From positions 1 through 64,000 of the forward strand of contig JAAZMZ010000011.1 in the NCBI GenBank assembly GCA_012798535.1: a stretch of DNA of 64,000 nucleotides, given 5' to 3'. The position numbers were made by a program, and so were the translations under genes. This stretch comes from Leptolinea sp. (GTDB lineage: Bacteria > Chloroflexota > Anaerolineae > Anaerolineales > Anaerolineaceae). Shown here piece after piece: positions 1-64,000 of the stretch. The notes beneath the pieces were generated by a model that had not been told where the DNA came from, made no database searches, and saw only the letters and a program-made list of their open reading frames with translations. The first letter of the stretch is position 1. The number at the start of each line of letters is the position of its first letter.

Positions 1-340
1 AGGCAAATTTGTCCTCACAGGTGAGAATGGTTTGATGTGCCGGCAGGAATGTCTTGCAGGGCAGCCTGTCCCGCAGGCTGGAAACCATGATCATTTCAGC
101 GGAGATTTGCACATGGAAAAGATCGGGTTTCACCCGTTCCAAGATATCAAGGACTGCCGGTAGATAATCCTTGTCCTTTACAGATGGCATCAAATAGCGC
201 TCATCAGTTTCGGCCCGCTGTAATGTATATGGATTGGTATCAAAACCGATCGTATAATACGACTCGGGCGCGGATTTGAGCGACCGCACGAAACCGGTGG
301 CCGGGCTGCCGCCGGCGCCGGTGACCACGACTCGGATCAT
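1..340 (-). CDS. ATP-grasp (CarB-like) protein, N-terminal fragment
   Basis: The gene runs off the left edge; about 113 N-terminal residues are visible. They begin MIRVVVTGAGGSPATGF, a glycine-rich Rossmann-like pre-ATP-grasp start followed by alternating strands and helices (IGFDTNP, KPDLFHVQ, KTFLPAHQT), as in the carbamoyl-phosphate-synthase-like ATP-grasp proteins found in polysaccharide loci. Such enzymes ligate a carboxylate to an amine or similar nucleophile using ATP. The ATP-grasp domain itself lies outside the window, so the substrate cannot be judged. Its ATG overlaps the TGA of the upstream oxidoreductase by four bases, so the two are translationally coupled. Another Rossmann-start enzyme cannot be excluded. 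Confidence 0.6.
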   Translation of the reverse strand, partial: MIRVVVTGAGGSPATGFVRSLKSAPESYYTIGFDTNPYTLQRAETDERYLMPSVKDKDYLPAVLDILERVKPDLFHVQISAEMIMVSSLRDRLPCKTFLPAHQTILTCEDKFA

Positions 341-1362
341 TTACGAATTCCTTCCTGGTTGGCGTAGATCATTTCAATAGCCTGGATCGTTTTCCTGCCT
401 TCGTCGCCTTCGACGGTATTATGACGTTCGAAAAGCAGATCGGCAACCACTTCATTGATCACTTTATCGTGATTGGAACTGGTGCCCTGATAATTGCCGT
501 AAAAATTGGGTTTGTCAACGAATACCACATCTTCCGGCAGCGGCAGAGACTGCACATCCCAAAATTCGACCTTGTTCAGATACTGCCCGCCTATCTTAAT
601 CGTGCCGTTCTCTCCCAGAATGGTGATACTGCCTTCATAGTTTTTGTTATAAACAGAGGTGCTCCAGCTTAGAGAGCCCAGCACACCACTTTCGAATACC
701 AGCCGGGCCGTTCCGTTATCTTCGATTTCGATGTTATGACTGAGGGTGGCAATCTGGGATGAAGCCTGAACAACATCGCCGAACCACCAGATCATTAGAT
801 CAAGAAAGTGCGAAACCTGAGTGTAAAGCGCTCCACCTTCCAAAGCCTTTCGACCGCGCCAGTTCGAATCGCGGTAGTAGCCTTCGTGCCGGTTCCAGAG
901 CACGTTGCAGATCACCATGTATGTCTTTCCCATCTTTCCCGAATCCAGGGCTTTTTTTGCCAGGCCGATGGGAACATTGTAGCGGTTCTGCTTGACGACC
1001 ATGATGCGCACCCTGTTCTTTTCTCCGGCAGCGATCATGTCATCCGCTTCTCTGGTTGTCAGTGCCATCGGTTTCTCGACCAGTACATGTTTACCCTTGT
1101 TGGCGGCGGCAATGGCCATGGGGGCATGCAATCCATGTGGAGTGCAGATGTTAACAACATCGGCATCGGTGTTTTCGAGCAACTCATCAAATGAGGTGAA
1201 ACATGGAATCGGACCATATTTCGCTGTTAGACTTTTCAGCTTTTCTTCTTCCACATCACAGAGAGCGCTGATCGATGCCTGTTCCTGGGCATTCACCACG
1301 GCAACATGCCGCGAACCGATATTTCCACATCCTACAATCGCAAATTTGACTTGACCGTTCAT
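337..1362 (-). CDS. Gfo/Idh/MocA-family oxidoreductase (WlbA-like)
   Basis: A 341-residue NAD(P)-dependent sugar dehydrogenase. The Rossmann motif GCGNIG is at residues 11-16 and the family EKP motif, with its catalytic lysine, at 96-98. The C-terminal half has the usual alpha/beta substrate domain, including the segment NSNWRG-like 'DSNWRGRKALEGGAL' and H-rich 'VSHFLDLMIWWFGD'. This arrangement resembles WlbA/WbpB, which oxidise C3 of UDP-GlcNAcA on the way to 3-amino sugars, but no partner aminotransferase is in the window, so the substrate is open. It is the first gene of a minus-strand unit and overlaps the ATP-grasp gene by ATGA. Family certain, substrate unknown. Confidence 0.85.
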   Translation of the reverse strand: MNGQVKFAIVGCGNIGSRHVAVVNAQEQASISALCDVEEEKLKSLTAKYGPIPCFTSFDELLENTDADVVNICTPHGLHAPMAIAAANKGKHVLVEKPMALTTREADDMIAAGEKNRVRIMVVKQNRYNVPIGLAKKALDSGKMGKTYMVICNVLWNRHEGYYRDSNWRGRKALEGGALYTQVSHFLDLMIWWFGDVVQASSQIATLSHNIEIEDNGTARLVFESGVLGSLSWSTSVYNKNYEGSITILGENGTIKIGGQYLNKVEFWDVQSLPLPEDVVFVDKPNFYGNYQGTSSNHDKVINEVVADLLFERHNTVEGDEGRKTIQAIEMIYANQEGIRK

Positions 1363-1586
1363 TCCAGCATCATTTCCACTTAGAAATTTGAAATCAACCG
1401 ATTCTATATTCTAATCGAATCTTCCCTGAGGCTGGCATTATCTCATGGAGATAGATCGTTGTCTGATGGATTTAAAGCGATCAGAGATGTGAAATTTGCT
1501 GAAGGGAAGAAATGAATCTGTATATGATAGAATAAATTTTTATATTTATTGTCTCATGCAATAATTTTTTTCGACCGGAGAAATAC
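1363..1586. promoter_or_regulatory. Divergent AT-rich intergenic region
   Basis: These 224 bases separate two divergent oxidoreductase genes and are clearly more AT-rich than the coding DNA, most of all at 1520-1575. A TATGAT at 1523-1528 could be a -10 box for the + strand gene, but no convincing -35 lies 16-18 bases upstream. On the minus side TATAGAAT-like sequence near 1400-1412 could serve the other gene. A GGAG at 1576-1579 is the + strand ribosome binding site. Promoters are expected from the geometry; the exact boxes are weak. Confidence 0.4.
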
Positions 1587-2597
1587 ATGATTAAAATAGG
1601 TGTGATCGGGTATGGTTACTGGGGGCCCAATCTGGTGCGCAATTTCGCAGAGACGAAAGACGCACAGGTCACATTTGTCAGCGACAGAAATCCAGACCGC
1701 CTGAAACTGGTACGCTCACGGTATCCTTCGATTAATGTCACTGAGAATCCCGTTGATCTTATAAATAATCCACAGGTGGATGTGGTGATCATATCTACAC
1801 CAGTTTCCACCCATTATGATCTGGCAGTCAAAGCATTAAGAGCCGGCAGGCATGTTCTCGTTGAAAAACCAATGACGGGAACTGTGGAAGAAGCGGAAAA
1901 ATTGCTGGACGAAGCCGCCCGTGCAAAAAGAGTGTTGATGGTGGATCACACATTCATCTACACTCCGGCGGTGATCAAGATCAAGGAACTGGTCGCAGAC
2001 GGCTCTCTGGGAAACATGTTTTATTATGATTCTGTGCGTGTCAATCTGGGATTATTCCAGCATGACGTGAATGTCCTCTGGGATCTGGCAGTTCATGATC
2101 TTTCGATTATGGATTTCATCCTGGGCAAACAACCAACGGCCATCTCCGCCACCGGTATGGCACATCTGGAAGGCCAGCCGGAAGATGTGGCCTATATCAC
2201 CTGCTATTTACAGAACAATCTAATCGCTCATTTTCATGTCAACTGGATGGCGCCGGTGAAAGTGCGCCGCACTTTAATTGGCGGAGACAGAAAGATGATC
2301 GTGTATGACGATATCGAACCCAGCGAGAAGATAAAAGTATACGATAAGGGTGTCAGCCTTTCCGGTGGAGCGGAAGGCGTTTACCAATTGTTGGTTAACT
2401 ATCGAAGTGGTGATATGTGGGCGCCGCACCTGGCAACAACAGAAGCCTTAAAAACAGAAGCCGCACATTTCATTGATTGTGTGACGAATGGAACACATCC
2501 ACAAACCGATGGTGAAATGGGCCTGAGGATCGTGCAAATACTTGAAGCAGCAGATGCGTCCATGGCAAAAAAAGGCCAACCCGTAGAGCTGGTTTAG
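1587..2597 (+). CDS. Gfo/Idh/MocA-family oxidoreductase
   Basis: A 336-residue NAD(P)-dependent sugar oxidoreductase. GYGYWG at 8-13 is the dinucleotide-binding turn and EKP at 93-95 the family motif. The D..H pair in 'DLAVHDLSI' matches the catalytic Asp/His region of this superfamily. The 'GYGYWGPN' start is typical of the subgroup that oxidises or reduces UDP-sugars in surface-glycan loci (UDP-GlcNAcA 3-dehydrogenase relatives). It opens the long + strand gene series, with GGAG seven bases before the ATG. It is only distantly similar to the divergent neighbour and is not a recent duplicate. Substrate unproven. Confidence 0.85.
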   Translation: MIKIGVIGYGYWGPNLVRNFAETKDAQVTFVSDRNPDRLKLVRSRYPSINVTENPVDLINNPQVDVVIISTPVSTHYDLAVKALRAGRHVLVEKPMTGTVEEAEKLLDEAARAKRVLMVDHTFIYTPAVIKIKELVADGSLGNMFYYDSVRVNLGLFQHDVNVLWDLAVHDLSIMDFILGKQPTAISATGMAHLEGQPEDVAYITCYLQNNLIAHFHVNWMAPVKVRRTLIGGDRKMIVYDDIEPSEKIKVYDKGVSLSGGAEGVYQLLVNYRSGDMWAPHLATTEALKTEAAHFIDCVTNGTHPQTDGEMGLRIVQILEAADASMAKKGQPVELV

Positions 2598-2712
2598 GAT
2601 TATTTCAATTCTGATATGGTCATGGAACAGATAATCAAGTCACATAGGAACGGCAGCTACCGATCTCACATAGTGGGAAATCTTTACGGATTTTTCTCAT
2701 TCCGGAGCATTT

Positions 2713-3552
2713 GTGGTAATTCCTGCGGGTGAATTTGAACGGGATGTTGCCGATGGTGAGCGCTTCGAGTTCGGTAAGAACTGGCAGCGTTTCTTGAGTC
2801 GTCTCAATGAAAACCGTATCATCGAAGCGGAAAAATCCATCAAAGAAAAACTGGCTGTTGAAAACCTGGATGGTTTGAGTTTCCTGGATATTGGCTGCGG
2901 AAGTGGTCTTTTTTCACTGGCCGCTGTTCGCCTGGGGGCGAAATCCGTGCGCTCTTTTGACTACGACCCGTACAGTGCGGCCTGCTGCCGGGAACTTAAA
3001 CAACGATATTTCCCCGATAAGCGGGATTGGTCGATCGAACAGGCCAGTGTACTGGATGAGACCTACCTCCACGGTCTTGGTCAATTTGATATTGTCTATT
3101 CATGGGGTGTTCTCCACCATACCGGGCAGATGTGGAAAGCCATCGAGAACGCCGCCGATCTGGTAAAAACCGGTGGTAAGCTTTTCATTGCCATCTATAA
3201 CGACCAGGGAATACCCAGCCGTATCTGGCGGATGGTGAAAAAGACCTATAACAAATTACCATCCTCTCTGCGATTTCTTGTTCTGTATCCATCCTTTCTG
3301 TTTATCTGGATTCCGATCAGCCTCCGCGATTTATTTATTGGCAAACCCGGAAAAACCTGGCGGGAATATGTCGGTGACCGGGGAATGTCTCCATGGGAAG
3401 ATGTTATAGACTGGGTAGGTGGGTATCCCTTCGAGGTTGCCACTCCCGGCCAGATTTTTACTTACCTGCATTCCCGGGGATTTTCCCTGGAAGGTATGAA
3501 TACAACCTACAATCTGGGCTGCAATGAATTCGTTTTTCTGCGCGGAAGGTAA
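2713..3552 (+). CDS. Class I SAM-dependent methyltransferase
   Basis: A 279-residue protein with SAM-binding motif I LDIGCGSGLF at about 58-67, an acidic residue after strand 2 (FDYDP), and the motif around 'FDIVYSWGVLHHT' typical of small-molecule and sugar methyltransferases. A hydrophobic stretch at about 175-195 follows the catalytic core, so it may sit at the membrane. The start is taken as GTG 2713 because GGAG lies five bases upstream at 2704-2707 and the N-terminus then fits the family. It is 26 bases before a GT4 gene, in the same operon. It probably methylates a sugar of the glycan; the target is unknown. Confidence 0.8.
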   Translation: MVIPAGEFERDVADGERFEFGKNWQRFLSRLNENRIIEAEKSIKEKLAVENLDGLSFLDIGCGSGLFSLAAVRLGAKSVRSFDYDPYSAACCRELKQRYFPDKRDWSIEQASVLDETYLHGLGQFDIVYSWGVLHHTGQMWKAIENAADLVKTGGKLFIAIYNDQGIPSRIWRMVKKTYNKLPSSLRFLVLYPSFLFIWIPISLRDLFIGKPGKTWREYVGDRGMSPWEDVIDWVGGYPFEVATPGQIFTYLHSRGFSLEGMNTTYNLGCNEFVFLRGR

Positions 3553-3578
3553 TATCCGTTCGAAACAGGAAAACACCC

Positions 3579-4703
3579 GTGAAAAAAGTTCTTGTTCTTA
3601 TCCGGTCGCTGAATATTGGCGGTGCTGAAAAACAATTGCTCACACTGATGAAGAATATCGATCGTACCCGGATCGAGCCGGTCATCGTAACTTTTTATTC
3701 TGGCGGTGATTTACTGCCTGATTTCTCGGAATGTCAAACACGGGTGCTTTCTGCTCAAAAAAGCGGACGATGGGATATATTTGACTTTTTCTCAAAGCTC
3801 ATCAAGATCATCCGATCTGAGAATCCGGATGTTGTGTTGTCATATCTGGTGGCGGCCAACCTGCTGGCTGTCATTCTCAAACCTCTCTTCCGATCTGCCA
3901 GGGTTATCATTTCCATCCGGCATTCGTTTGTCAGGATGGAAGATTATGACCGTTTGAATCGTATCCTGTACTCCCTTGAGAGCCGGTTGGCCGGTTTCAG
4001 CGATCGTATCATTGTGAATTCCTTCACCGGCGCGAAAATGGCCGCACAGCGTGGTATTCCGACCGATAAAATGGTTGTAATACCGAATGGTATTGATACT
4101 GATCAATTTTATCCAGATAAAAAATCCGGCCGGGAATCAAGAAGGCAATTTGGTCTTTCTGAGAAGGATAGGCTGGTGGGGATCATTGGCCGGCTAGATC
4201 CGATCAAGGATCACATAACTCTACTGGAAGCGGCCAGCATTGTCAGGGAGCAAATTCCCCTTTTTAAACTGGTGATCATCGGCAGCGGCGATGGAGAATA
4301 TGAGCAAAAACTGAAAACCCGTGTGCAGTTACTTGGCATGGAACCCAATGTGATCTGGATTCCTTCGCAAAACAACCTGCTGGGAATTTATAATATGCTG
4401 GATGTTTGTGTTTCTTCGTCGATCGGCGAGGGTTTTTCCAACGTAATTTCGGAAGCCATGTCCTGTGGAATACCGTGTGTGGCCACCAATGTGGGCGATT
4501 CTGCCATGATCATAGAAGAAACCGGTAGAATCATCCCCCCCTGTTCAGTGAATGAAATGGCGCAGGCGATCCGCGACCTTTTAGTTATGTCGGCAAAAGA
4601 TAGGACAAATCTGGGAAGAAAAGCCCGCGAAAGGATCATGGCTAATTTCAGTGTTGAGAAAATGGTTTGTGCAACCATGACCGAAATTGAAAGCCTGGGA
4701 TGA
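3579..4703 (+). CDS. GT4-family glycosyltransferase
   Basis: A 374-residue retaining GT-B glycosyltransferase. The N-terminal 'LNIGGAEKQL' loop and the C-terminal donor site 'GEGFSNVISEAMSCG', which holds the E-x7-E motif, are diagnostic of GT4, as is 'VIPNGIDTDQF' between the two domains. It would transfer a sugar from a nucleotide donor to the growing lipid-linked glycan on the cytoplasmic face. GTG is the start, with AGGA eight bases upstream. It is a clear paralogue of the gene at 8505-9662; the two share the GESFSN/GEGFSN and IPCV signatures. Confidence 0.9.
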   Translation: MKKVLVLIRSLNIGGAEKQLLTLMKNIDRTRIEPVIVTFYSGGDLLPDFSECQTRVLSAQKSGRWDIFDFFSKLIKIIRSENPDVVLSYLVAANLLAVILKPLFRSARVIISIRHSFVRMEDYDRLNRILYSLESRLAGFSDRIIVNSFTGAKMAAQRGIPTDKMVVIPNGIDTDQFYPDKKSGRESRRQFGLSEKDRLVGIIGRLDPIKDHITLLEAASIVREQIPLFKLVIIGSGDGEYEQKLKTRVQLLGMEPNVIWIPSQNNLLGIYNMLDVCVSSSIGEGFSNVISEAMSCGIPCVATNVGDSAMIIEETGRIIPPCSVNEMAQAIRDLLVMSAKDRTNLGRKARERIMANFSVEKMVCATMTEIESLG

Positions 4704-4708
4704 ATTGA

Positions 4709-6166
4709 GTGGATTCTGAGATAAAAGCAAAACAAACGGTGGATAAACCTGAATACCTGTACCGGGAAGCCCGGCGCGCCCATAACGATGCTACAGCCCG
4801 TGGATTGGACGGCTGGAAGGGTGCGGGCGGATATTATCACCGCCGGATACATGATGTATTCAAGTTTCTGGTTGCGCCCGAGCAAAAAATTCTGGAACTG
4901 GGCTGTGGACAGGGCGATCTGATTGCCGCGCTCAAACCCTCATTGGGTATCGGCTTGGATTTCTCTACAGAAATGATCCGCCGGGCAAGTACGCGCCATC
5001 CGGATTTACACTTCATCGAAGCGGATGCCATGAATATCGGTTTGGAAATGAAATTCGATGTGATCATCCTTTCCGATTTGTTGAATGATCTGTGGGATGT
5101 GCAGGCGGTCTTCCGTGAAGTGCGCCGGTTATCTCACCCGCGCACCCGCATCATCATGAATGTATACAGCCGGATGTGGGAAATTCCACTGGGACTGGCC
5201 GAAAAACTTCATTTAGCCAAACCCAATCTATACCAGAACTGGTTGACGATCGATGACATCACCAATCTGCTTCACCTCGAAAACCTGGAACCGATCCGTT
5301 CCTGGCAGGAAATTCTCTGGCCGGTGACGACACCGCTGTTGAATGAATTTTTCAATAAATTCCTGGTGAAGCTCTGGCCATTCCACGAACTGGCGTTGAC
5401 CAACATGATGATTGCCAGACCCCAACCCGATCACACGGAGAATAAGAAGCCTGTTGTCTCGGTAATCGTCCCCGCGAGGAATGAATCGGGAAATATTTCC
5501 AATATTATTCGCCGTGTACCGGAGATGGGCGCGGGGACGGAAATCGTTTTTGTTGAAGGGAATTCCACCGACGACACATACGAAGTCATCCGGCGGGAAG
5601 TAGCCGGCCACCCGGAACGGCGCTGTCAGGTCTGGCAGCAAACCGGCAAGGGTAAAGGTGACGCTGTCCGGCTAGGTTTCAGCAAGGCTGAGGGAGATAT
5701 TCTCATGATCCTTGATGCCGACCTGACCGTGCCGCCTGAAGACCTGCCGCGGTTTTACGACGCGCTGGTTCAGGGCAAGGGCGATTTTATCAATGGTGTA
5801 CGGCTTGTCTATCCCATGGAGAAACAGGCCATGCGTTTCTTCAATCTGCTGGGGAATAAGTTCTTCTCGCTTACGTTTTCGTGGCTGCTGGGCCAGCCTG
5901 TCAAGGATACCCTGTGCGGCACCAAGGTTCTGCGCACATCAGATTACGAGTTGATCGCCCGCAATCGGAATTACTTTGGCAACTTTGATCCGTTTGGTGA
6001 TTTTGACCTGTTATTCGGCGCCACGAAACAAACGCTGAAAATTGTCGACCTTCCCATTCGCTACCGTGAAAGAACATATGGAACAACAAATATTCAACGC
6101 TGGCGGCACGGCTGGTTGTTGTTGAAAATGGTGGCATTTGCGGCCAGCCGAATAAAATTTATCTGA
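4709..6166 (+). CDS. Fusion: SAM methyltransferase + DPM1-like GT2
   Basis: A 485-residue two-domain protein. Residues 1 to about 240 are a class I methyltransferase, with motif I LELGCGQGDL at 62-71 and 'FDVIILSDLLNDLWD' for motif II. Residues from about 249 are a family 2 glycosyltransferase of the dolichol-phosphate-mannose-synthase type: 'VIVPARNESGNI', the D-A-D motif in 'ILDADLTVPPEDL' near residue 335, and the later 'DTLCGTKVLR'. It has no C-terminal membrane segments. Soluble DPM1-like enzymes make polyprenyl-phosphate sugars, the donors used by GT-C enzymes such as the next gene. The start GTG 4709 has only a weak ribosome site; the stop overlaps the next ATG by one base. Confidence 0.85.
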   Translation: MDSEIKAKQTVDKPEYLYREARRAHNDATARGLDGWKGAGGYYHRRIHDVFKFLVAPEQKILELGCGQGDLIAALKPSLGIGLDFSTEMIRRASTRHPDLHFIEADAMNIGLEMKFDVIILSDLLNDLWDVQAVFREVRRLSHPRTRIIMNVYSRMWEIPLGLAEKLHLAKPNLYQNWLTIDDITNLLHLENLEPIRSWQEILWPVTTPLLNEFFNKFLVKLWPFHELALTNMMIARPQPDHTENKKPVVSVIVPARNESGNISNIIRRVPEMGAGTEIVFVEGNSTDDTYEVIRREVAGHPERRCQVWQQTGKGKGDAVRLGFSKAEGDILMILDADLTVPPEDLPRFYDALVQGKGDFINGVRLVYPMEKQAMRFFNLLGNKFFSLTFSWLLGQPVKDTLCGTKVLRTSDYELIARNRNYFGNFDPFGDFDLLFGATKQTLKIVDLPIRYRERTYGTTNIQRWRHGWLLLKMVAFAASRIKFI

Positions 6167-8508
6167 TGACTGCCTTCAAAATTCGGACCCGGGAACAGCA
6201 ATACCTGGCTTTCCCCCTGATTTCAGGAATGATCTCAGCCCTGGCCGGCTTGAGCTGTCTGTTTGCCATTCCGGCTGATCCAGGAAATGCGTTGATCTGG
6301 GGATTTTCCCTACTCCGATTAATCGAAGGTCTGGTGATTATTGTCTTTTTATGCACCTGCCTTCTGCTCGTTCTGAAGATTGCATGCAATCCGGATTTTG
6401 CCATGTGCTGTTCTGATTTTCTCGGCTGGCAAAATCCGATTCCCTGGAGCCTGAACATCGCGTGGATAGGATGTCTGCTGGGAGCGGGTTTTATTGCGGC
6501 AGGATTCTGGCTTCTTCCAGAGCGAGCTCAATTATTGGAGCGGCTTCTCCCCCTGCTTGGTTGTATTCTGGTTTTTCTCATCGCTTTCTCCGTTGCTGTT
6601 ATCCTGCGATATCGAAAATCCGATCTGATTCAGTTCATCTTGCACCTTTTATGTATAAGCCTGATGACTTTTTTTGCCGGATTTCTGGCAGGTTTATTGT
6701 TGTTCCCCGCGAAAATTGGGTTGATCTTGCGGCAGGGGAGTATTCTTGTTCCCCTATTATTATCTATAGTATTGATGTATACCTTCAAGAGGCAGGATTT
6801 ACGGGGAACAACCGTTGCTTTCCTTGTAATCTGCCTGCTTTTTGGCGGAGCGTTGGTCGGCCTCTGGGCAAGCGGCAAGACAGACTTGAATATTATTGCC
6901 GGGCTGTTGCCATTCAATGACGCCAACGGTTACTTCCACGGCGGCCGATTGCTGGCGGAGGGAAGGTTATTCCATCCCTTTTCGGCAAAACGGCCGCTTT
7001 TCCCGGCGTTGTTGGGCGTTTTGTACTGGTTGAGCGGTGAAAACCTGCAGATCACTCTGGGCTGCCTGACAATCCTGTTGATCCTTGCCGTATATTTAAG
7101 CTCTCGGGAGATCAATAAAACTGCCGGCTATGCCGCCGCTGCCTTTTTAGTGCTGGGATCTTTTCTTTTTATCCGTCGTTTTATCGGCTCGACCATGAGC
7201 GAAGTTCTGGGTATGCCGCTGGGAATGATCGGCTTTGCGTTCTTCTGGAATGCAGCCGCCCGGCACCGCCTGAAAGATGCGGCGGCCGGAATGCTGATGT
7301 TATGCCTTGGTTTGTTTTCCAGAGCCGGGCCGTTCTTTATCATTCCCATGCTGGTTATCTGGGGCGGATGGATTTTTCGTGATAAAGGGAAAATAAGCTG
7401 GAAATCGGCCGGGATTCTGGCAGCCGCCGCGTGCCTTGGACTTGTCATCCATCTGGTAATTTATTATGGATTATCAGAGATGAACAGTTCATCCATGGCT
7501 AACTTCTCGTACACACTTTACGGACTGGTGGCGGGTGGAAAAGGGTGGAAACAATACATGGTGGATCACCCGGATGTATTGAATCTTATTGAACCTTATC
7601 AATCTCAGGCGATCTATACCTATGCCTGGGAGATGTTCAAAGAAAAACCTGCGGGTATCCTTCAGGGAGCCATTTGCTACTGGCAGGCTTTTTTCACCAT
7701 GGAATGGTCAGGTTTGTTTGGTTATATTGAGGGAGCAACCCTCGCTGAATCTCTGGCAGGCCGCTGGGCAATGGCAGTGATCTCGATGGGTGGACTGATT
7801 GTCTGCCTGCGGAACTTTCGAAAACCGGAATATTCCTTGGTACTGGCAGGCGCGGTCGGGATACTCCTGTCGGTGCCCTTCGTACCCACTACAGATGCTG
7901 AAATCCGCACCTACGCTGCCGGGCTGCCCTGGATGATCGGCCCGGGTATGCTGGGGATCAAAGAATTATCTATATGGTTCCATCGTAAAGAAATTCGAAA
8001 CTCCGATCAGCCGGCAGGGAGTACAACTTCTAGTGGGATGTGGCTTCTGGCCGCCGGTCTGGTGCTCATGCTCTCGATCTTGCCATTGATCCTGCATGCG
8101 GCTGTCAAACCGATTGAAAAACCGGCAGCCAGTTTCTGTCAGTCTGGTGAGGCGCAGGCGATCACAACGGTATCGAGGGGTTCTTACATTTCGGTAATAC
8201 CGGATACAACCCGCACGCAGAGTTTTGTCCCAGAGCTGCGCAATACCGATTACCGCCAGAGTCTGCATGATGCGCCGATGTATACCACTGCGCTGAGATT
8301 GCTGAGGATTCAACCGGGGTATTCCTTTTTCACCGGGTACAATCTGGACAATCAGATGATGGAAGATTTTGTAGCTCCGACTGAATTGTTCGAATCACAT
8401 CAGGGGCAGGTTGTACTTTGCGGTTGGCGTGAAATCGACGAATCCGGAGACGGGCTTTTTTATGCAGACAAAGCCACCACACTGGCTCCCACTATCGAGA
8501 TGCCATGA
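6166..8508 (+). CDS. GT-C-type integral membrane glycosyltransferase
   Basis: A 780-residue polytopic membrane protein with roughly a dozen hydrophobic segments, of the PMT/ArnT (GT39, GT83) fold by layout. The first extracytoplasmic loop contains 'NDANGYFHGGRLLAEGR' and then 'KRPLFPALLG', the acidic-residue loop expected after the first segments of the catalytic core. A soluble tail of about 150 residues follows the last segment. GT-C enzymes use polyprenyl-phosphate sugars outside the membrane; the preceding fused GT2 could supply them. It begins one base inside the fusion gene and ends in an ATGA overlap with the next GT4 gene. Exact family uncertain. Confidence 0.7.
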   Translation: MTAFKIRTREQQYLAFPLISGMISALAGLSCLFAIPADPGNALIWGFSLLRLIEGLVIIVFLCTCLLLVLKIACNPDFAMCCSDFLGWQNPIPWSLNIAWIGCLLGAGFIAAGFWLLPERAQLLERLLPLLGCILVFLIAFSVAVILRYRKSDLIQFILHLLCISLMTFFAGFLAGLLLFPAKIGLILRQGSILVPLLLSIVLMYTFKRQDLRGTTVAFLVICLLFGGALVGLWASGKTDLNIIAGLLPFNDANGYFHGGRLLAEGRLFHPFSAKRPLFPALLGVLYWLSGENLQITLGCLTILLILAVYLSSREINKTAGYAAAAFLVLGSFLFIRRFIGSTMSEVLGMPLGMIGFAFFWNAAARHRLKDAAAGMLMLCLGLFSRAGPFFIIPMLVIWGGWIFRDKGKISWKSAGILAAAACLGLVIHLVIYYGLSEMNSSSMANFSYTLYGLVAGGKGWKQYMVDHPDVLNLIEPYQSQAIYTYAWEMFKEKPAGILQGAICYWQAFFTMEWSGLFGYIEGATLAESLAGRWAMAVISMGGLIVCLRNFRKPEYSLVLAGAVGILLSVPFVPTTDAEIRTYAAGLPWMIGPGMLGIKELSIWFHRKEIRNSDQPAGSTTSSGMWLLAAGLVLMLSILPLILHAAVKPIEKPAASFCQSGEAQAITTVSRGSYISVIPDTTRTQSFVPELRNTDYRQSLHDAPMYTTALRLLRIQPGYSFFTGYNLDNQMMEDFVAPTELFESHQGQVVLCGWREIDESGDGLFYADKATTLAPTIEMP

Positions 8509-9662
8509 CTGACTCGCTGAACATTCCCGTTACCCACATCATTACCGGTCTGGATACCGGTGGAGCAGAGATCATGCTGAAGAAGCTGCTGCAGGCTGTT
8601 GATCGCGATAAATACCCTTCACGGGTAATTTCCCTGACCACCCGGGGAATTATCGGGGAGCAAATTGCCGCGTTGGGTGTACCCGTTACTGCCATGGGGA
8701 TGCGACCCGGCCGGATCAGCCTGGCGGATATCGGCCGTCTTGCCGGAGAAATTCGGGACCAGAAGCCGGATGTCGTTCAAACCTGGATGTATCACGCCGA
8801 TCTGCTCGGCGGACTGGCCGCCAGACGAGTCGGGGTTCACTGGATTGCCTGGAATATTCGCAACAGTACGCTGGACTGGAAAAAGAGCAAGCCGTCTACT
8901 CTGCTGACGGTGAGTATATGTTCCATCCTCTCACATTTCATTCCCCGCAAGATTGTGGTCTGTTCACAGGCGGCTGCCCGAGTTCATCAACAGGTGGGAT
9001 ATGCCGGCTGGAAAATGCGGGTCATTCCCAATGGATTCGACCTAGCGGTTTTCAAGCCGGATCAGGAAACCGGAATTAAACAGCGCGCCCTTCTCGGTTT
9101 GAACCGAGACGTTCCGGTTGTTGGTCTGGCAGCTCGCTATGACCGGCAGAAAGATCACGAGACGTTCTTCAAAAGCGCCGCAGTTGTTTTGCAGTCGCTG
9201 CCGGACACACATTTTTTATTATGCGGTGAAGGGATCACACCCAAGAATCCTGTGATTCGGGGTTGGGCAGCCGGGACCGGCAGGGAAGAGCAATTTCACC
9301 TGCTGGGCCGATGGACGGACATGCCGCTTTTTCATGCGGCCTGCGACGTAGAGGTATCCTCTTCCGCTTACGGGGAATCCTTTTCCAATGTGTTAGGGGA
9401 GGCCATGGCCTGCGGCATTCCGTGTGTCTCCACCCGGGTGGGTGGTGCTGAAGAAGTGCTGGGAGAAACCGGACAGATTGTTCCACCCAAGAATCCTGAG
9501 GCTCTGGGGAACGCGATACTCACCATCCTCAAACAACCAGCAACGAAGCGGCAGGAGATGGGGATGGCCGGGCGGGAAAGAATGCTGCACAATTTTGATA
9601 TTTCGTTGGTGGCCCAGGAGTATTCCCGGGTCTGGAATGATATGTGTAATATCTCAGCTTAA
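8505..9662 (+). CDS. GT4-family glycosyltransferase
   Basis: A 385-residue GT-B enzyme. It shows the GT4 marks: 'ITGLDTGGAEIML' at the N-terminus, 'VIPNGFDLAVF' at the domain junction, 'DRQKDHETF' and the donor-site 'GESFSNVLGEAMACG' with the E-x7-E pair. It is a paralogue of the gene at 3579-4703. The ATG overlaps the preceding membrane protein stop by four bases, so the two are co-translated. It probably adds one hexose or N-acetylhexosamine residue of the repeat unit; the donor cannot be read from sequence. Confidence 0.9.
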   Translation: MTDSLNIPVTHIITGLDTGGAEIMLKKLLQAVDRDKYPSRVISLTTRGIIGEQIAALGVPVTAMGMRPGRISLADIGRLAGEIRDQKPDVVQTWMYHADLLGGLAARRVGVHWIAWNIRNSTLDWKKSKPSTLLTVSICSILSHFIPRKIVVCSQAAARVHQQVGYAGWKMRVIPNGFDLAVFKPDQETGIKQRALLGLNRDVPVVGLAARYDRQKDHETFFKSAAVVLQSLPDTHFLLCGEGITPKNPVIRGWAAGTGREEQFHLLGRWTDMPLFHAACDVEVSSSAYGESFSNVLGEAMACGIPCVSTRVGGAEEVLGETGQIVPPKNPEALGNAILTILKQPATKRQEMGMAGRERMLHNFDISLVAQEYSRVWNDMCNISA

Positions 9663-9754
9663 CAGAATAAAGGCGGCGATTGTCTGCCCATTTGGACTGG
9701 CTGAGCCGTCGGGAAAAGTATTCCGGCTTGTAGATGCAGGGCAGAATCATTCGC

Positions 9755-9763
9755 TGGTATACT
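9755..9763 (+). promoter_or_regulatory. Possible extended -10 promoter upstream of asparagine synthetase
   Basis: The 172-base gap at 9663-9834 holds no gene I can support. It contains TGGTATACT, a TGn-extended -10 with five of six matches to TATAAT. No good -35 is found at the normal distance, which extended -10 promoters tolerate. The downstream ribosome site is GAAGGGA, just before ATG 9835. A promoter here would let the asparagine synthetase to WecA segment be expressed separately. Confidence 0.3.
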
Positions 9764-9834
9764 TCGCGAATTGAATGGATTTTTTCTCTTACTCTCATAT
9801 AGAAGGCAATTACCCGAAATAATCGAAGGGAAAA

Positions 9835-11802
9835 ATGTGTGGAATAACCGGATTTCTTGATACCCGGCGGGAGATGACAGATGCAGAATTGAAAGCTGTC
9901 GTCATCCGCATGTCAGATGCAATCGTTCACCGTGGACCGGATGACAGCGACGAATGGACGGATGCCTCTGCCGGTGTGTCATTTGGATTTCGCCGCCTGG
10001 CCATTGTTGACCTGACGCCCACCGGGCGTCAACCGATGATCTCAGCCAGCGGCCGGTATGTCATGGTTTTCAATGGTGAAATCTACAATTACGGTGAAAT
10101 GCGTAATGAACTCATCTCTCATGGTGCGAAGTTCAGGGGTACCTCCGATTCAGAAGTAATGGTGGAAGCTATTGACGCCTGGGGACTTGTTCCATCCATC
10201 AAACGATTCAACGGGCAATTCGCCTTCGCACTGTGGGATCGAAAAGAACGAGTGCTTCATCTGGTGCGCGACAGGGTGGGTGTCAAACCTATGTATTACG
10301 GCTGGTTTGGCAAGATTCTGCTTTTTGGATCGGAATTAAAGTGCCTGCGGGCTTTCCCCGGATTTAGCGTCGAGATCGACCGCGACGCCCTCGCGTTATT
10401 CGTCCGGCACAATTACATTCCGGCGCCCTATTCGATCTACCAGAATGTATACAAACAGATCCCCGGCACTATTCTGTCTTTCCCTTTTGACAGAGCCGGT
10501 TTCCTGCCGGAACCGGAGGTTTTTTGGTCTGCGCGCGGAGCTGTGGAAGCCGGTCTGGCGAATCCATTCACCGGCACACTCACTGAAGCGGAAGAGCAGT
10601 TGGATGCCCTGCTGCGCGAATCTGTGCGCCTGCGCATGATGGCGGATGTCCCACTCGGCGCCTTTCTTTCCGGTGGGGTGGATTCTTCCACCATTGTGGC
10701 TCTGATGCAGGCGGAAAGCAGCCGTCCGGTTAAAACATTTACCATTGGTTTTTACGAAGATGAATACAACGAGGCAGAACATGCCCGTAAAGTGGCGGCT
10801 CATTTAAAGACCGAACACACCGAATTGATGGTCACCCCGCAGGAGGCGCAGGCGGTCATTCCGAAAATCCCTGCTCTGTATGATGAACCTTTCTCCGATT
10901 CATCGCAGATCCCCACCTACCTGGTCTCCTGGATGACCCGTCAGCATGTCACGGTCAGCCTTTCCGGCGACGGCGGCGATGAATTGTTCGCGGGATATAA
11001 CCGCTATTTCTGGGGAAATGATATCTGGTCAAAGATCGGGTGGATGGGTTCCGGCCTGCGCGGTGCGCTGGCGGGAGGAATGCGGGTGCTCTCTCCCAAT
11101 ACCTGGGATGGCCTTTTTCGCGCTCTGAAACCTGTGATTCCCGCTTCTTTACGCGTGCCTTCCGCCGGGGAAAAGATGATCAAAATGGCCGACGTGGTTT
11201 CGGTGGATTCCCCGCAAAGTCTGTATTACCGACTGGTGTCACACTGGAAAGATCCGGATCAACTGGTGCGGGGCGGAAAAGAACCGCTGACCCCGTTGAC
11301 CGATCGTTCAACCTGGCCGAATATCCCGGATTTCACCCGCTGGATGATGTACATGGATCTGATCACCTACCTGCCGGATGATATCCTGGCCAAGGTGGAT
11401 CGCGCCAGCATGGGTGTCAGTCTAGAAGCCCGTGTTCCGTATCTGGATGATCACCGGGTCATCGAATTTGCCTGGCGTCTGCCCATGAGCATGAAAATTC
11501 AGAACGGGCAGGGCAAGTGGATCTTGCGGAATATTCTATACAAATATGTACCCCGGGAATTGATCGAACGCCCCAAGATGGGTTTTGGAATCCCCATCAA
11601 TACCTGGCTGCGTGGCCCGCTACGCGATTGGGCGGAAGACCTGCTGGATGAACAGCGGATGCGCGCCGAGGGTTTCTTTGATCCCGAACCGGTGCAGAAG
11701 ATGTGGCGGGAACACCTGGCGGGCACGCATAACAATCAATACTATCTCTGGGATATTCTCGTCTTTCAAGAGTGGCTGCGGGCGCAGGTTCCCCGGATGT
11801 AA
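9835..11802 (+). CDS. asnB: Asparagine synthetase B-like amidotransferase
   Basis: A 655-residue glutamine-hydrolysing asparagine synthase family protein. It starts MCGITGF, exposing Cys2 as the class II glutaminase nucleophile, with 'IVHRGPDD' and 'FNGEIYNYGE' for the glutaminase domain. The synthetase domain carries the PP-loop SGGVDSS near residues 279-285 and 'VSLSGDGGDELFAGY'. Relatives inside glycan loci may amidate a uronic acid or an amino-acid substituent rather than make free asparagine; the sequence does not decide between these. Length and motifs are normal and look catalytically intact. Confidence 0.9.
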   Translation: MCGITGFLDTRREMTDAELKAVVIRMSDAIVHRGPDDSDEWTDASAGVSFGFRRLAIVDLTPTGRQPMISASGRYVMVFNGEIYNYGEMRNELISHGAKFRGTSDSEVMVEAIDAWGLVPSIKRFNGQFAFALWDRKERVLHLVRDRVGVKPMYYGWFGKILLFGSELKCLRAFPGFSVEIDRDALALFVRHNYIPAPYSIYQNVYKQIPGTILSFPFDRAGFLPEPEVFWSARGAVEAGLANPFTGTLTEAEEQLDALLRESVRLRMMADVPLGAFLSGGVDSSTIVALMQAESSRPVKTFTIGFYEDEYNEAEHARKVAAHLKTEHTELMVTPQEAQAVIPKIPALYDEPFSDSSQIPTYLVSWMTRQHVTVSLSGDGGDELFAGYNRYFWGNDIWSKIGWMGSGLRGALAGGMRVLSPNTWDGLFRALKPVIPASLRVPSAGEKMIKMADVVSVDSPQSLYYRLVSHWKDPDQLVRGGKEPLTPLTDRSTWPNIPDFTRWMMYMDLITYLPDDILAKVDRASMGVSLEARVPYLDDHRVIEFAWRLPMSMKIQNGQGKWILRNILYKYVPRELIERPKMGFGIPINTWLRGPLRDWAEDLLDEQRMRAEGFFDPEPVQKMWREHLAGTHNNQYYLWDILVFQEWLRAQVPRM

Positions 11803-11804
11803 AT

Positions 11805-12932
11805 GTGAAAACCCTGCTTTTCGCGAACACCGCCTGGTATCTTTATAATTTTCGACTGCCCTTGGCAGAAGCGTTGCGTTCGCAAGGTTATTCAGTTATT
11901 CTCATCTCTCCCCGGGATGAATACGCAGACAAGTTGATCGAAGCTGGCTTCCAGTGGATCGAGTTCTCTTTTTCACGCAAGGGGCAGAATCCGTTTCAAG
12001 AGCTTGGCACCATTACCCGCCTGACTTCGCTTTATCGACAGCTTAAGCCTGATTTTGTTCACCATTTCACCATCAAATGCGTCCTTTATGGGTCCATGGC
12101 CGCGCGGTTTACGGGAATCAAACGGGTGATCAATTCCATCACCGGGCTGGGTTATCTATTCATCGGAAACACTCCGGGGCAACGGCTGCTGCGCCCGTTG
12201 ATCCTGTTGTTCTACCGCATCGGATTGAAGTCCACACAGGTGATCTTTCAGAATAAAGATGATTTGCAGCAATTTCTTGAGCACGGCCTGGTGACTTCTG
12301 AACAGGTGCGGATCATCCGCGGTTCGGGAGTCGATCTGGAAAAATTTCATCCAACACCTGAACCGGCAGGCCAATTGCAGGTTCTCCTGCCAGCCCGCAT
12401 GTTATGGGATAAAGGGGTCGGTGAATTTGTTCAGGCCGCCAGAATGCTCAGGGCGGAAGGAAGGGATGCCCGTTTCCTGCTGGTCGGAGATACCGATGAA
12501 AATAATCCGGCTGCTGTGCCGATCCAAACATTGCAGGAATGGCAGGCAGAGGGGATCATCGAATGGCCAGGCTGGCAGGGTGACATGCCCGCGGTGATGT
12601 CCCGAGCCAGTATTATTTGCCTGCCATCTTACCGTGAAGGACTGCCAAAGACATTGATAGAAGCCGCCGCCTGCGCCCGACCACTGGTGGCGTTTGACGC
12701 TCCCGGATCACGGGAGGTCGTCATTCCGGGTGAAACCGGCTGGCTGGCACGGTTCAAAGATGTTGTAGATCTGGCGGATTGTCTCAGGCGATTATTGAGG
12801 GACAAAGATGAAAGAACCCGTTTGGGTTTCAATGCCAGAAAGCTGGTGGAAAGAGAATTCTCAACCGGACGGATCGTTCGTGAAACCCTGTCAGTTTATA
12901 GTAAACTACAGGGGGACGAAACTACGCAATGA
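11805..12932 (+). CDS. GT4-family glycosyltransferase, WecA-adjacent type
   Basis: A GT-B enzyme of about 375 residues. It starts 'KTLLFANTAWYLYNFR' and carries 'SITGLGYLF' and the donor motif 'REGLPKTLIEAAACARP', the pattern of the PglA-like GT4 group that adds the second sugar to an undecaprenyl-diphosphate-linked acceptor. That fits the next gene, a WecA-type initiating transferase, which it overlaps by four bases. The start chosen is GTG 11805, two bases after the asparagine synthetase stop; an in-frame GTG at 11772, inside the previous gene, is the alternative. Role in the second glycosylation step is inferred. Confidence 0.85.
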   Translation: MKTLLFANTAWYLYNFRLPLAEALRSQGYSVILISPRDEYADKLIEAGFQWIEFSFSRKGQNPFQELGTITRLTSLYRQLKPDFVHHFTIKCVLYGSMAARFTGIKRVINSITGLGYLFIGNTPGQRLLRPLILLFYRIGLKSTQVIFQNKDDLQQFLEHGLVTSEQVRIIRGSGVDLEKFHPTPEPAGQLQVLLPARMLWDKGVGEFVQAARMLRAEGRDARFLLVGDTDENNPAAVPIQTLQEWQAEGIIEWPGWQGDMPAVMSRASIICLPSYREGLPKTLIEAAACARPLVAFDAPGSREVVIPGETGWLARFKDVVDLADCLRRLLRDKDERTRLGFNARKLVEREFSTGRIVRETLSVYSKLQGDETTQ

Positions 12933-13981
12933 CTCAGAGTTTTATGCAATATTCGGGTCTCTTTCAAGCAATACTGGTCAGCCTGCTGATCACACTGGGA
13001 ACAGGTTATCTGGGAATTATCATCGCCAGACGACTTAATTTGATGGATTTTCCCGGCGCCGCTCCCTACAAGCAACATAAAGTAGCCATGCCGTATGCCG
13101 GCGGTATCGCTTTGATTCTCTCTCTGTCCATTCTGGTGTTGATCACCGGTTTGTGGCGGGACGCGATGATCAGCCGAATGCTGCTTGCCTCTCTGGTGGT
13201 ATTTGGATTTGGCATCTGGGACGACTATAAACGGTTGACAGCACTACCGAAATTACTCGGTCAGGTGACCGCCGCCGTTATTATGATCGCTTCCGGTGTG
13301 TCGATTCAGATCCTTGAATCGCACACCTTTTTCATCGGTGGGTCCGGAGAGATATATGTCTGGCTTGACCGTTTCCTGACGGTATTTTGGATCGTGGGAG
13401 TGACCAACGCATTAAACCTGGTGGACAGCATGGATGGGCTGGCCGTGGGATTGAGCGGCTGGGCTTTTGCTTTCTTCCTGCTGGCCACCATGGATTCTGG
13501 ACAGCACCTGCTTTCGGTGACCAGCGCCATCCTCATCGGTATCTGCCTGGCGATCTTTCTCTACAATTCCAATCCCGCCAAGATGTTTCTGGGGGATTCG
13601 GGCGCACAAACCCTGGGATTCCTTCTGGCCGTAATGGCCATCTATTACAATCCAAAAGACAGTTTTCAGGCTTCATCCTATCTGGTTCCCATCTTGCTGG
13701 TGGGTGTTCCCATCTTCGATACCACCCTGGTCACCATTTCGCGAATCCGCCGGCGCATTCCATTTTACAAAGGAAATCGCGATCACACCTACCACCGTCT
13801 GGTGGCGCTTGGATTGGATCCCAGCCGGGCTGTCTACACCATGCATCTGGCCGCGCTGATCCTGGATTGCCTGGCTTTCATCGCCGTCGGTCTGCCGCCC
13901 ATCTGGGCGAACAGTATCCTGGTTCTGGCCATCCTCATGGGAATCGGATTTATCATCTTTTTTGAAAAGAAACGCAAGTAG
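12929..13981 (+). CDS. Undecaprenyl-phosphate HexNAc-1-phosphate transferase
   Basis: A 350-residue polytopic membrane enzyme of the MraY/WecA/TagO family, which starts glycan synthesis by moving a HexNAc-1-phosphate from a UDP-sugar to undecaprenyl phosphate. The catalytic landmarks are present in order: 'PYAGGI' at about 55-60, DDYK at 98-101, NLVDSMDG at 163-170, NPAKMFLGDSG at 215-225 and the basic loop RDHTYHR at 284-290. About ten hydrophobic segments are visible. It is most like WecA/WbpL/TagO. The sugar could be GlcNAc, FucNAc or QuiNAc. It overlaps the GT4 gene before it. Confidence 0.9.
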   Translation: MTQSFMQYSGLFQAILVSLLITLGTGYLGIIIARRLNLMDFPGAAPYKQHKVAMPYAGGIALILSLSILVLITGLWRDAMISRMLLASLVVFGFGIWDDYKRLTALPKLLGQVTAAVIMIASGVSIQILESHTFFIGGSGEIYVWLDRFLTVFWIVGVTNALNLVDSMDGLAVGLSGWAFAFFLLATMDSGQHLLSVTSAILIGICLAIFLYNSNPAKMFLGDSGAQTLGFLLAVMAIYYNPKDSFQASSYLVPILLVGVPIFDTTLVTISRIRRRIPFYKGNRDHTYHRLVALGLDPSRAVYTMHLAALILDCLAFIAVGLPPIWANSILVLAILMGIGFIIFFEKKRK

Positions 13982-13997
13982 TCCGGGATCGTTGCTG

Positions 13998-16517
13998 ATG
14001 CCTGCGGTTTTTGGGAATAAGATTACTGAATTTGGAGACCGCTGGATGGCTCCGGTTTTACTCTTTGTTGCCCTTGCGGCCAGCGGATTATGCGGCCAGA
14101 CCATATTTCAATTGCCGGGCAGTTTCTCACTGAACCGGCTCGTTCTGATAATCTTTCCGGTACTTACCGGCCTACTCTGTTCCGTTGGACTGGTGCTGCA
14201 TGTACGCCACCCGGATACTGTCAATCAAAAGATTCTAAGTATGGCACAGGGGAAGAACTCCCGATTTATTGAAATTCTGATCCCGACTATCTGGTTGGGA
14301 CTACTGATTGTCTCTTACCTGTCTCCCGAGAGTCTGGGACGCTGGTGGGCACTGTATGTGCGCATCTGCCCTGTCTTCCGCCTGTTCTTTCTCATCGTAT
14401 CAGAGTTGTGGATCCTCTGGCTATACCTGACCCGCCGGGATTCATTCTCTTATGATAAAGACTCGAAGCAGGCGGTTCTGGCCGGAGCGATTTTTGCCGC
14501 CTGCTTTCTTATGATTACTCTGCTGATCGTGTTCACAGGTAAGGGGATCGGGCTTGGAACACAGTTCTGGGGAAAATCCGGTGTGCCCATCCTGCATTGG
14601 CAGTGGCTGCTTTCCTGGTTGGTCATGTTGTTCTGGGTATGGATGGAAGGACATATGAAGAACCGGCTGGCTGTCTGGCAAAAGGATCTGGCGATATTCC
14701 TGCTCCTTTGGGTGGCTGCGTTTTGTATCTGGCAGAATGTCCCGGAGATCACCAGCCGCTATGTCACTGCGGCATATCCTCCAAACTATGCCCATTATCC
14801 GTATTCAGACGCTGCCGAGTACGCCATCCAAGCAGAAGCCATTCGGGTGGGAAATGGTTTTCCCTACGGATTTATCGATAAACCCCTGCATCTGTCCTTC
14901 CTGGCTATGTTGAGATGGATGGCCGGATCCGATTATTCTAGGATGATATGGTTACAGGTGGGGTTTCTTGCTCTCATGCCTGGACTGATCTATCTGTTAG
15001 GTTTACGTATAGTTTCACGCCCGGCGGGACTGCTGGCCGGACTGGCAGTGCTCTTTATGCAGGCCAATAATCTTGCGGTGGCCAATCGTATCCAGGCGAC
15101 GAACGTGAAAATGGCCATGTCTGAATCATTGACGGCTTTCTCGTTGATTCTGTTCTGTCTTTCGCTGGTTCACTGGTGGAGCAGGCCGGATGACAGATTT
15201 CTCCGGCCGGCGTTGGCTGGAGCCATGCTGGGATTATCTGGACTTGTACGTTTGAATGTGTTGATCATCCTTCCCTTTGTCCTGATCGTCTATCTGATCG
15301 CTTCTGGATGGAAACGGCGCGCGGCGTGGATAACGGCGGCAGTCTTCATGATTTTCTGCCTAGTGCCGCTGGTTCCGTGGGGAATCCGCAACCAGATCGT
15401 TTTGAATAATCCGCTCAGTTCTTATTTAAGCAAGACTGTCGGAGTGGTGTTCAAAGAACGTTTCCTGCCAATCTTGAGGAAGACTCCGGAACCGGTTCCG
15501 GCAACCAATACGGAAGTTGAACAAACCGAAAAAGATATACCACCGGCTGACCACGCCGGTTTGGGCGGATTGCTGGATGACGTATTGCATACGGGCATGC
15601 ATAATCTGGTAACTATCAGCCTGGTTCTGCCGGCATCCGCCTCGCATACGAGTTTGGATGAGACCATGCGTTTGCCATACTGGGATCAGGAATGGGACGG
15701 CACCTTTGCCCCGGGTGGACAGGTCGTACTGGCAGTCAGTCTGCTGCTGGTAGCGTCCGGTTTCGCTTTTGCCTGGAAAAGAAACAAGATCGTCAGCCTG
15801 ATCCCCCTGATTGTGTTGATCCCATACCTTCTGGCAAACGGGCTGTCACTGGTTTCTGGAGGCCGGTATATCCATCCGGTGGACTGGGTGCTGCCCCTTT
15901 ATTTTGCGATGGGGGTGGCCAGTCTGACGATCTGGATATCCGGTAAGAAGCCGGATGAGAGCAAACCGGCCGGAGAAGTAGAAGAACGCCGCCAGACAAT
16001 CAAGACGGGTTCGGGGCTGGTTGTGGTGATTCTTCTTTCCTGCTTGCCAGCCGTTCTCAGCCTTACCATCCCGAAAATGTTCTTACCAACAAATAACGCC
16101 GATGTACTGTCAAAATTGCGGTCGATGGATATCCCATGGCCGGATAACATCTCCCTGGCGGAATTGGAAGAATTTTCTCAACAAAAAGATGCTTCCTTCA
16201 AATCTGGTCTGGCTGTTTTCCCGCGGTGGATGAAAAGCGGTGAATCAGATACTGCCGGAGCCGGCTCGGCGTACAGCGGACTTCCCTTCGATCATCTGTC
16301 ATTTTCCGTCATTTCTGATGACACATTCCCGTTTGACGCTGTCCTGCCGGTGAATACACCGGTACGCTATCTTCCCAGTGGAACAGAAGTAATCATCGTC
16401 GGCTGCAAAACAAAAGCCTATTTCGATGCGATCCTGGTTGTGCCGAGAACGGATGACCCCATTGTATATGCCCGGCCGGATGTGACCACTTTTACCTGCC
16501 CGTTACCGACACCATGA
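13998..16517 (+). CDS. Giant GT-C-like membrane protein, copy 1
   Basis: About 839 residues with an N-terminal set of hydrophobic segments, then a GT39/GT83-like core starting near 'YPPNYAHYPYSDAAEYA', where an acidic pair sits in the first outer loop, and a soluble C-terminal tail. The start is uncertain: ATG 13998 just after the WecA stop is preferred, while an in-frame TTG at 13962 lies inside the previous gene. It is a tandem homologue of the next gene, with matching loop motifs (YPxSDAA, DKPxxxxFLA) and similar tails. It probably transfers a sugar from a polyprenyl-phosphate donor outside the membrane; acceptor unknown. Confidence 0.65.
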   Translation: MPAVFGNKITEFGDRWMAPVLLFVALAASGLCGQTIFQLPGSFSLNRLVLIIFPVLTGLLCSVGLVLHVRHPDTVNQKILSMAQGKNSRFIEILIPTIWLGLLIVSYLSPESLGRWWALYVRICPVFRLFFLIVSELWILWLYLTRRDSFSYDKDSKQAVLAGAIFAACFLMITLLIVFTGKGIGLGTQFWGKSGVPILHWQWLLSWLVMLFWVWMEGHMKNRLAVWQKDLAIFLLLWVAAFCIWQNVPEITSRYVTAAYPPNYAHYPYSDAAEYAIQAEAIRVGNGFPYGFIDKPLHLSFLAMLRWMAGSDYSRMIWLQVGFLALMPGLIYLLGLRIVSRPAGLLAGLAVLFMQANNLAVANRIQATNVKMAMSESLTAFSLILFCLSLVHWWSRPDDRFLRPALAGAMLGLSGLVRLNVLIILPFVLIVYLIASGWKRRAAWITAAVFMIFCLVPLVPWGIRNQIVLNNPLSSYLSKTVGVVFKERFLPILRKTPEPVPATNTEVEQTEKDIPPADHAGLGGLLDDVLHTGMHNLVTISLVLPASASHTSLDETMRLPYWDQEWDGTFAPGGQVVLAVSLLLVASGFAFAWKRNKIVSLIPLIVLIPYLLANGLSLVSGGRYIHPVDWVLPLYFAMGVASLTIWISGKKPDESKPAGEVEERRQTIKTGSGLVVVILLSCLPAVLSLTIPKMFLPTNNADVLSKLRSMDIPWPDNISLAELEEFSQQKDASFKSGLAVFPRWMKSGESDTAGAGSAYSGLPFDHLSFSVISDDTFPFDAVLPVNTPVRYLPSGTEVIIVGCKTKAYFDAILVVPRTDDPIVYARPDVTTFTCPLPTP

Positions 16518-19102
16518 AAGAACGACTTATGTTCATGTTCTTCCTACTCACAGGCATGGAAGCTCTGATCATGGTGGCCTGGCTTGCCGGAATGCCGGCG
16601 GAGGCTGAACATGCGCTTTTCCTGGGTTTTTCACTGCCACGTTTGATCCTGATGGGCGGGTTGATTTCCGCCAGCCTGGCCGTTCTATCGCTGGCCTTTA
16701 CTCTGCAAAGATCAGCGTTGATCCGTGAAAAATGTGAAAAACTGCTGGATAACCGGTATACAGGGATCATCGCTGGACTGGTTAGCTTGGCAGCCTGGAT
16801 TCTAATTTTATTGCCCGCCTATCAGTGGGGCCGATATGGTGGATACAAAGAGCGCCTGTTGCCAGTCATTTTCTGGCTGCTTTTGGCGGGGATTCAGACT
16901 TACCTGATGGTTATCTGGTCTGGACGAACACGACGCACGGCTTCATTGAGGTCAACTGTGCAACAAGAGCCGGCTCTGGTCAGAGCCTGGTGGATAACCA
17001 TGAGTGTATTCACGCTGGCTGTCCTTGCCGTATCATTCTTTCGGGTGGGTTTGATCCCTGATATTGTCTACTGGAATGACATCAATGTGCCGCTGCTGGG
17101 AATCCAGATCATCGCCGTTCTCTTTGGCTCGGTGATCTTCTTGTTTGGCCTTGCCCGGCTGGGTTTCTTTCTCAATAGAAACCGAACTGGTTTTTATAAC
17201 CGTCTTCCGGATCTCCTGATCTGCCTGTTCATCTGGGGACTGGCTGTGATCGCCTGGACTCAGGTTGAAATGCCGCACAGTTACTTTGCACCGGGTCCCT
17301 ATCCGCCGAACGAGGAGATGTACCCGTTCTCAGATGCCGCCGGATACGACAGGCTGGCTCAGATCGCCGTAATTGGCGGGGGAGTGGGGACGAGACAATT
17401 CGAATACGTCGACAAACCCTTCTATGTGGCATTTCTGGCGGTGATCCATCTGATCGCCGGAAATCGTATGGCGCCGGTGGTGGGATTGCAGGTGGCGGTG
17501 ATTGCGCTGTTGCCCGTGGTGGTCTACCTGATGGGCAGAAAGATACACGGGCGGCTGGCCGGCGTGCTGGCGGCCGGATTTGTGATCTTTCGCGAGATCA
17601 ACAATATTCAGGGGACTCTGTGGGTTCTTTCCTCCAATTCCCGTGTGCTGATGAGCGAATCGCTGGTTATGGTATTGCTGGCGCTCTTCGTACTGATGAT
17701 TCTTCAGTGGTTTCGGGATGAACGCTGTTTGCTGCAACTGTTGGCGGCCGGTGGTTTTCTCGGATTAGCGGCGTTGGTGCGCCTGAATCCATTGCTGTTA
17801 ATGCCGGTCACAGGTGTTGCCATTCTGATCTTCTTTGGCAAACAATGGAAAAAAGGAATTCTGTATGGTGCGGTTTTTGCTGCCCTGTTCACATTGACCC
17901 TGGTTCCCTGGATGATGCATTCCAATGACCGGCATGACAAACCGTTCTTCTTCATGGGTGCCATGAAAGGGGTGGTGCTCACCCAGCGGACGTATTACGC
18001 ATTGAATACACCTGCTCCGGTTCAAACACCTGTTGCAGGCGGAACATCCGTACAACCTACTCCACAGGTTGAGCCTCCGCAACAACCTGTCAACAAAATC
18101 TGGAACAAGATCACCGGGATTTCAAACTATGTAACCGCCCATTTCTTCCATAACATGATCAGCAGCATGGCGCTCTTTCCAACCAGCCTGAGCCTGGATT
18201 CGCTGGAAAGGACCATCAAAGCGCCCAGTTCCTACTGGAGCGCGGAATGGAATGGTTCCTTATCCGGCGGGCAGATCATTTTGATTTATTTCGTTCTCAT
18301 GATCCTGTCGACAGGCCTGGCGGCCGGATGGTCTCGGGTCAGGTGGGCCGGTCTGGTGCCGGCCGGATTTTTCCTGGCTTACAACCTGGCAACGGCTGCC
18401 GCTCGAACCTCTGGAGGGCGCTATATTCTGCCGGCCGACTGGGTATTTTTGCTGTATTTCGCACTTGGACTGGCTCAAATTGTGGAATGGTTGGCCACCT
18501 GGTTAAGTATTGAATATGTCAGACCGTTATTTGAAACAGATGCACTTCCTCCATTAATAGCGATCAAAAGATGGCAGATCCAGGCTATTGCCGGCCTGTT
18601 CCTGTTGGCAGGTGCACTACCGGTGTTGTTCGACCGTCTGGTACTTCCGCGCTATCAGCCGGTCGATAAATCTACCCTGGCCGCAGAACTGCAGCAGCAG
18701 GGAAGATTGACCGGGTTGGGCATTTCCCGGGATAAGCTGGAAACCTTCCTGAGTTCTACGGCGGCAGTCGCGACGCGCGGAATGGGTTTATATCCGCGGT
18801 ATTACACTCAGGATCACGGTGAACCGGATCAGTTCTCACCGATGCGCGGGCAGCCTTTTCCGCGCCTTGTCATGGATATCATCGGCGCGGATACCACGAC
18901 CAGCGGGATCATCCCGTTGATACACTCTCCACAACATCTTCCCAACGGAACCGATGTGCTGGCTATTGGCTGCCGCGGTGAATTGAACGATGACTGGCTG
19001 GCTCTCATCACGGCTGATGAAGTGATCCTGCGGTCTCCTGCCGCGGAGTGGGTATGTCCGGTCACCCTGCCGACATGCGATAACAACCGGAATTGCCGCT
19101 AA
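16514..19102 (+). CDS. Giant GT-C-like membrane protein, copy 2
   Basis: An 862-residue polytopic protein that starts in an ATGA overlap with its homologue upstream. N-terminal segments of about 250 residues precede the GT-C-like core: 'YPFSDAAGYDRLAQ', 'YVDKPFYVAFLA', and later a Thr/Pro/Gln-rich outer loop near residues 495-520 between membrane segments. The C-terminal 170 residues are mostly soluble. Copy 1 and copy 2 have diverged enough that this is not a recent duplication. It is the last gene before the 19.1-kb promoter, so it ends a transcription unit. Confidence 0.65.
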   Translation: MKERLMFMFFLLTGMEALIMVAWLAGMPAEAEHALFLGFSLPRLILMGGLISASLAVLSLAFTLQRSALIREKCEKLLDNRYTGIIAGLVSLAAWILILLPAYQWGRYGGYKERLLPVIFWLLLAGIQTYLMVIWSGRTRRTASLRSTVQQEPALVRAWWITMSVFTLAVLAVSFFRVGLIPDIVYWNDINVPLLGIQIIAVLFGSVIFLFGLARLGFFLNRNRTGFYNRLPDLLICLFIWGLAVIAWTQVEMPHSYFAPGPYPPNEEMYPFSDAAGYDRLAQIAVIGGGVGTRQFEYVDKPFYVAFLAVIHLIAGNRMAPVVGLQVAVIALLPVVVYLMGRKIHGRLAGVLAAGFVIFREINNIQGTLWVLSSNSRVLMSESLVMVLLALFVLMILQWFRDERCLLQLLAAGGFLGLAALVRLNPLLLMPVTGVAILIFFGKQWKKGILYGAVFAALFTLTLVPWMMHSNDRHDKPFFFMGAMKGVVLTQRTYYALNTPAPVQTPVAGGTSVQPTPQVEPPQQPVNKIWNKITGISNYVTAHFFHNMISSMALFPTSLSLDSLERTIKAPSSYWSAEWNGSLSGGQIILIYFVLMILSTGLAAGWSRVRWAGLVPAGFFLAYNLATAAARTSGGRYILPADWVFLLYFALGLAQIVEWLATWLSIEYVRPLFETDALPPLIAIKRWQIQAIAGLFLLAGALPVLFDRLVLPRYQPVDKSTLAAELQQQGRLTGLGISRDKLETFLSSTAAVATRGMGLYPRYYTQDHGEPDQFSPMRGQPFPRLVMDIIGADTTTSGIIPLIHSPQHLPNGTDVLAIGCRGELNDDWLALITADEVILRSPAAEWVCPVTLPTCDNNRNCR

Positions 19103-19128
19103 CCTTAAAAAATCTATCATTACTGGAT

Positions 19129-19144
19129 TCCGGTCTTGACCGGA
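19129..19144. promoter_or_regulatory. Palindrome over the -35 box
   Basis: A perfect 7-base inverted repeat with a 2-base centre (TCCGGTC-TT-GACCGGA). Its right arm and centre contain the -35 hexamer of the promoter at 19136-19164. No T-run follows, so it is not a terminator. It is a candidate operator, possibly for the winged-helix regulator encoded just downstream. Confidence 0.5.
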
Positions 19145-19164
19145 CAGGTCATGTGTCTTATAAT
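19136..19164 (+). promoter_or_regulatory. Strong sigma70-type promoter for the regulator/export operon
   Basis: TTGACC at 19136-19141 and a perfect TATAAT at 19159-19164 are separated by exactly 17 bases. Transcription would start near 19171, giving a leader of about 20 bases with AGGA at 19180-19183 before ATG 19191. This is the best promoter in the window. From here onward the genes run to 39989 with only small gaps, so it may drive the regulator, epimerase, exporter and first NulO module. Confidence 0.8.
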
Positions 19165-19178
19165 TCAACGATTGAATT
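19162..19178. promoter_or_regulatory. Palindrome over the -10 box and start site
   Basis: A perfect 7-base inverted repeat with a 3-base centre (AATTCAA-CGA-TTGAATT) covers the end of the -10 hexamer and the predicted transcription start. A dimeric regulator bound here would block RNA polymerase. It is unrelated in sequence to the palindrome over the -35 box, so two different proteins, or two modes of one, are possible. Confidence 0.5.
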
Positions 19179-19190
19179 TAGGACAGCGCT

Positions 19191-19736
19191 ATGGGACTTA
19201 TCCCCGATCCCGCTAGAGACCTGATACTTTTAGAACATATAGAACAGAATCCGGATGCCACTCAAGCGAGTCTGGCAGCACAGGTGGGTGTGGCTGTCGG
19301 AACTGTAAACTGGCATCTCAAACGTCTGGTGGCAAAGGGCTATGTAAAAGTCCGCCACGCGGAACGGCGCAAACTTCGATATATTATCACCCCGGATGGG
19401 CTGGCCCTGCGGGCTAACTTGACCCTCGACTATATTCAGAACTCCTTCAAACTGTATCGCCTGGTACGGGAACGAATGGGAGTGACTCTGCAAGAGGTGC
19501 GCAAAGCCGGATATGACCGGGTACTGCTTGCGGGTGAAGGTGATGTAGCAGACGTATGCCGTCTCACCTGTGCGGAAAACGGAATCCAGATATTGGAAAG
19601 TGGACAGATCCCGCGCCTGACCATCAATGGATTAAAGATTTTCATTGAATGGCCAGATGGTAAAGATCCCCTTTCGGTAGAAGAACAGAACATAAATCCA
19701 TATGAAAACCTGGAAGGAGACAGTCAAAAACAATGA
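19191..19736 (+). CDS. Winged-helix transcriptional regulator
   Basis: A 181-residue protein. Residues about 10-75 form a MarR/ArsR-like winged helix: '[23 protein letters not shown]' supplies the helix-turn-helix and '[13 protein letters not shown]' the wing. The rest is a predicted alpha/beta domain containing '[17 protein letters not shown]', which looks like a ligand-sensing domain. It most resembles the EPS-associated MarR-type regulators found at the head of polysaccharide operons. It lies directly behind a promoter with two palindromes and overlaps the next gene by ATGA, so autoregulation and control of the exporter operon are likely. Ligand unknown. Confidence 0.8.
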
Positions 19737-20698
19737 CATCGAGAGAAAGCCAGGATTTTTGGAAATCGAAAAAAGTGTGTGTGACGGGCGGTGCCGGTTT
19801 CCTGGGCTCGTTCATCACCGAGAAATTAAAAGAACGTGGTGCAAAAGAGATCTTCATCCCCACCATTGAGGAATATGACCTGGTGAACGGCGATGACGTC
19901 CGCAAGGTTCTGGATAGAAGCAAACCGGATATCGTCATTCACCTGGCCGCGCAGGTCGGGGGGATCGGCGCCAACCGTGAACATCCAGCCGATTTTGTTT
20001 ACAGCAACGCCATGATGGGATTGCAGCTCATCCACGAAGCGTGGAAACGAAACATAGAGAAATTTGTCTGCCTGGGAACCATCTGTGCCTACCCCAAGTT
20101 CACGCCGGTTCCTTTCAAAGAAGAGAACCTATGGGATGGCTATCCCGAAGAAACCAACGCTCCATACGGATTGGCAAAAAAGCTTCTTCTGGTGCAATCG
20201 CAGGCATACCGTCAGCAGTATGGTTTCAATTGCATCTACCTGCTGCCGGTTAATCTCTATGGTCCACGTGACAACTTCAGACTGGACAGCTCGCATGTCA
20301 TCCCGGCTCTCATCCGCAAATGCGTGGAAGCCTGCGAAAAAGGAGCGGAATCCATTGAGGTCTGGGGCGACGGATCACCCACCCGTGAATTCCTGTACGT
20401 GGAAGACGCGGCGGAAGGAATCCTGATGGCTGCCGAAAAATACAATGGTCCGGAACCGGTCAACCTGGGTTCTGGCAACGAGATCGCCATCAAAGATCTG
20501 GTGAACCTGATCGCCCGATTGACCGGATTCGACGGCAAGATCATCTGGGATACTAGCAAACCCAACGGCCAACCACGCCGTGGATTGGATACCACCCGTG
20601 CCTGGGAGTACTTCGGGTTTCGCGCTCAGATGACCTTCGAAGAAGGATTGCGCCGGACGATTGACTGGTACCGCGCCAATAAAAACTCGATCAAATAA
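19733..20698 (+). CDS. fcl: GDP-L-fucose synthase-like epimerase/reductase
   Basis: A 321-residue extended SDR, the same length as E. coli GDP-L-fucose synthase. TGGAGFLGS binds NADP, 'QVGGIGAN' is the hallmark of this enzyme group, the catalytic Y145 and K149 lie in 'PYGLAKK', and 'NLYGPRDNF' and 'SSHVIPAL' supply the Cys118/His188 acid-base positions. The usual catalytic serine is replaced by threonine (GTICAYP, T116), common in relatives and probably active. No GDP-mannose 4,6-dehydratase is in the window, so its substrate would have to come from elsewhere, or it acts on another 4-keto-6-deoxy GDP-sugar. Confidence 0.75.
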
Positions 20699-20714
20699 GA
20701 AATTGGGAACGTCA

Positions 20715-21575
20715 ATGACTGTTGAGAGCCATGCGCTGGTAAAAACCGAAGCTCCCCGCACTGTGGTCATCAAACCCGGAAGCGGATGGGCGGCGCTTAA
20801 TTTGAAAGACCTCTGGGTGTACCGCGAGCTGGTCTATTTCATGACCTGGCGCAACCTGAAGGTGCGTTACAAGCAAACGGTGTTGGGAGCTGCCTGGGCT
20901 ATATTGCAGCCGTTCCTCACCATGGTCGTCTTCAGCATATTTTTTGGCAACCTGGCAAAGGTTCCGTCAGATGGTGTGCCCTACCCGATCTTCTCTTATA
21001 CCGCGCTGCTGCCGTGGACGTTATTCTCCAAGGCGCTTACCGATGCCGCACATTCCCTGGTGCAAAACAGCCACATGATCACCAAGGTGTATTTTCCGCG
21101 CCTGATCCTGCCTCTGGCTGCCATTCTATCCGGTCTGGTGGATTTCGCCCTGGCTTTCATTGTTCTATTCGGCATGATGCTGTTTTACGGGATGATGCCC
21201 ACCAGTGCCGTGTGGAGCCTGATTCTGTTCATTCTGCTTGCCATGGTCACCGCTCTGGGGGTGGGCATCTGGCTTTCTGCCATGAATGTGCTCTACCGGG
21301 ATATCGGCTATGTGCTGCCATTCCTCACCCAGTTCTGGATGACCCTGACCCCGATCGCCTATCCGGCCAGCCTTCTGCCAGAAAAGTGGCGGTTGATCTA
21401 CGCCCTCAATCCGATGACTGGTGTGGTGGAAGGTTTCCGCTGGGCTCTGCTGGGCTCAAGCGCCAGCGCGCCGACCGGTATGCTGGCCGTCTCCACTGGT
21501 ATCTCGATTTTCCTGCTGATCACCGGATTGTATTACTTCCGCAGAATGGAACGGCGTTTCGCCGATATGGTGTAA
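20715..21575 (+). CDS. wzm: ABC-2 polysaccharide exporter, permease (Wzm)
   Basis: A permease of about 286 residues with six hydrophobic segments and the ABC-2 start 'LVYFMTWRNLKVRYKQTVLGAAWAI', typical of Wzm/KpsM/TagG-type exporters that move lipid-linked polysaccharide across the membrane. The start is ATG 20715 with GGGAA upstream, 16 bases after the epimerase stop; an in-frame extension to 20661 would run into the preceding gene and adds no conserved residues. Its ATPase follows three bases later. Presence of this pair means the glycan uses the ABC-dependent route, and no Wzx flippase was seen. Confidence 0.9.
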   Translation: MTVESHALVKTEAPRTVVIKPGSGWAALNLKDLWVYRELVYFMTWRNLKVRYKQTVLGAAWAILQPFLTMVVFSIFFGNLAKVPSDGVPYPIFSYTALLPWTLFSKALTDAAHSLVQNSHMITKVYFPRLILPLAAILSGLVDFALAFIVLFGMMLFYGMMPTSAVWSLILFILLAMVTALGVGIWLSAMNVLYRDIGYVLPFLTQFWMTLTPIAYPASLLPEKWRLIYALNPMTGVVEGFRWALLGSSASAPTGMLAVSTGISIFLLITGLYYFRRMERRFADMV

Positions 21576-21578
21576 CGA

Positions 21579-22844
<1,266 letters not shown>

Positions 22845-22846
22845 AC

Positions 22847-24478
22847 ATGACAGCGGCGGCAGCAGCAGGAAAAGACGTTGTAAAAGAAATCCTCGGGCAA
22901 ATCCCGTTCACTGTGGAGCTGTACTGGCTCCTTCGGCAGCGCGGTAAGGCCATAAACAGCCATTTCAGCCTGCGCCATCTTCAGGATGCTTTACCTGATC
23001 TGGTCAAAGACGCGGTTGAATTGAAGAACAAGGTGCCGGAAGGTAAAAAGATTTTCATTTTTGCCACCCTGCATTACTGGATCGAGCACGCCGCCCTGAC
23101 AGGTATCGCGCTTGCGGCGCAGGGTCATTCTGTAACACTGGGATATCTGGCGCAATCTGACTGGCAGAAACCGATCACCCGTTTCGATTTACGCCGGCAG
23201 GATTTATATGCCCGCAAGGTGTTGAGCCTGGCTGAGCCTGTGATGAAATCCATCTCATTTGTCAGCGGCAAAATTCCTTTTGCACCGGTTTCTGATGAGA
23301 TTGCCCGCCTGGTGCAACAGGTCAGCGAATTCGATACCCAGTATTCCCTCCAGGTAGAAGAGATCGACCACAAAAACGAGGTTTATAAATTGCGCCAAGA
23401 GCGCAATGAAGAGACAGCGCTGGCGGCTTATTCCTACCTCAAAGAGAATCGTCCGGATGTGGTCATTGTTCCCAACGGTACCATTCAGGAGCTGGGTGTG
23501 GTTTACCGGGTGGCCCGCCTGTTGAAGATCCCCGTGGTAACCTATGAATTCGGTGACCAACGGCAGCGTATCTGGATTGCGCAGAATAATGAAGTGATGC
23601 GGCAGGATACAGACGCCCTGTGGCGCGCCCGTCAGAATTCACCGTTGAAAGACGAACAACTGGAACGCCTGCGGTCGATGTTGATGGCCCGTCAGCATGG
23701 TGCCATGTGGGAAAACTTTGCCCGCCAGTGGCAGGGGACTCCCAGCCAGGGCGGGGAGAAAGCCCGTAAAGCCCTGGGATTGGATGAAAGGCCGGTGGTC
23801 CTGCTGGCCACCAATGTGCTTGGCGACAGCCTGACTTTGGGCCGGCATTTGTTCAGCAAAACCATGGGAGAATGGATCAGCCGCACTGTACAGTATTTCG
23901 CCGGGCGGCCGGATGTGCAGCTGGTGATCCGCGTACATCCAGGAGAAGTATTAACCCATGGCACATCAATGGTCAAAGTGGTGCATGAGGTCTTCCCCAA
24001 ACTGCCGGAACATATCCGTCTAATCGGTCCCATGGAGAAGGTGAATACCTACGATTTGATCGAAGTGGCGGATGTCGGCTTGGTGTACACCACCACGGTC
24101 GGGCTCGAGATGGCCATGGCCGGTGTGCCGGTGGTGGTGGCCGCTCAGACGCATTATCGGAATCGCGGCTTCACGTTTGACCCTGAATCCTGGGTGACGT
24201 ATTACAAGACCCTGGGCCAGATCTTGCAGAATCCAACCGCTCACCGATTGAACCGCCAGCAGGTGGAAAAAGCCTGGCAGTATGCCTACCGCTGGTTCTT
24301 TGAATTTCCGCTGCCATATCCCTGGCATCTGGTGCGAATGTGGGATGACTATAAAGCTCATCCGCTTGCCAGCGTACTTAACTCTCATGATAACAACGAC
24401 TTTGAAAAGACCTTTCGCTACCTGGCCGGGGAACCGATCAACTGGCTGCCTGTGGATGCCGTACAGGAGAACCCGTGA
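22847..24478 (+). CDS. Capsule-type GT-B glycosyltransferase
   Basis: A 543-residue protein without membrane segments. The C-terminal half reads like a GT-B donor domain: 'RPDVQLVIRVHPGE', 'VADVGLVYTTTVGLEMAMAGVPVVV', the pattern of the capsule-synthesis (KpsC/KpsS-like, Pfam Capsule_synth) group and of CDP-glycerol transferases. The N-terminal half has 'IFATLHYWIEHAALTGIALA', an acceptor-side Rossmann domain. It lies two bases behind the Wzt gene and overlaps the next methyltransferase by GTGA. A homologue with the same layout is at 47504-49120. It may add the linker or terminal residue; sugar unknown. Confidence 0.65.
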   Translation: MTAAAAAGKDVVKEILGQIPFTVELYWLLRQRGKAINSHFSLRHLQDALPDLVKDAVELKNKVPEGKKIFIFATLHYWIEHAALTGIALAAQGHSVTLGYLAQSDWQKPITRFDLRRQDLYARKVLSLAEPVMKSISFVSGKIPFAPVSDEIARLVQQVSEFDTQYSLQVEEIDHKNEVYKLRQERNEETALAAYSYLKENRPDVVIVPNGTIQELGVVYRVARLLKIPVVTYEFGDQRQRIWIAQNNEVMRQDTDALWRARQNSPLKDEQLERLRSMLMARQHGAMWENFARQWQGTPSQGGEKARKALGLDERPVVLLATNVLGDSLTLGRHLFSKTMGEWISRTVQYFAGRPDVQLVIRVHPGEVLTHGTSMVKVVHEVFPKLPEHIRLIGPMEKVNTYDLIEVADVGLVYTTTVGLEMAMAGVPVVVAAQTHYRNRGFTFDPESWVTYYKTLGQILQNPTAHRLNRQQVEKAWQYAYRWFFEFPLPYPWHLVRMWDDYKAHPLASVLNSHDNNDFEKTFRYLAGEPINWLPVDAVQENP

Positions 24479-25341
24479 ATAATCCGGATGTCAAGCAACA
24501 GGTACGCACATTCTACGATCAGGTTGGCTGGAAAACGATCGGTGAGGGCGTTTACCAGAATGCCCGTTATGAAGACCTGCGGCCAGTTTCCCGCGAATAT
24601 ATCCATCGCTGCCACCTGCGCGTGAACCGCTTCTTGAGGAACTCCGGCGATCTTTTGCTGGATGCTGGATCGGGGCCTGTGCAGTATCCGGAGTATCTGA
24701 CGTATTCCGAGAAATATACCCATCGGGTGTGTCTGGATATTTCCATGCTTGCTCTGAAGGAAGCCAGGAACCGCATTGGTGATCACGGTCTCTATGTGGT
24801 GGCAGACGTGGCCAACCTTCCCTTCAAACCGAATACCTTTGACGGGCTGGTTTCTTTGCACACCCTGCATCATCTGCCTCTGGCCGATCAGAAAAAAACC
24901 TACATGGAATTCCTGCGGGTGATGAAGCCTGACAGCTCTGCAGTGGTGGTTAACGGTTGGACGGATTCTCCGCTTATGCGCACCGCCAGACCGTTCATAT
25001 TGTTCATGGAACGACTGGGAAAGCTGATTTCCGGCCAGCATGAAGAAGATAAAGAGACTGTGCTGAAGTCTGCCTGTTTCGGTGTGGAACCACCGCACAA
25101 GGAACCCACCGGTACTTTCATTAAGAAATTCAACCCGGAATGGTTAAAAACTGAAATAGCTCCTCTGGCGAAATATGAGATCTTTTGCTGGCGCAGTGTG
25201 AATGTGCGTTATTTACGAGCCATTGTGCATGCCGCGCTGGGTGGAAAGCTTTATCTGAAACTGCTGTACCGTTTGGAAGAGTGGTTCCCGAAATTCTACG
25301 GCGAAAAAGGTCAATATCCACTGATCGTGTTGCATAAATAG
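24475..25341 (+). CDS. Class I SAM-dependent methyltransferase
   Basis: A 288-residue methyltransferase. 'LLDAGSGPVQYPEY' is motif I, 'VCLDISMLALKEAR' holds the ribose-binding acid, 'ADVANLPFKPNTFDGLVSLHTLHHL' is the motif II/III region. A positively charged C-terminal segment follows. The start codon is GTG inside an ATGA-like GTGA overlap with the GT-B gene. Its place right after exporter and capsule-type transferase suggests it methylates the glycan, perhaps as a chain cap read by Wzt; this is inference. It is not close to the methyltransferase at 2713. Confidence 0.8.
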   Translation: MNNPDVKQQVRTFYDQVGWKTIGEGVYQNARYEDLRPVSREYIHRCHLRVNRFLRNSGDLLLDAGSGPVQYPEYLTYSEKYTHRVCLDISMLALKEARNRIGDHGLYVVADVANLPFKPNTFDGLVSLHTLHHLPLADQKKTYMEFLRVMKPDSSAVVVNGWTDSPLMRTARPFILFMERLGKLISGQHEEDKETVLKSACFGVEPPHKEPTGTFIKKFNPEWLKTEIAPLAKYEIFCWRSVNVRYLRAIVHAALGGKLYLKLLYRLEEWFPKFYGEKGQYPLIVLHK

Positions 25342-25369
25342 CGTGTTTCGCCAGAACCTGGAGAGAAAT

Positions 25370-26377
25370 ATGGATTGGTCAAAACAAGTTGTACTGGTTA
25401 CGGGCGGTACCGGTTCTTTTGGAAAGAAAATGATCAAAGTTTTGCTGGAAGAATATCATCCGGCCAAGATCATCGTGTACAGCCGGGATGAATTGAAACA
25501 GCATGAAATGCGCGTAGCCGGGTATACTCATCCCAGCTTGCGCTATTTTATCGGTGACGTGCGCGATCAACAACGGCTGCGGCGGGCTTTTCACGGGGTC
25601 AGCCTTGTGGTGCACGCTGCCGCACTGAAACAGGTTCCGGCCTGTGAATACAATCCAATGGAAGCCATCAAGACCAACATTCTGGGCTCCAGCAATGTGG
25701 TGGATGCCGCGCTGGATGCCGGTGTGGAAAAAGTCATCGCACTAAGTACGGATAAAGCCGTTAATCCGGTGAATCTGTATGGCGCGACGAAACTGGCGGC
25801 GGAGAAATTATTTGTGCAATCCAATGCCTATGCCGGCGGGATGGCCACACGCTTCTCCTGCGTGCGTTACGGGAATGTGGTCGGCAGCCGGGGCAGCGTG
25901 GTTCCGATCTTTATCAAACAACGCCAGAACGGCGTGTTGACCATTACCGATGACCGCATGACCCGCTTCTGGATCTCTCTGGAGCAGGGCGTGCGTTTCA
26001 CCCTGCGCTGTTCAGAGCAGATGTTCGGCGGAGAAGTGTTTGTTCCCAAGATCCCCAGCACCACAATTCTGGACCTGGCACACGCAGTGGCGCCGGATGC
26101 CAGAGTGAATATCATTGGCATTCGTCCCGGTGAAAAACTGCACGAGGTGCTCATCTCGGAAGATGAGAATCGCAATACTGTCGAACTGGATGATATGTTT
26201 GTAGTGCAGCCGGCCGAAGCGTTATGGTTTGGCCGCGAATGGGAAAAACGCGGGAAAGCGCTGGCTTCCGATTTCCGGTATGCCAGCAATACCAATGACC
26301 AGTGGTTGAATGTGGACCAGATCAGAGAACTGGTAGCGCCTTTCGAGACCAACGGAGATTCGGGTTTCGCGGAATGA
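25370..26377 (+). CDS. pseB: UDP-GlcNAc 4,6-dehydratase (inverting), PseB-like
   Basis: A 335-residue extended SDR that matches PseB/FlaA1, which turns UDP-GlcNAc into UDP-2-acetamido-2,6-dideoxy-L-arabino-hexos-4-ulose. Visible are TGGTGSFG at 11-18, 'STDKAVNPVNLYGATKLA' with D128, K129, Y137 and K141 (the counterparts of FlaA1 D132, K133, Y141, K145), 'MTRFWISLEQG' and 'PKIPSTTILDLA'. The start is ATG 25370, with GGAG seven bases upstream. It is the first gene of the NulO module. The usual next enzyme, the PseC aminotransferase, is missing; an RmlD-like reductase overlaps it by ATGA instead. Confidence 0.85.
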   Translation: MDWSKQVVLVTGGTGSFGKKMIKVLLEEYHPAKIIVYSRDELKQHEMRVAGYTHPSLRYFIGDVRDQQRLRRAFHGVSLVVHAAALKQVPACEYNPMEAIKTNILGSSNVVDAALDAGVEKVIALSTDKAVNPVNLYGATKLAAEKLFVQSNAYAGGMATRFSCVRYGNVVGSRGSVVPIFIKQRQNGVLTITDDRMTRFWISLEQGVRFTLRCSEQMFGGEVFVPKIPSTTILDLAHAVAPDARVNIIGIRPGEKLHEVLISEDENRNTVELDDMFVVQPAEALWFGREWEKRGKALASDFRYASNTNDQWLNVDQIRELVAPFETNGDSGFAE

Positions 26378-27291
26378 AACGCTTGCTGGTTACCGGAGCG
26401 AGTGGACTGCTGGGAATTAACCTGGCTCTGCGTGAATTGGCGCACAGGGAAGTGACCGGCATCATAAATTCACACGCCCTATCAGGTATACCTTTCCCTG
26501 TTGAGGCTCTGGATTTGACACTCCCCGGCAGGATCGAACATGTACTTGCCGATAAAAAGCCGGATGTAGTGATCAATTGTGCCGCTCTGGCGAATATCGA
26601 TGACTGTGAAAAGGAGCCGGCGAAAGCCCTGCTGACCAACAGTACGATGCCTGGCTGGATGGCACAGGAATGCCACAAGAGGGGAATTCGACTGGTGCAT
26701 CTATCGACTGACGCGGTTTTCGACGGTTTACAGGGGGGGTACCGAGAAACGGATACGCCTCATCCGCTTTCGGTGTATGCGCAGACTAAGCTGGATGGCG
26801 AAAAAGCCGTTCTGGATGCCTGCCCGGATGCCGTAATTGCCCGGGTGAATTTTTACGGGTGGAGCCTCAGCGGAAAACGCAGCCTGGCCGAGTTCTTTTA
26901 TAACAACCTTTCTGCTGGAAAACAGGTTAATGGTTTCACCGATGTCCTTTTTTGCCCTCTATTTGTGGATCATCTCGCGGATGTGTTGATGCGCCTGGCT
27001 GACAGCGATCACAGCGGGCTTTTTCATGTGGTCAGCCCGGTAGCGCTGTCGAAATATGACTTTGGTTGCAGAATTGCCAGAGTATTTAAGCTGGATGACC
27101 GTCTGATCAAACCGGTTTCTGTCGAAGATGGCGGACTTCTTGCCCGGCGCTCGCCTAATCTAACTTTGAATACGGATAAATTGAGAAAAGCCCTGCAGTT
27201 GGTACTGCCCGGTGTCGATGAGGGCATTCAAGCTTTTGCCGGTCAACTGGCTAATGGCCATCCACAACGCATCCGTAAATTCCTTGTTTAG
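26374..27291 (+). CDS. RmlD-like NAD(P)-dependent sugar reductase
   Basis: A 305-residue extended SDR of the dTDP-4-dehydrorhamnose reductase type. GASGLLG at 8-14 binds the cofactor, S111-T-D supplies the catalytic serine/threonine, and Y135-x3-K139 the YxxxK pair. RmlD-family enzymes reduce the 4-keto group of a 6-deoxy nucleotide sugar. Directly coupled to the PseB-like dehydratase by ATGA, it would reduce the 4-keto product to a 4-hydroxy sugar, in place of the transamination used for pseudaminic acid. No RmlABC genes are nearby, so a rhamnose role is unlikely here. Substrate inferred. Confidence 0.8.
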   Translation: MKRLLVTGASGLLGINLALRELAHREVTGIINSHALSGIPFPVEALDLTLPGRIEHVLADKKPDVVINCAALANIDDCEKEPAKALLTNSTMPGWMAQECHKRGIRLVHLSTDAVFDGLQGGYRETDTPHPLSVYAQTKLDGEKAVLDACPDAVIARVNFYGWSLSGKRSLAEFFYNNLSAGKQVNGFTDVLFCPLFVDHLADVLMRLADSDHSGLFHVVSPVALSKYDFGCRIARVFKLDDRLIKPVSVEDGGLLARRSPNLTLNTDKLRKALQLVLPGVDEGIQAFAGQLANGHPQRIRKFLV

Positions 27292-27313
27292 CAATAATCC
27301 AGGAGGATGTTCT

Positions 27314-28384
27314 ATGGAAATCCAAATCGGAAATCATGTAATCGGAAACAACCGGCCTACCTATTTCATCGCCGATATCGCCGCCAATCATGATGGCAGT
27401 CTGGAGCGGGCAAAAATGCTCATTCGCCTGGCCAAAGAGGCCGGAGCGGATGCCGCGAAATTCCAAAATTTTCGCGCGCCGAAGATTGTTTCCGATTATG
27501 GATTCAGATCCATGGGAGGACAGGTTTCCCACCAGGCCAAATGGAAGAAATCTGTTTTTGAAGTGTACAATGACGCTTCGGTTCCATTCGAATGGACGCC
27601 TGAATTGAAAGCCGAGTGCGACCGGGTCGGGATCGATTATTTTTCTGCACCGTATGATTTCGAAGCCATAGACCATCTGGATCCATTTGTGCCGGCCTAC
27701 AAGATCGGCTCCGGCGATATCAACTGGCCGGAAGCTCTGGAACGCATTGCCCGCAAGAATAAACCGGTGCTGCTGGCTACAGGAGCTTCAGATATTGGCG
27801 ATGTGCAGCGGGCCGTGCGAATTCTGCTGGCGATTAACCCACGATTGGTGTTGATGCAATGCAACACGAATTACACGGCCAGCCTGGAGAATTTCAACCA
27901 CCTTCATCTGCGGGTTCTGACCACCTATCATAGTATGTTCCCCGACCTGATCCTTGGCCTATCTGATCACACGCCCGGACATGCTTCCATTCTGGGAGCG
28001 GTGGCACTCGGGGCGCGGGTGATCGAAAAGCATTTTACGGATAACAACCTGCGGGAAGGGCCGGATCATGCCTTTGCCATGAATCCGAAGAGCTGGGAGG
28101 AAATGGTAGTCAATACCCGCCAGCTTGAAAGAGCACTGGGGTCGGGTGACAAATTCGTTGCCGAAAATGAGAAACAGACTGTGTTATTACAACGCCGCTG
28201 CCTGAGAGCTGCCCGTGACCTGAAAGCCGGTGAGATCATTACCCGCGAAATGATCGACGTGCTTCGCCCGGCGGCTCCCGGAGCTATTCTGCCCTACGAA
28301 CTGGATGCCGTCATCGGGACAAAAGTGTTGAATACCCTGCCGGCCGGCAAGGAAATCTGTTGGACGGATCTGGGTAAGGCATAA
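27314..28384 (+). CDS. NeuB/PseI-family nonulosonate synthase with SAF domain
   Basis: A 356-residue synthase that would condense a 6-carbon 2-acetamido sugar with phosphoenolpyruvate to give a nine-carbon 2-keto-3-deoxy acid. The TIM-barrel signature is 'IADIAANHDGS...AAKFQ' (H-D in place of the commoner H-N), with 'IGSGDINW', 'SDHTPGH' and 'GARVIEKHFT'. The last 65 residues ('RAARDLKAGEIIT') form the antifreeze-like SAF domain. A perfect AGGAGG at 27301-27306 precedes ATG 27314. It follows PseB and the reductase. Neu, Leg and Pse synthases cannot be told apart reliably by eye, so I give no symbol. Confidence 0.85.
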   Translation: MEIQIGNHVIGNNRPTYFIADIAANHDGSLERAKMLIRLAKEAGADAAKFQNFRAPKIVSDYGFRSMGGQVSHQAKWKKSVFEVYNDASVPFEWTPELKAECDRVGIDYFSAPYDFEAIDHLDPFVPAYKIGSGDINWPEALERIARKNKPVLLATGASDIGDVQRAVRILLAINPRLVLMQCNTNYTASLENFNHLHLRVLTTYHSMFPDLILGLSDHTPGHASILGAVALGARVIEKHFTDNNLREGPDHAFAMNPKSWEEMVVNTRQLERALGSGDKFVAENEKQTVLLQRRCLRAARDLKAGEIITREMIDVLRPAAPGAILPYELDAVIGTKVLNTLPAGKEICWTDLGKA

Positions 28385-28406
28385 AGACCGACGGAAAGCC
28401 GCAAAA

Positions 28407-29495
28407 ATGCGTATTCTGTATGCCTCCCGCGGTTTTGGAGTTCATGACGAGCGTTTTCTGCGCGCGTTATCCTCCTCTGACCACGATGTTTTCTTCCTGC
28501 CGCTGACGTTACAGTCCACATCCGGACTGGCTTTGCCGGTGAATGTCCGGCAGATCTACCAGCCTACGGAAAAGGAAATCACGCCGCGTACCATCGGTAT
28601 CTTGCTGGAAAAATGGACGATCGATCTTGTGCATGCCGGACCGGTAAATGACGTGGCGCGGGTATTCGCTTTCAGCGGTTTCCAGCCGCTGGTCAGCATG
28701 TCGTGGGGATTTGACCTGCTGTGGGATGCCGAACGTGACCTGATGGTGTGGATGGCGATCAAAGAAGCACTGGAACACACGACGGTCTTCTTCTGCGACG
28801 CGCACAGCGTGGAAACAAAAGCTGTAAATGAATACGGTTTTGATCCGCAGCGCATTGTGGTTTTTCCCTGGGGGGTAGATCACGGTCTGTTTTTCCCGAC
28901 CGGTGCCCGTGCCGGCCGCTCTGACGGACAGCCGCTCCAACTATTTTCCAACCGCGCGTGGGAGGATCAATACGGCGTAGATGTGCTGGTGGATGGATTG
29001 ATCCGCGCCGGCAGGACCGGTATGCCATTCAAAGCCATATTGGCCGGAGATGGTTCTATGAAGGCGGCACTGCAGGAAAAGATCCGCCGCAGCAACATTG
29101 CCCATCAGGTACAGTTCGTCGGCCGTATCTCGCAGGCGGAGCTGCCATATTACTACAATGAGGCGGACGTCTTTATCAGTGCGTCTCATGTGGATGGTTC
29201 TTCCCTCTCGCTGATGGAGGCCATGGCCTGCGGGACCGTACCGTTGGTGAGCGATATTCCCAGCAATAAAGAATGGGTGGAAGACAGCGTCAGTGGGTAC
29301 CTGTTTGATGATGGAGATAGTGTTCAACTGGCAGCCCGTTTGCTGGCGTTGGATAAGGTGCGGCACCAACTGCCGGAGATCTCTCGAAAAGCCCAGGCAG
29401 TGGCGGAAGAACGGGCGGATTGGAAAAAGAACCGGCAAATCATGCTGTCCGGTTATGATATCGCAATGAAAATTCACCGGGAACAGTCTGCATGA
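28407..29495 (+). CDS. GT4-family glycosyltransferase
   Basis: A 362-residue GT-B enzyme. 'FPWGVDHGLFFP' at the domain junction, 'AGDGSMKAAL', 'QVQFVGRIS' and 'DGSSLSLMEAMACG' with its E-x7-E-like donor site place it in GT4. It starts 22 bases after the synthase and ends in an ATGA overlap with the next membrane protein. A role in moving the NulO or a neighbouring sugar is possible, but GT4 enzymes normally use GDP-, UDP- or ADP-sugars, so CMP-NulO use would be unusual. Confidence 0.85.
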   Translation: MRILYASRGFGVHDERFLRALSSSDHDVFFLPLTLQSTSGLALPVNVRQIYQPTEKEITPRTIGILLEKWTIDLVHAGPVNDVARVFAFSGFQPLVSMSWGFDLLWDAERDLMVWMAIKEALEHTTVFFCDAHSVETKAVNEYGFDPQRIVVFPWGVDHGLFFPTGARAGRSDGQPLQLFSNRAWEDQYGVDVLVDGLIRAGRTGMPFKAILAGDGSMKAALQEKIRRSNIAHQVQFVGRISQAELPYYYNEADVFISASHVDGSSLSLMEAMACGTVPLVSDIPSNKEWVEDSVSGYLFDDGDSVQLAARLLALDKVRHQLPEISRKAQAVAEERADWKKNRQIMLSGYDIAMKIHREQSA

Positions 29496-31450
29496 AGAAC
29501 AACCGATTCCCTTCCCGGCTGGACGGATTATTAATCGCACTTCTGGCTTTGGCCGGAATCTGGCTGGCGGCCGCATCTGCCGGTAAACCGGTGCACCCGG
29601 CGGAAGATGCCGCCATGCTGATGCGATATTCGCAGCACCTGGCGCAGGGTCACGGTATTGTCTGGAATATTGGCCAGCCTCCGGTGGACGGCGCCACCGA
29701 TTTTCTGTTTATGCTTACCCTGGCCGGCCTTTACGCCCTGGGCGGCGGACTTGAATCCAGCGTACTGTGGCTGGGTGGGATCTCTCATCTAATGACGGTT
29801 CTACTGGTCTACGTAGGAATTCGCCGGTTTTTCAAAGGTGGAATTCTGGCGGCGCTGATCTCTGCCGTATTTCTGTTATGCGGGCCGGGCCTGCGTTATG
29901 TCGAAGCCGGTTTTGGTACTACGTTTTTCGCCCTGTTTTGTGCTTTGAGCTGGCTGGCCGGACGGTATGCGCTGGAAAAGCCGGGCTCCACCGGCCGGGC
30001 TTTGTCTTTTGCCGTTTCCTGCCTGTTGATGGGACTGATCCGCCCGGAAGGTGTTTTAATCGCCGGATTCATGCTGCTGGGAATTATTGCGAAAAATGGA
30101 TGGAAGAAGTCGGCCAGACTCACCACGATATTCGCAGGAGTATTCTTGCTGTTGGGTGGAGCCTACTTCCTCTGGCGTTGGAATTATTTCGGATATCCCC
30201 TGCCAAATCCCTTTTATAAGAAGGGCGGGGGGAATCTGTATTTTGACAGCCTGCGGGAAGCCGTATTCGGCCTGTTCGAACTGAGTTTTCCCTTTTGGCT
30301 GGTATACGCAGTCTGTGTGATTCTGGCGGAATACACGAGTTTGGAACGGTCTGTTTTTATCCGCGGCTGGTGGATGAACACCAGGGATGGTTTGAACGGA
30401 TTCTTGCAGAGTGAGTCGCGTGGCCGGTTGGTGAAAACCACACAAATCGCCGGCGGGATACTTGTTATCGGTTTTATTCTGGGTTTATTCCGCCCGTCTT
30501 CCAGTCTGCATGAAACACTGGTACTGGGACGTTATTCAACGCAGTACGCTGGATTCCTGCTGGCCTTGCTGATGACCGGTCTGGCTGGATTGACGATCTC
30601 CGGGTGGCTGCCGGTTTATGAACTGCCTGATGCTAAAAAACAGTCCGTGGATGGAGGCAGTAATACCTTTTTGGATAGCGGTTTGGTACTTGAAACGTTG
30701 TATGCGGTTATTCCGATTCTCGGTTTCACCCTGATGTGGGTATTGCTCTCCAATGAAATGAATACCCTTTATCGCTTCCAGTATCCGATTTTACCGATCG
30801 TTCTAATGACCTGGCCGCTGCTGATGGATGTGTTCTGTCAGAGTATTAAAATGCCTGACTTTGAATCCTGGCCTTCGAACCTGCGGGGAGCTGCGCTGCT
30901 GGCTGTTCTGCTGCTGGGCATTGGGCTGGTTTGGACTCAGGCACACCGATGGACGATCGATTACCGGCCTGAAGGACGTTATGAGGTGGCGGAATTCCTG
31001 GCACAATACGCAGACAGGCAGTACACCATCGCCACAACGGAAGCCGGCCTCCTGCCGCTGTATTCCGGGTGGCAGGCCGTGGATACCTGGGGTTTGAATG
31101 ACGCTTGGATAGCGCACAACGACGGGATCACGGCGGAATATCTGGAAAAGGCACATCCTGAAATCATCATGTTCCATGCGTATTTTTCCCCGATCTATCC
31201 GTTGATGGAAGCTGGTGATGCCTGGGGTCGCATGACGTTGATGCTGGACACCTACGCACGGGAAAAGGGGTATACTCTGGCGGCGGCATACGGAGAAAGC
31301 CCGGTGGACACACATTATTATTATGTGCGCCCGGATTTCCCGGAAAGTGGTGAGATTGTGACGTTCATCCGCAGTCTGGATGGCGGCCGGTATCATTATG
31401 GAGCGCGTACGCTGGACTATAACAAATTATTGTGGAAGAAGGATAAGTAA
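29492..31450 (+). CDS. GT-C-type integral membrane protein
   Basis: A 652-residue polytopic protein. The first outer loop 'HPAEDAAMLMRYSQHLAQGHG' has the acidic residues and the 'xxHGxVWN' pattern of PMT/ArnT-like and related mycobacterial arabinofuranosyltransferase-like GT-C proteins. A soluble C-terminal portion of about 150 residues ('YADRQYTIATTEAG', 'YSGWQAVDTWGLND') follows, as in similar Chloroflexota proteins. It is coupled at both ends, by ATGA to the GT4 gene and by TAATG to the cytidylyltransferase. It probably transfers a polyprenyl-linked sugar outside the membrane. Confidence 0.7.
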   Translation: MKNNRFPSRLDGLLIALLALAGIWLAAASAGKPVHPAEDAAMLMRYSQHLAQGHGIVWNIGQPPVDGATDFLFMLTLAGLYALGGGLESSVLWLGGISHLMTVLLVYVGIRRFFKGGILAALISAVFLLCGPGLRYVEAGFGTTFFALFCALSWLAGRYALEKPGSTGRALSFAVSCLLMGLIRPEGVLIAGFMLLGIIAKNGWKKSARLTTIFAGVFLLLGGAYFLWRWNYFGYPLPNPFYKKGGGNLYFDSLREAVFGLFELSFPFWLVYAVCVILAEYTSLERSVFIRGWWMNTRDGLNGFLQSESRGRLVKTTQIAGGILVIGFILGLFRPSSSLHETLVLGRYSTQYAGFLLALLMTGLAGLTISGWLPVYELPDAKKQSVDGGSNTFLDSGLVLETLYAVIPILGFTLMWVLLSNEMNTLYRFQYPILPIVLMTWPLLMDVFCQSIKMPDFESWPSNLRGAALLAVLLLGIGLVWTQAHRWTIDYRPEGRYEVAEFLAQYADRQYTIATTEAGLLPLYSGWQAVDTWGLNDAWIAHNDGITAEYLEKAHPEIIMFHAYFSPIYPLMEAGDAWGRMTLMLDTYAREKGYTLAAAYGESPVDTHYYYVRPDFPESGEIVTFIRSLDGGRYHYGARTLDYNKLLWKKDK

Positions 31451-32223
31451 TGCCCGAAAAAAAACGCACCATTGCCATCGTGCAGGCACGCATGGCATCC
31501 AGCCGCCTGCCGGGGAAGGTGCTCAAAGAGATCAATGGAAAACCAATGCTGGCCTGGGTGGTGGAACGTACCCGGCAGGCCCGCTTTGTGGATTATGTGG
31601 CCGTTGCCACCACCACCGATTCTGCGGATGATGCCATCGAACGCTGGTGCAAAGAAGCTCTGACCGCTTGTTATCGCGGCAGCATGTTCGATGTGTTGGA
31701 CCGGTATTACCAGGCTGCCCGTCTATACGCGGCGGATGTGGTCGTGCGTGTGACCGCCGATTGCCCGCTGATCGACCCGCAGGTGATCGATGACACCATA
31801 TCGGCGTTTTTCGACAATAAAGCCGATTTCGCTGCCAACCGCCTACCGCCGCCCTGGAGACGCACATTTCCCATCGGACTGGATACCGAGGTATGCCATT
31901 TTCCCGCGTTGGAACGTGCCTGGAAAGAAGCCAGGGAAGCTCACGAGCGCGAACATGTAATGCCGTACCTCTATGATGAGCCGGATCGTTTCAAGGTTTT
32001 TCAACTGAACACATCACCGGATTACGGCGCTCTACGCTGGACAGTGGATACACCGGAAGATCTGGAATTCATCCGGGCGATAGTCAAAAATCTGCCGGAT
32101 AAAGAAAAATTCACCTGGCTGGATGTGCTGGCTGTGACGCAAGCGCATCCGCAGCTGAACAGCATCAACGCGGGGATCAGGCATAAAGTGTTCGATGATG
32201 TGGACGCGAGAATGCAAAAATGA
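31450..32223 (+). CDS. SpsF-type cytidylyltransferase
   Basis: A 257-residue protein of the cytidylyltransferase fold (CTP_transf_3). 'AIVQARMASSRLPGKVL' is the nucleotide-binding start with the R-x3-S-x2-LPGK variant typical of SpsF, and 'VVRVTADCPLIDPQVID' is the second family signature. SpsF/PseF-type enzymes activate a nonulosonate as its CMP derivative. It sits four genes after the NeuB-type synthase at 27314 and is the natural partner for that product. It overlaps genes on both sides by one and four bases. Some SpsF relatives have unknown substrates, so the sugar remains open. Confidence 0.8.
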   Translation: MPEKKRTIAIVQARMASSRLPGKVLKEINGKPMLAWVVERTRQARFVDYVAVATTTDSADDAIERWCKEALTACYRGSMFDVLDRYYQAARLYAADVVVRVTADCPLIDPQVIDDTISAFFDNKADFAANRLPPPWRRTFPIGLDTEVCHFPALERAWKEAREAHEREHVMPYLYDEPDRFKVFQLNTSPDYGALRWTVDTPEDLEFIRAIVKNLPDKEKFTWLDVLAVTQAHPQLNSINAGIRHKVFDDVDARMQK

Positions 32224-33131
32224 TCTCGATCTTTACTGCGCCTAAACCCTTCACAAATCCGCATATTGCCATAATCCAGCGCAATGCCATCCGCTCCTGG
32301 AAGGCTATCGGCGCAGATGTCATTCTAGTGGGGGATGAGGAAGGAATCGCGGAAGCTGCCCGTGACCTGGATGTCAGACATGAACCTTGTGTGGTGCATA
32401 ACACGTATGGAACACCGAAGATTGACTCCATCTTTGAACTTGGACGCAAAGCGGCAACCGGTGATCTACTTGCTTATATCAACGCAGATATCATCCTGCT
32501 GCCAGATTTTACTGAAGCCGCAGAGTCAGTCGCCGCGCAGCAGTCAGAATTCCTGATCATCGGCCAGCGCTGGGATCTGGATGTGAAAAATGAGCTGGAT
32601 TTCACCTCTGGTTGGAGTGATCGATTAAAGGCAGAGGTACAAAACCGCGCCCGGCGTCATCCACGTGGCGGCAGTGATTATTTCCTGTTTCCTCGATCCA
32701 TCTTCACGATGATTCCGGCTTTTGCCATCGGACGCGCCGGGTGGGACAACTGGATGATCTATGAAGCCCGCCGGCAGAAGTGGAAAGTGATCGATGGCAG
32801 CACGGACATCAATATCATCCATCAGGATCACGACTACAGCCACCTGCCTGATGGGAAACCGCATTACCGCCTGCCGGAGACATTCGAGAATATCGAAATG
32901 GCCGGCGGCAAACGTGCCATTTTTACCCTGGATGACTGCGATTACCGGCTTGAGAATGACCGGCTTGAACGTTTACCGCTGACCTGGAGAAAATTCTGGC
33001 GCGAGGTGGAGATTCTTCCACTGGTGAGCTGGCATTCCAGGCCTCTAGGGGAGGTATTTTTCGCCATTTTTCATCCGGTCAAAGCCTACCACGAATGGCG
33101 CACAAAAACGGCCGTCTCTGCAAACAGGTAA
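32220..33131 (+). CDS. GT-A-like glycosyltransferase, unclassified
   Basis: A 303-residue soluble protein. The N-terminal 'MISIFTAPKPF...IIQRNAIRSWK' and 'GDLLAYINADIILLPDF' resemble a GT-A nucleotide-sugar fold, with N-A-D in place of the D-x-D metal motif. 'GGSDYFLFPR' and 'GRAGWDNWMIYEA' are recurrent in a family I have seen in glycan loci without assigned activity. It overlaps the cytidylyltransferase by ATGA. It is most likely a glycosyltransferase; the donor is not known, and a CMP-NulO donor is only suggested by position. Confidence 0.6.
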   Translation: MISIFTAPKPFTNPHIAIIQRNAIRSWKAIGADVILVGDEEGIAEAARDLDVRHEPCVVHNTYGTPKIDSIFELGRKAATGDLLAYINADIILLPDFTEAAESVAAQQSEFLIIGQRWDLDVKNELDFTSGWSDRLKAEVQNRARRHPRGGSDYFLFPRSIFTMIPAFAIGRAGWDNWMIYEARRQKWKVIDGSTDINIIHQDHDYSHLPDGKPHYRLPETFENIEMAGGKRAIFTLDDCDYRLENDRLERLPLTWRKFWREVEILPLVSWHSRPLGEVFFAIFHPVKAYHEWRTKTAVSANR

Positions 33132-33171
33132 TGATCGCGGCGTGGTATAAATCATATTATAAGAGAGAGCA

Positions 33172-34137
33172 ATGCGTGTAGGACAGAACCCAGCAAAATA
33201 TGTGAAAACTGTTGCCCGGCCTGAACGGATCACCGTGGCTGTGCTGAATTTCATCCCCTTTCTTAGCGGATTCTATTCCGAAGCGCTGGAGGTATTGAAG
33301 GTCTGCCTGAACAGCGCCCGCAGAGATGCCGGCCTGCCGTTCGATCTTCTGGTTTTTGATAACGGTTCCTGCGTGGAAGTCAAAGACTATCTGCTAAAAG
33401 AACAGGCGGAAGGACGCATACAACATCTGTTCCTTTCCGAGAAGAATCTGGGTAAGGGCGGCGCGTGGAATATCATCCTCTCCGGCGCGCCGGGAGAGAT
33501 CATTGCCTACGCGGACAGCGATTGTCTGTTCTATCCCGGCTGGCTAGCCGAATCGGTCAAAATCCTCGAAACTTTCCCCAATGTGGGTATGGTCACTGCC
33601 CGGCCGTTCCGCACCAATCCTGATTTTTATTCCAGTACAGCAGCCTGGGGAGAGGAACAAAAGAATGTCCGCCGCGGCCAATTCATACCCTGGGAAACCT
33701 TTCTGGAGTTCGATCGTTCCATCGGTCAGACCGATGAAGAGATCAAACGGCATTACGAATCCAGTGAAGATGTCTGTCTGGAATACAAAGGCGTGCAGGC
33801 CATGGCCGGCGCTTCACACTGGCAGTTCACCGCGCGCAAGGATGTGCTGGCGCAGTTCCTGCCTTTTGAAATGAACCGCCCGATGGGACAGGTCAAACAA
33901 TTGGATCAGCGGGTGAATGAAGCCGGATACCTGCGGTTGATGCCGATTAAACCATTCGCCATGAACATGTCCAATACACTGCGCAGTGTGCCGGGTATCG
34001 ATCCACAGAGCAGCGATGCGGCGGTACAGCCCGCCCGGAGGCGGCTGTTGTTGGACCTGCCGCCGGTGAAAAAAGCTCTTTTAGCCGTGTATGACGCCAT
34101 CTTCCGCTGGTATTATGACCGCCCGGCGGCGAAATAA
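33172..34137 (+). CDS. GT2-family glycosyltransferase
   Basis: A 321-residue GT-A enzyme: 'LVFDNGSCVEVKDYL' and 'IAYADSDCLFYPGWL', in which D-S-D is the metal-binding motif, then a family 2-like acceptor region containing 'VQAMAGASHWQFTARK'. The start ATG 33172 follows AGAGAG as a ribosome site. The 40-base gap before it is AT-rich ('TATAAATCATATTAT') and could hold a weak internal promoter. Genes on both sides are glycan genes. Sugar not determinable. Confidence 0.75.
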   Translation: MRVGQNPAKYVKTVARPERITVAVLNFIPFLSGFYSEALEVLKVCLNSARRDAGLPFDLLVFDNGSCVEVKDYLLKEQAEGRIQHLFLSEKNLGKGGAWNIILSGAPGEIIAYADSDCLFYPGWLAESVKILETFPNVGMVTARPFRTNPDFYSSTAAWGEEQKNVRRGQFIPWETFLEFDRSIGQTDEEIKRHYESSEDVCLEYKGVQAMAGASHWQFTARKDVLAQFLPFEMNRPMGQVKQLDQRVNEAGYLRLMPIKPFAMNMSNTLRSVPGIDPQSSDAAVQPARRRLLLDLPPVKKALLAVYDAIFRWYYDRPAAK

Positions 34138-34151
34138 GGAGACCTGCCCGC

Positions 34152-35612
34152 ATGCCGGATAAGAAGATCGTCTTTATCAGCGCCGATCACGGCCTGGCCA
34201 TCGTCTATTTTTTACAGAGCGATGTGGTTCCGACACTTCTGGAAAAGGGTGTGGAAGTAGTGATCCTAACCGATGACGGGTTAAAAGAACAAATCGAAAA
34301 ACGTTTTGGACGGCCGGGGCTGCATATTGAAGGACTGCGCATGAAACAGTGCCGCAAGTACAGTGACACGGTTGATCCATCCGCCCAGTGGTGGTTGAAT
34401 TTTCTGCGTCGGGTAGGCGCCTCCAATCGAATCAATGTGGAAGCATTGACCAGCCATGTTCGCCAGGTGGATGTGGAAGCCTCGAGGCGCCGCCGAACCA
34501 TCATGCCGTTCATGAAAGCGGCTGTTGGTCTGATGCGACGCTCTAAAGTTGCCCGCAGGTGGGTGTATCGCGCGCAGTTAAAATACTCGCCTGAGCTGTA
34601 TTCCGACCTTTTCGAAAAGTACAAACCCGATCTGGTGATCGCCAGCACACCGGGATGGCGGCTGGACCGCTACCTGCTGAGACAGGCGGCCCGGCAGGGA
34701 ATCAAAACCGCAGCCGTGGTGGTGGGCTGGGATAATCCTTCCAGTTACAGTCTACCCGGTGCGCCGGTGGATTGGATCACCTGCTGGTCGGAAATCCAGA
34801 AGCAGGAACTTGTGGAAGGCGATGATTGGCTGCCTGAACGTGTGAATATCGGCGGCATTCCTTCCTACGATGGATATTTCCACAAACAATGGTTGATGCC
34901 CCGCGAGGAATATTTCAAGCTTCACAACCTTGATCCAGACCGCAAACTTCTTTCGTATGCCAGCAGCTTCATCACCTTTTCACCGAACATCCAGAATATC
35001 GAAGCTCTAGCCCGCCTGGTGTCCGAAGATCAACTGGCCGAACCGGCGCAATTGCTTATCCGGTTGCATCCCAACCACTTCATGAGTGAACCATTATTCG
35101 CAGCGGAACGTGAACGGGTACGGGCTATGACCAGAGAGCTTCCGCATGTCCATCTGGTTGAACCTGTTCCACTGGGCGGTGAGCTGGGGTATTATTCCGG
35201 AGAAGACATGCCGGAAAAAACTTCCATGATGGCCTATTCAGATGTGTTTCTGACCGTCTATTCCACCATGGTCGTTGAGGAAGCCATCCACGGTAAACCA
35301 ATCGTGGCGGTGTGTATCGATGCGCCGGGCGGGTGGAATCAGCCCGGACGGTTTTCTCTGCCTCTCTCACAGATCGGGGAGTGGCCGACTCACCAACGGT
35401 TCCGCAAAGCCGGCGCCGGCCGGGTGGCTTTGAATGCGGCAGAATTGCGGGATGTGATCAATACCTATCTGCATAATCCTCAGACCGACCAATCACAGCG
35501 TGAACAATTCATCCGCGATGAGGTGACGTTCACCGACGGCACTGCAGGCCGGAGAACCGGGGAGTTTCTGGCATCCCTGCTGGAAAAGACCAAACCGGAG
35601 GACTTCCGATGA
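34152..35612 (+). CDS. GT-B-like transferase (CDP-glycerol transferase/capsule type)
   Basis: A 486-residue soluble protein with two Rossmann-like halves. The first begins 'KIVFISADHGLAIVYFL', and the second carries 'AQLLIRLHPNHFM' and 'YSDVFLTVYSTMVVEEAIHGKPIVAV', the donor-domain pattern shared by CDP-glycerol glycerophosphotransferases, capsule transferases and UDP-GlcNAc 2-epimerase-fold proteins. It has no membrane segment and lacks the short length and motifs of PseG hydrolases. It overlaps the downstream oxidoreductase by ATGA. Function as a glycosyl- or polyol-phosphate transferase is inferred. Confidence 0.6.
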   Translation: MPDKKIVFISADHGLAIVYFLQSDVVPTLLEKGVEVVILTDDGLKEQIEKRFGRPGLHIEGLRMKQCRKYSDTVDPSAQWWLNFLRRVGASNRINVEALTSHVRQVDVEASRRRRTIMPFMKAAVGLMRRSKVARRWVYRAQLKYSPELYSDLFEKYKPDLVIASTPGWRLDRYLLRQAARQGIKTAAVVVGWDNPSSYSLPGAPVDWITCWSEIQKQELVEGDDWLPERVNIGGIPSYDGYFHKQWLMPREEYFKLHNLDPDRKLLSYASSFITFSPNIQNIEALARLVSEDQLAEPAQLLIRLHPNHFMSEPLFAAERERVRAMTRELPHVHLVEPVPLGGELGYYSGEDMPEKTSMMAYSDVFLTVYSTMVVEEAIHGKPIVAVCIDAPGGWNQPGRFSLPLSQIGEWPTHQRFRKAGAGRVALNAAELRDVINTYLHNPQTDQSQREQFIRDEVTFTDGTAGRRTGEFLASLLEKTKPEDFR

Positions 35613-36598
35613 GATTCTTGATCGCGGGTTTTGGTTCCATCGGGCGGCGGCACCTGCGCAATCTGCGCGCGTTGGGTGAAAATGACCTGGTTCTGCTGCG
35701 TTCACACAAATCCACGCTGCCGGATGATGAAATTGCCGGGTTACCGGTTGAAACTGAAATCGAAGCCGCTCTGGCGCACAGGCCGGACGCGGTGATTATC
35801 TCCAATCCCACTGCGCTTCATCTGGACGTAGCCATTCCGGCTGCCCGAGCCGGGTGTGCCCTGTTGATGGAAAAACCGGTATCGCATAATCTGGAGAGGC
35901 TGGCAGAGTTGAAACAGGCATTAAAATCCGGCGGCGCAGAGTTACTGATGGGATACCAGTTCCGTTTTCACCCTGGATTGCGCAAGGTTCAAAACTGGCT
36001 GCGAAAGGATGCCATCGGCCGTCCCCTTTCTTTCCGTGCACAGTGGGGGGAATACCTGCCCAACTGGCACCCGTGGGAGGATTACCGTGCCAGTTACACC
36101 GCCCGGCCGGAATTGGGCGGCGGGGTGGTGGTTACCCTCAGTCACCCGATTGACTACCTGCGCTGGTTTTTTGGAGAGGTTGAGTCACTGTGGGCTTTCT
36201 CAGGCAGGTTGAGCGACCTGCAAGTGCAGGTGGAAGATTACGCGGAGACCGGTTTACGGTTCGCGAACGGCGTCGCCGGCAGCCTGCATCTGGATTATTA
36301 CCAGCAGCCGCCTGCACATACCCTGCAGATCACCGGCACAAAGGGGTGTATCAACTGGGATAGTGCCGACGGTAAAGCCCGTCTGTATCGTGCTGAAACA
36401 GGCAGCTGGGAAGATATTCCATTGCCGGAAAACTTCGACCGCAATGACCTGTTCATCGCCGAGATGAAACATTTCATCGATGTTACCCGGAAAGAAGTGC
36501 AACCGCTGTGTTCGCTTGCGGACGGTGAAGCCGACCTGAAGATTTGCCTGGCTATCCACCATTCCGCTGCCGGCGGGCAGCTTGTCAAATTCGACTGA
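35609..36598 (+). CDS. Gfo/Idh/MocA-family oxidoreductase
   Basis: A 329-residue oxidoreductase with GFGSIG at 7-12 and EKP at 88-90; 'SHPIDYLRWFFGE' supplies the catalytic His/Asp region. The 'GFGSIGRRHLRNL' start is typical of the subgroup next to NeuB/NeuA genes, including PtmF of the Campylobacter legionaminic-acid set, whose exact step is unsettled. Here it lies within the segment that holds the first synthase and cytidylyltransferase. It may modify the NulO or its precursor. It overlaps the gene before it by four bases. Confidence 0.8.
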   Translation: MRFLIAGFGSIGRRHLRNLRALGENDLVLLRSHKSTLPDDEIAGLPVETEIEAALAHRPDAVIISNPTALHLDVAIPAARAGCALLMEKPVSHNLERLAELKQALKSGGAELLMGYQFRFHPGLRKVQNWLRKDAIGRPLSFRAQWGEYLPNWHPWEDYRASYTARPELGGGVVVTLSHPIDYLRWFFGEVESLWAFSGRLSDLQVQVEDYAETGLRFANGVAGSLHLDYYQQPPAHTLQITGTKGCINWDSADGKARLYRAETGSWEDIPLPENFDRNDLFIAEMKHFIDVTRKEVQPLCSLADGEADLKICLAIHHSAAGGQLVKFD

Positions 36599-36603
36599 TC
36601 AAA

Positions 36604-38388
36604 GTGAAAACCAGAGAGCGATTCGTTCAACGATGGTTCCCCTGGCTCTCAGCCGGGTATTTTCTCCTGCTGACCATATTTATGACCTGGCCGCTGGCAA
36701 CTCGTATGAGCGATCAGATGGCCGGGCAGGTGGGAGATAATATTTATTTCGTGTGGATGATCGGCTGGTTCAAAAAAGCTCTGATCGACCTGCATGTCAA
36801 TCCGTTCAATGTCTGGTTCCTGAATTATCCGGAAGGCTGGAGTCTGGCCTACACCGAGATCACCCCGGCGCAATTGCTGCTGGCGGCGCCATTCAGCCTT
36901 ATTGCCAGTCCGACGTTTGCTTATAACGCGGCGCATCTCCTGTCTTTTCTGCTCAGCGGCCTGATCATGTCGCTGTGGGTGCGCCGGTTGACAGATTCAA
37001 ACGGCGCGGCACTGCTGGCCGGAACGGCATATGCCTTTCTTCCCTTCCATTTCGCACATTTCCTCATCGGACATTTGAACCTTTCAGGCCTGCAGTGGTT
37101 CCCCCTGTTCTTCTGGGGTTTCTTCGATTTGCTTCTCTATCCGCCTGATGGAGCTACTGCTTCAGGCAAATATCAAGACAGAGTACAGCCGGCCGGAAGC
37201 GCGATTGTAAAAACGGGCATTGGCCTTGGGCTGATCGCCCTGACCAGCCAGTATTATCTGTACATGACCTGCCTGATCGCCGTGTTCATCTGGGTGATCT
37301 ATACAGCCTTCATCAATCGTTCCATCTGGTGTGATCGAAATTTCTGGAAGCACTGGATTTTTGCCAGTCTGGTCGCCCTGCCGCTGATCGCCATCGCGGT
37401 CGCGCCGTATGTCAGCCTCGCCGGGCGGGGTGAACTGCCGGATCGCGAACTGGGGGTTGTGCGCCCCTATTCCGCCGGCCTGACGGATTTCCTGCTGCCG
37501 TCCACCGACCATTTTGTGTGGGGCTCATGGGTGGGTGCTCATTTCAACCGTGATATGTGGGTGGAAGGGACGCTGTATGTCGGTCTGGTCAACCTGGGTC
37601 TGGCTGTGTTTGCCTGGCTCAACCGGCAAAAGACCGGTAACAGGAAGCTGTTGATCCTGATGGGAGCCGGAGGTGCACTGGCTCTGCTCCTGGCTATGGG
37701 AACTGACCTTCACTGGAACGGCGCGCCGGTGGAAATTCCCACTCCAGCCTTCCTGCAGGGGATGATCTCCCGGTCGACCATTCCCATCCCACTGCCGGGA
37801 TGGCTTCTATTCAAGTATTTCCCCCTGTATGCCAAACTGCGCGCTCTGATGCGCTTCGGCATCTTTGTATTGCTGTTCATTTGCACGGCGGCCGGTCTGG
37901 GAGCGGCACAGGTGCTGAAACGGTTTGCTCCCCGGTGGAAGAGTGCCCTGACGGTTGGTTTGATCTTACTGGTGCTCTTTGATTTCTACCCCGGTCCTTA
38001 TTCTGAATTCGCGAAGGTTCAGGCGCGCCCGGTGGATGCCTGGCTGGCATCGCAACCGGGTAGTGACGCGGTGGTGCAAATGCCATTCTCCATTGCGGAG
38101 GACCAGGAACATACCTACTACACTCTGGTACACGGCAAACCGTATGTTGGAGGATTTTTTAACGCCTTCCCGCCGGCGCAGTATAAACGCATCAAACCAA
38201 TCCTGAACAACTTTCCGGATAAGGAAAGCACCGCCCTGTTGCGAGATTTAGAAGTTCACTGGGTGCTGGTGGATCCAACCTGCTACCCGGACTGGAAAAA
38301 GACCCGCAAAGAAATCGAGAATTTCGGTTTTGAACTGGAAGCAGAACCGGGAGGCATGGCTGTTTTCATCCCGCAGGTGGAAAAATGA
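36604..38388 (+). CDS. GT-C-like integral membrane protein
   Basis: About 594 residues with some eleven hydrophobic segments. The first outer loop 'VGDNIYFVWMIGWFKKALIDL' has the D-N pair seen in this group, and 'YAFLPFHFAHFLIGHLNLSGLQW' is typical of a family of uncharacterised GT-C-like proteins. The soluble tail ('GSDAVVQMPFSI', 'DLEVHWVLVD') resembles the tails of similar proteins. The start is taken as GTG 36604, five bases after the previous stop; upstream in-frame codons overlap that gene. It ends in an ATGA overlap with another membrane protein. Confidence 0.65.
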   Translation: MKTRERFVQRWFPWLSAGYFLLLTIFMTWPLATRMSDQMAGQVGDNIYFVWMIGWFKKALIDLHVNPFNVWFLNYPEGWSLAYTEITPAQLLLAAPFSLIASPTFAYNAAHLLSFLLSGLIMSLWVRRLTDSNGAALLAGTAYAFLPFHFAHFLIGHLNLSGLQWFPLFFWGFFDLLLYPPDGATASGKYQDRVQPAGSAIVKTGIGLGLIALTSQYYLYMTCLIAVFIWVIYTAFINRSIWCDRNFWKHWIFASLVALPLIAIAVAPYVSLAGRGELPDRELGVVRPYSAGLTDFLLPSTDHFVWGSWVGAHFNRDMWVEGTLYVGLVNLGLAVFAWLNRQKTGNRKLLILMGAGGALALLLAMGTDLHWNGAPVEIPTPAFLQGMISRSTIPIPLPGWLLFKYFPLYAKLRALMRFGIFVLLFICTAAGLGAAQVLKRFAPRWKSALTVGLILLVLFDFYPGPYSEFAKVQARPVDAWLASQPGSDAVVQMPFSIAEDQEHTYYTLVHGKPYVGGFFNAFPPAQYKRIKPILNNFPDKESTALLRDLEVHWVLVDPTCYPDWKKTRKEIENFGFELEAEPGGMAVFIPQVEK

Positions 38389-39989
38389 TCGACAGGTTGG
38401 GGAAAAAGCTGGTTTGGTTGGCAGCTGTCATTGGGATGGCGCTGGCTATCTGGAGCACCCGCCTTGGGCCGGGAGTGGGTGGTGACGCGACCATCTACCT
38501 GACCTCGGCGCAGAATCTGGTGAAAGGGATCGGTCTGGGATTGATACAACCGGATGGTTCTTTCCGTCTGCTTCCCTATTCCGCGCCGCTTTTTCCTCTG
38601 CTCCTCACACCTTTTTCCGCTCTGCATCTTGACCTGACAGCGGCTGCCCGCTGGATCAACATCCTTCTGTTCGGCGGGATGATCCTTCTGGCAGGTTTCG
38701 CGTCTCTCAGATATTTTGAAAACAAATGGCAGGCAGCCCTGCCGGCCTGGCTGCTGGCCTGTTCACCCATCCTGCTGCCGGTCTATTCCTGGGCTATGGC
38801 CGAACCGTTGACGCTGCTGCCGGGTTTTGGAGGACTGGTGTTTATCCTGACAAATCTCGACAGGCAGCCAACCGGTCGGATCGGCTGGCTGGAACTCAGT
38901 GGACTGCTATTCGGCCTGTCCATCGCGGCGCGTTATTCAGCTGCAGCGTTTTTGGCTGCCGGCATGCTGATTTGCCTCTTCTGGATGGCGGCGCCGTTGA
39001 AAAAGCGGCTGCTGGCCGTTCTGCGGATCGGTCTGGTGGGATTTCTTCCTCTGGCAATCTGGGTTCTGGTCCAATTTACGCAGACAGCTTCTGTAAGTTC
39101 CCGATCCATTCTCACGCTGGCGGAAATGCGCGAACGGTTTCTGGCATTTTGGCCGCAGGTGAACTCCGCCCTGCTGGTGTGGATCCTCCCGGCTTCCTTT
39201 CAGGAATCCCCACCCTATCCACAGTGGATCAACATGATCCTTCCCCTGACCATGATCGTCATGCTGGCAGCTGTATCCATTTTCATGAAGAAACGAGACA
39301 TGACTAAATCCAGCGATCGTTTAATTTCCACGCTGTGGATCTTCGCGGCGGTCTATGTGGGTGTTCTCCTGCTGGTCTATTTGACCACCTACCCTCCGAT
39401 CACCATCGATAACCGCATGCTCTCGCCGGCGCATGTGGCGGTCATCTGGATTGCCGGCCTGCTGCTGGCGCAACTCACCGGGTTAAAAACATCCCACCTC
39501 TGGCAGACAGGTGTATTCTTGCTGGCGGCCGCATCGATCCTGTGGTACGGCATGAGAACCATTCGGATTGTCCAGCAGAATGCGGAAACCGGACTGGGCT
39601 ACAACGCATTGACCTGGCGTCAGTCACAATTGATAGAAGCGATCAAGGTCCTTCCTGAAGACCAACCGCTGGTCACTAACGAGACAATGGCACTGCTTTA
39701 CCTTACCGGACGAGTGGCCAGCCCGGTTGCGGAGATTTACTTCGATAAACCGGTCTACCCTTTCACCCGCTATGGCGATGGGCCGGCGGGCAGAGATCCT
39801 GCCGAAGCCCGGTTTAAGGCCGCTGAAAGCCTTCTGGTGGTCTTTGATACCCTGGAAAGCCAGTTTTCCACCATATACGGTGAAAGAGCTAAAGAACGCG
39901 CGGACGTGTTCGTACAGGGACTGCACGTGGCAGCTTTTGGTGATAATGGGGCAATGTATTATCACCCGTTGACTTCTTCAGAAAACTGA
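38385..39989 (+). CDS. GT-C-like (PMT/ArnT-fold) membrane protein
   Basis: A 534-residue polytopic protein. 'GPGVGGDATIYLTSAQNLVKGIG' is the first outer loop with the catalytic-type Asp, followed by 'YSAPLFPLLL', the common pattern of GT39/GT83-like proteins. It is clearly related to the protein at 41079-42701 ('GPGLINDSVVYIGGAENILAGHG'). These two homologues are separated only by the inverted DUF4380-like gene. It is the last + strand gene before a convergent terminator. Confidence 0.7.
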   Translation: MIDRLGKKLVWLAAVIGMALAIWSTRLGPGVGGDATIYLTSAQNLVKGIGLGLIQPDGSFRLLPYSAPLFPLLLTPFSALHLDLTAAARWINILLFGGMILLAGFASLRYFENKWQAALPAWLLACSPILLPVYSWAMAEPLTLLPGFGGLVFILTNLDRQPTGRIGWLELSGLLFGLSIAARYSAAAFLAAGMLICLFWMAAPLKKRLLAVLRIGLVGFLPLAIWVLVQFTQTASVSSRSILTLAEMRERFLAFWPQVNSALLVWILPASFQESPPYPQWINMILPLTMIVMLAAVSIFMKKRDMTKSSDRLISTLWIFAAVYVGVLLLVYLTTYPPITIDNRMLSPAHVAVIWIAGLLLAQLTGLKTSHLWQTGVFLLAAASILWYGMRTIRIVQQNAETGLGYNALTWRQSQLIEAIKVLPEDQPLVTNETMALLYLTGRVASPVAEIYFDKPVYPFTRYGDGPAGRDPAEARFKAAESLLVVFDTLESQFSTIYGERAKERADVFVQGLHVAAFGDNGAMYYHPLTSSEN

Positions 39990-40030
39990 GTCTGCTTCGG
40001 TTACGCGGTATTTAGTTTACCGAAATAAAA

Positions 40031-40058
40031 CAAGACCCTGAGTTTTCTCAGGATCTTG
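40031..40058 (-). terminator. Rho-independent terminator between convergent genes
   Basis: A 12-base stem (CAAGACCCTGAG/CTCAGGATCTTG) with a four-T loop and one imperfect pair. Read on the minus strand the mismatch is a G-U wobble and the stem is followed by TTTTATTT, so it terminates the minus-strand gene at 40090-41004 best. On the + strand the T-tract is short (CGTTT), giving weaker termination after the gene ending at 39989. Confidence 0.75.
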
Positions 40059-40089
40059 CGTTTACTGGAAAGTTTTTTTATAAAGCTGG

Positions 40090-41004
40090 CTATTTGTCCG
40101 CAAATTTCTTCGCAATGGGCAGAATGTTCTTGACGACATCCGCGTCATTCTGTGGGGCGGGGACATTTTCGGCCAGATACCAGGTCTCTTCGTGGATGAC
40201 AGTCTCTTCCAGATCGACGGTTTTCATCGGGCCAAGAGTTTCTAACTCCAGACAATCTTTGTTCGTCCAGCTCTGCAGATTGGTGCCGAAATCCGTGTAA
40301 GTGGCGCCAGAAATGTATGTAAAGAATTTAAAGAATGCCGTATTGTTGATCACACAGGCTGCCCAGCCGGCTTCATTGATGACCGCTACCTTTGTAGGTT
40401 TGCTATTGGCTGCCTGGCGCAGCAGAATATAATCGTCACCCCAGGTGAACCGGGGATCTGTCATGCGGGTGTAAGGCCAGATGGCTACCGCATGAGTCGG
40501 TAACAGAAGACCGGGAGTGAAATCACGGGGTTTGACAGGAAGGACAGCCGTGCCGCCGGCAGCCATAACCGAAAGCGCCCAGGGCGCGAATGTGATCGGC
40601 CACAGGCCGCAATTCTTAATCACATTTCGTACCAGAACCTTCGGTTCTCTGGGATCCATGTGGATTTCCATGGATTTCTGCAAACCGGTGGTGGTTTCCA
40701 CGGCAGAGGTCAACAGGACACCGTCAGGCAGGTTCTTGACTTCCAGCGGGGAATTATCCGGGTAGTAGGTGCGTTTGGCGAGTTCAGGCGCAGCCCACAA
40801 GCGATGCCCGCCGTATCCGATATATTCCTTGCCGCCAGTCTGACCAACTTCGGCCTGATTTTCATAGAACAGGTTTTGTTTCCCCTTGAATCCACAGAAA
40901 ATGATGCGCGGACCGACATCGGTTGTGGCGATCACTTCCATCACCGAATTACCAAGGCGCAGGCAGTTCTTCCAGCCCGCAAACGGTATTTTCTCGATAT
41001 TCAT
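40090..41004 (-). CDS. DUF4380-like protein, mutarotase-like fold
   Basis: A 304-residue soluble protein, the only minus-strand gene between 1587 and 59168. The start 'NSVMEVIATTDVGPRIIFCGFKGKQNLFYE' and 'GHRLWAAPE' match what I know as DUF4380, related in fold to galactose mutarotase and other sugar-binding beta-sandwich enzymes. 'FAPWALSVM' and 'WPYTRMTDPRFTWGDDY' are further recurrent motifs. No signal peptide is seen. A GAGGG ribosome site is on the minus strand and a hairpin terminator follows. It may act on a free sugar or glycan fragment; the activity of the family is not established. Confidence 0.7.
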   Translation of the reverse strand: MNIEKIPFAGWKNCLRLGNSVMEVIATTDVGPRIIFCGFKGKQNLFYENQAEVGQTGGKEYIGYGGHRLWAAPELAKRTYYPDNSPLEVKNLPDGVLLTSAVETTTGLQKSMEIHMDPREPKVLVRNVIKNCGLWPITFAPWALSVMAAGGTAVLPVKPRDFTPGLLLPTHAVAIWPYTRMTDPRFTWGDDYILLRQAANSKPTKVAVINEAGWAACVINNTAFFKFFTYISGATYTDFGTNLQSWTNKDCLELETLGPMKTVDLEETVIHEETWYLAENVPAPQNDADVVKNILPIAKKFADK

Positions 41005-41048
41005 GATTTTTTATCCCTCGTGAAAAATGGTCTATTATTATTGTCCAT

Positions 41049-41054
41049 TATAAT
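41049..41054 (+). promoter_or_regulatory. Candidate -10 box for the 41079 gene
   Basis: TATAAT lies in the 74-base divergent gap between the DUF4380-like gene and the next + strand gene. No good -35 stands 16-18 bases upstream. Because the sequence ATTATAAT is nearly symmetrical, it could serve either strand. A promoter is expected here, since the preceding + strand unit ends at a terminator. Confidence 0.4.
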
Positions 41055-41078
41055 TACCTTCGAGTTTTCCATGATTAA

Positions 41079-42701
41079 ATGAGGCACGTCTTGTTTCAAA
41101 AAATGAACATTTCCGGCAAAATACCGGTCAAATATCACAACATACTCTTCACGGGAATCCTTCTGGTCATTTTGATCGGGGGGGTATGTGCGCTGATCTA
41201 TGCCACACCGTACGGTCCGGGGTTGATCAATGATTCGGTTGTCTATATCGGCGGAGCGGAAAATATCCTCGCCGGTCACGGTTACAGCCGGACTTCCGGT
41301 GGCGGTGAGATTAAACCGTTGACCGTTAATGTACCGCTGTATTCATACACTCTGGCAGCCGTGGTAAAAACCGGAACGGATCTGATCCGTGCCGGCTGGT
41401 TGATCAGTGCATTCTGTTATGTTTTAAACGGACTTCTGTCCACGCTTCTGGCGATCCGCCTGACCCGCTCGCGAGTCTGGGCGCTTGTGGCAGCTTTGCT
41501 GGTGGTCACTTCAGAATCGGTCATCCGGGCGCATACCTTTGCCCTGAGTGAACCGCTTTTTATCACCTTTATGCTGGCCACGCTCCTATTGTTGACTTAC
41601 GCGGTTGAATCGCCGCGATGGTATCTGATCGCGGCTGCCGGACTTATGGCTAGTCTGGCCTATCTGACGCGCTATATAGGACTTTCCCTTCTGGCCACGG
41701 GAACTTTGGTTTTCTTTGCTTACTCTAAGAATTTGAGAGAACGGTTTCGTTCGATCGGCTTTTTCCTGCTATTCGGCCTGCCGGGTGGGATCGTCTGGAT
41801 TGTGCGTAACATATTGATCACCGGAACGGCTGCCAATCGCAGTCTGCTCTACCACCCGTTGACGGCGGACAAGCTGCAGGAAGGCGCTCAAACCCTGCTG
41901 ACCTTTCTCTTCCCTGACCGCTTCAACCTTTACAATCTGGCTCCGGGATTCTGGGATGGTTTTGCCATCATCCTGGTCTTTGGTCTGGTCCTCTGCGTTT
42001 ACATTTTCTGGCGCCGGTCTGAACAGATTAAAGAGAAAATCAGTAATACCGGTGAAAGAGCGGCGTTTCTGGTATCTCTGCAGGCGGTTTTTTATCTGGT
42101 GGTACTACTGCTTTCACTGACCTTTCTGGATGCCAGCACCGCGCTGGAGAATCGCATTCTGGTGCCGGTTTTCGTGTGTTTGATCCTCATATTTGTCTAT
42201 CTGCTGCACCTGATCTGGAAAAGTACCGTTCCCAGGGGGTCCTGGATATCACTGGGGCTGGCGTTGATCGCGCTTGGTGCCTGTGTGTATGACGGCCGCC
42301 GCGCGGTGATCGACCTGCATGCCGACGGTCAGGGATATGCCAGTGCGTATTATCGGAATTCAATGACTATTGACGCCCTGAAACGTCTGCCGCAGGTTAC
42401 CATCTGGACGAACCGGGTGCCGGCCGTGAATTTGCTGGCTGACAGACCGGCTTATGCGCTGTTGGCTCCCATTGACCCCTTGACGAGGCAGAAACGTCCC
42501 AATTATGATAGTTCTCTCCAGGGCATCCGCACCTCGGTATTGAAAGGTGATGCTATACTGGTGGTTTTCGAAGCCCGGCAGGTTCTGGAGGATCCCATTG
42601 AAGGACAATGGTTGGAAGATGTGACCCGGGATATTCCCGCAATTTTTGAGTCCGAAGACGGAATGATTTTCGCCGTGGAAAAATATCTTCAGGAAAAATA
42701 A
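41079..42701 (+). CDS. GT-C-like (PMT/ArnT-fold) membrane protein
   Basis: A 540-residue polytopic protein, homologous to the one at 38385-39989. The first outer loop 'GPGLINDSVVYIGGAENI' holds the acidic residue, then 'NVPLYSYTLAAV', and the C-terminal 130 residues are soluble. ATG 41079 is chosen, but there is no clear ribosome site; ATG 41103 (MNISGK) is an in-frame alternative. It opens the second NulO region and ends in a TAATG overlap with the SDR gene. Probably a sugar transferase acting outside the membrane. Confidence 0.7.
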   Translation: MRHVLFQKMNISGKIPVKYHNILFTGILLVILIGGVCALIYATPYGPGLINDSVVYIGGAENILAGHGYSRTSGGGEIKPLTVNVPLYSYTLAAVVKTGTDLIRAGWLISAFCYVLNGLLSTLLAIRLTRSRVWALVAALLVVTSESVIRAHTFALSEPLFITFMLATLLLLTYAVESPRWYLIAAAGLMASLAYLTRYIGLSLLATGTLVFFAYSKNLRERFRSIGFFLLFGLPGGIVWIVRNILITGTAANRSLLYHPLTADKLQEGAQTLLTFLFPDRFNLYNLAPGFWDGFAIILVFGLVLCVYIFWRRSEQIKEKISNTGERAAFLVSLQAVFYLVVLLLSLTFLDASTALENRILVPVFVCLILIFVYLLHLIWKSTVPRGSWISLGLALIALGACVYDGRRAVIDLHADGQGYASAYYRNSMTIDALKRLPQVTIWTNRVPAVNLLADRPAYALLAPIDPLTRQKRPNYDSSLQGIRTSVLKGDAILVVFEARQVLEDPIEGQWLEDVTRDIPAIFESEDGMIFAVEKYLQEK

Positions 42702-43522
42702 TGGAAAACATACTCGATAAATTTCGCATGGACGGCCAGGCGGCTGTGGTTACCGGTGGGGCAGGTTTACTGGGTCGTGAATTCAGTAAAACGCTGGCAC
42801 AGGCCGGTGCCGGAGTTGTTGTCGCCGATTTGAATGGTGAAGCCGCAGAAGCAGTGGCAGTGGAGATCCGCAGTGCCGGTTTTAAAGCCGTGGCTGCGGG
42901 TGTAAATGTGACCGATCCGGCTTCTGTCAAACAACTGGTGGCCGCAACACTCAAAGAATACGGACGCCTAGATGCCCTGGTGTGCAGTGCGGCCATGGAT
43001 CCAAAATTTGATCCGCAACATGCCGGGCAAAACCGGAATAATTTCGAAGATTATCCGGTGGAATCCTTCCGACAGGCGTTGGATGTCAACCTGACAGGTC
43101 TGTTCCTATGTGCTCAGGCGGCGGTCATTCCCATGCTGAAACAGGATCATGGATCGATCATCAATATCTGTTCCACCTACGGGTTGGTCGGTCCCGACCA
43201 GCGGATATACATCAAGCCTGATCAGCCGCAGCAATTCAAACCGGTTTATTATTCGGTGACGAAATCCGGCGTTCTTGGGCTTACCCGTTATCTGGCCACA
43301 TATTATGCGGGTAAAAATATCCGTGCTAACGCGCTGACTCCCGGCGGTGTGTATAACAACCATGATGAATTGTTTGTGCATAACTATTCGGCCCGTACGG
43401 TGCTGGGACGTATGGCGCGCAAAGATGAAATGAGCGGCGCGGTACTTTTCCTGGCGTCCGACGCATCCTCTTATATGACCGGCTCAAACCTGGTCGTGGA
43501 TGGCGGTTGGACGGCATGGTGA
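42701..43522 (+). CDS. PtmA-like short-chain dehydrogenase
   Basis: A 273-residue classical SDR. 'TGGAGLLGREF' binds the cofactor, 'NICSTYGLVGPDQRIY' has the catalytic Ser and the long insert seen in PtmA (flagellin-modification SDR of the legionaminic-acid region), and 'YYSVTKSGVLGLT' has the Y-x3-K pair; 'ASSYMTGSNLVVDGG' closes the fold. It overlaps the next gene, a CMP-NulO synthetase with a phosphatase domain. It probably acts on a hexosamine phosphate or NulO precursor of this second module. The exact PtmA reaction is not settled in the literature I know. Confidence 0.8.
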   Translation: MENILDKFRMDGQAAVVTGGAGLLGREFSKTLAQAGAGVVVADLNGEAAEAVAVEIRSAGFKAVAAGVNVTDPASVKQLVAATLKEYGRLDALVCSAAMDPKFDPQHAGQNRNNFEDYPVESFRQALDVNLTGLFLCAQAAVIPMLKQDHGSIINICSTYGLVGPDQRIYIKPDQPQQFKPVYYSVTKSGVLGLTRYLATYYAGKNIRANALTPGGVYNNHDELFVHNYSARTVLGRMARKDEMSGAVLFLASDASSYMTGSNLVVDGGWTAW

Positions 43523-44748
43523 AGAAACCCGAAGTCCTGGCCATAATTCCGGCACGGGGCGGTTCCAAAGGCATCCCGCGCAAGAATATCCGCGAATTTG
43601 CAGGATATCCTTTGATCGCCTACAGTATTGCAGCCGGGTTGCAGGCCGAAACCGTGACACGCACCATTGTCTCGACGGATGATGAGGAGATCGCGGCGGT
43701 CGCGCGGCAGTTTGGAGCGGAGACGCCTTTCTTGCGGCCGGCGGATCTGGCTTCGGACCAGGCGTTGGACCTGCCGGTTTTCCAGCATGCCCTCCACTGG
43801 TTGCACGAGCATGAAAACTACAGCCCGGATGTGGTTGTCCAATTGCGACCTACTTCACCGGTGCGGCCTGTAGATTGCGTGGACCGGGCTGTCGAAATGT
43901 TGCTGGCAAACCCGGACGCGGATTGTGTGCGCGGTGTGGTTCCGGCTGGACAAAATCCGTATAAAATGTGGCGGCGGGACGAAAACAGTGGGCAGATCTC
44001 TCCGCTGCTGCATGTACCGGGCATTCCCGAACCGTTCAACGCGCCCCGCCAGATTTTACCGCCGGTCTACTGGCAAACTGGTCATATTGATGCCATCCGC
44101 CCGGAGGCCATTTTAAAAAAGAATTCTATGACCGGCGACCGCATTCTGGGTATGGTCATCGATCCTCAGTACACCATCGATATTGATACACCCAAAGATT
44201 GGGGCAGGTCAGAGTGGCTGGTGTGGCACGGCGGTCTATCATATGTCGATCCGGCGAAACGAGCCCGGCGGCCGCTGCCCGCGAAGATCGATCTGATGGT
44301 CTTCGATTTCGATGGTGTGATCACGGATAACCGGGTGTGGGTGGATGAGAACGGTTTTGAACGGGTGGCTGCCAACCGCAGCGACAGTCTGGGTGTACGC
44401 CTGCTTTCCGAAGCCGGCCTGGAGATGATGGTACTCTCCATGGAAGTGAATAAAGTGGTTGCCGCACGGGCGAAAAAAATGGGTATCGCCGCCCTGCATG
44501 GTATAAAAGATAAGGCTACTACTCTGCGGAATCTTTTGGATGAGCGTCAGATTCCGTCAGAGAACGTGATCTATGTAGGCAATGATACAAATGACCTGGA
44601 ATGTTTCAAGGTGGTGGGTTACGCGGTCGCCGTTGGAGATGCCCAACCAGAAGTAAAACGGGCGGCTGATCTGATTTTAACCAATGATGGTGGTCATGGG
44701 GCGGTTCGCGAAATTTGCGATCTGATCTTACAGACAGGAAGATTATGA
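43516..44748 (+). CDS. neuA: CMP-nonulosonate synthetase fused to HAD phosphatase
   Basis: A 410-residue fusion. Residues 1 to about 235 are a NeuA-type cytidylyltransferase: PARGGSKGIPRKN at 12-24, 'VVQLRPTSPVRP' and 'YTIDIDTPKDW'. Residues from about 260 are a KdsC-like HAD domain with intact catalytic motifs: D264-F-D266-GV, the Ser in 'VLSMEVN', the Lys in 'RAKKMG', and GND at 355-357 with D360. Animal CMP-sialate synthetase and some bacterial KDN systems have the same order. An active phosphatase suggests a 9-phosphate intermediate. The start ATG 43516 overlaps the SDR gene; an upstream in-frame TTG is less likely. Confidence 0.85.
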   Translation: MVKKPEVLAIIPARGGSKGIPRKNIREFAGYPLIAYSIAAGLQAETVTRTIVSTDDEEIAAVARQFGAETPFLRPADLASDQALDLPVFQHALHWLHEHENYSPDVVVQLRPTSPVRPVDCVDRAVEMLLANPDADCVRGVVPAGQNPYKMWRRDENSGQISPLLHVPGIPEPFNAPRQILPPVYWQTGHIDAIRPEAILKKNSMTGDRILGMVIDPQYTIDIDTPKDWGRSEWLVWHGGLSYVDPAKRARRPLPAKIDLMVFDFDGVITDNRVWVDENGFERVAANRSDSLGVRLLSEAGLEMMVLSMEVNKVVAARAKKMGIAALHGIKDKATTLRNLLDERQIPSENVIYVGNDTNDLECFKVVGYAVAVGDAQPEVKRAADLILTNDGGHGAVREICDLILQTGRL

Positions 44749-45632
44749 GGTTGAAAATGGCACGAGAAATTAAGATCGGCAATAAATGGATTGGTGATGG
44801 ACATCCAACATACGTAGTGGCGGAGATTGGCATCAATCATAACGGCGACCTGGATAACGCAAAAAAGATGATTGACGCCGCAAAACACGCTGGTGTTGAT
44901 GCGATCAAGCTGCAGAAACGTACACCGGAGATTTGCGTTCCGGATAAACAGAAGAATCAAATGCGCGAAACCCCGTGGGGATATATCACATACCTGGAAT
45001 ATCGCAATAAGGTGGAATTCGGGGAGACAGAATATCGTGAAATTGACCGGTATTGCAAAAAGGTGGGGATGGACTGGTTTGCTTCTGTCTGGGATGAACC
45101 TTCCGTGGATTTCATGGAAACTTTCAATCCGATCTGTTACAAGATCCCTTCCGCCTCATTGACAGATTCGGGTTTGCTCAAGAAAATTCGTGCCACCGGC
45201 AGGCCGGCAATCCTTTCCACAGGCATGTCGACCATGGAGGAGATCCATAAAGCCGTCAAGGTGATCGGATTAGAGAAACTTATCATCACTCATGCCACAA
45301 GCACCTACCCTTGCGAACCCGAAGAGTTGAACCTGCGCATGATCGAAACCCTGCGTAAAACGTTTCCCTGTCCGATCGGCTATTCTGGACATGAAGTGGG
45401 TTTGATCCCCTCGGTGGTGGCTGCTTCGATGGGCGCCTGCCTGGTGGAGCGCCACATCACGCTGGATCGAGCCATGTGGGGCGGCGATCAGGCGGCATCT
45501 GTGGAGCCCAGCGGTTTCGAAAGATTGGTAAAATATATTCGCGTTGCCGAGCAGGCGCTGGGCGATGGCGTCAAGAAAGTTTACGATAGTGAACTTCCAT
45601 CCTTGAAAAAACTCCGCCGGGTACAGGAATAA
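44745..45632 (+). CDS. neuB: NeuB-family synthase lacking the SAF domain
   Basis: A synthase of about 295 residues that condenses a sugar with phosphoenolpyruvate. 'VAEIGINHNGDLDNAK' and 'VDAIKLQKRTPEICVP' replace the commoner KFQ, and 'KIPSASLTD', 'STGMSTMEEI', 'GYSGHEVG' and 'ERHITLDRAMWGGDQAASVEP' complete the barrel. It stops where other NeuB proteins begin the SAF domain. This short form tends to sit beside NeuA-HAD fusions, as here. ATG 44745 overlaps the fusion gene by four bases; ATG 44757 is the alternative. A phosphorylated substrate is inferred from the neighbour. Confidence 0.85.
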   Translation: MRLKMAREIKIGNKWIGDGHPTYVVAEIGINHNGDLDNAKKMIDAAKHAGVDAIKLQKRTPEICVPDKQKNQMRETPWGYITYLEYRNKVEFGETEYREIDRYCKKVGMDWFASVWDEPSVDFMETFNPICYKIPSASLTDSGLLKKIRATGRPAILSTGMSTMEEIHKAVKVIGLEKLIITHATSTYPCEPEELNLRMIETLRKTFPCPIGYSGHEVGLIPSVVAASMGACLVERHITLDRAMWGGDQAASVEPSGFERLVKYIRVAEQALGDGVKKVYDSELPSLKKLRRVQE

Positions 45633-45633
45633 T

Positions 45634-45701
45634 CCGGAGGAGGGATTGTGAGCATAGTGTATGATCCATGGAATGCATTTATTAAGCGGTTACCTGGGTA
45701 G
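45634..45701 (+). promoter_or_regulatory. Strong ribosome site with a short leader reading frame
   Basis: GGAGGAGGG at 45634-45642 is the strongest Shine-Dalgarno sequence in the window, yet the annotated ATG of the next gene is 19 bases away. Five bases after it a GTG at 45648 opens an 18-codon frame (GTG AGC ATA ... GGG TAG) ending at 45701, overlapping the first codons of the small membrane protein in another frame. It could be a coupling leader peptide, or the small gene may start in an unusual way. Confidence 0.35.
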
Positions 45702-45888
45702 ACCAGCCCTCTATCTGGACCCGGGTTCAGGCAGCTTTATTCTGCAGGTTTTGCTGGCCGCTTTACTGGGTGGTGGTTTCGCCATCAAAGCCTATTGGAA
45801 GAAGATCAAACGAATCTTTTCGAAGACTCCATCCGACGAATCCGATTCTGACGAATCCGATGATGAGGATTCTGGCGAAGAGAATTAG
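45661..45888 (+). CDS. Small LDPGSGS membrane protein with acidic tail
   Basis: 75 residues. 'LYLDPGSGSFILQVLLAALLGGGFAIKAYWKKIK' is a short conserved-looking motif followed by one membrane helix and a basic stop-transfer segment. The last 20 residues are almost all Asp, Glu and Ser, encoded by an imperfect repeat (GACGAATCCGAT twice). I have met this small family next to sulfatase-fold membrane proteins in glycan loci; its role is unknown. No stop-free upstream extension exists (in-frame TAG at 45655), so the start is ATG 45661 or ATG 45673. It may be an accessory subunit for the next gene. Confidence 0.7.
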   Translation: MIHGMHLLSGYLGRPALYLDPGSGSFILQVLLAALLGGGFAIKAYWKKIKRIFSKTPSDESDSDESDDEDSGEEN

Positions 45889-45905
45889 TAACGGTTAGTG
45901 GTATT

Positions 45906-47495
45906 ATGACCCTGAAGAATAGCAAACCACGGCGGACTTCCGGTCAACCGTGGTATTTTCATCCTGTATTGTTCGGGACCTACCCGATCGTGGCGCTGCT
46001 GGCCACCAACATTGAACAGATCAGACCACAGACGGCCATCCGCCCGTTTATTGTCAGTCTGGTCTTTGCCCTGGTTCTTTACCTGTTGACTTCTCTGACA
46101 TTCCGCAACCGGTCAATATCTGCCGTCCTTTCTTCGTTCTTTTTTCTGTTGTTTTATTCATACGGACATGTTTATCAGTTGATCGAAGGAAAGATGTTTG
46201 GCGGGCTGGATATCGGCCGGCATCGATTTCTAGGATCACTTTGGATTATCCTCTTCATCGTTGGTATCTGGCTGATCTTCAGGTACGCGAAAAAAGCGAC
46301 GACGTTCAATAATTTGTTAAATACTGTCTCCATCATATTGCTGATTTTTCCGCTCTTCAAAATTGGTGAATTTGAAGTTCGCGCCGCCCGGGTCGCGGCT
46401 GGGGGGAGCACGGTCAAAGCCAATTCCCTGGTTTCTTCGACCGGGAAGGAACTGGATGTGAATGCCCTTCCAGATGTTTACTACATCATTCTGGATGGTT
46501 ACAGCCGGGATGATATTCTGAAGCAGTTATATGACTTCGATAATTCTACTTTCTATACAGAACTCAAACAGCTCGGCTTTGTGATCCCGGATTGCGCGCA
46601 AAGTAATTACGCCCGCACGGCGCTTTCCATTTCATCTGCTTTGCACATGGATTATGTTCAGGATTTCAGCCCCCTCATTAAACAGGGTGACCAGAGCCTG
46701 GATATGCCGGTGTATCATGACTATATCAAACATAATCCGGTGCGGAGTCATCTGGCGGAATTTGGTTACAGGATGGTGGCTTTCGAAACCGGTTATTTCT
46801 GGAATGAAGTCACCGATGCCGATGTGTACATTGTCGCAAATAAAAATCCGCTCGAGAAAGTCAAACAGGGCAAAGATATTTCCGAGTTTGAGGTTATGTA
46901 CCTGCGAACGACCGCCCTACTTACGACAGACGAGTTGAAGTCTAAATTCACCCAAAATCTGGTGAAAAATATCCGCACACCGGAAGAAAAACATCACGAT
47001 CAGGTGATCTTCTCGTTGGATCAGCTTGAACAGGTCGCCAACCTGCCCGGAAAGAAGTTCGTCTATGCCCATATTATGGCGCCACATGCACCTTTTGTCT
47101 TTAGCGCGGACGGCCGGTACATTTCCAATGGCGCTGTCATGCCGGGGTATCTGGATGCTATTACCTATGTCAATTCCAGAGTCATCCCCATTTTGAAATC
47201 GATCATTGCCAATTCCAAGGTTCCGCCGGTGATCATCGTTCAGGCTGATCACGGTTGGGATGAGGACCACCGCATGGAAATACTCAATGCTTATTATCTG
47301 CCGGGCGGAGCGGATCAGGTCTATGATACGATCACTCCGGTGAACACGTTTCGTACCATTTTTAATCGCTATTTTGGCGATTCGTATCCTCTATTAAATG
47401 ATGTGAGCTACTTCTCTGATGGCGTAACTCCTTATGCTTTCAAAGAGAAGCCGTTCACCTGTTCTAGCGGAAAGACACCCCCCGTTAATCAATAG
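45906..47495 (+). CDS. Membrane-anchored sulfatase/alkaline-phosphatase-fold protein
   Basis: A 529-residue protein. About five hydrophobic segments in the first 170 residues are followed by an outer catalytic domain of the sulfatase/LTA-synthase superfamily: 'PDVYYIILDGYSRDD' gives the first metal ligand, 'SNYARTALSISSALHMDY' the expected Thr nucleophile region, 'IMAPHAPF' and 'QADHGWDEDH' the remaining metal ligands. Such enzymes move phosphoglycerol, phosphoethanolamine or similar groups onto surface glycans. No sulfatase Cys/Ser-x-Pro-x-Arg motif is present, so it is a transferase-type member rather than a sulfatase. The substrate is inferred only by class. Confidence 0.75.
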   Translation: MTLKNSKPRRTSGQPWYFHPVLFGTYPIVALLATNIEQIRPQTAIRPFIVSLVFALVLYLLTSLTFRNRSISAVLSSFFFLLFYSYGHVYQLIEGKMFGGLDIGRHRFLGSLWIILFIVGIWLIFRYAKKATTFNNLLNTVSIILLIFPLFKIGEFEVRAARVAAGGSTVKANSLVSSTGKELDVNALPDVYYIILDGYSRDDILKQLYDFDNSTFYTELKQLGFVIPDCAQSNYARTALSISSALHMDYVQDFSPLIKQGDQSLDMPVYHDYIKHNPVRSHLAEFGYRMVAFETGYFWNEVTDADVYIVANKNPLEKVKQGKDISEFEVMYLRTTALLTTDELKSKFTQNLVKNIRTPEEKHHDQVIFSLDQLEQVANLPGKKFVYAHIMAPHAPFVFSADGRYISNGAVMPGYLDAITYVNSRVIPILKSIIANSKVPPVIIVQADHGWDEDHRMEILNAYYLPGGADQVYDTITPVNTFRTIFNRYFGDSYPLLNDVSYFSDGVTPYAFKEKPFTCSSGKTPPVNQ

Positions 47496-47503
47496 GATAT
47501 TTT

Positions 47504-49120
47504 GTGGATTTATCGATCGAAGGCAACCTGGAACGAGTTCAACGTGTCATTGCCCATCGCCGGAATGATGAGCGGATCAAAGATGTGGCACGGCAGGTAT
47601 CAGCAGCCTCTTCATCCTCAGGCCTGTCGAAACATAAACCGGTGATGGTGTTTAACGCGTCCACGCGATTGGGAGGCGTGAGTCTCAATGCGGCTTTCGC
47701 TCTGCTGACCGGTTGGGCAATGCAATTGGAAGGTGTGCCGGTTGTTCATTTTATCTGTGATCGCGGTATGACCCGCTGCGTGCTGGGGACGAACTGTAAG
47801 AATCCCGGGAAAGAACCGCCGTGTGCCGCATGCGTCAAACAATCGCTGGTCAATACAACCGATGCCCGGGTTATCGAACTGAAAAAAAAGGACAACAGAG
47901 ACTTGCGCGCGATGGTGGCCGGCCTGCCTCTGGAGAAATTGCTGACCTTTGAGTATCAGGATGTCCCACTCGGAACGCTGGTTTTACCCTCTTTGCGCTG
48001 GATACTGAGGCGAAATACTCTGATGGATGATAGCCAGACGCGTTTCTTGATGCAGGAATATCTGCTTTCCGCGCACCGGGTTGTCACCCGCTTTGAAGAA
48101 GCACTGAATGAAATCGATCCGGCCGCCGTACTGGTGTTTAACGGGCAGTTCTTCCCTGAGGCATCCGCTGCCTGGGCTGCGCGAAAACGGGGTATCCGGG
48201 TGATCTCTCACGAGGTGGGTTTGATGCCGTTCACTGGTTATTTCACACCAGGTGAGGCGACAGCATATCCGATCGATATACCTTCCGAATTTGAATTGAG
48301 TTCCGGGCAGAATGCCCGCCTCGATACGTACCTTTCGAAACGCTTCCAGGGCGATTTCAGCATGGCGGGTATCCGCTTCTGGCCGGAAATGCAGGGTCTG
48401 GATCAAGCCTTCCTCAGGCAGGCCGCCGGTTTTAAGCAGATCGCCTCGGTGTTCACCAATGTCATCTTTGACACCAGCCAGGGACATGCCAATACCCTTT
48501 TTACTGATATGTTCGTCTGGCTGTATACCCTTCTGGAAGTGATACGTGCCCACCCGGAAACCTTCTTTGTCATTCGCGCGCACCCGGATGAGAAACGCCC
48601 GGGCAAAGAGAGCCGCGAGACCGTCGCGGAATGGATCCATGCCAGTGGCTGCGACACGTTCGCCAATGTTCATTTTGTGGATGCCGACGAACCATTCAGC
48701 TCCTATGACCTGATCCGGCGTTCAAAATTGATCCTCGTATATAATTCCACCATCGGCCTTGAAGCCAGTATCATGGGGATGCCTGTTTTATGTGCCGGGA
48801 AGGCTCGTTTCACTCAGGTGCCATCCGTGTTTTCCCCGGGTTCCATCGCAGAATACCTGCGGATGGTGGAAGATTTTCTGACTGCCAGTGATGTGAAGGC
48901 ACCTCCGGAACACCAACGCAATGCACGGCGTTTCCTCTACTATCAACTATTCCGTTCATCGTTGCCTTTTGATGCTTTCCTTGAGGAAGATCGTTTTTGG
49001 AAAGGTTATGTGACGTTAAAACCCTTTGACATCGACGCGCTGCGCCGCCAGAATTCCGTCACGCTGGATACAATTCTGCACGGTATCCTTGAACATGGAG
49101 ATTTTCTTCTACCGGAATGA
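47504..49120 (+). CDS. Capsule-type GT-B protein with Cys-rich N-terminal motif
   Basis: A 538-residue soluble protein. The N-terminal half has 'MVFNASTRLGGVSLNAAF' and a cysteine cluster C85-x6-C92-x5-C98-x8-C107-x2-C110. The C-terminal half has 'ETFFVIRAHPDE', 'YDLIRRSKLILVYNSTIGLEASIMGMPVL', a donor-site pattern shared with the protein at 22847-24478 and with capsule (KpsC/S-like) transferases. GTG is the start, with GGA nine bases upstream. It overlaps a GT2 gene by ATGA. It is probably a glycosyltransferase; the cysteines could bind zinc or an iron-sulfur centre. Confidence 0.65.
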   Translation: MDLSIEGNLERVQRVIAHRRNDERIKDVARQVSAASSSSGLSKHKPVMVFNASTRLGGVSLNAAFALLTGWAMQLEGVPVVHFICDRGMTRCVLGTNCKNPGKEPPCAACVKQSLVNTTDARVIELKKKDNRDLRAMVAGLPLEKLLTFEYQDVPLGTLVLPSLRWILRRNTLMDDSQTRFLMQEYLLSAHRVVTRFEEALNEIDPAAVLVFNGQFFPEASAAWAARKRGIRVISHEVGLMPFTGYFTPGEATAYPIDIPSEFELSSGQNARLDTYLSKRFQGDFSMAGIRFWPEMQGLDQAFLRQAAGFKQIASVFTNVIFDTSQGHANTLFTDMFVWLYTLLEVIRAHPETFFVIRAHPDEKRPGKESRETVAEWIHASGCDTFANVHFVDADEPFSSYDLIRRSKLILVYNSTIGLEASIMGMPVLCAGKARFTQVPSVFSPGSIAEYLRMVEDFLTASDVKAPPEHQRNARRFLYYQLFRSSLPFDAFLEEDRFWKGYVTLKPFDIDALRRQNSVTLDTILHGILEHGDFLLPE

Positions 49121-50178
49121 AACCGACCTGTTCTATTGTGATCCGCGCATATAACGAAGAAAAACACATCGCCCGGCTGCTAACGGGGATATTCCAGCAA
49201 TCCGTGCGGGATGTACAGGTAATCCTGGTCGACTCGGGTTCCACCGATGCCACAGTTCAGGTAGCCGGTACGTTCCCAGTGGAAGTCGTGCACATCAAAC
49301 CGGAGGAATTTTCTTTCGGGTATTCTCTGAACCAGGGGATCGCACGCACCACGGCGGATAAAGTGGTATTCGCCAGCGCGCATGTCTATCCGGTTTATCC
49401 TGACTGGCTGGAAAAATTGATCCAACCGCTGGACAAGCCGCAGGTCGCGCTTTCCTATGGTAAACAGCGCGGTATGGAGACCACAAAATTCTCGGAACAC
49501 ATGATCTTCCAGCAGTGGTTCCCGGATCATTCCGTGAAAAGGCAGGATCATCCATTCTGCAACAATGCCAACGCGGCGATCCGCCGGGAGCTGTGGGAAC
49601 AACATCCCTATGACGAAAACATCCCGGCTCTGGAAGATCTGGCGTGGGCCAACTGGGCGCAAAAACAGGGGTATCAGATTGCCTATGCCAGTGAAGCGGA
49701 GGTGATCCATGTGCATAACGAGACATGGGACGGTGTATTCAACCGGTACCGCCGCGAAGGTATGGCTTTTAAACGTATTTATCCGCAGGAGCGGTTCAGC
49801 CTTGGGGATATGATCCGGCTTTTCTGTGTCAATTCGATCAATGATATGCGGCAGATTGATAATCCGACTTTCAGGTCGCTTGCGGCAGCAAATCCAATCC
49901 CTTTGTCGGATGCCGGGAGCGGATCAATATCTTCTGCCGGAATGAAAGCACCTTCCAGGTGGCGGCGTATTTATGAGATCATCCGTTTCCGCTGGGCGCA
50001 ATTTCGGGGAACGTATCTCGGTTACCGGCAATCATCCAACCAGTTGACCTGGAAGTTAAAACAAACTTTTTATTACCCCAGAGGAACGATTGTTGCAATT
50101 AATAACAATCCGAGAGATGTTGAACCCATCCTCTATCCGGAGTCGTCCGGTTCAAAATCATCAGGGAGGCATGTATGA
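49117..50178 (+). CDS. GT2-family glycosyltransferase
   Basis: A 353-residue family 2 enzyme. 'SIVIRAYNEEKHIARLL' and 'VILVDSGSTDATVQVA' are the nucleotide-binding start. The usual DxD is replaced by 'VVFASAHVYPVYPDWL', a change seen in some rhamnosyltransferase-like members. 'NNANAAIRRELWEQHPYDE' and 'ALEDLAWANWAQ', with E-D-L as the catalytic-base region, complete the core. A C-terminal extension of about 130 residues follows. It is coupled by ATGA at both ends. Donor sugar unknown. Confidence 0.85.
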   Translation: MKPTCSIVIRAYNEEKHIARLLTGIFQQSVRDVQVILVDSGSTDATVQVAGTFPVEVVHIKPEEFSFGYSLNQGIARTTADKVVFASAHVYPVYPDWLEKLIQPLDKPQVALSYGKQRGMETTKFSEHMIFQQWFPDHSVKRQDHPFCNNANAAIRRELWEQHPYDENIPALEDLAWANWAQKQGYQIAYASEAEVIHVHNETWDGVFNRYRREGMAFKRIYPQERFSLGDMIRLFCVNSINDMRQIDNPTFRSLAAANPIPLSDAGSGSISSAGMKAPSRWRRIYEIIRFRWAQFRGTYLGYRQSSNQLTWKLKQTFYYPRGTIVAINNNPRDVEPILYPESSGSKSSGRHV

Positions 50179-50843
50179 GTCTGGATCGAATTGTTGCGTT
50201 GGTACCCATGCGGCATCATTCCCAGCGAGTTCCCGGTAAAAATTATCGGCTAATTGCCGGAAAGCCGCTGTTTCATCACATCCTCGATACATTGCTGCAA
50301 TGCGCTGAAATCTCCAAAATCGTGATCGATACGGATAGCCCGGATATTCGTCAGGGCGTAGCGACAGAATACCCATCGGTGGATGTGCTGGAGAGGCCGG
50401 ATCATCTGCGGGCGGATGATATTTCTATGAACGAAGTCCTGCTGTATGACACGTCGCGGTATCCGGCAGACCTGTATCTACAGACTCACAGCACCAATCC
50501 GCTGCTTAAAATCGACTCCGTACGTGAAGCAGTACATTTTATGCAGATGAATTACCCCGCCTATGACAGCCTTTTTTCGGTGACGAAAGTCCAACGCCGG
50601 CTGTATGACGAACTCGCCCGGCCGATCAACCATAATCCGAACATTCTCCTGCAGACCCAGGATCTGCCACCCGTGTATGAAGAAAATTCCTGCCTGTATA
50701 TTTTCTCGCGCGAGACTCTGGAAAAACGCCGCACACGCATTGGCGACCGCCCCCGTATGTTCGTGCTGGATGCCGTGGAAGCCTGGGATATTGACGAAGA
50801 GATGGATTTCCGCATCGCCGAATTGATGTTGCAGGCCGGTTGA
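50175..50843 (+). CDS. Acylneuraminate-type cytidylyltransferase
   Basis: A 222-residue single-domain enzyme. 'VALVPMRHHSQRVPGKNYR' is a variant of the NeuA/KdsB nucleotide-binding loop, 'KIVIDTDSPDI' and 'DLYLQTHSTNPLL' are the following motifs, and 'VEAWDIDEEMDFRIAELML' matches the C-terminal metal-binding D-I-D. GGGAGG lies seven bases before ATG 50175. It probably forms a CMP-activated acidic sugar. The P-M-R-H-H-S variant marks a distinct subgroup, next to a hydroxyacid dehydrogenase and SDR, so its substrate may not be a standard sialic acid. Confidence 0.8.
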   Translation: MSLDRIVALVPMRHHSQRVPGKNYRLIAGKPLFHHILDTLLQCAEISKIVIDTDSPDIRQGVATEYPSVDVLERPDHLRADDISMNEVLLYDTSRYPADLYLQTHSTNPLLKIDSVREAVHFMQMNYPAYDSLFSVTKVQRRLYDELARPINHNPNILLQTQDLPPVYEENSCLYIFSRETLEKRRTRIGDRPRMFVLDAVEAWDIDEEMDFRIAELMLQAG

Positions 50844-50897
50844 GCCCGGTCTGCCTGGATTTACCACACTCTGAAAACAGTTTTACCTTCAAAAAGG

Positions 50898-50903
50898 TAT
50901 AAT
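50898..50903 (+). promoter_or_regulatory. Candidate -10 box inside a small palindrome
   Basis: TATAAT in the 79-base gap before the dehydrogenase gene overlaps a six-base inverted repeat (TACCTT-CAAA-AAGGTA, 50884-50899). No good -35 stands at the right distance, so this is weak. The gap is AT-rich compared with its surroundings. Confidence 0.3.
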
Positions 50904-50922
50904 TTCCTCGGAAAGAACAGAT

Positions 50923-51927
50923 ATGCCGACTGTATTGATCTCCGCTCCCTATATGATGCCGACCATTTCCCGGTTTACCGGCGTCCTTCATCGTTTTGGC
51001 TGCGAAACCATTGTGGCAGATGTGCGGGAACGGCTGTCGGAAGAGGAGATCCTGGCTTTTGCCGGCCGTTTTGACGGGGTGATCTGCGGGGATGACCGTT
51101 TTACGCCCCGGGTGCTGGACGCCTGTCTTCCACGCTTGAAAGTCATCTCTAAATGGGGCACGGGAATAGATTCCATCGATAAATCCTACGCGGAGAAGTT
51201 GGGCATCACCGTGCGAAACACGCCGAATGCTTTCACTCTGCCGGTTTCCGACACGGTGATGGGATTGATGTTGAGCTTCGCGCGCGGTATTCCCTGGATG
51301 AACCGCGATGTAAAAAAAGGTCTGTGGTCCAAATATTTAGGACGATCGTTGAGTGAATGCACGCTTGGCGTGATTGGAGTGGGAAATATTGGCAAGGCGG
51401 TCATCCGCCGGGCGCGCGGATTCGGTATGAAGATTCTGGGGAATGATATTGTTCCAATTGCTCCGGATTTCATCATCGAGAACGGCGTGGAAATGACTAC
51501 TCTGGAAGACCTCCTTGGTCGTGCGGATTTCATCACCCTCAACTGCGATCTGAACCCGTCCAGTTTTCACATCATCAATCACCAGACCATGGAATGGATC
51601 AAACCTGGCGCCATTCTGATCAATACGGCGCGCGGTCCTCTGGTGGAAGAAGCTGCTTTAGTGGAAGGACTGCGTTCCGGATTACTGGGAGGAGCGGGCT
51701 TTGATGTTTTCGAAGTGGAACCCCTGCCTGCCAACTCGCCACTGTTGGGATTTGATAATGTGCTGCTGTCAGCCCATAATTCAAACGCCAGCCCGGCAGC
51801 CTGGGAGAGGGTGCACCGCAATACCATTCATAATCTTCTGATGGACCTGAAGATACCCCATGATAATCTGGATGATGTTATGGAAGAATCGCTCAATTCA
51901 ATTTCGCAGAGTTCTTCAAAGGGATAA
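50923..51927 (+). CDS. D-isomer-specific 2-hydroxyacid dehydrogenase
   Basis: A 334-residue NAD-dependent dehydrogenase of the SerA/GhrA superfamily. 'LGVIGVGNIGKAV' is the NAD fold, the catalytic Arg is in 'INTARG', the Glu in 'DVFEVEPL' and the His in 'LLSAHNSN', so all three catalytic positions are present. It is too short for SerA with ACT domain. Placed between a cytidylyltransferase and an SDR, it probably makes or uses a hydroxyacid destined for the glycan, rather than serine. No phosphoserine aminotransferase is nearby. Confidence 0.8.
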   Translation: MPTVLISAPYMMPTISRFTGVLHRFGCETIVADVRERLSEEEILAFAGRFDGVICGDDRFTPRVLDACLPRLKVISKWGTGIDSIDKSYAEKLGITVRNTPNAFTLPVSDTVMGLMLSFARGIPWMNRDVKKGLWSKYLGRSLSECTLGVIGVGNIGKAVIRRARGFGMKILGNDIVPIAPDFIIENGVEMTTLEDLLGRADFITLNCDLNPSSFHIINHQTMEWIKPGAILINTARGPLVEEAALVEGLRSGLLGGAGFDVFEVEPLPANSPLLGFDNVLLSAHNSNASPAAWERVHRNTIHNLLMDLKIPHDNLDDVMEESLNSISQSSSKG

Positions 51928-51931
51928 TCGA

Positions 51932-52696
51932 ATGTCAGATAAAACGAGAACCGTATTGATCACCGGTGCAGCCGGCGGGATCGGACGGGCGACCGTCCAG
52001 TTATTCAATGAATCGGGTTGGCAGGTGATCGGCGTGGATCGGGCGGATTTCGGCGATACCTTCCCGAAGAAAGGTCTGTTCATTAAGGCAGATATCTCCG
52101 ATCCGAAAGCTATGGATGTGATCTATGGAAAAGCCAGGGATTATCAACCCACACTTGATGCAGTAGTGAACAACGCTGCCTACCAGGTGAACAAACCGCT
52201 CATGGATACAACCGTGGAAGATTGGGATCTGGTAATGGCTTCCAATCTAAGGTCAGTTTTTCTCGGAACGAAACTGGCCATACCACTGCTTCAGGCGGCC
52301 GGCGGAGGAGCTATTGTGAATGTTTCCAGCGTGCATGCTGTGGCCACATCTGTTGGTGTATCGGCCTATGCTGCCAGCAAAGGCGGTTTACTTGCCCTGA
52401 CGCGGGCCATGGCCATTGAATTTGCCAGAGATAATGTACGGGTTAATGCCATTCTGCCCGGCGCTGTGGATACGCCCATGCTGCGTGATGGTATGAATCG
52501 CGGACATGCGGCCGGCGGTACATTGCAGGAACGCCTTGAAAACCTGGCCCGTAAAACCGTCAACGGCCGAATCGGCCAGCCATATGAGATAGCCCATGCC
52601 ATATATTTCATGGCGGATAATACACAGTCTTCCTTCATTACCGGTCAGGCGCTGGTGGTGGACGGCGGCGCCACTGCCCGATTAAGTACAGAATGA
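51932..52696 (+). CDS. Short-chain dehydrogenase/reductase
   Basis: A classical SDR of 254 residues. 'LITGAAGGIGRATVQ' binds NAD(P), 'NVSSVHAVATSVGVSAYAASKGG' has the catalytic Ser and the Y-x3-K pair, and 'FITGQALVVDGG' closes the fold. ATG 51932 with GGGA eight bases upstream is chosen over a longer frame that would start inside the dehydrogenase. It is four bases after the dehydrogenase and overlaps the DUF115-like gene by ATGA, so the four genes from 50175 form one set. Substrate unknown. Confidence 0.8.
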   Translation: MSDKTRTVLITGAAGGIGRATVQLFNESGWQVIGVDRADFGDTFPKKGLFIKADISDPKAMDVIYGKARDYQPTLDAVVNNAAYQVNKPLMDTTVEDWDLVMASNLRSVFLGTKLAIPLLQAAGGGAIVNVSSVHAVATSVGVSAYAASKGGLLALTRAMAIEFARDNVRVNAILPGAVDTPMLRDGMNRGHAAGGTLQERLENLARKTVNGRIGQPYEIAHAIYFMADNTQSSFITGQALVVDGGATARLSTE

Positions 52697-53511
52697 GCAG
52701 TTTTCGTCAGGCTATCAAACAGGCGCTGCCAGAACCGGCGCTCAATACTCTACGTGAGACTCGGGATGCCCTGCAGCGCTGGCAGCAATGGCCTTCCGCC
52801 ACTTTTGACTCAAGACGGCGCGACAGCATCCAGAAACTGGGAGCGTTGAAAGACAGCCGCAAAGGAGAACGCTGCTTTATCATCGGCAACGGCCCCAGCC
52901 TAAAACAGATGGATCTCTCCTGTCTGAAAAATGAGAATACCATCGGGATGAATCGTTTTTATTTAATGTTCCCCGAGCTGGGTTTTAAAACCACCTATTT
53001 TGTATCCATCAATGATCTGGTGGTGGAACAGTGCGCGGCTGATTTGCAGGCGCTGGATATTCCCACATTCATTTCCTGGCGTGGACGCCAGTGGATCAAA
53101 CCGAGAGAGAATCTGTTTTACCTTTTCACCACCTATACCGGGCCGAAATTCGCTTACGATATCCGCGAACGATTATGGGAAGGTGCCACGGTGACGTATG
53201 TATCCATGCAGGTGGCGTTTCATCTGGGATTCCAGCAGGTTATCCTGATCGGTGTGGATCACAATTTTGCTACCAAAGGAAAACCTAACACCACGGTAGT
53301 CAGCCAGGGAGATGATCCCAACCATTTTTCTGGCAGTTACTTTGGCAAGGGATTCCGCTGGCAATTGCCTGATCTGGATACATCTGAACAGGGATACATT
53401 CGCGCGCGGGAAGCGTACCACGCGGCCGGGCGGGAAATCCTCGACGCGACGATAGGTGGAAAATTGACAGTTTTTCCAAAAGTAAATTTCAAGGAACTTT
53501 TCCAGGCCTGA
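52693..53511 (+). CDS. DUF115/GT42-like protein, candidate NulO transferase
   Basis: A 272-residue soluble protein. 'RCFIIGNGPSLKQMDLSCLK' followed by 'TIGMNRFYLMFPELGF' resembles both the DUF115 domain of Maf proteins, which attach Pse or Leg to flagellin, and the 'GNGPSL' start of GT42 sialyltransferases. 'VSMQVAFHLGFQQVILIGVDHNF' is the second shared block. Next to a cytidylyltransferase it is a good candidate for the transferase that uses CMP-NulO. DUF115 also occurs in MptE-like pterin enzymes, which is the main alternative. Function is inferred. Confidence 0.6.
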   Translation: MSSFRQAIKQALPEPALNTLRETRDALQRWQQWPSATFDSRRRDSIQKLGALKDSRKGERCFIIGNGPSLKQMDLSCLKNENTIGMNRFYLMFPELGFKTTYFVSINDLVVEQCAADLQALDIPTFISWRGRQWIKPRENLFYLFTTYTGPKFAYDIRERLWEGATVTYVSMQVAFHLGFQQVILIGVDHNFATKGKPNTTVVSQGDDPNHFSGSYFGKGFRWQLPDLDTSEQGYIRAREAYHAAGREILDATIGGKLTVFPKVNFKELFQA

Positions 53512-53512
53512 T

Positions 53513-54505
53513 ATGGTTGCGCAACCCAGGGTGACCATCATCACACCGTCATATAACCAGGCTGTGTTTCTCGAGCAGACCATATGTTCAGTGCTCGATC
53601 AGGACTACCCTGATCTCGAGTACTTTGTGGTGGACGGCGGATCGACAGATGGCAGCCAGGCGATCATCGAAAAGTATGCCCATCGAATAAACTGGTGGGT
53701 GTCTGAAAAGGATATGGGGCAGGCGGAAGCGATCAACAAAGGATTTGCCCGCGCCACAGGGAAATATATTGCCTGGTTGAATTCGGATGATGTGTATCAA
53801 CCGGGAACGATTCGGGCTGTTGTAAGAACCTTTCGGGAGCATCCCGAAGCCGGTCTGGTATACGGTAATGTGTTATCCATCGATGCGGAAGGTATCCCGT
53901 TCAATTTGATGACCTATGATGACTGGTCGTTGAAGGACCTGATGTGTTTCAATATCATCGGCCAGCCGGCCGTCTTCATGCGCCGGTCGGTTCTGCAAAA
54001 AGCCGGGTTTCTTGACCTGTCATATCGTTTCCTGCTGGATCATCACATATGGCTACGCATGGCACAGTTTGGAGAAATGGTCTATGTACCGGAAACCTGG
54101 GCGGCGGCGCGCATTCACGCCGGAGCCAAGAATGTTGCCCTGGCGCGCGGGTTCGGGCAGGAAGCCTATCAACTGGCGGCCTGGATGCCCTACCAGCCGG
54201 GATTGGCTGCATTATATAAAAAACACCGCCGGAAGATCTGGGCGGGCGCCAATCGCATGAACGGACGTTATCTACTGGATGGCGGCGAGCCGTGGAAAGC
54301 ACTACGGGCTTACTTCCGCAGTTTTATGCAATACGCGCCAATCGCGTTAACCGAATGGCGGAGGATTGGTTACGCATTTATCAGCCTGTTTGTGAATGTG
54401 GAAAAACTCAAACAACGTTATCTGGACCGCCGAAAAAAGAATTTATTCGAAAATGAGAATACAATCGAAGATAATAAGGCTGCAGACCCTGATGAATCCA
54501 GGTAA
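53513..54505 (+). CDS. GT2-family glycosyltransferase, block copy A
   Basis: A 330-residue family 2 enzyme. 'TIITPSYNQAVFLEQTI' and 'VVDGGSTDGSQAII' lead to 'YIAWLNSDDVYQPGTI', with S-D-D as the metal motif, then 'QPAVFMRRSVL' and 'LDHHIWLRMAQFGE'. It is clearly homologous to the gene at 57547-58341. An extra C-terminal helix-rich tail of about 70 residues is present. It begins one base after the DUF115-like gene and overlaps the next GT-C gene by 14 bases. Confidence 0.85.
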   Translation: MVAQPRVTIITPSYNQAVFLEQTICSVLDQDYPDLEYFVVDGGSTDGSQAIIEKYAHRINWWVSEKDMGQAEAINKGFARATGKYIAWLNSDDVYQPGTIRAVVRTFREHPEAGLVYGNVLSIDAEGIPFNLMTYDDWSLKDLMCFNIIGQPAVFMRRSVLQKAGFLDLSYRFLLDHHIWLRMAQFGEMVYVPETWAAARIHAGAKNVALARGFGQEAYQLAAWMPYQPGLAALYKKHRRKIWAGANRMNGRYLLDGGEPWKALRAYFRSFMQYAPIALTEWRRIGYAFISLFVNVEKLKQRYLDRRKKNLFENENTIEDNKAADPDESR

Positions 54506-56039
54506 TCCAGAATCGCCCCGTCTTTTCGAAAAATCCATCTGGCTGCGCGGCATAACCATTTTCGTGCTGGTGGCCCTCGCACTGGTCATCCGATTCTATG
54601 ATCTGGATGATCTACCTCTGGATTTTCATTCCACGCGCCAGATGCATTCCGCGTTGATGGCACGCGGGATGTATTACCAGACTCGCGCAGATATTCCGGA
54701 GTGGCAAAAAGCGGAAGCCTACCGGCAGTGGAAAGCGGAAGGTCTGATTGAACCACCGATCATGGAGAGTCTGGCCGCGTTCGGTTATCAGCTGGCAGGA
54801 ACGGATGACCTGCGCATCCCGCGTGTTCTTTCGATCCTGTTCTGGATGTTGGGCGCTTTACCTCTATACCGGCTGGCTCGGGGATTGATCGATCACAACG
54901 GCGCTGTGTTCGCGCTGGCATTCTATTTGATCCAGCCGTACGGCGCGCAGGCCAGCCGGGCATTCCAGCCGGATCCTCTGATGGTTTCAAGCATCCTCTG
55001 GGCGGTGTGGGCTGCCTGGCGCTGGTCGCTTCGTCCGGGATGGAAATGGGCGTTGATCGCCGGACTTCTGGCAGGACTGGCCGTTCTGGTCAAATCGGTG
55101 GCGGCCTTTTTCGTGGCAGGTGCCTGGATTGGCCTGCTCTTATCCACATGGGGATTGAAGCGAACTCTGAAGGATGCTTCCTTCTGGGTGGCTGTCATCC
55201 TTGCAGCGCTGCCTTTTGGTGCTTTCACCTTCTACGGATTGAAGATCAGCGGGGAAATGGTCGGTCAATTCAGCCTGCGCTTCTTTCCGAACCTGTGGAT
55301 CGATCCGGTCTGGTATCTACGCTGGAATGGCGAGATCAGCAGTGTGGTTGGCTTCGAATGGTTCCTGGCGTCGCTGGTCGGCATATTCCTGATGCGAAAA
55401 TCCACAGGCCGGTGGATGATGCTGGGGTTGTTCGCTGGTTATCTGGTCTTCAGTTTTGCCCTGCCGTATCATGCCATGACGCATGACTACTATCAGGAAC
55501 CGTTGATCCCTCTGGTGGCACTGGGCGCCGGAGCGGTCATAGCCGCCCTGATCGCAAAGTTGGACGGTCCTCGATGGTTGTATTCCTTTGCCATTCTGGG
55601 AGTGCTGGTCTACTGGGTGGGCATCAAAGCCTGGGATGTGCGTGTCACGCTGAAACGTAATGATTACCGCGGCGAACCGGTTCTCTGGCAAAACCTTGGG
55701 GAAAAACTGGGACATGATTCGCACGTTCTGGCCATCACCCAGGATTACGGCTACCGGCTGGAATACTGGGGGTGGTTGACACCGCAGAACTGGATGAATT
55801 CCGGTGATTTCATGGTGCGCGAACTGGCCGGTCAACAGTTTGACCGCACGAAAATGTTCAAAGAGCAAGTGGAAGGCAAGGATTATTTCTTGGTCACCGC
55901 GTTCAGCGAGTTTGACAGCCAGGGAGAATTCAAGAAGATGATGACGGATGGTTTCCCCATTCTGGAAGAAACCGGTGACTACATCATCTTTGACCTGAGG
56001 CATCCATTGCCGGCCGCGGCTGCGGGAGAGAGCCAGTGA
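54492..56039 (+). CDS. GT-C (PMT/ArnT-like) membrane protein, block copy A
   Basis: About 515 residues with some ten hydrophobic segments. 'IRFYDLDDLPLDFHSTRQMHSA' is the first outer loop with the catalytic-type acidic residues, followed by 'EPPIMESLAAF' and 'FQPDPLMVSS'. It is homologous to the next gene ('DFHPTRQLRSA'). The ATG 54492 is chosen; ATG 54453 is an in-frame alternative further inside the GT2 gene. It should use a polyprenyl-phosphate sugar outside the membrane. Confidence 0.75.
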   Translation: MNPGNPESPRLFEKSIWLRGITIFVLVALALVIRFYDLDDLPLDFHSTRQMHSALMARGMYYQTRADIPEWQKAEAYRQWKAEGLIEPPIMESLAAFGYQLAGTDDLRIPRVLSILFWMLGALPLYRLARGLIDHNGAVFALAFYLIQPYGAQASRAFQPDPLMVSSILWAVWAAWRWSLRPGWKWALIAGLLAGLAVLVKSVAAFFVAGAWIGLLLSTWGLKRTLKDASFWVAVILAALPFGAFTFYGLKISGEMVGQFSLRFFPNLWIDPVWYLRWNGEISSVVGFEWFLASLVGIFLMRKSTGRWMMLGLFAGYLVFSFALPYHAMTHDYYQEPLIPLVALGAGAVIAALIAKLDGPRWLYSFAILGVLVYWVGIKAWDVRVTLKRNDYRGEPVLWQNLGEKLGHDSHVLAITQDYGYRLEYWGWLTPQNWMNSGDFMVRELAGQQFDRTKMFKEQVEGKDYFLVTAFSEFDSQGEFKKMMTDGFPILEETGDYIIFDLRHPLPAAAAGESQ

Positions 56040-57547
56040 GACCGATTCTATGCAGATTGGGACGAATCTCGTTCCAACGGGTACTGCTGGTGCTGGTCAT
56101 TCTTCTGGGATTTGGAATCCGGATCTTTGACCTGACCGATCCGCCGTTGGATTTCCATCCCACCCGGCAATTACGTTCCGCCATACTGGCACGTTCTTTT
56201 TACTACCAGTGGAACCCGGCTGCAGATCCCGAATTGCGGGAAAAAGCCATCAGTATGGGCAATTCGCTAGAAGTATATGAACCACCCATCCTCGAGGGGC
56301 TGGTAGCCGGTATTTACCTGGCGGCCGGGCAGGAGATCTGGTGGGTTTCCCGAATTCTTAATGCCCTCTTCTGGTGCACTGGCGGACTGGCACTTTTTTG
56401 GATCGCCCGGCGTTACACCGGTTTCTATGCCTCCCTCAGCGGACTGGCGTTCTTCCTGTATCTTCCTTTCTCCATTATTGCCAGTCGTTCTTTTCAGCCG
56501 GATCCGTGGATGGTTATGTGGCTGCTGCTAGCTGTGGCCAGCCTGCTGCGCTGGATGGATACCGGCCGTTGGAAGGATGCGCTGACCGCCGGATTGTTAA
56601 CCGGCATGGCGATTCTGGTGAAAATGATCACAGTTTTTCCGCTGGTGCTCATCTGGGCAGCGGTCATTCTCACGCAGATCGGTTCACCGGCCAGATTTAA
56701 AGATATCAAATTTTACGCAGCCGCGGCACTGGCTGCCTTTCCGTCCACCATTTTCTACATCATCAACCTGGGCAGCCGTTCCTCCGGTTTCTTCTCGTTC
56801 TGGACGGTGGCCCTCTCTCATCTGGTGCTGGAATCGAATTTCTATGCCGACTGGCTGGTAATGCTGCATAACCAGTTCGGCCTTACGAACATCCTTCTTT
56901 CTTTGCTGGGCACCGCCCTGGCCAAGCGTGAGTTTAAAGCGCTGCTGGCCGGCGGCTGGGTTGGATATTTTATCTATGGATTATTCTTCCCGTATCAGAT
57001 GATCACGCACGAATACTATCATTTGATGGTCATTCCCCTGATCGGTCTGTCATTGACACCGATCGCGGAAGCTGTCTATTCGGCTTTGCGGGTGAAGTAT
57101 ATCCTCTGGCGCGCGGCGGCCGCGCTGGTGCTGCTTTGCGCCTGCGGATACTGCCTGTACGTCAGCCGGTCGGTTTTGATCGCCAGCAGTTATGCCGCGG
57201 AACCGGTTGCCTGGAAGAAAATCGGGGATGCCATTCCCGCGAATGGCAAGGTGATCGCCCTGACCAGCGAGTACGGCAACCGACTGATGTATTACGGCTG
57301 GCGTGGGATTGCCGCTTACTGGCCTGACAGCGGTGATCTGAGACTCTTCAATATGGCCGGAAGCGCGCCAACTGATTTTCGATCTTTCTTCAAAGAAAAG
57401 ACGGATGACATGGATTATTTCCTGGTCACCATGTTCTCCGAGTTTGATGCACAGCCTGATCTCAAAGACGAACTGACCACCGGCTACCCGGTTTACAGTG
57501 AAGGAGATGGCTATATATTATTTGATCTGAGGCACCCGAAAAAGTAA
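56036..57547 (+). CDS. GT-C (PMT/ArnT-like) membrane protein, block copy B
   Basis: A 503-residue polytopic protein starting at a GTG in a four-base overlap with its homologue. 'IRIFDLTDPPLDFHPTRQLRSAI', 'EPPILEGLVAGIY' and 'SFQPDPWMVMW' match copy A in order and spacing, and the soluble tail ('YFLVTMFSEFDAQPDLK', 'DGYILFDLRHP') also matches. The two are therefore a tandem duplication, well diverged. It overlaps the next GT2 gene by one base. Confidence 0.75.
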   Translation: MRPILCRLGRISFQRVLLVLVILLGFGIRIFDLTDPPLDFHPTRQLRSAILARSFYYQWNPAADPELREKAISMGNSLEVYEPPILEGLVAGIYLAAGQEIWWVSRILNALFWCTGGLALFWIARRYTGFYASLSGLAFFLYLPFSIIASRSFQPDPWMVMWLLLAVASLLRWMDTGRWKDALTAGLLTGMAILVKMITVFPLVLIWAAVILTQIGSPARFKDIKFYAAAALAAFPSTIFYIINLGSRSSGFFSFWTVALSHLVLESNFYADWLVMLHNQFGLTNILLSLLGTALAKREFKALLAGGWVGYFIYGLFFPYQMITHEYYHLMVIPLIGLSLTPIAEAVYSALRVKYILWRAAAALVLLCACGYCLYVSRSVLIASSYAAEPVAWKKIGDAIPANGKVIALTSEYGNRLMYYGWRGIAAYWPDSGDLRLFNMAGSAPTDFRSFFKEKTDDMDYFLVTMFSEFDAQPDLKDELTTGYPVYSEGDGYILFDLRHPKK

Positions 57548-58341
57548 TGACGGGAGACATAAATTTACCTCTGGTGACCGTGGTCACCCCATCCTTCAAT
57601 CAGGCCGCTTATCTCGAACGGACGATCTGCTCGGTGCTCGAGCAGGATTACCCCAACCTGGAATACATCATAGTCGACGGCGCATCCACAGACGGCAGCC
57701 TGGAAATCATCCAGAAGTACAGCAGCCGCCTGAGTGCCTGGATCAGTGAACCGGATATGGGACAGACGGACGCCATCAACAAAGGCTTCGCGCGAGCCGG
57801 CGGGCAGATCCTGGCCTGGCTCAATTCGGACGACACGTATAATCCCGGAGCCATTCGCGAGGCGGTGCAATTCCTGACGGATCACCCGGACGTCGGGCTG
57901 GTTTACAGCGACGCCAATTTCATCGATGCGCGGGATGAAGTGATTGGCACATTCCCGGCGGCGCAGACTGACCGGACGCGCATGCTGCGCGGATATGTGC
58001 ATATTCCGCAGCAGACTACATTTTTCCGGGCTGACCTGTGGAAGAAAGTTGGCCCGCTGGATCCCACTTTCTACTTTGCCATGGATTACGACCTGTGGGT
58101 GAGGCTATCCGCCCTGACCCCGCTGGTTTATTTTCCCCGGCGCATCTGGGCGAATTTTCGGTTGCACGAAGATGGGAAGACGGTGGCGTCAGATGAACGC
58201 TGCTGGCCTGAAATGCTGCGCGTACACCGTCGTGAAGGCGGCAGCTGGTTTTCTATCATCCAAATGAAGTATTATCTCAGACGCCTGCTTTCTCCGCTCA
58301 TCAACCGGCGGCGGAAGGCGATGTTCCGGCATACAACCTGA
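57547..58341 (+). CDS. GT2-family glycosyltransferase, block copy B
   Basis: A 264-residue family 2 enzyme: 'TVVTPSFNQAAYLERTI', 'IVDGASTDGSLEII' and 'ILAWLNSDDTYNPGAI', with S-D-D as metal motif, then 'PQQTTFFRADLW' and 'AMDYDLWVRL'. It is homologous to the gene at 53513-54505 through the whole catalytic core but lacks that protein's longer tail. It is the last glycosyltransferase of the locus. Donor unknown. Confidence 0.85.
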   Translation: MTGDINLPLVTVVTPSFNQAAYLERTICSVLEQDYPNLEYIIVDGASTDGSLEIIQKYSSRLSAWISEPDMGQTDAINKGFARAGGQILAWLNSDDTYNPGAIREAVQFLTDHPDVGLVYSDANFIDARDEVIGTFPAAQTDRTRMLRGYVHIPQQTTFFRADLWKKVGPLDPTFYFAMDYDLWVRLSALTPLVYFPRRIWANFRLHEDGKTVASDERCWPEMLRVHRREGGSWFSIIQMKYYLRRLLSPLINRRRKAMFRHTT

Positions 58342-58386
58342 GCGGTCATTCTCCGTAGATTGTTATAATGATAGAGGAGACCATTA

Positions 58387-58770
58387 ATGGATAATAAACC
58401 AAACAGGAACATTACCCCGTATTCGGGCGGATTCTTCCCGGAAATCGGGCTGCGGATCAAACTGATCCTGAAATTAATGGGCGACCGGCGGGTGAATATC
58501 TTTCTGAAAGCCATCCCGGTTGCTTCACTGGTTTATCTGGTATTTCCGGATCTCGCTATCGGACCTGTGGATGATGCATTGATGATCTGGCTGGCTTCCT
58601 ATCTATTCGTCGAACTCTGCCCGGATGATGTGGTGGAAGAGCATATGAAACGCCTGCACCATGTGACTTTGCCGGGTGAATCTCAACCGGGAACTGCTTC
58701 CGCGGACGCGTCGTCTGCGCCAAAAGTGGATGTGGTGGACGCTGAATTTAAGGATGTCGAAGACGAATAG
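58387..58770 (+). CDS. Small membrane protein, DUF1232-like
   Basis: 127 residues. A central hydrophobic region of about 45 residues, 'IFLKAIPVASLVYLVFPDLAIGPVDDALMIWLASYLFVE', resembles DUF1232 (YkvA-like): two short membrane segments joined by a P-D..GP-x-DD loop. The C-terminal 45 residues are soluble, Ser/Asp/Glu-rich and of low complexity. It has GGAG before the ATG, a possible TATAAT at 58364-58369, and a strong terminator after it. Function unknown; it may not be part of the glycan pathway. Confidence 0.6.
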   Translation: MDNKPNRNITPYSGGFFPEIGLRIKLILKLMGDRRVNIFLKAIPVASLVYLVFPDLAIGPVDDALMIWLASYLFVELCPDDVVEEHMKRLHHVTLPGESQPGTASADASSAPKVDVVDAEFKDVEDE

Positions 58771-58800
58771 ACAGACATCTTGAAACCTTTTCATTTTTGC

Positions 58801-58826
58801 CACCGGCCATATAGCCGGTGTTTTTC
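58801..58826 (+). terminator. Rho-independent terminator
   Basis: A seven-base GC-rich stem (CACCGGC/GCCGGTG) with a six-base loop, followed by TTTTTC. It stands 30 bases after the small membrane protein and marks the + strand end of the glycan locus. No matching T-run exists on the other side, so it is one-directional. Confidence 0.85.
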
Positions 58827-58839
58827 TTTCTACACAAGA

Positions 58840-58867
58840 TTGGTAAGATTTGTAATCCGGGTATAAT
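58840..58867 (+). promoter_or_regulatory. Promoter of the small Cys-rich protein gene
   Basis: TTGGTA at 58840-58845 and TATAAT at 58862-58867 with a 16-base spacer. A perfect eight-base inverted repeat, GTAAGATT at 58843-58850 and AATCTTAC at 58865-58872, overlaps both boxes, so the site is a candidate operator as well. It lies just after the terminator, giving an independent unit for the gene at 58916. Confidence 0.6.
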
Positions 58868-58915
58868 CTTACTAAGAAGATAGGTAATGTAAGTATAGTT
58901 TTCGGAATCGAAAAA

Positions 58916-59134
58916 ATGGCAGAAAAATCCTGGATCGTAGAAAAAATGAGATATTGTGAACACGCCGGCTGTGAGGTTTCGCTGGAAGCGGAAGCCGTCT
59001 ACCCGGCGGATCATTTACCTGACCAGCCTCCGCGGGTGGCGGTGCACCGTTGTTCCCATGCTGCCATATGCTGCGATGACCGTCCGGCCTGTGTATGGAA
59101 TGGCACCAATCCGAATTATGATCCGTTCAAGTGA
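58916..59134 (+). CDS. Small six-cysteine protein
   Basis: 72 residues with no membrane segment. Cysteines are at 14, 19, 46, 52, 53 and 59 and histidines at 44 and 48, in 'MRYCEHAGCEV' and 'VHRCSHAAICCDDRPAC', then the C-terminal 'VWNGTNPNYDPF'. The spacing suggests a zinc-binding small protein. I recall close relatives, with the ending NGTNP.YDPF, in Chloroflexota (Anaerolineae), which supports the taxonomic guess, but I cannot verify it. A second in-frame ATG (residue 11) lies just before the first Cys and may be the true start. Function unknown. Confidence 0.6.
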   Translation: MAEKSWIVEKMRYCEHAGCEVSLEAEAVYPADHLPDQPPRVAVHRCSHAAICCDDRPACVWNGTNPNYDPFK

Positions 59135-59167
59135 TGAACAGACCGATAAACCGGCCAATCATCACAT

Positions 59168-60547
59168 CTAGTTTCTGAGACTGTGAATCGGAGCGGGGAT
59201 CTTGCCTCCGAAACCCACAAAGCGGCTGGATTTTCCCACATTGCGAACCGGAGCGATGGCGCTTTCCCCAAACAATCCGCCGAAAGAAACCATCTCACCG
59301 GCTTCTCTGCCTGGCACCGGGATAATGCGTACAGCCGTGGTTTTATTGTTGATCATGCCGATGGCCATCTCGTCGGCGATGATGGCCGATATGGTGGCCG
59401 GATCGACTGAACCTGGTATGGCGATCATATCGAGTCCCACGGAACACACGCTGGTAATGGCCTCGAGTTTTTCGATGACCAGGCTGTCATCCCGCACCGC
59501 GTTGGCCAGAGTTTGATCCTCGCATACCGGGATGAAAGCGCCGCTTAATCCGCCGACGCTCTGGCTGGCGAAGGCGCCGCCTTTTTTCACCGCGTCATTC
59601 AACATGGCGATGATAGCCGTGGTGCCCGGCGCGCCAACGGCATCCACACCCAGTATCTGGATGATCTCGCCGACGCTGTCGCCTATGTTCGGGGTGGGCG
59701 CCAGGGAAAGATCCACCACGCCGAAGGGCACGCCCATGGTTTTGGCTACCTGCCGACCGATCAATTCCCCGCAGCGGGTCACTCGGAAAGCAGTACGTTT
59801 GATCTCCTCGGCCAAATCCTGCAATCCGGGGTTCTGATTACCAGATTGGGCAATCTTGCGTTCCAGCGCGCGGGCGATGACCCCCGGACCGCTAACTCCA
59901 ACATTGATCATCACCTCATGCTGCCCCAGGCCGTGCACCGCGCCGGCCATGAAGGGATTATCCCCAGGCTGGTTGGTGAAGACCACGAATTTGGCGGCGG
60001 CAAATCCACCGGTCTCGGAGGATCCTTCGGCCAGATCTTTGATGGTTTTACCGAGAAGAACAATGGCGTCCATGTTGATCCCGCAGCGGGTGGAACCGAC
60101 ATTGACCGAGGCGCACACTTTGCGGGTGCGGGTGAGAGCTGTGGGAATCGCGGCGATCAACTCGCGATCCCAGCGGGTGATGCCATTGGCCACATCTGCC
60201 GAGAACCCGCCGAGAAAATCGACTCCAGCTGCCTGTGCCGCCTCATCCAGCGCGACGGCGATATCCACGAATCCTGCGGAATCGAAACCCGCGCCTACGT
60301 GCGAGATGGGTGTGACGGCAATACGTTTGTTCACCACCGGGATGGCGTACTCGCTACTGATAGCCTCGCAGGTGGCTACCAGATTTGCGGCATGCCGTTG
60401 GATTTTTTCTTTGATCGCCTGGCAGGTGCTGGCGACATCCGCGCGATGGCAGTCCAGCAGGCTGATGCCCAGGGTGACGGCACGCACATCCAGGTTTTCT
60501 TTCTGGATCATATCTACGGTAGTGAGAATTTCATCTGACTGGATCAT
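59168..60547 (-). CDS. UPF0210 (DUF711, PFL-like) protein
   Basis: A 459-residue protein that matches UPF0210. 'LDVRAVTLGISLLDCHR', 'RIAVTPISHVGAGFDS', 'INVGVSGPGVIARAL', 'GVVDLSLAPTPNIGDSVGEI', and 'GMINNKTTAVRIIPVPG' are the conserved blocks. The family is distantly related to glycyl-radical-type folds, has no firmly assigned reaction, and is commonly paired with an ACT-domain gene, as here (ACT gene 30 bases upstream on the same strand). It is convergent with the small Cys protein; no clear terminator lies in the 33-base gap. Confidence 0.85.
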   Translation of the reverse strand: MIQSDEILTTVDMIQKENLDVRAVTLGISLLDCHRADVASTCQAIKEKIQRHAANLVATCEAISSEYAIPVVNKRIAVTPISHVGAGFDSAGFVDIAVALDEAAQAAGVDFLGGFSADVANGITRWDRELIAAIPTALTRTRKVCASVNVGSTRCGINMDAIVLLGKTIKDLAEGSSETGGFAAAKFVVFTNQPGDNPFMAGAVHGLGQHEVMINVGVSGPGVIARALERKIAQSGNQNPGLQDLAEEIKRTAFRVTRCGELIGRQVAKTMGVPFGVVDLSLAPTPNIGDSVGEIIQILGVDAVGAPGTTAIIAMLNDAVKKGGAFASQSVGGLSGAFIPVCEDQTLANAVRDDSLVIEKLEAITSVCSVGLDMIAIPGSVDPATISAIIADEMAIGMINNKTTAVRIIPVPGREAGEMVSFGGLFGESAIAPVRNVGKSSRFVGFGGKIPAPIHSLRN

Positions 60548-60577
60548 CTTGGAATTTCCTGATTGAAACGTTGGGTT

Positions 60578-61156
60578 TTACAGAATGGGGAGGTTGATCT
60601 CATTGACCGCGCGGAAAATGTTGTAATGCTGCAGCACCATGCGCAGTCCTTTCTCACGGGCAAATTCCTGAAGGTCACTCCGAACTATGTCAATGGATGC
60701 CGAACGGGTTAAATCTACGATCAGGATCATCACGTATTCGCCATCCGAGCGGGTGGTGGAAAGATCAAGAATATTGATATTGTGATCTGCGCAGAAGGAC
60801 GAGACTGTAGCCACAAATCCCACCCGGTCAGGCCCGGTGGCCGTCAGCACATAGGCATTCTCCGGAATGGTCTTCCCGGTGACCGGAGTCGGATCATCTA
60901 CAGCTTTTACGGCCACGTCGATGGCTGTGTCACTGCGCGCGTCCACCCCGGCAAGCCCGCGTTCGATATCCCGCCGTGTGACGGAATCCGGAAAGGCGGC
61001 CAACAGGATCATGGTGAAATAACCGCACAACACACTCTGGCGGATATCGGCAATGTTGCCCTGCAGATTGCTGATAGCCTGCGAGACTTCGTGGACGATG
61101 CCCACACGATCGCGGGACATAATGGATACAACAAATTGATGGTGTCTATCACTCAT
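60578..61156 (-). CDS. Double ACT-domain regulatory protein
   Basis: A 192-residue protein with two ACT domains. The first, residues about 8-85, begins 'FVVSIMSRDRVGIVHEVSQAI'; the second, about 100-180, begins 'VLTATGPDRVGFVATVSSF'. Both have the G-I-V/G-F-V amino-acid-binding turn. The organisation is like GcvR, a regulator of glycine metabolism, whereas UPF0210 partners are normally single ACT proteins of about 90 residues. It lies between UPF0210 and a glycine-forming enzyme (Kbl), so an amino-acid sensor role is suggested; no DNA-binding domain is seen. Confidence 0.8.
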   Translation of the reverse strand: MSDRHHQFVVSIMSRDRVGIVHEVSQAISNLQGNIADIRQSVLCGYFTMILLAAFPDSVTRRDIERGLAGVDARSDTAIDVAVKAVDDPTPVTGKTIPENAYVLTATGPDRVGFVATVSSFCADHNINILDLSTTRSDGEYVMILIVDLTRSASIDIVRSDLQEFAREKGLRMVLQHYNIFRAVNEINLPIL

Positions 61157-61164
61157 GGAATAAC

Positions 61165-61208
61165 CCCGGAATACAAAATTATCAAGCGATTATACGGGGT
61201 ATTCCGGG
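61165..61208. repeat. Ten-base inverted repeat with 24-base spacer
   Basis: CCCGGAATAC at 61165-61174 and GTATTCCGGG at 61199-61208 are perfect reverse complements. One arm lies between the -35 and -10 boxes of the minus-strand promoter and the other beside the ACT gene ribosome site. The arm centres are 34 bases apart, about three helix turns, so the arms lie on one DNA face. No T-run follows, making a terminator unlikely. It is a candidate operator pair. Confidence 0.5.
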
Positions 61209-61216
61209 TGAAACAA
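61189..61216 (-). promoter_or_regulatory. Candidate promoter of the ACT/UPF0210 pair
   Basis: On the minus strand, TTGTTT (61216-61211) and a perfect TATAAT (61194-61189) with a 16-base spacer, about 33 bases upstream of the ACT gene ATG. The -35 is only a partial match. It separates the ACT/UPF0210 pair from the ligase gene upstream. Confidence 0.5.
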
Positions 61217-61250
61217 CCCTCAATTTTGATTCAATTTATCTATTGACCGT

Positions 61251-62435
61251 CTATTTAATAACGCCCAGTTCTTTGCCGACCTTCTTGAAGACCGCCAGTC
61301 CTTTGTCAAGATCGTCGCGACTGTGAGCGGCAGAGATCATCACCCGGATGCGTGCCTTCCCTTTTGGCACGGTGGGGAAGCCGAGTGCCATGGCGAAGAC
61401 GCCGTTTTCAAACAGCGTGCGGCTGAACTGCTGTGCCAGCGGAGCTTCACCCAGCATAATCGGTGTGATGGGGGTGGTGCTCACCCCGGTATCGAATCCC
61501 AGGGTTTTCATTTCCGACTTGAAATAACGAGCATTTTCCCACAGGCGGTCGACCAGTTCGGTGGATTCTTCCAGCACATTGATCGCGGCGATGCAGGCGG
61601 CGGCATCCGGCGGGGTGACCGCCGAGGAGAAGAGGAAAGGACGCCCTCGCTGTCGCAGCCAGTCTACGATGGCTGGTTTACCGGCCACCACACCGCCCAT
61701 GACTCCGAAGGCTTTGGACATGGTGCCGACCTCGATATCCACTTTGCCGTGCAGGTGGAAGTGATCCACAATACCGCGCCCGCCGGTACCCAGCACACCT
61801 TCTCCGTGGGCGTCATCCACCATCAGAAGAATATCGTTTTTCTCGGCAATGGCGTAGAGCTTATCCAGCGGCGCAACGTCTCCGTCCATGCTGAAGACGC
61901 CGTCTGTAACGATCAACGCCCGACGATATGTCCCCACGGCTTCTTTGATGACCTGTTCCAGCGAAGCTGGATCGGCATGAGCGAAACGGATGATCTTCGC
62001 GCCGGAGAGACGCGCGCCGTCGATGATGCTGGCGTGGTTCAATTCATCAGAAAAGATGACATCTTCCTTGCCAACCAACGCCGGAATGGTCGCCAGATTA
62101 GCACAGAATCCCGATTGAAACGTGATGGCGGATTCCACTTTTTTGAATGCCGCCATGCGTTTTTCCAGTTCAAGGTGAATATCCATGGTTCCCGCGATGG
62201 TACGCACGGCTGCCGGACCAATGCCGTATTTATCGATGGCTTCTTTCGCGGCTTTCACCAGACGGGGATGATTGGCAAATCCCAGATAATTATTAGAACA
62301 GAAATTCAAAGACCTCTTGCCGTCCACCACTAGCCAGGCGCCCTGCGGGCTGCTGATGGTGCGGATGCGGTTATATAGACCGGCTTCCTGCAGATTATTC
62401 AATTCTTCCTGTATCCAGTTCAAGCGGTTTGCCAT
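61251..62435 (-). CDS. kbl: 2-amino-3-ketobutyrate CoA ligase
   Basis: A 394-residue PLP enzyme (alpha-oxoamine synthase family), normal length for Kbl. '[13 protein letters not shown]', '[13 protein letters not shown]', '[11 protein letters not shown]' and '[12 protein letters not shown]', where K forms the PLP aldimine, are all present. Kbl cleaves 2-amino-3-ketobutyrate with CoA into glycine and acetyl-CoA, the second step of threonine breakdown. Threonine dehydrogenase (Tdh) is not adjacent on either side in the window. BioF is the near relative, but sequence and length favour Kbl. The ribosome site (AAGGAG) is 12-13 bases from the start, slightly long. Confidence 0.85.
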
Positions 62436-62526
62436 ATATTTTCTTTTGCTCCTTTATCGTATTGACTGGTTGGATCAGAGGGTCTTCTATCTGTCGGGAA
62501 ATTGACGGATGTACTTTCGGCTTCTG

Positions 62527-64000
62527 TCATTTCCTTTTCCGGCCTGCCGCGGCCACAGCAGCCAGAGGAACCAGCAGAATGGAACCGCAGAAAGGCATTA
62601 TTCTGCCGGATCTGGTTTTCTGCCCGGTTGATTCTTGATTTTGGGGAGCGGCCAGCGCAGGTTGTTCCGCAGCGGGAGCGGCGGCAGGGGGATTGGCGAC
62701 CTGCGCGGGAGCCGCACCAGATGAGAAGGTTTGAATATCGTCGATCTGGATGATTCCGTGATTGACTTGATTGCCTGCCGGAAAACCAAACGCCAGCCCG
62801 GTGATCTGTTCCGGGTGACTGAAAACCGTTCCGCCATCCGCTTCCCACTCCACGCGTTTAAGATCAGACCAACGGGTTTGAATGATTGACCATTTCCCTG
62901 TGGAATCCGGCAGCGGGATCTGGCGTGCGTAAGTCGCCCGTTCACCGTCCGGACCGGTGAAGACGTCCAGGTGCATTTCACCGGGTGGATCCTGCAGGCG
63001 CAGCATGAATTGAATCCCGGCTGCCGCGCTCAGATCACGCGGTGCGTCAAAGAAACTGGAACAGGTAGCCCAACTGTTGGCCGCCACATTGAAAACGATC
63101 TGCATGCTCTGCCCGCCGCTGCCGGCATTGGCGGTGTTTATCTGGCAATCCAATGCCGTGGTCTGCGCGGCTTCGTCCACTGACGCTTCCCAGAGGGGCT
63201 GCTCAGATTCAAAGTCGAACAACAGCCCACCCGCGGCGGGAACAGCATCAGCCGGAGATTGTACCGACTGTTGGCCCTGGTTTTCCGTAGATTGAGCCTG
63301 TGGATTTGTTGCCGGTGGTTGTGCGGCAGCCGTGGTCGGAGCCGAGGCTTTCCAGCGGTTATAGAAAATGTTCAACATCGGCAGGAATTCGGTCGTGGCT
63401 TTCTGATTGCCCTGCCGGTTCGGGTGGTCATCTTCTGACGGGTAGAATTCCGTGTTGCGTTTGTCATTGATAACATGCTCGATCTGACCGCCGGTAAACC
63501 GGTGATGGTTATTCGGGCCGGTGAGCACATTATAGAAATCAAAAACTGCCACATTGGGTAGAGTATAGTTGTCTTCACGCAGCCAGTCATTCACCAGCCA
63601 CTGGTTGAAAGCCCGCGCGTTAGCGGCAAACGTCCCGTCGGTAAGCGGCGGAGCGGTGATCACCACAAAGAGCTTATCCGGTCTGGTTTTGAAGTATTGC
63701 AATATCTCGTTGTAGATATATTTGGCATTTCCCACATTGAGATCGGAACCGGAAGAGGGCGGATCATCAGGGCTGCCGTCCAGGGCGGAATTGGGGAAAC
63801 AGGATTTAAAAAGAATGATCTGGTTCTCTCCGCCCGGATCAGTAAGTGTCCGGGCAAAGGGGGAATGAACTTCCCCTTCCTGAAAAACAGCTTGCATGAT
63901 TTGGGGTGTATTTTCACTGCGAAACCATTCCAGCCAGTTGGGGATATCCGTCCGGTCTCCGATGGCATCAGGTCCCCAGCCGTAATTCGTGTCACTGGGA
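62527..64000 (-). CDS. Secreted SGNH-hydrolase-like protein with anchor tail, N-terminus cut off
   Basis: Some 490 residues are visible; the start lies beyond the right edge, as the frame stays open to 64000. The first part, 'YGWGPDAIGDRTDIPNWLEWF' onward, has 'IILFKSCFPNS', 'LFVVITAPPLTD' and 'DDHPNRQGNQ', the last being the Asp/His block of SGNH esterases or lipases. A Thr/Gln/Pro linker follows, then a 150-residue beta-sandwich-like domain ('LLFDFESEQPLWEAS', 'IIQIDDIQTFSS'), an Ala/Pro linker, and a C-terminal 'PFCGS' + hydrophobic helix + RKRK. It is an extracellular, probably glycan-directed, anchored protein. Confidence 0.65.
   Translation of the reverse strand, partial: PSDTNYGWGPDAIGDRTDIPNWLEWFRSENTPQIMQAVFQEGEVHSPFARTLTDPGGENQIILFKSCFPNSALDGSPDDPPSSGSDLNVGNAKYIYNEILQYFKTRPDKLFVVITAPPLTDGTFAANARAFNQWLVNDWLREDNYTLPNVAVFDFYNVLTGPNNHHRFTGGQIEHVINDKRNTEFYPSEDDHPNRQGNQKATTEFLPMLNIFYNRWKASAPTTAAAQPPATNPQAQSTENQGQQSVQSPADAVPAAGGLLFDFESEQPLWEASVDEAAQTTALDCQINTANAGSGGQSMQIVFNVAANSWATCSSFFDAPRDLSAAAGIQFMLRLQDPPGEMHLDVFTGPDGERATYARQIPLPDSTGKWSIIQTRWSDLKRVEWEADGGTVFSHPEQITGLAFGFPAGNQVNHGIIQIDDIQTFSSGAAPAQVANPPAAAPAAEQPALAAPQNQESTGQKTRSGRIMPFCGSILLVPLAAVAAAGRKRK

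Follow-up and report, generated by a model that had tools for sequence, protein, structure and literature searches.

A conserved palindrome at the -10 element is the probable operator of a winged-helix regulator of GDP-deoxyhexose and glycan-export genes in Anaerolineae

Transcription factors of the MarR type often recognise palindromic promoter sites, frequently control their own genes and act mostly as repressors (PMC5487221). The closest named family to the N-terminal half of the regulator described here is MarR_EPS (NCBIfam TIGR04176, E 3.8e-17), which by its name is likewise tied to exopolysaccharide genes, and all 33 sampled members match it. The regulator scores 62.3 bits against this equivalog, short of its curated threshold of 88 bits. 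The model is 105 positions long and does not include the C-terminal alpha/beta domain of the regulator. Anaerolineae abound in sludge and sediment but are poorly represented in culture. No glycan regulator for this class was found described in the open-access literature, nor was any description of this regulator or its operator.

The window, the 64-kb stretch of Leptolinea sp. DNA analysed here, encodes the 181-residue regulator on the forward strand (19191..19736), with a winged helix-turn-helix (HTH) at about residues 7–66, a long helix at 68–105 and an alpha/beta domain at 110–153. It is 82–83% identical to its counterpart in Leptolinea tardivitalis and 76% identical to that of Leptolinea sp. 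HRD-7, the two nearest named genomes, which places the window in this genus of the family Anaerolineaceae. HTH_24 is its best match in a Pfam scan (51.2 bits), and cut-offs within the MarR superfamily are passed for MarR_2 (30 bits, cut-off 27) and MarR (25.5 bits, cut-off 24.6). The predicted structure (mean pLDDT 87) is a MarR/PadR-like winged HTH with no helix before it and the 68–105 helix behind it; as modeled, this long helix appears suited to dimerisation.

Four genes follow on the same strand. The first (19733..20698), whose ATG at 19733 overlaps the regulator stop codon, encodes a GDP-L-fucose-synthase-like epimerase/reductase (fcl-like); it resembles GDP-fucose synthase most (PDB E 5e-72) and matches the GDP-fucose synthase NCBIfam profile with an E value of 1.9e-91, yet under the cut-off. 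Next come a Wzm-like ABC-2 type polysaccharide exporter permease (20661..21575), a Wzt-like exporter ATPase with a weak Wzt_C-like C-terminal domain (21579..22844) and a glycosyltransferase-like member of the same conserved operon (22847..24478). A preliminary description had proposed that the first gene is a winged-helix regulator tied to the exporter operon, and this is borne out. Farther along the window, in one glycan cluster, the translations of ORFs 27212–28384 and 44715–45632 look by eye like NeuB-type sialic/legionaminic-acid synthases. Ahead of the latter ORF is one that looks CMP-sugar-transferase-like and is fused to a phosphatase-like domain.

The promoter ahead of the regulator, TTGACC-17-TATAAT, has 11 of 12 consensus bases in its -35 (19136..19141) and -10 (19159..19164) hexamers with a 17-nt spacer, and is the sole promoter-like site with at most one mismatch in the whole window. 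The hexamers and the repeats around them are given on the forward strand. Palindrome 1 (TCCGGTC-TT-GACCGGA, 19129..19144) is a perfect 7+2+7 repeat over the -35. Palindrome 2 (AATTCAA-CGA-TTGAATT, 19162..19178) is a perfect 7+3+7 repeat and a probable class-wide operator; it takes in the end of the -10 (its last 3 nt) as well as position 19171, near which transcription is expected to start, and its core, ATTCARYNRYTGAAT (19163–19177), overlaps both of these elements. Re-reading of the sequence places the promoter and both palindromes exactly where the preliminary description had put them. A third, weak inverted repeat (TGACC-GGACA-GGTCA, 19137..19151) is absent from two congeners and is probably due to chance. 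Measured against a first-order Markov model, perfect inverted repeats (arms of at least 7, loops of 0–8) number 47 in the window, with ~42 expected, so the symmetry count is at chance level and neither palindrome is remarkable on chance grounds. Coverage of both hexamers of one promoter is rarer, with one case seen and ~0.15 expected per strand. Because palindrome counts do not reveal a functional palindrome, orthologous promoters were compared; it is conservation, not symmetry, that tells which palindrome matters.

This comparison singles out palindrome 2. The sequence TATAATTCA-N5-TGAAT is perfect (14/14) upstream of 102 of 114 distinct orthologous regulators and 13/14 in three more; a control scan 1.2 kb farther upstream finds 6 to 10 of the 14 positions, save for one full match. 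The orthologous promoters share the consensus cTTGacc-(16/17)-gggTTATAATTCARYNRYTGAATwTTGga, in which the TATAAT is near-invariant and cTTGacc is present in most, and bases outside the promoter and operator hold almost no information across the 114 sequences. The first N of the N5 is a purine in 103/105 sites and the fifth a pyrimidine in 105/105, which makes the operator a degenerate palindrome of 15 bp. It is kept in 20 of 20 loci outside this order but within Anaerolineae, in one of them with a mismatch in the arms. Seven of these 20 loci (L272, L277, L280, L283, L285, L286 and L287) carry tandem, overlapping operators 14 bp apart, an arrangement that suggests two dimers side by side.

The distribution of the motif follows that of the regulator, whose gene 77 of the 101 relatives possess; in a sample of 298 genomes from the class, 39 have it. 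Among the 101 relatives, an exact 22-base motif occurs at 65 sites in 56 genomes, with none for a reversed-pattern control, and the regulator gene lies directly downstream of 55 of the 65 sites. Of the 77 genomes that carry the regulator, 56 have the exact motif, compared with 0 of the 24 that lack it (Fisher p 3.6e-11, a guide only since the genomes share kinship). The exact form is missing from 21 of the 77 regulator genomes, including the window genome, where the site has one mismatch to the 22-base pattern, in the 3' flank. A strict scan of 301 Chloroflexota genomes returns 18 with a match, all within Anaerolineales. Palindrome 2 is thus very probably a deeply conserved operator with the regulator as its partner; the co-occurrence itself shows linkage and does not identify the regulator as the binding protein. 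Because palindrome 2 and the regulator gene go together so closely, we infer the autoregulation that had been suggested earlier.

Palindrome 1 has a different history. Its arms are 7 bp long in the window genome, 6 in L. tardivitalis and 4 in Leptolinea sp. HRD-7, and 3 bp or fewer in all orthologues beyond the genus. The preliminary description had envisaged a dual-operator switch. On such a reading, palindrome 1 would serve another regulator or a second dimer, with the -35 and -10 controlled separately. The perfect repeat in the window genome and the 6-bp arms in L. tardivitalis speak for this idea, as does the identity of 14–15 of the 16 palindrome 1 positions among the three Leptolinea genomes, where the adjoining spacer of the window genome matches the other two at only 7 of 14. 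However, seven of those 16 positions belong to the family-wide -35 cTTGacc, the arms shrink within the genus and are lost outside it, and the palindrome 2 half-site is absent from palindrome 1. As a repeated operator, palindrome 1 also fails: loose matches in the window number 9 with 3.8 expected, but all others carry three mismatches, and of the better genome matches the three inspected are all inside genes. Separate control of the two hexamers is therefore improbable. Palindrome 1 is a local feature of Leptolinea, as judged by these alignments, and may still have a genus-specific role; two operators and a second regulator find no support beyond one genus. The preliminary description had counted a lack of the palindromes in orthologous promoters towards refutation; palindrome 2 withstands this check, and palindrome 1 fails it outside Leptolinea.

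The operon and its regulon can be read from the same loci. The order regulator, fcl, wzm and wzt is retained in most loci with room to see it. The fcl gene is directly adjacent to the regulator in 46 of 78, and many others hold one intervening epimerase-like gene; a reading of this gene as gmd proved wrong, and it is another epimerase-like SDR. Second copies of the operator were inspected at 23 sites, and 19 lie just upstream of gmd, encoding GDP-mannose 4,6-dehydratase (L161, L162, L163, L165, L167, L168, L302–L307, L309, L311, L313 and L315–L318). Most are 15 to 29 nt ahead of the gmd start, and the TATAAT of the operator again forms the -10. The remaining sites precede a GT2 glycosyltransferase, a transferase similar to the one encoded in the window at 34152, a membrane protein and one unclear ORF. 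The product of Gmd, GDP-4-keto-6-deoxymannose, is the substrate of GDP-fucose synthase. A pattern search of the window genome finds the core once, and the 64-kb window holds no second core site with at most one mismatch, which rules out a window-wide regulon. The gmd gene of this genome, on another contig, has no exact operator core nearby in the whole-genome search, so the regulon here may consist of one operon only. A switch for the whole surface glycan, as first proposed, is plausible, but what the loci indicate is narrower: the GDP-6-deoxyhexose branch, with the fcl-like gene and in other species gmd, and the Wzm/Wzt exporter.

We consider it likely that palindrome 2 is the single operator of an autorepressing winged-helix regulator acting on its own GDP-deoxyhexose/ABC-exporter operon. 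A regulator dimer would bind ATTCARYNRYTGAAT, whose center at 19170 is close to the expected transcription start (7 nt past the -10). Since binding there should exclude RNA polymerase, repression, including autorepression, is the most likely outcome, and the bound dimer would shut off the regulator gene and, co-transcribed with it, the fcl-like gene, wzm and wzt. The same operator on the gmd promoter in related species would extend the regulon to the GDP-6-deoxyhexose pathway and the glycan exporter. A metabolite may then free the operator, perhaps through the C-terminal alpha/beta domain. The sequences show that the operator is conserved, where it lies and that it is linked to the regulator and to gmd; from this we infer binding, repression over activation, and metabolite release.

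Activation from palindrome 2, for example by distortion of the promoter as with MerR-type proteins, would agree with the contact between operator and -10 seen in almost all promoters, and with the poor -35 of some operator promoters (L047, L137 and several gmd promoters). It is nonetheless doubtful, because the operator is centered near +1 and not between the hexamers, the spacers are an unstretched 16–17 nt, and characterised MarR proteins are mostly repressors (PMC5487221). A third reading, that the short inverted repeat near the start codon is an RNA hairpin or leader element and not a DNA operator, is dismissed as highly improbable on promoter geometry and absent covariation: the left arm lies within the -10, upstream of the expected start and so untranscribed, arm positions are invariant, an A-C mismatch interrupts the N1–N5 pair at 23 of 105 sites, and the same site occupies the same promoter position ahead of a different gene, gmd.

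Release of the repressing regulator could involve its C-terminal domain, predicted as a small beta-alpha-beta-beta-beta unit in which G, D, R, L, T and C residues are conserved. The C-terminal alpha/beta region, taken as residues 75–155 (window positions 19410–19655), bears a conserved motif. Foldseek comparison of the C-terminal domain with solved structures returns nothing at E below 0.001. The top VIA-align rows are THUMP domains, but their Z of 5.8–7.4 is often reached by unrelated folds, and this weak, non-significant resemblance supports no assignment. We would guess that the modeled domain is a candidate sensor of a pathway metabolite.

Paralogous regulators with 36–48% identity mostly have a variant operator at the same promoter position, roughly (T/C/G)AGAATTCA-N5-TGAATnCTc. 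The ATTCA-N5-TGAAT core is shared, and CTC flanks replace TTG. Downstream genes were read for five paralogues (L155, L156, L157, L158 and L171), and all five stand at the head of Wbp-like UDP-sugar operons with oxidoreductase, acyltransferase and aminotransferase genes, some with a UDP-GlcNAc 2-epimerase-like gene as well. Residues A35, G37, N40, W41 and R45 are invariant in the regulator and its paralogues, and the wing reads RRKLRY in one subfamily and RTRLKY in the other. A shared core with a differing flank would fit a recognition helix common to both and a wing that has diverged. It is possible, as a tentative extension, that Anaerolineae deploy class-wide, pathway-specific glycan repressors, with one paralogue per nucleotide-sugar operon (GDP-deoxyhexose export or UDP-diacetamido-sugar/Wbp-like), a common core with TTG or CTC flanks, and C-terminal sensing of a sugar nucleotide. 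The two subfamilies with their different flanks provide a natural system for the divergence of winged-helix specificity.

For surface-glycan synthesis in Anaerolineae, these results put forward a regulator, an operator and a regulon that can be tested, with an operator strict enough to call target promoters by sequence alone. Compared with known systems, the winged HTH aligns with MexR (Z 13.2, rmsd 1.8 over 85 residues), and FabT is among the top Foldseek matches. Unlike these MarR-type proteins, the regulator as modeled begins its winged HTH at residue 7 and so appears to lack the usual N-terminal dimerisation helix of MarR, and it carries an extra C-terminal domain with no clear fold match. 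Among Pfam matches up to E 0.1, none to PadR was listed. The predicted fold is nonetheless similar to that of PadR-type proteins (Z about 12–13), which also have a winged HTH at the N-terminus and a long helix after it, and it differs from them in the additional alpha/beta domain behind that helix.
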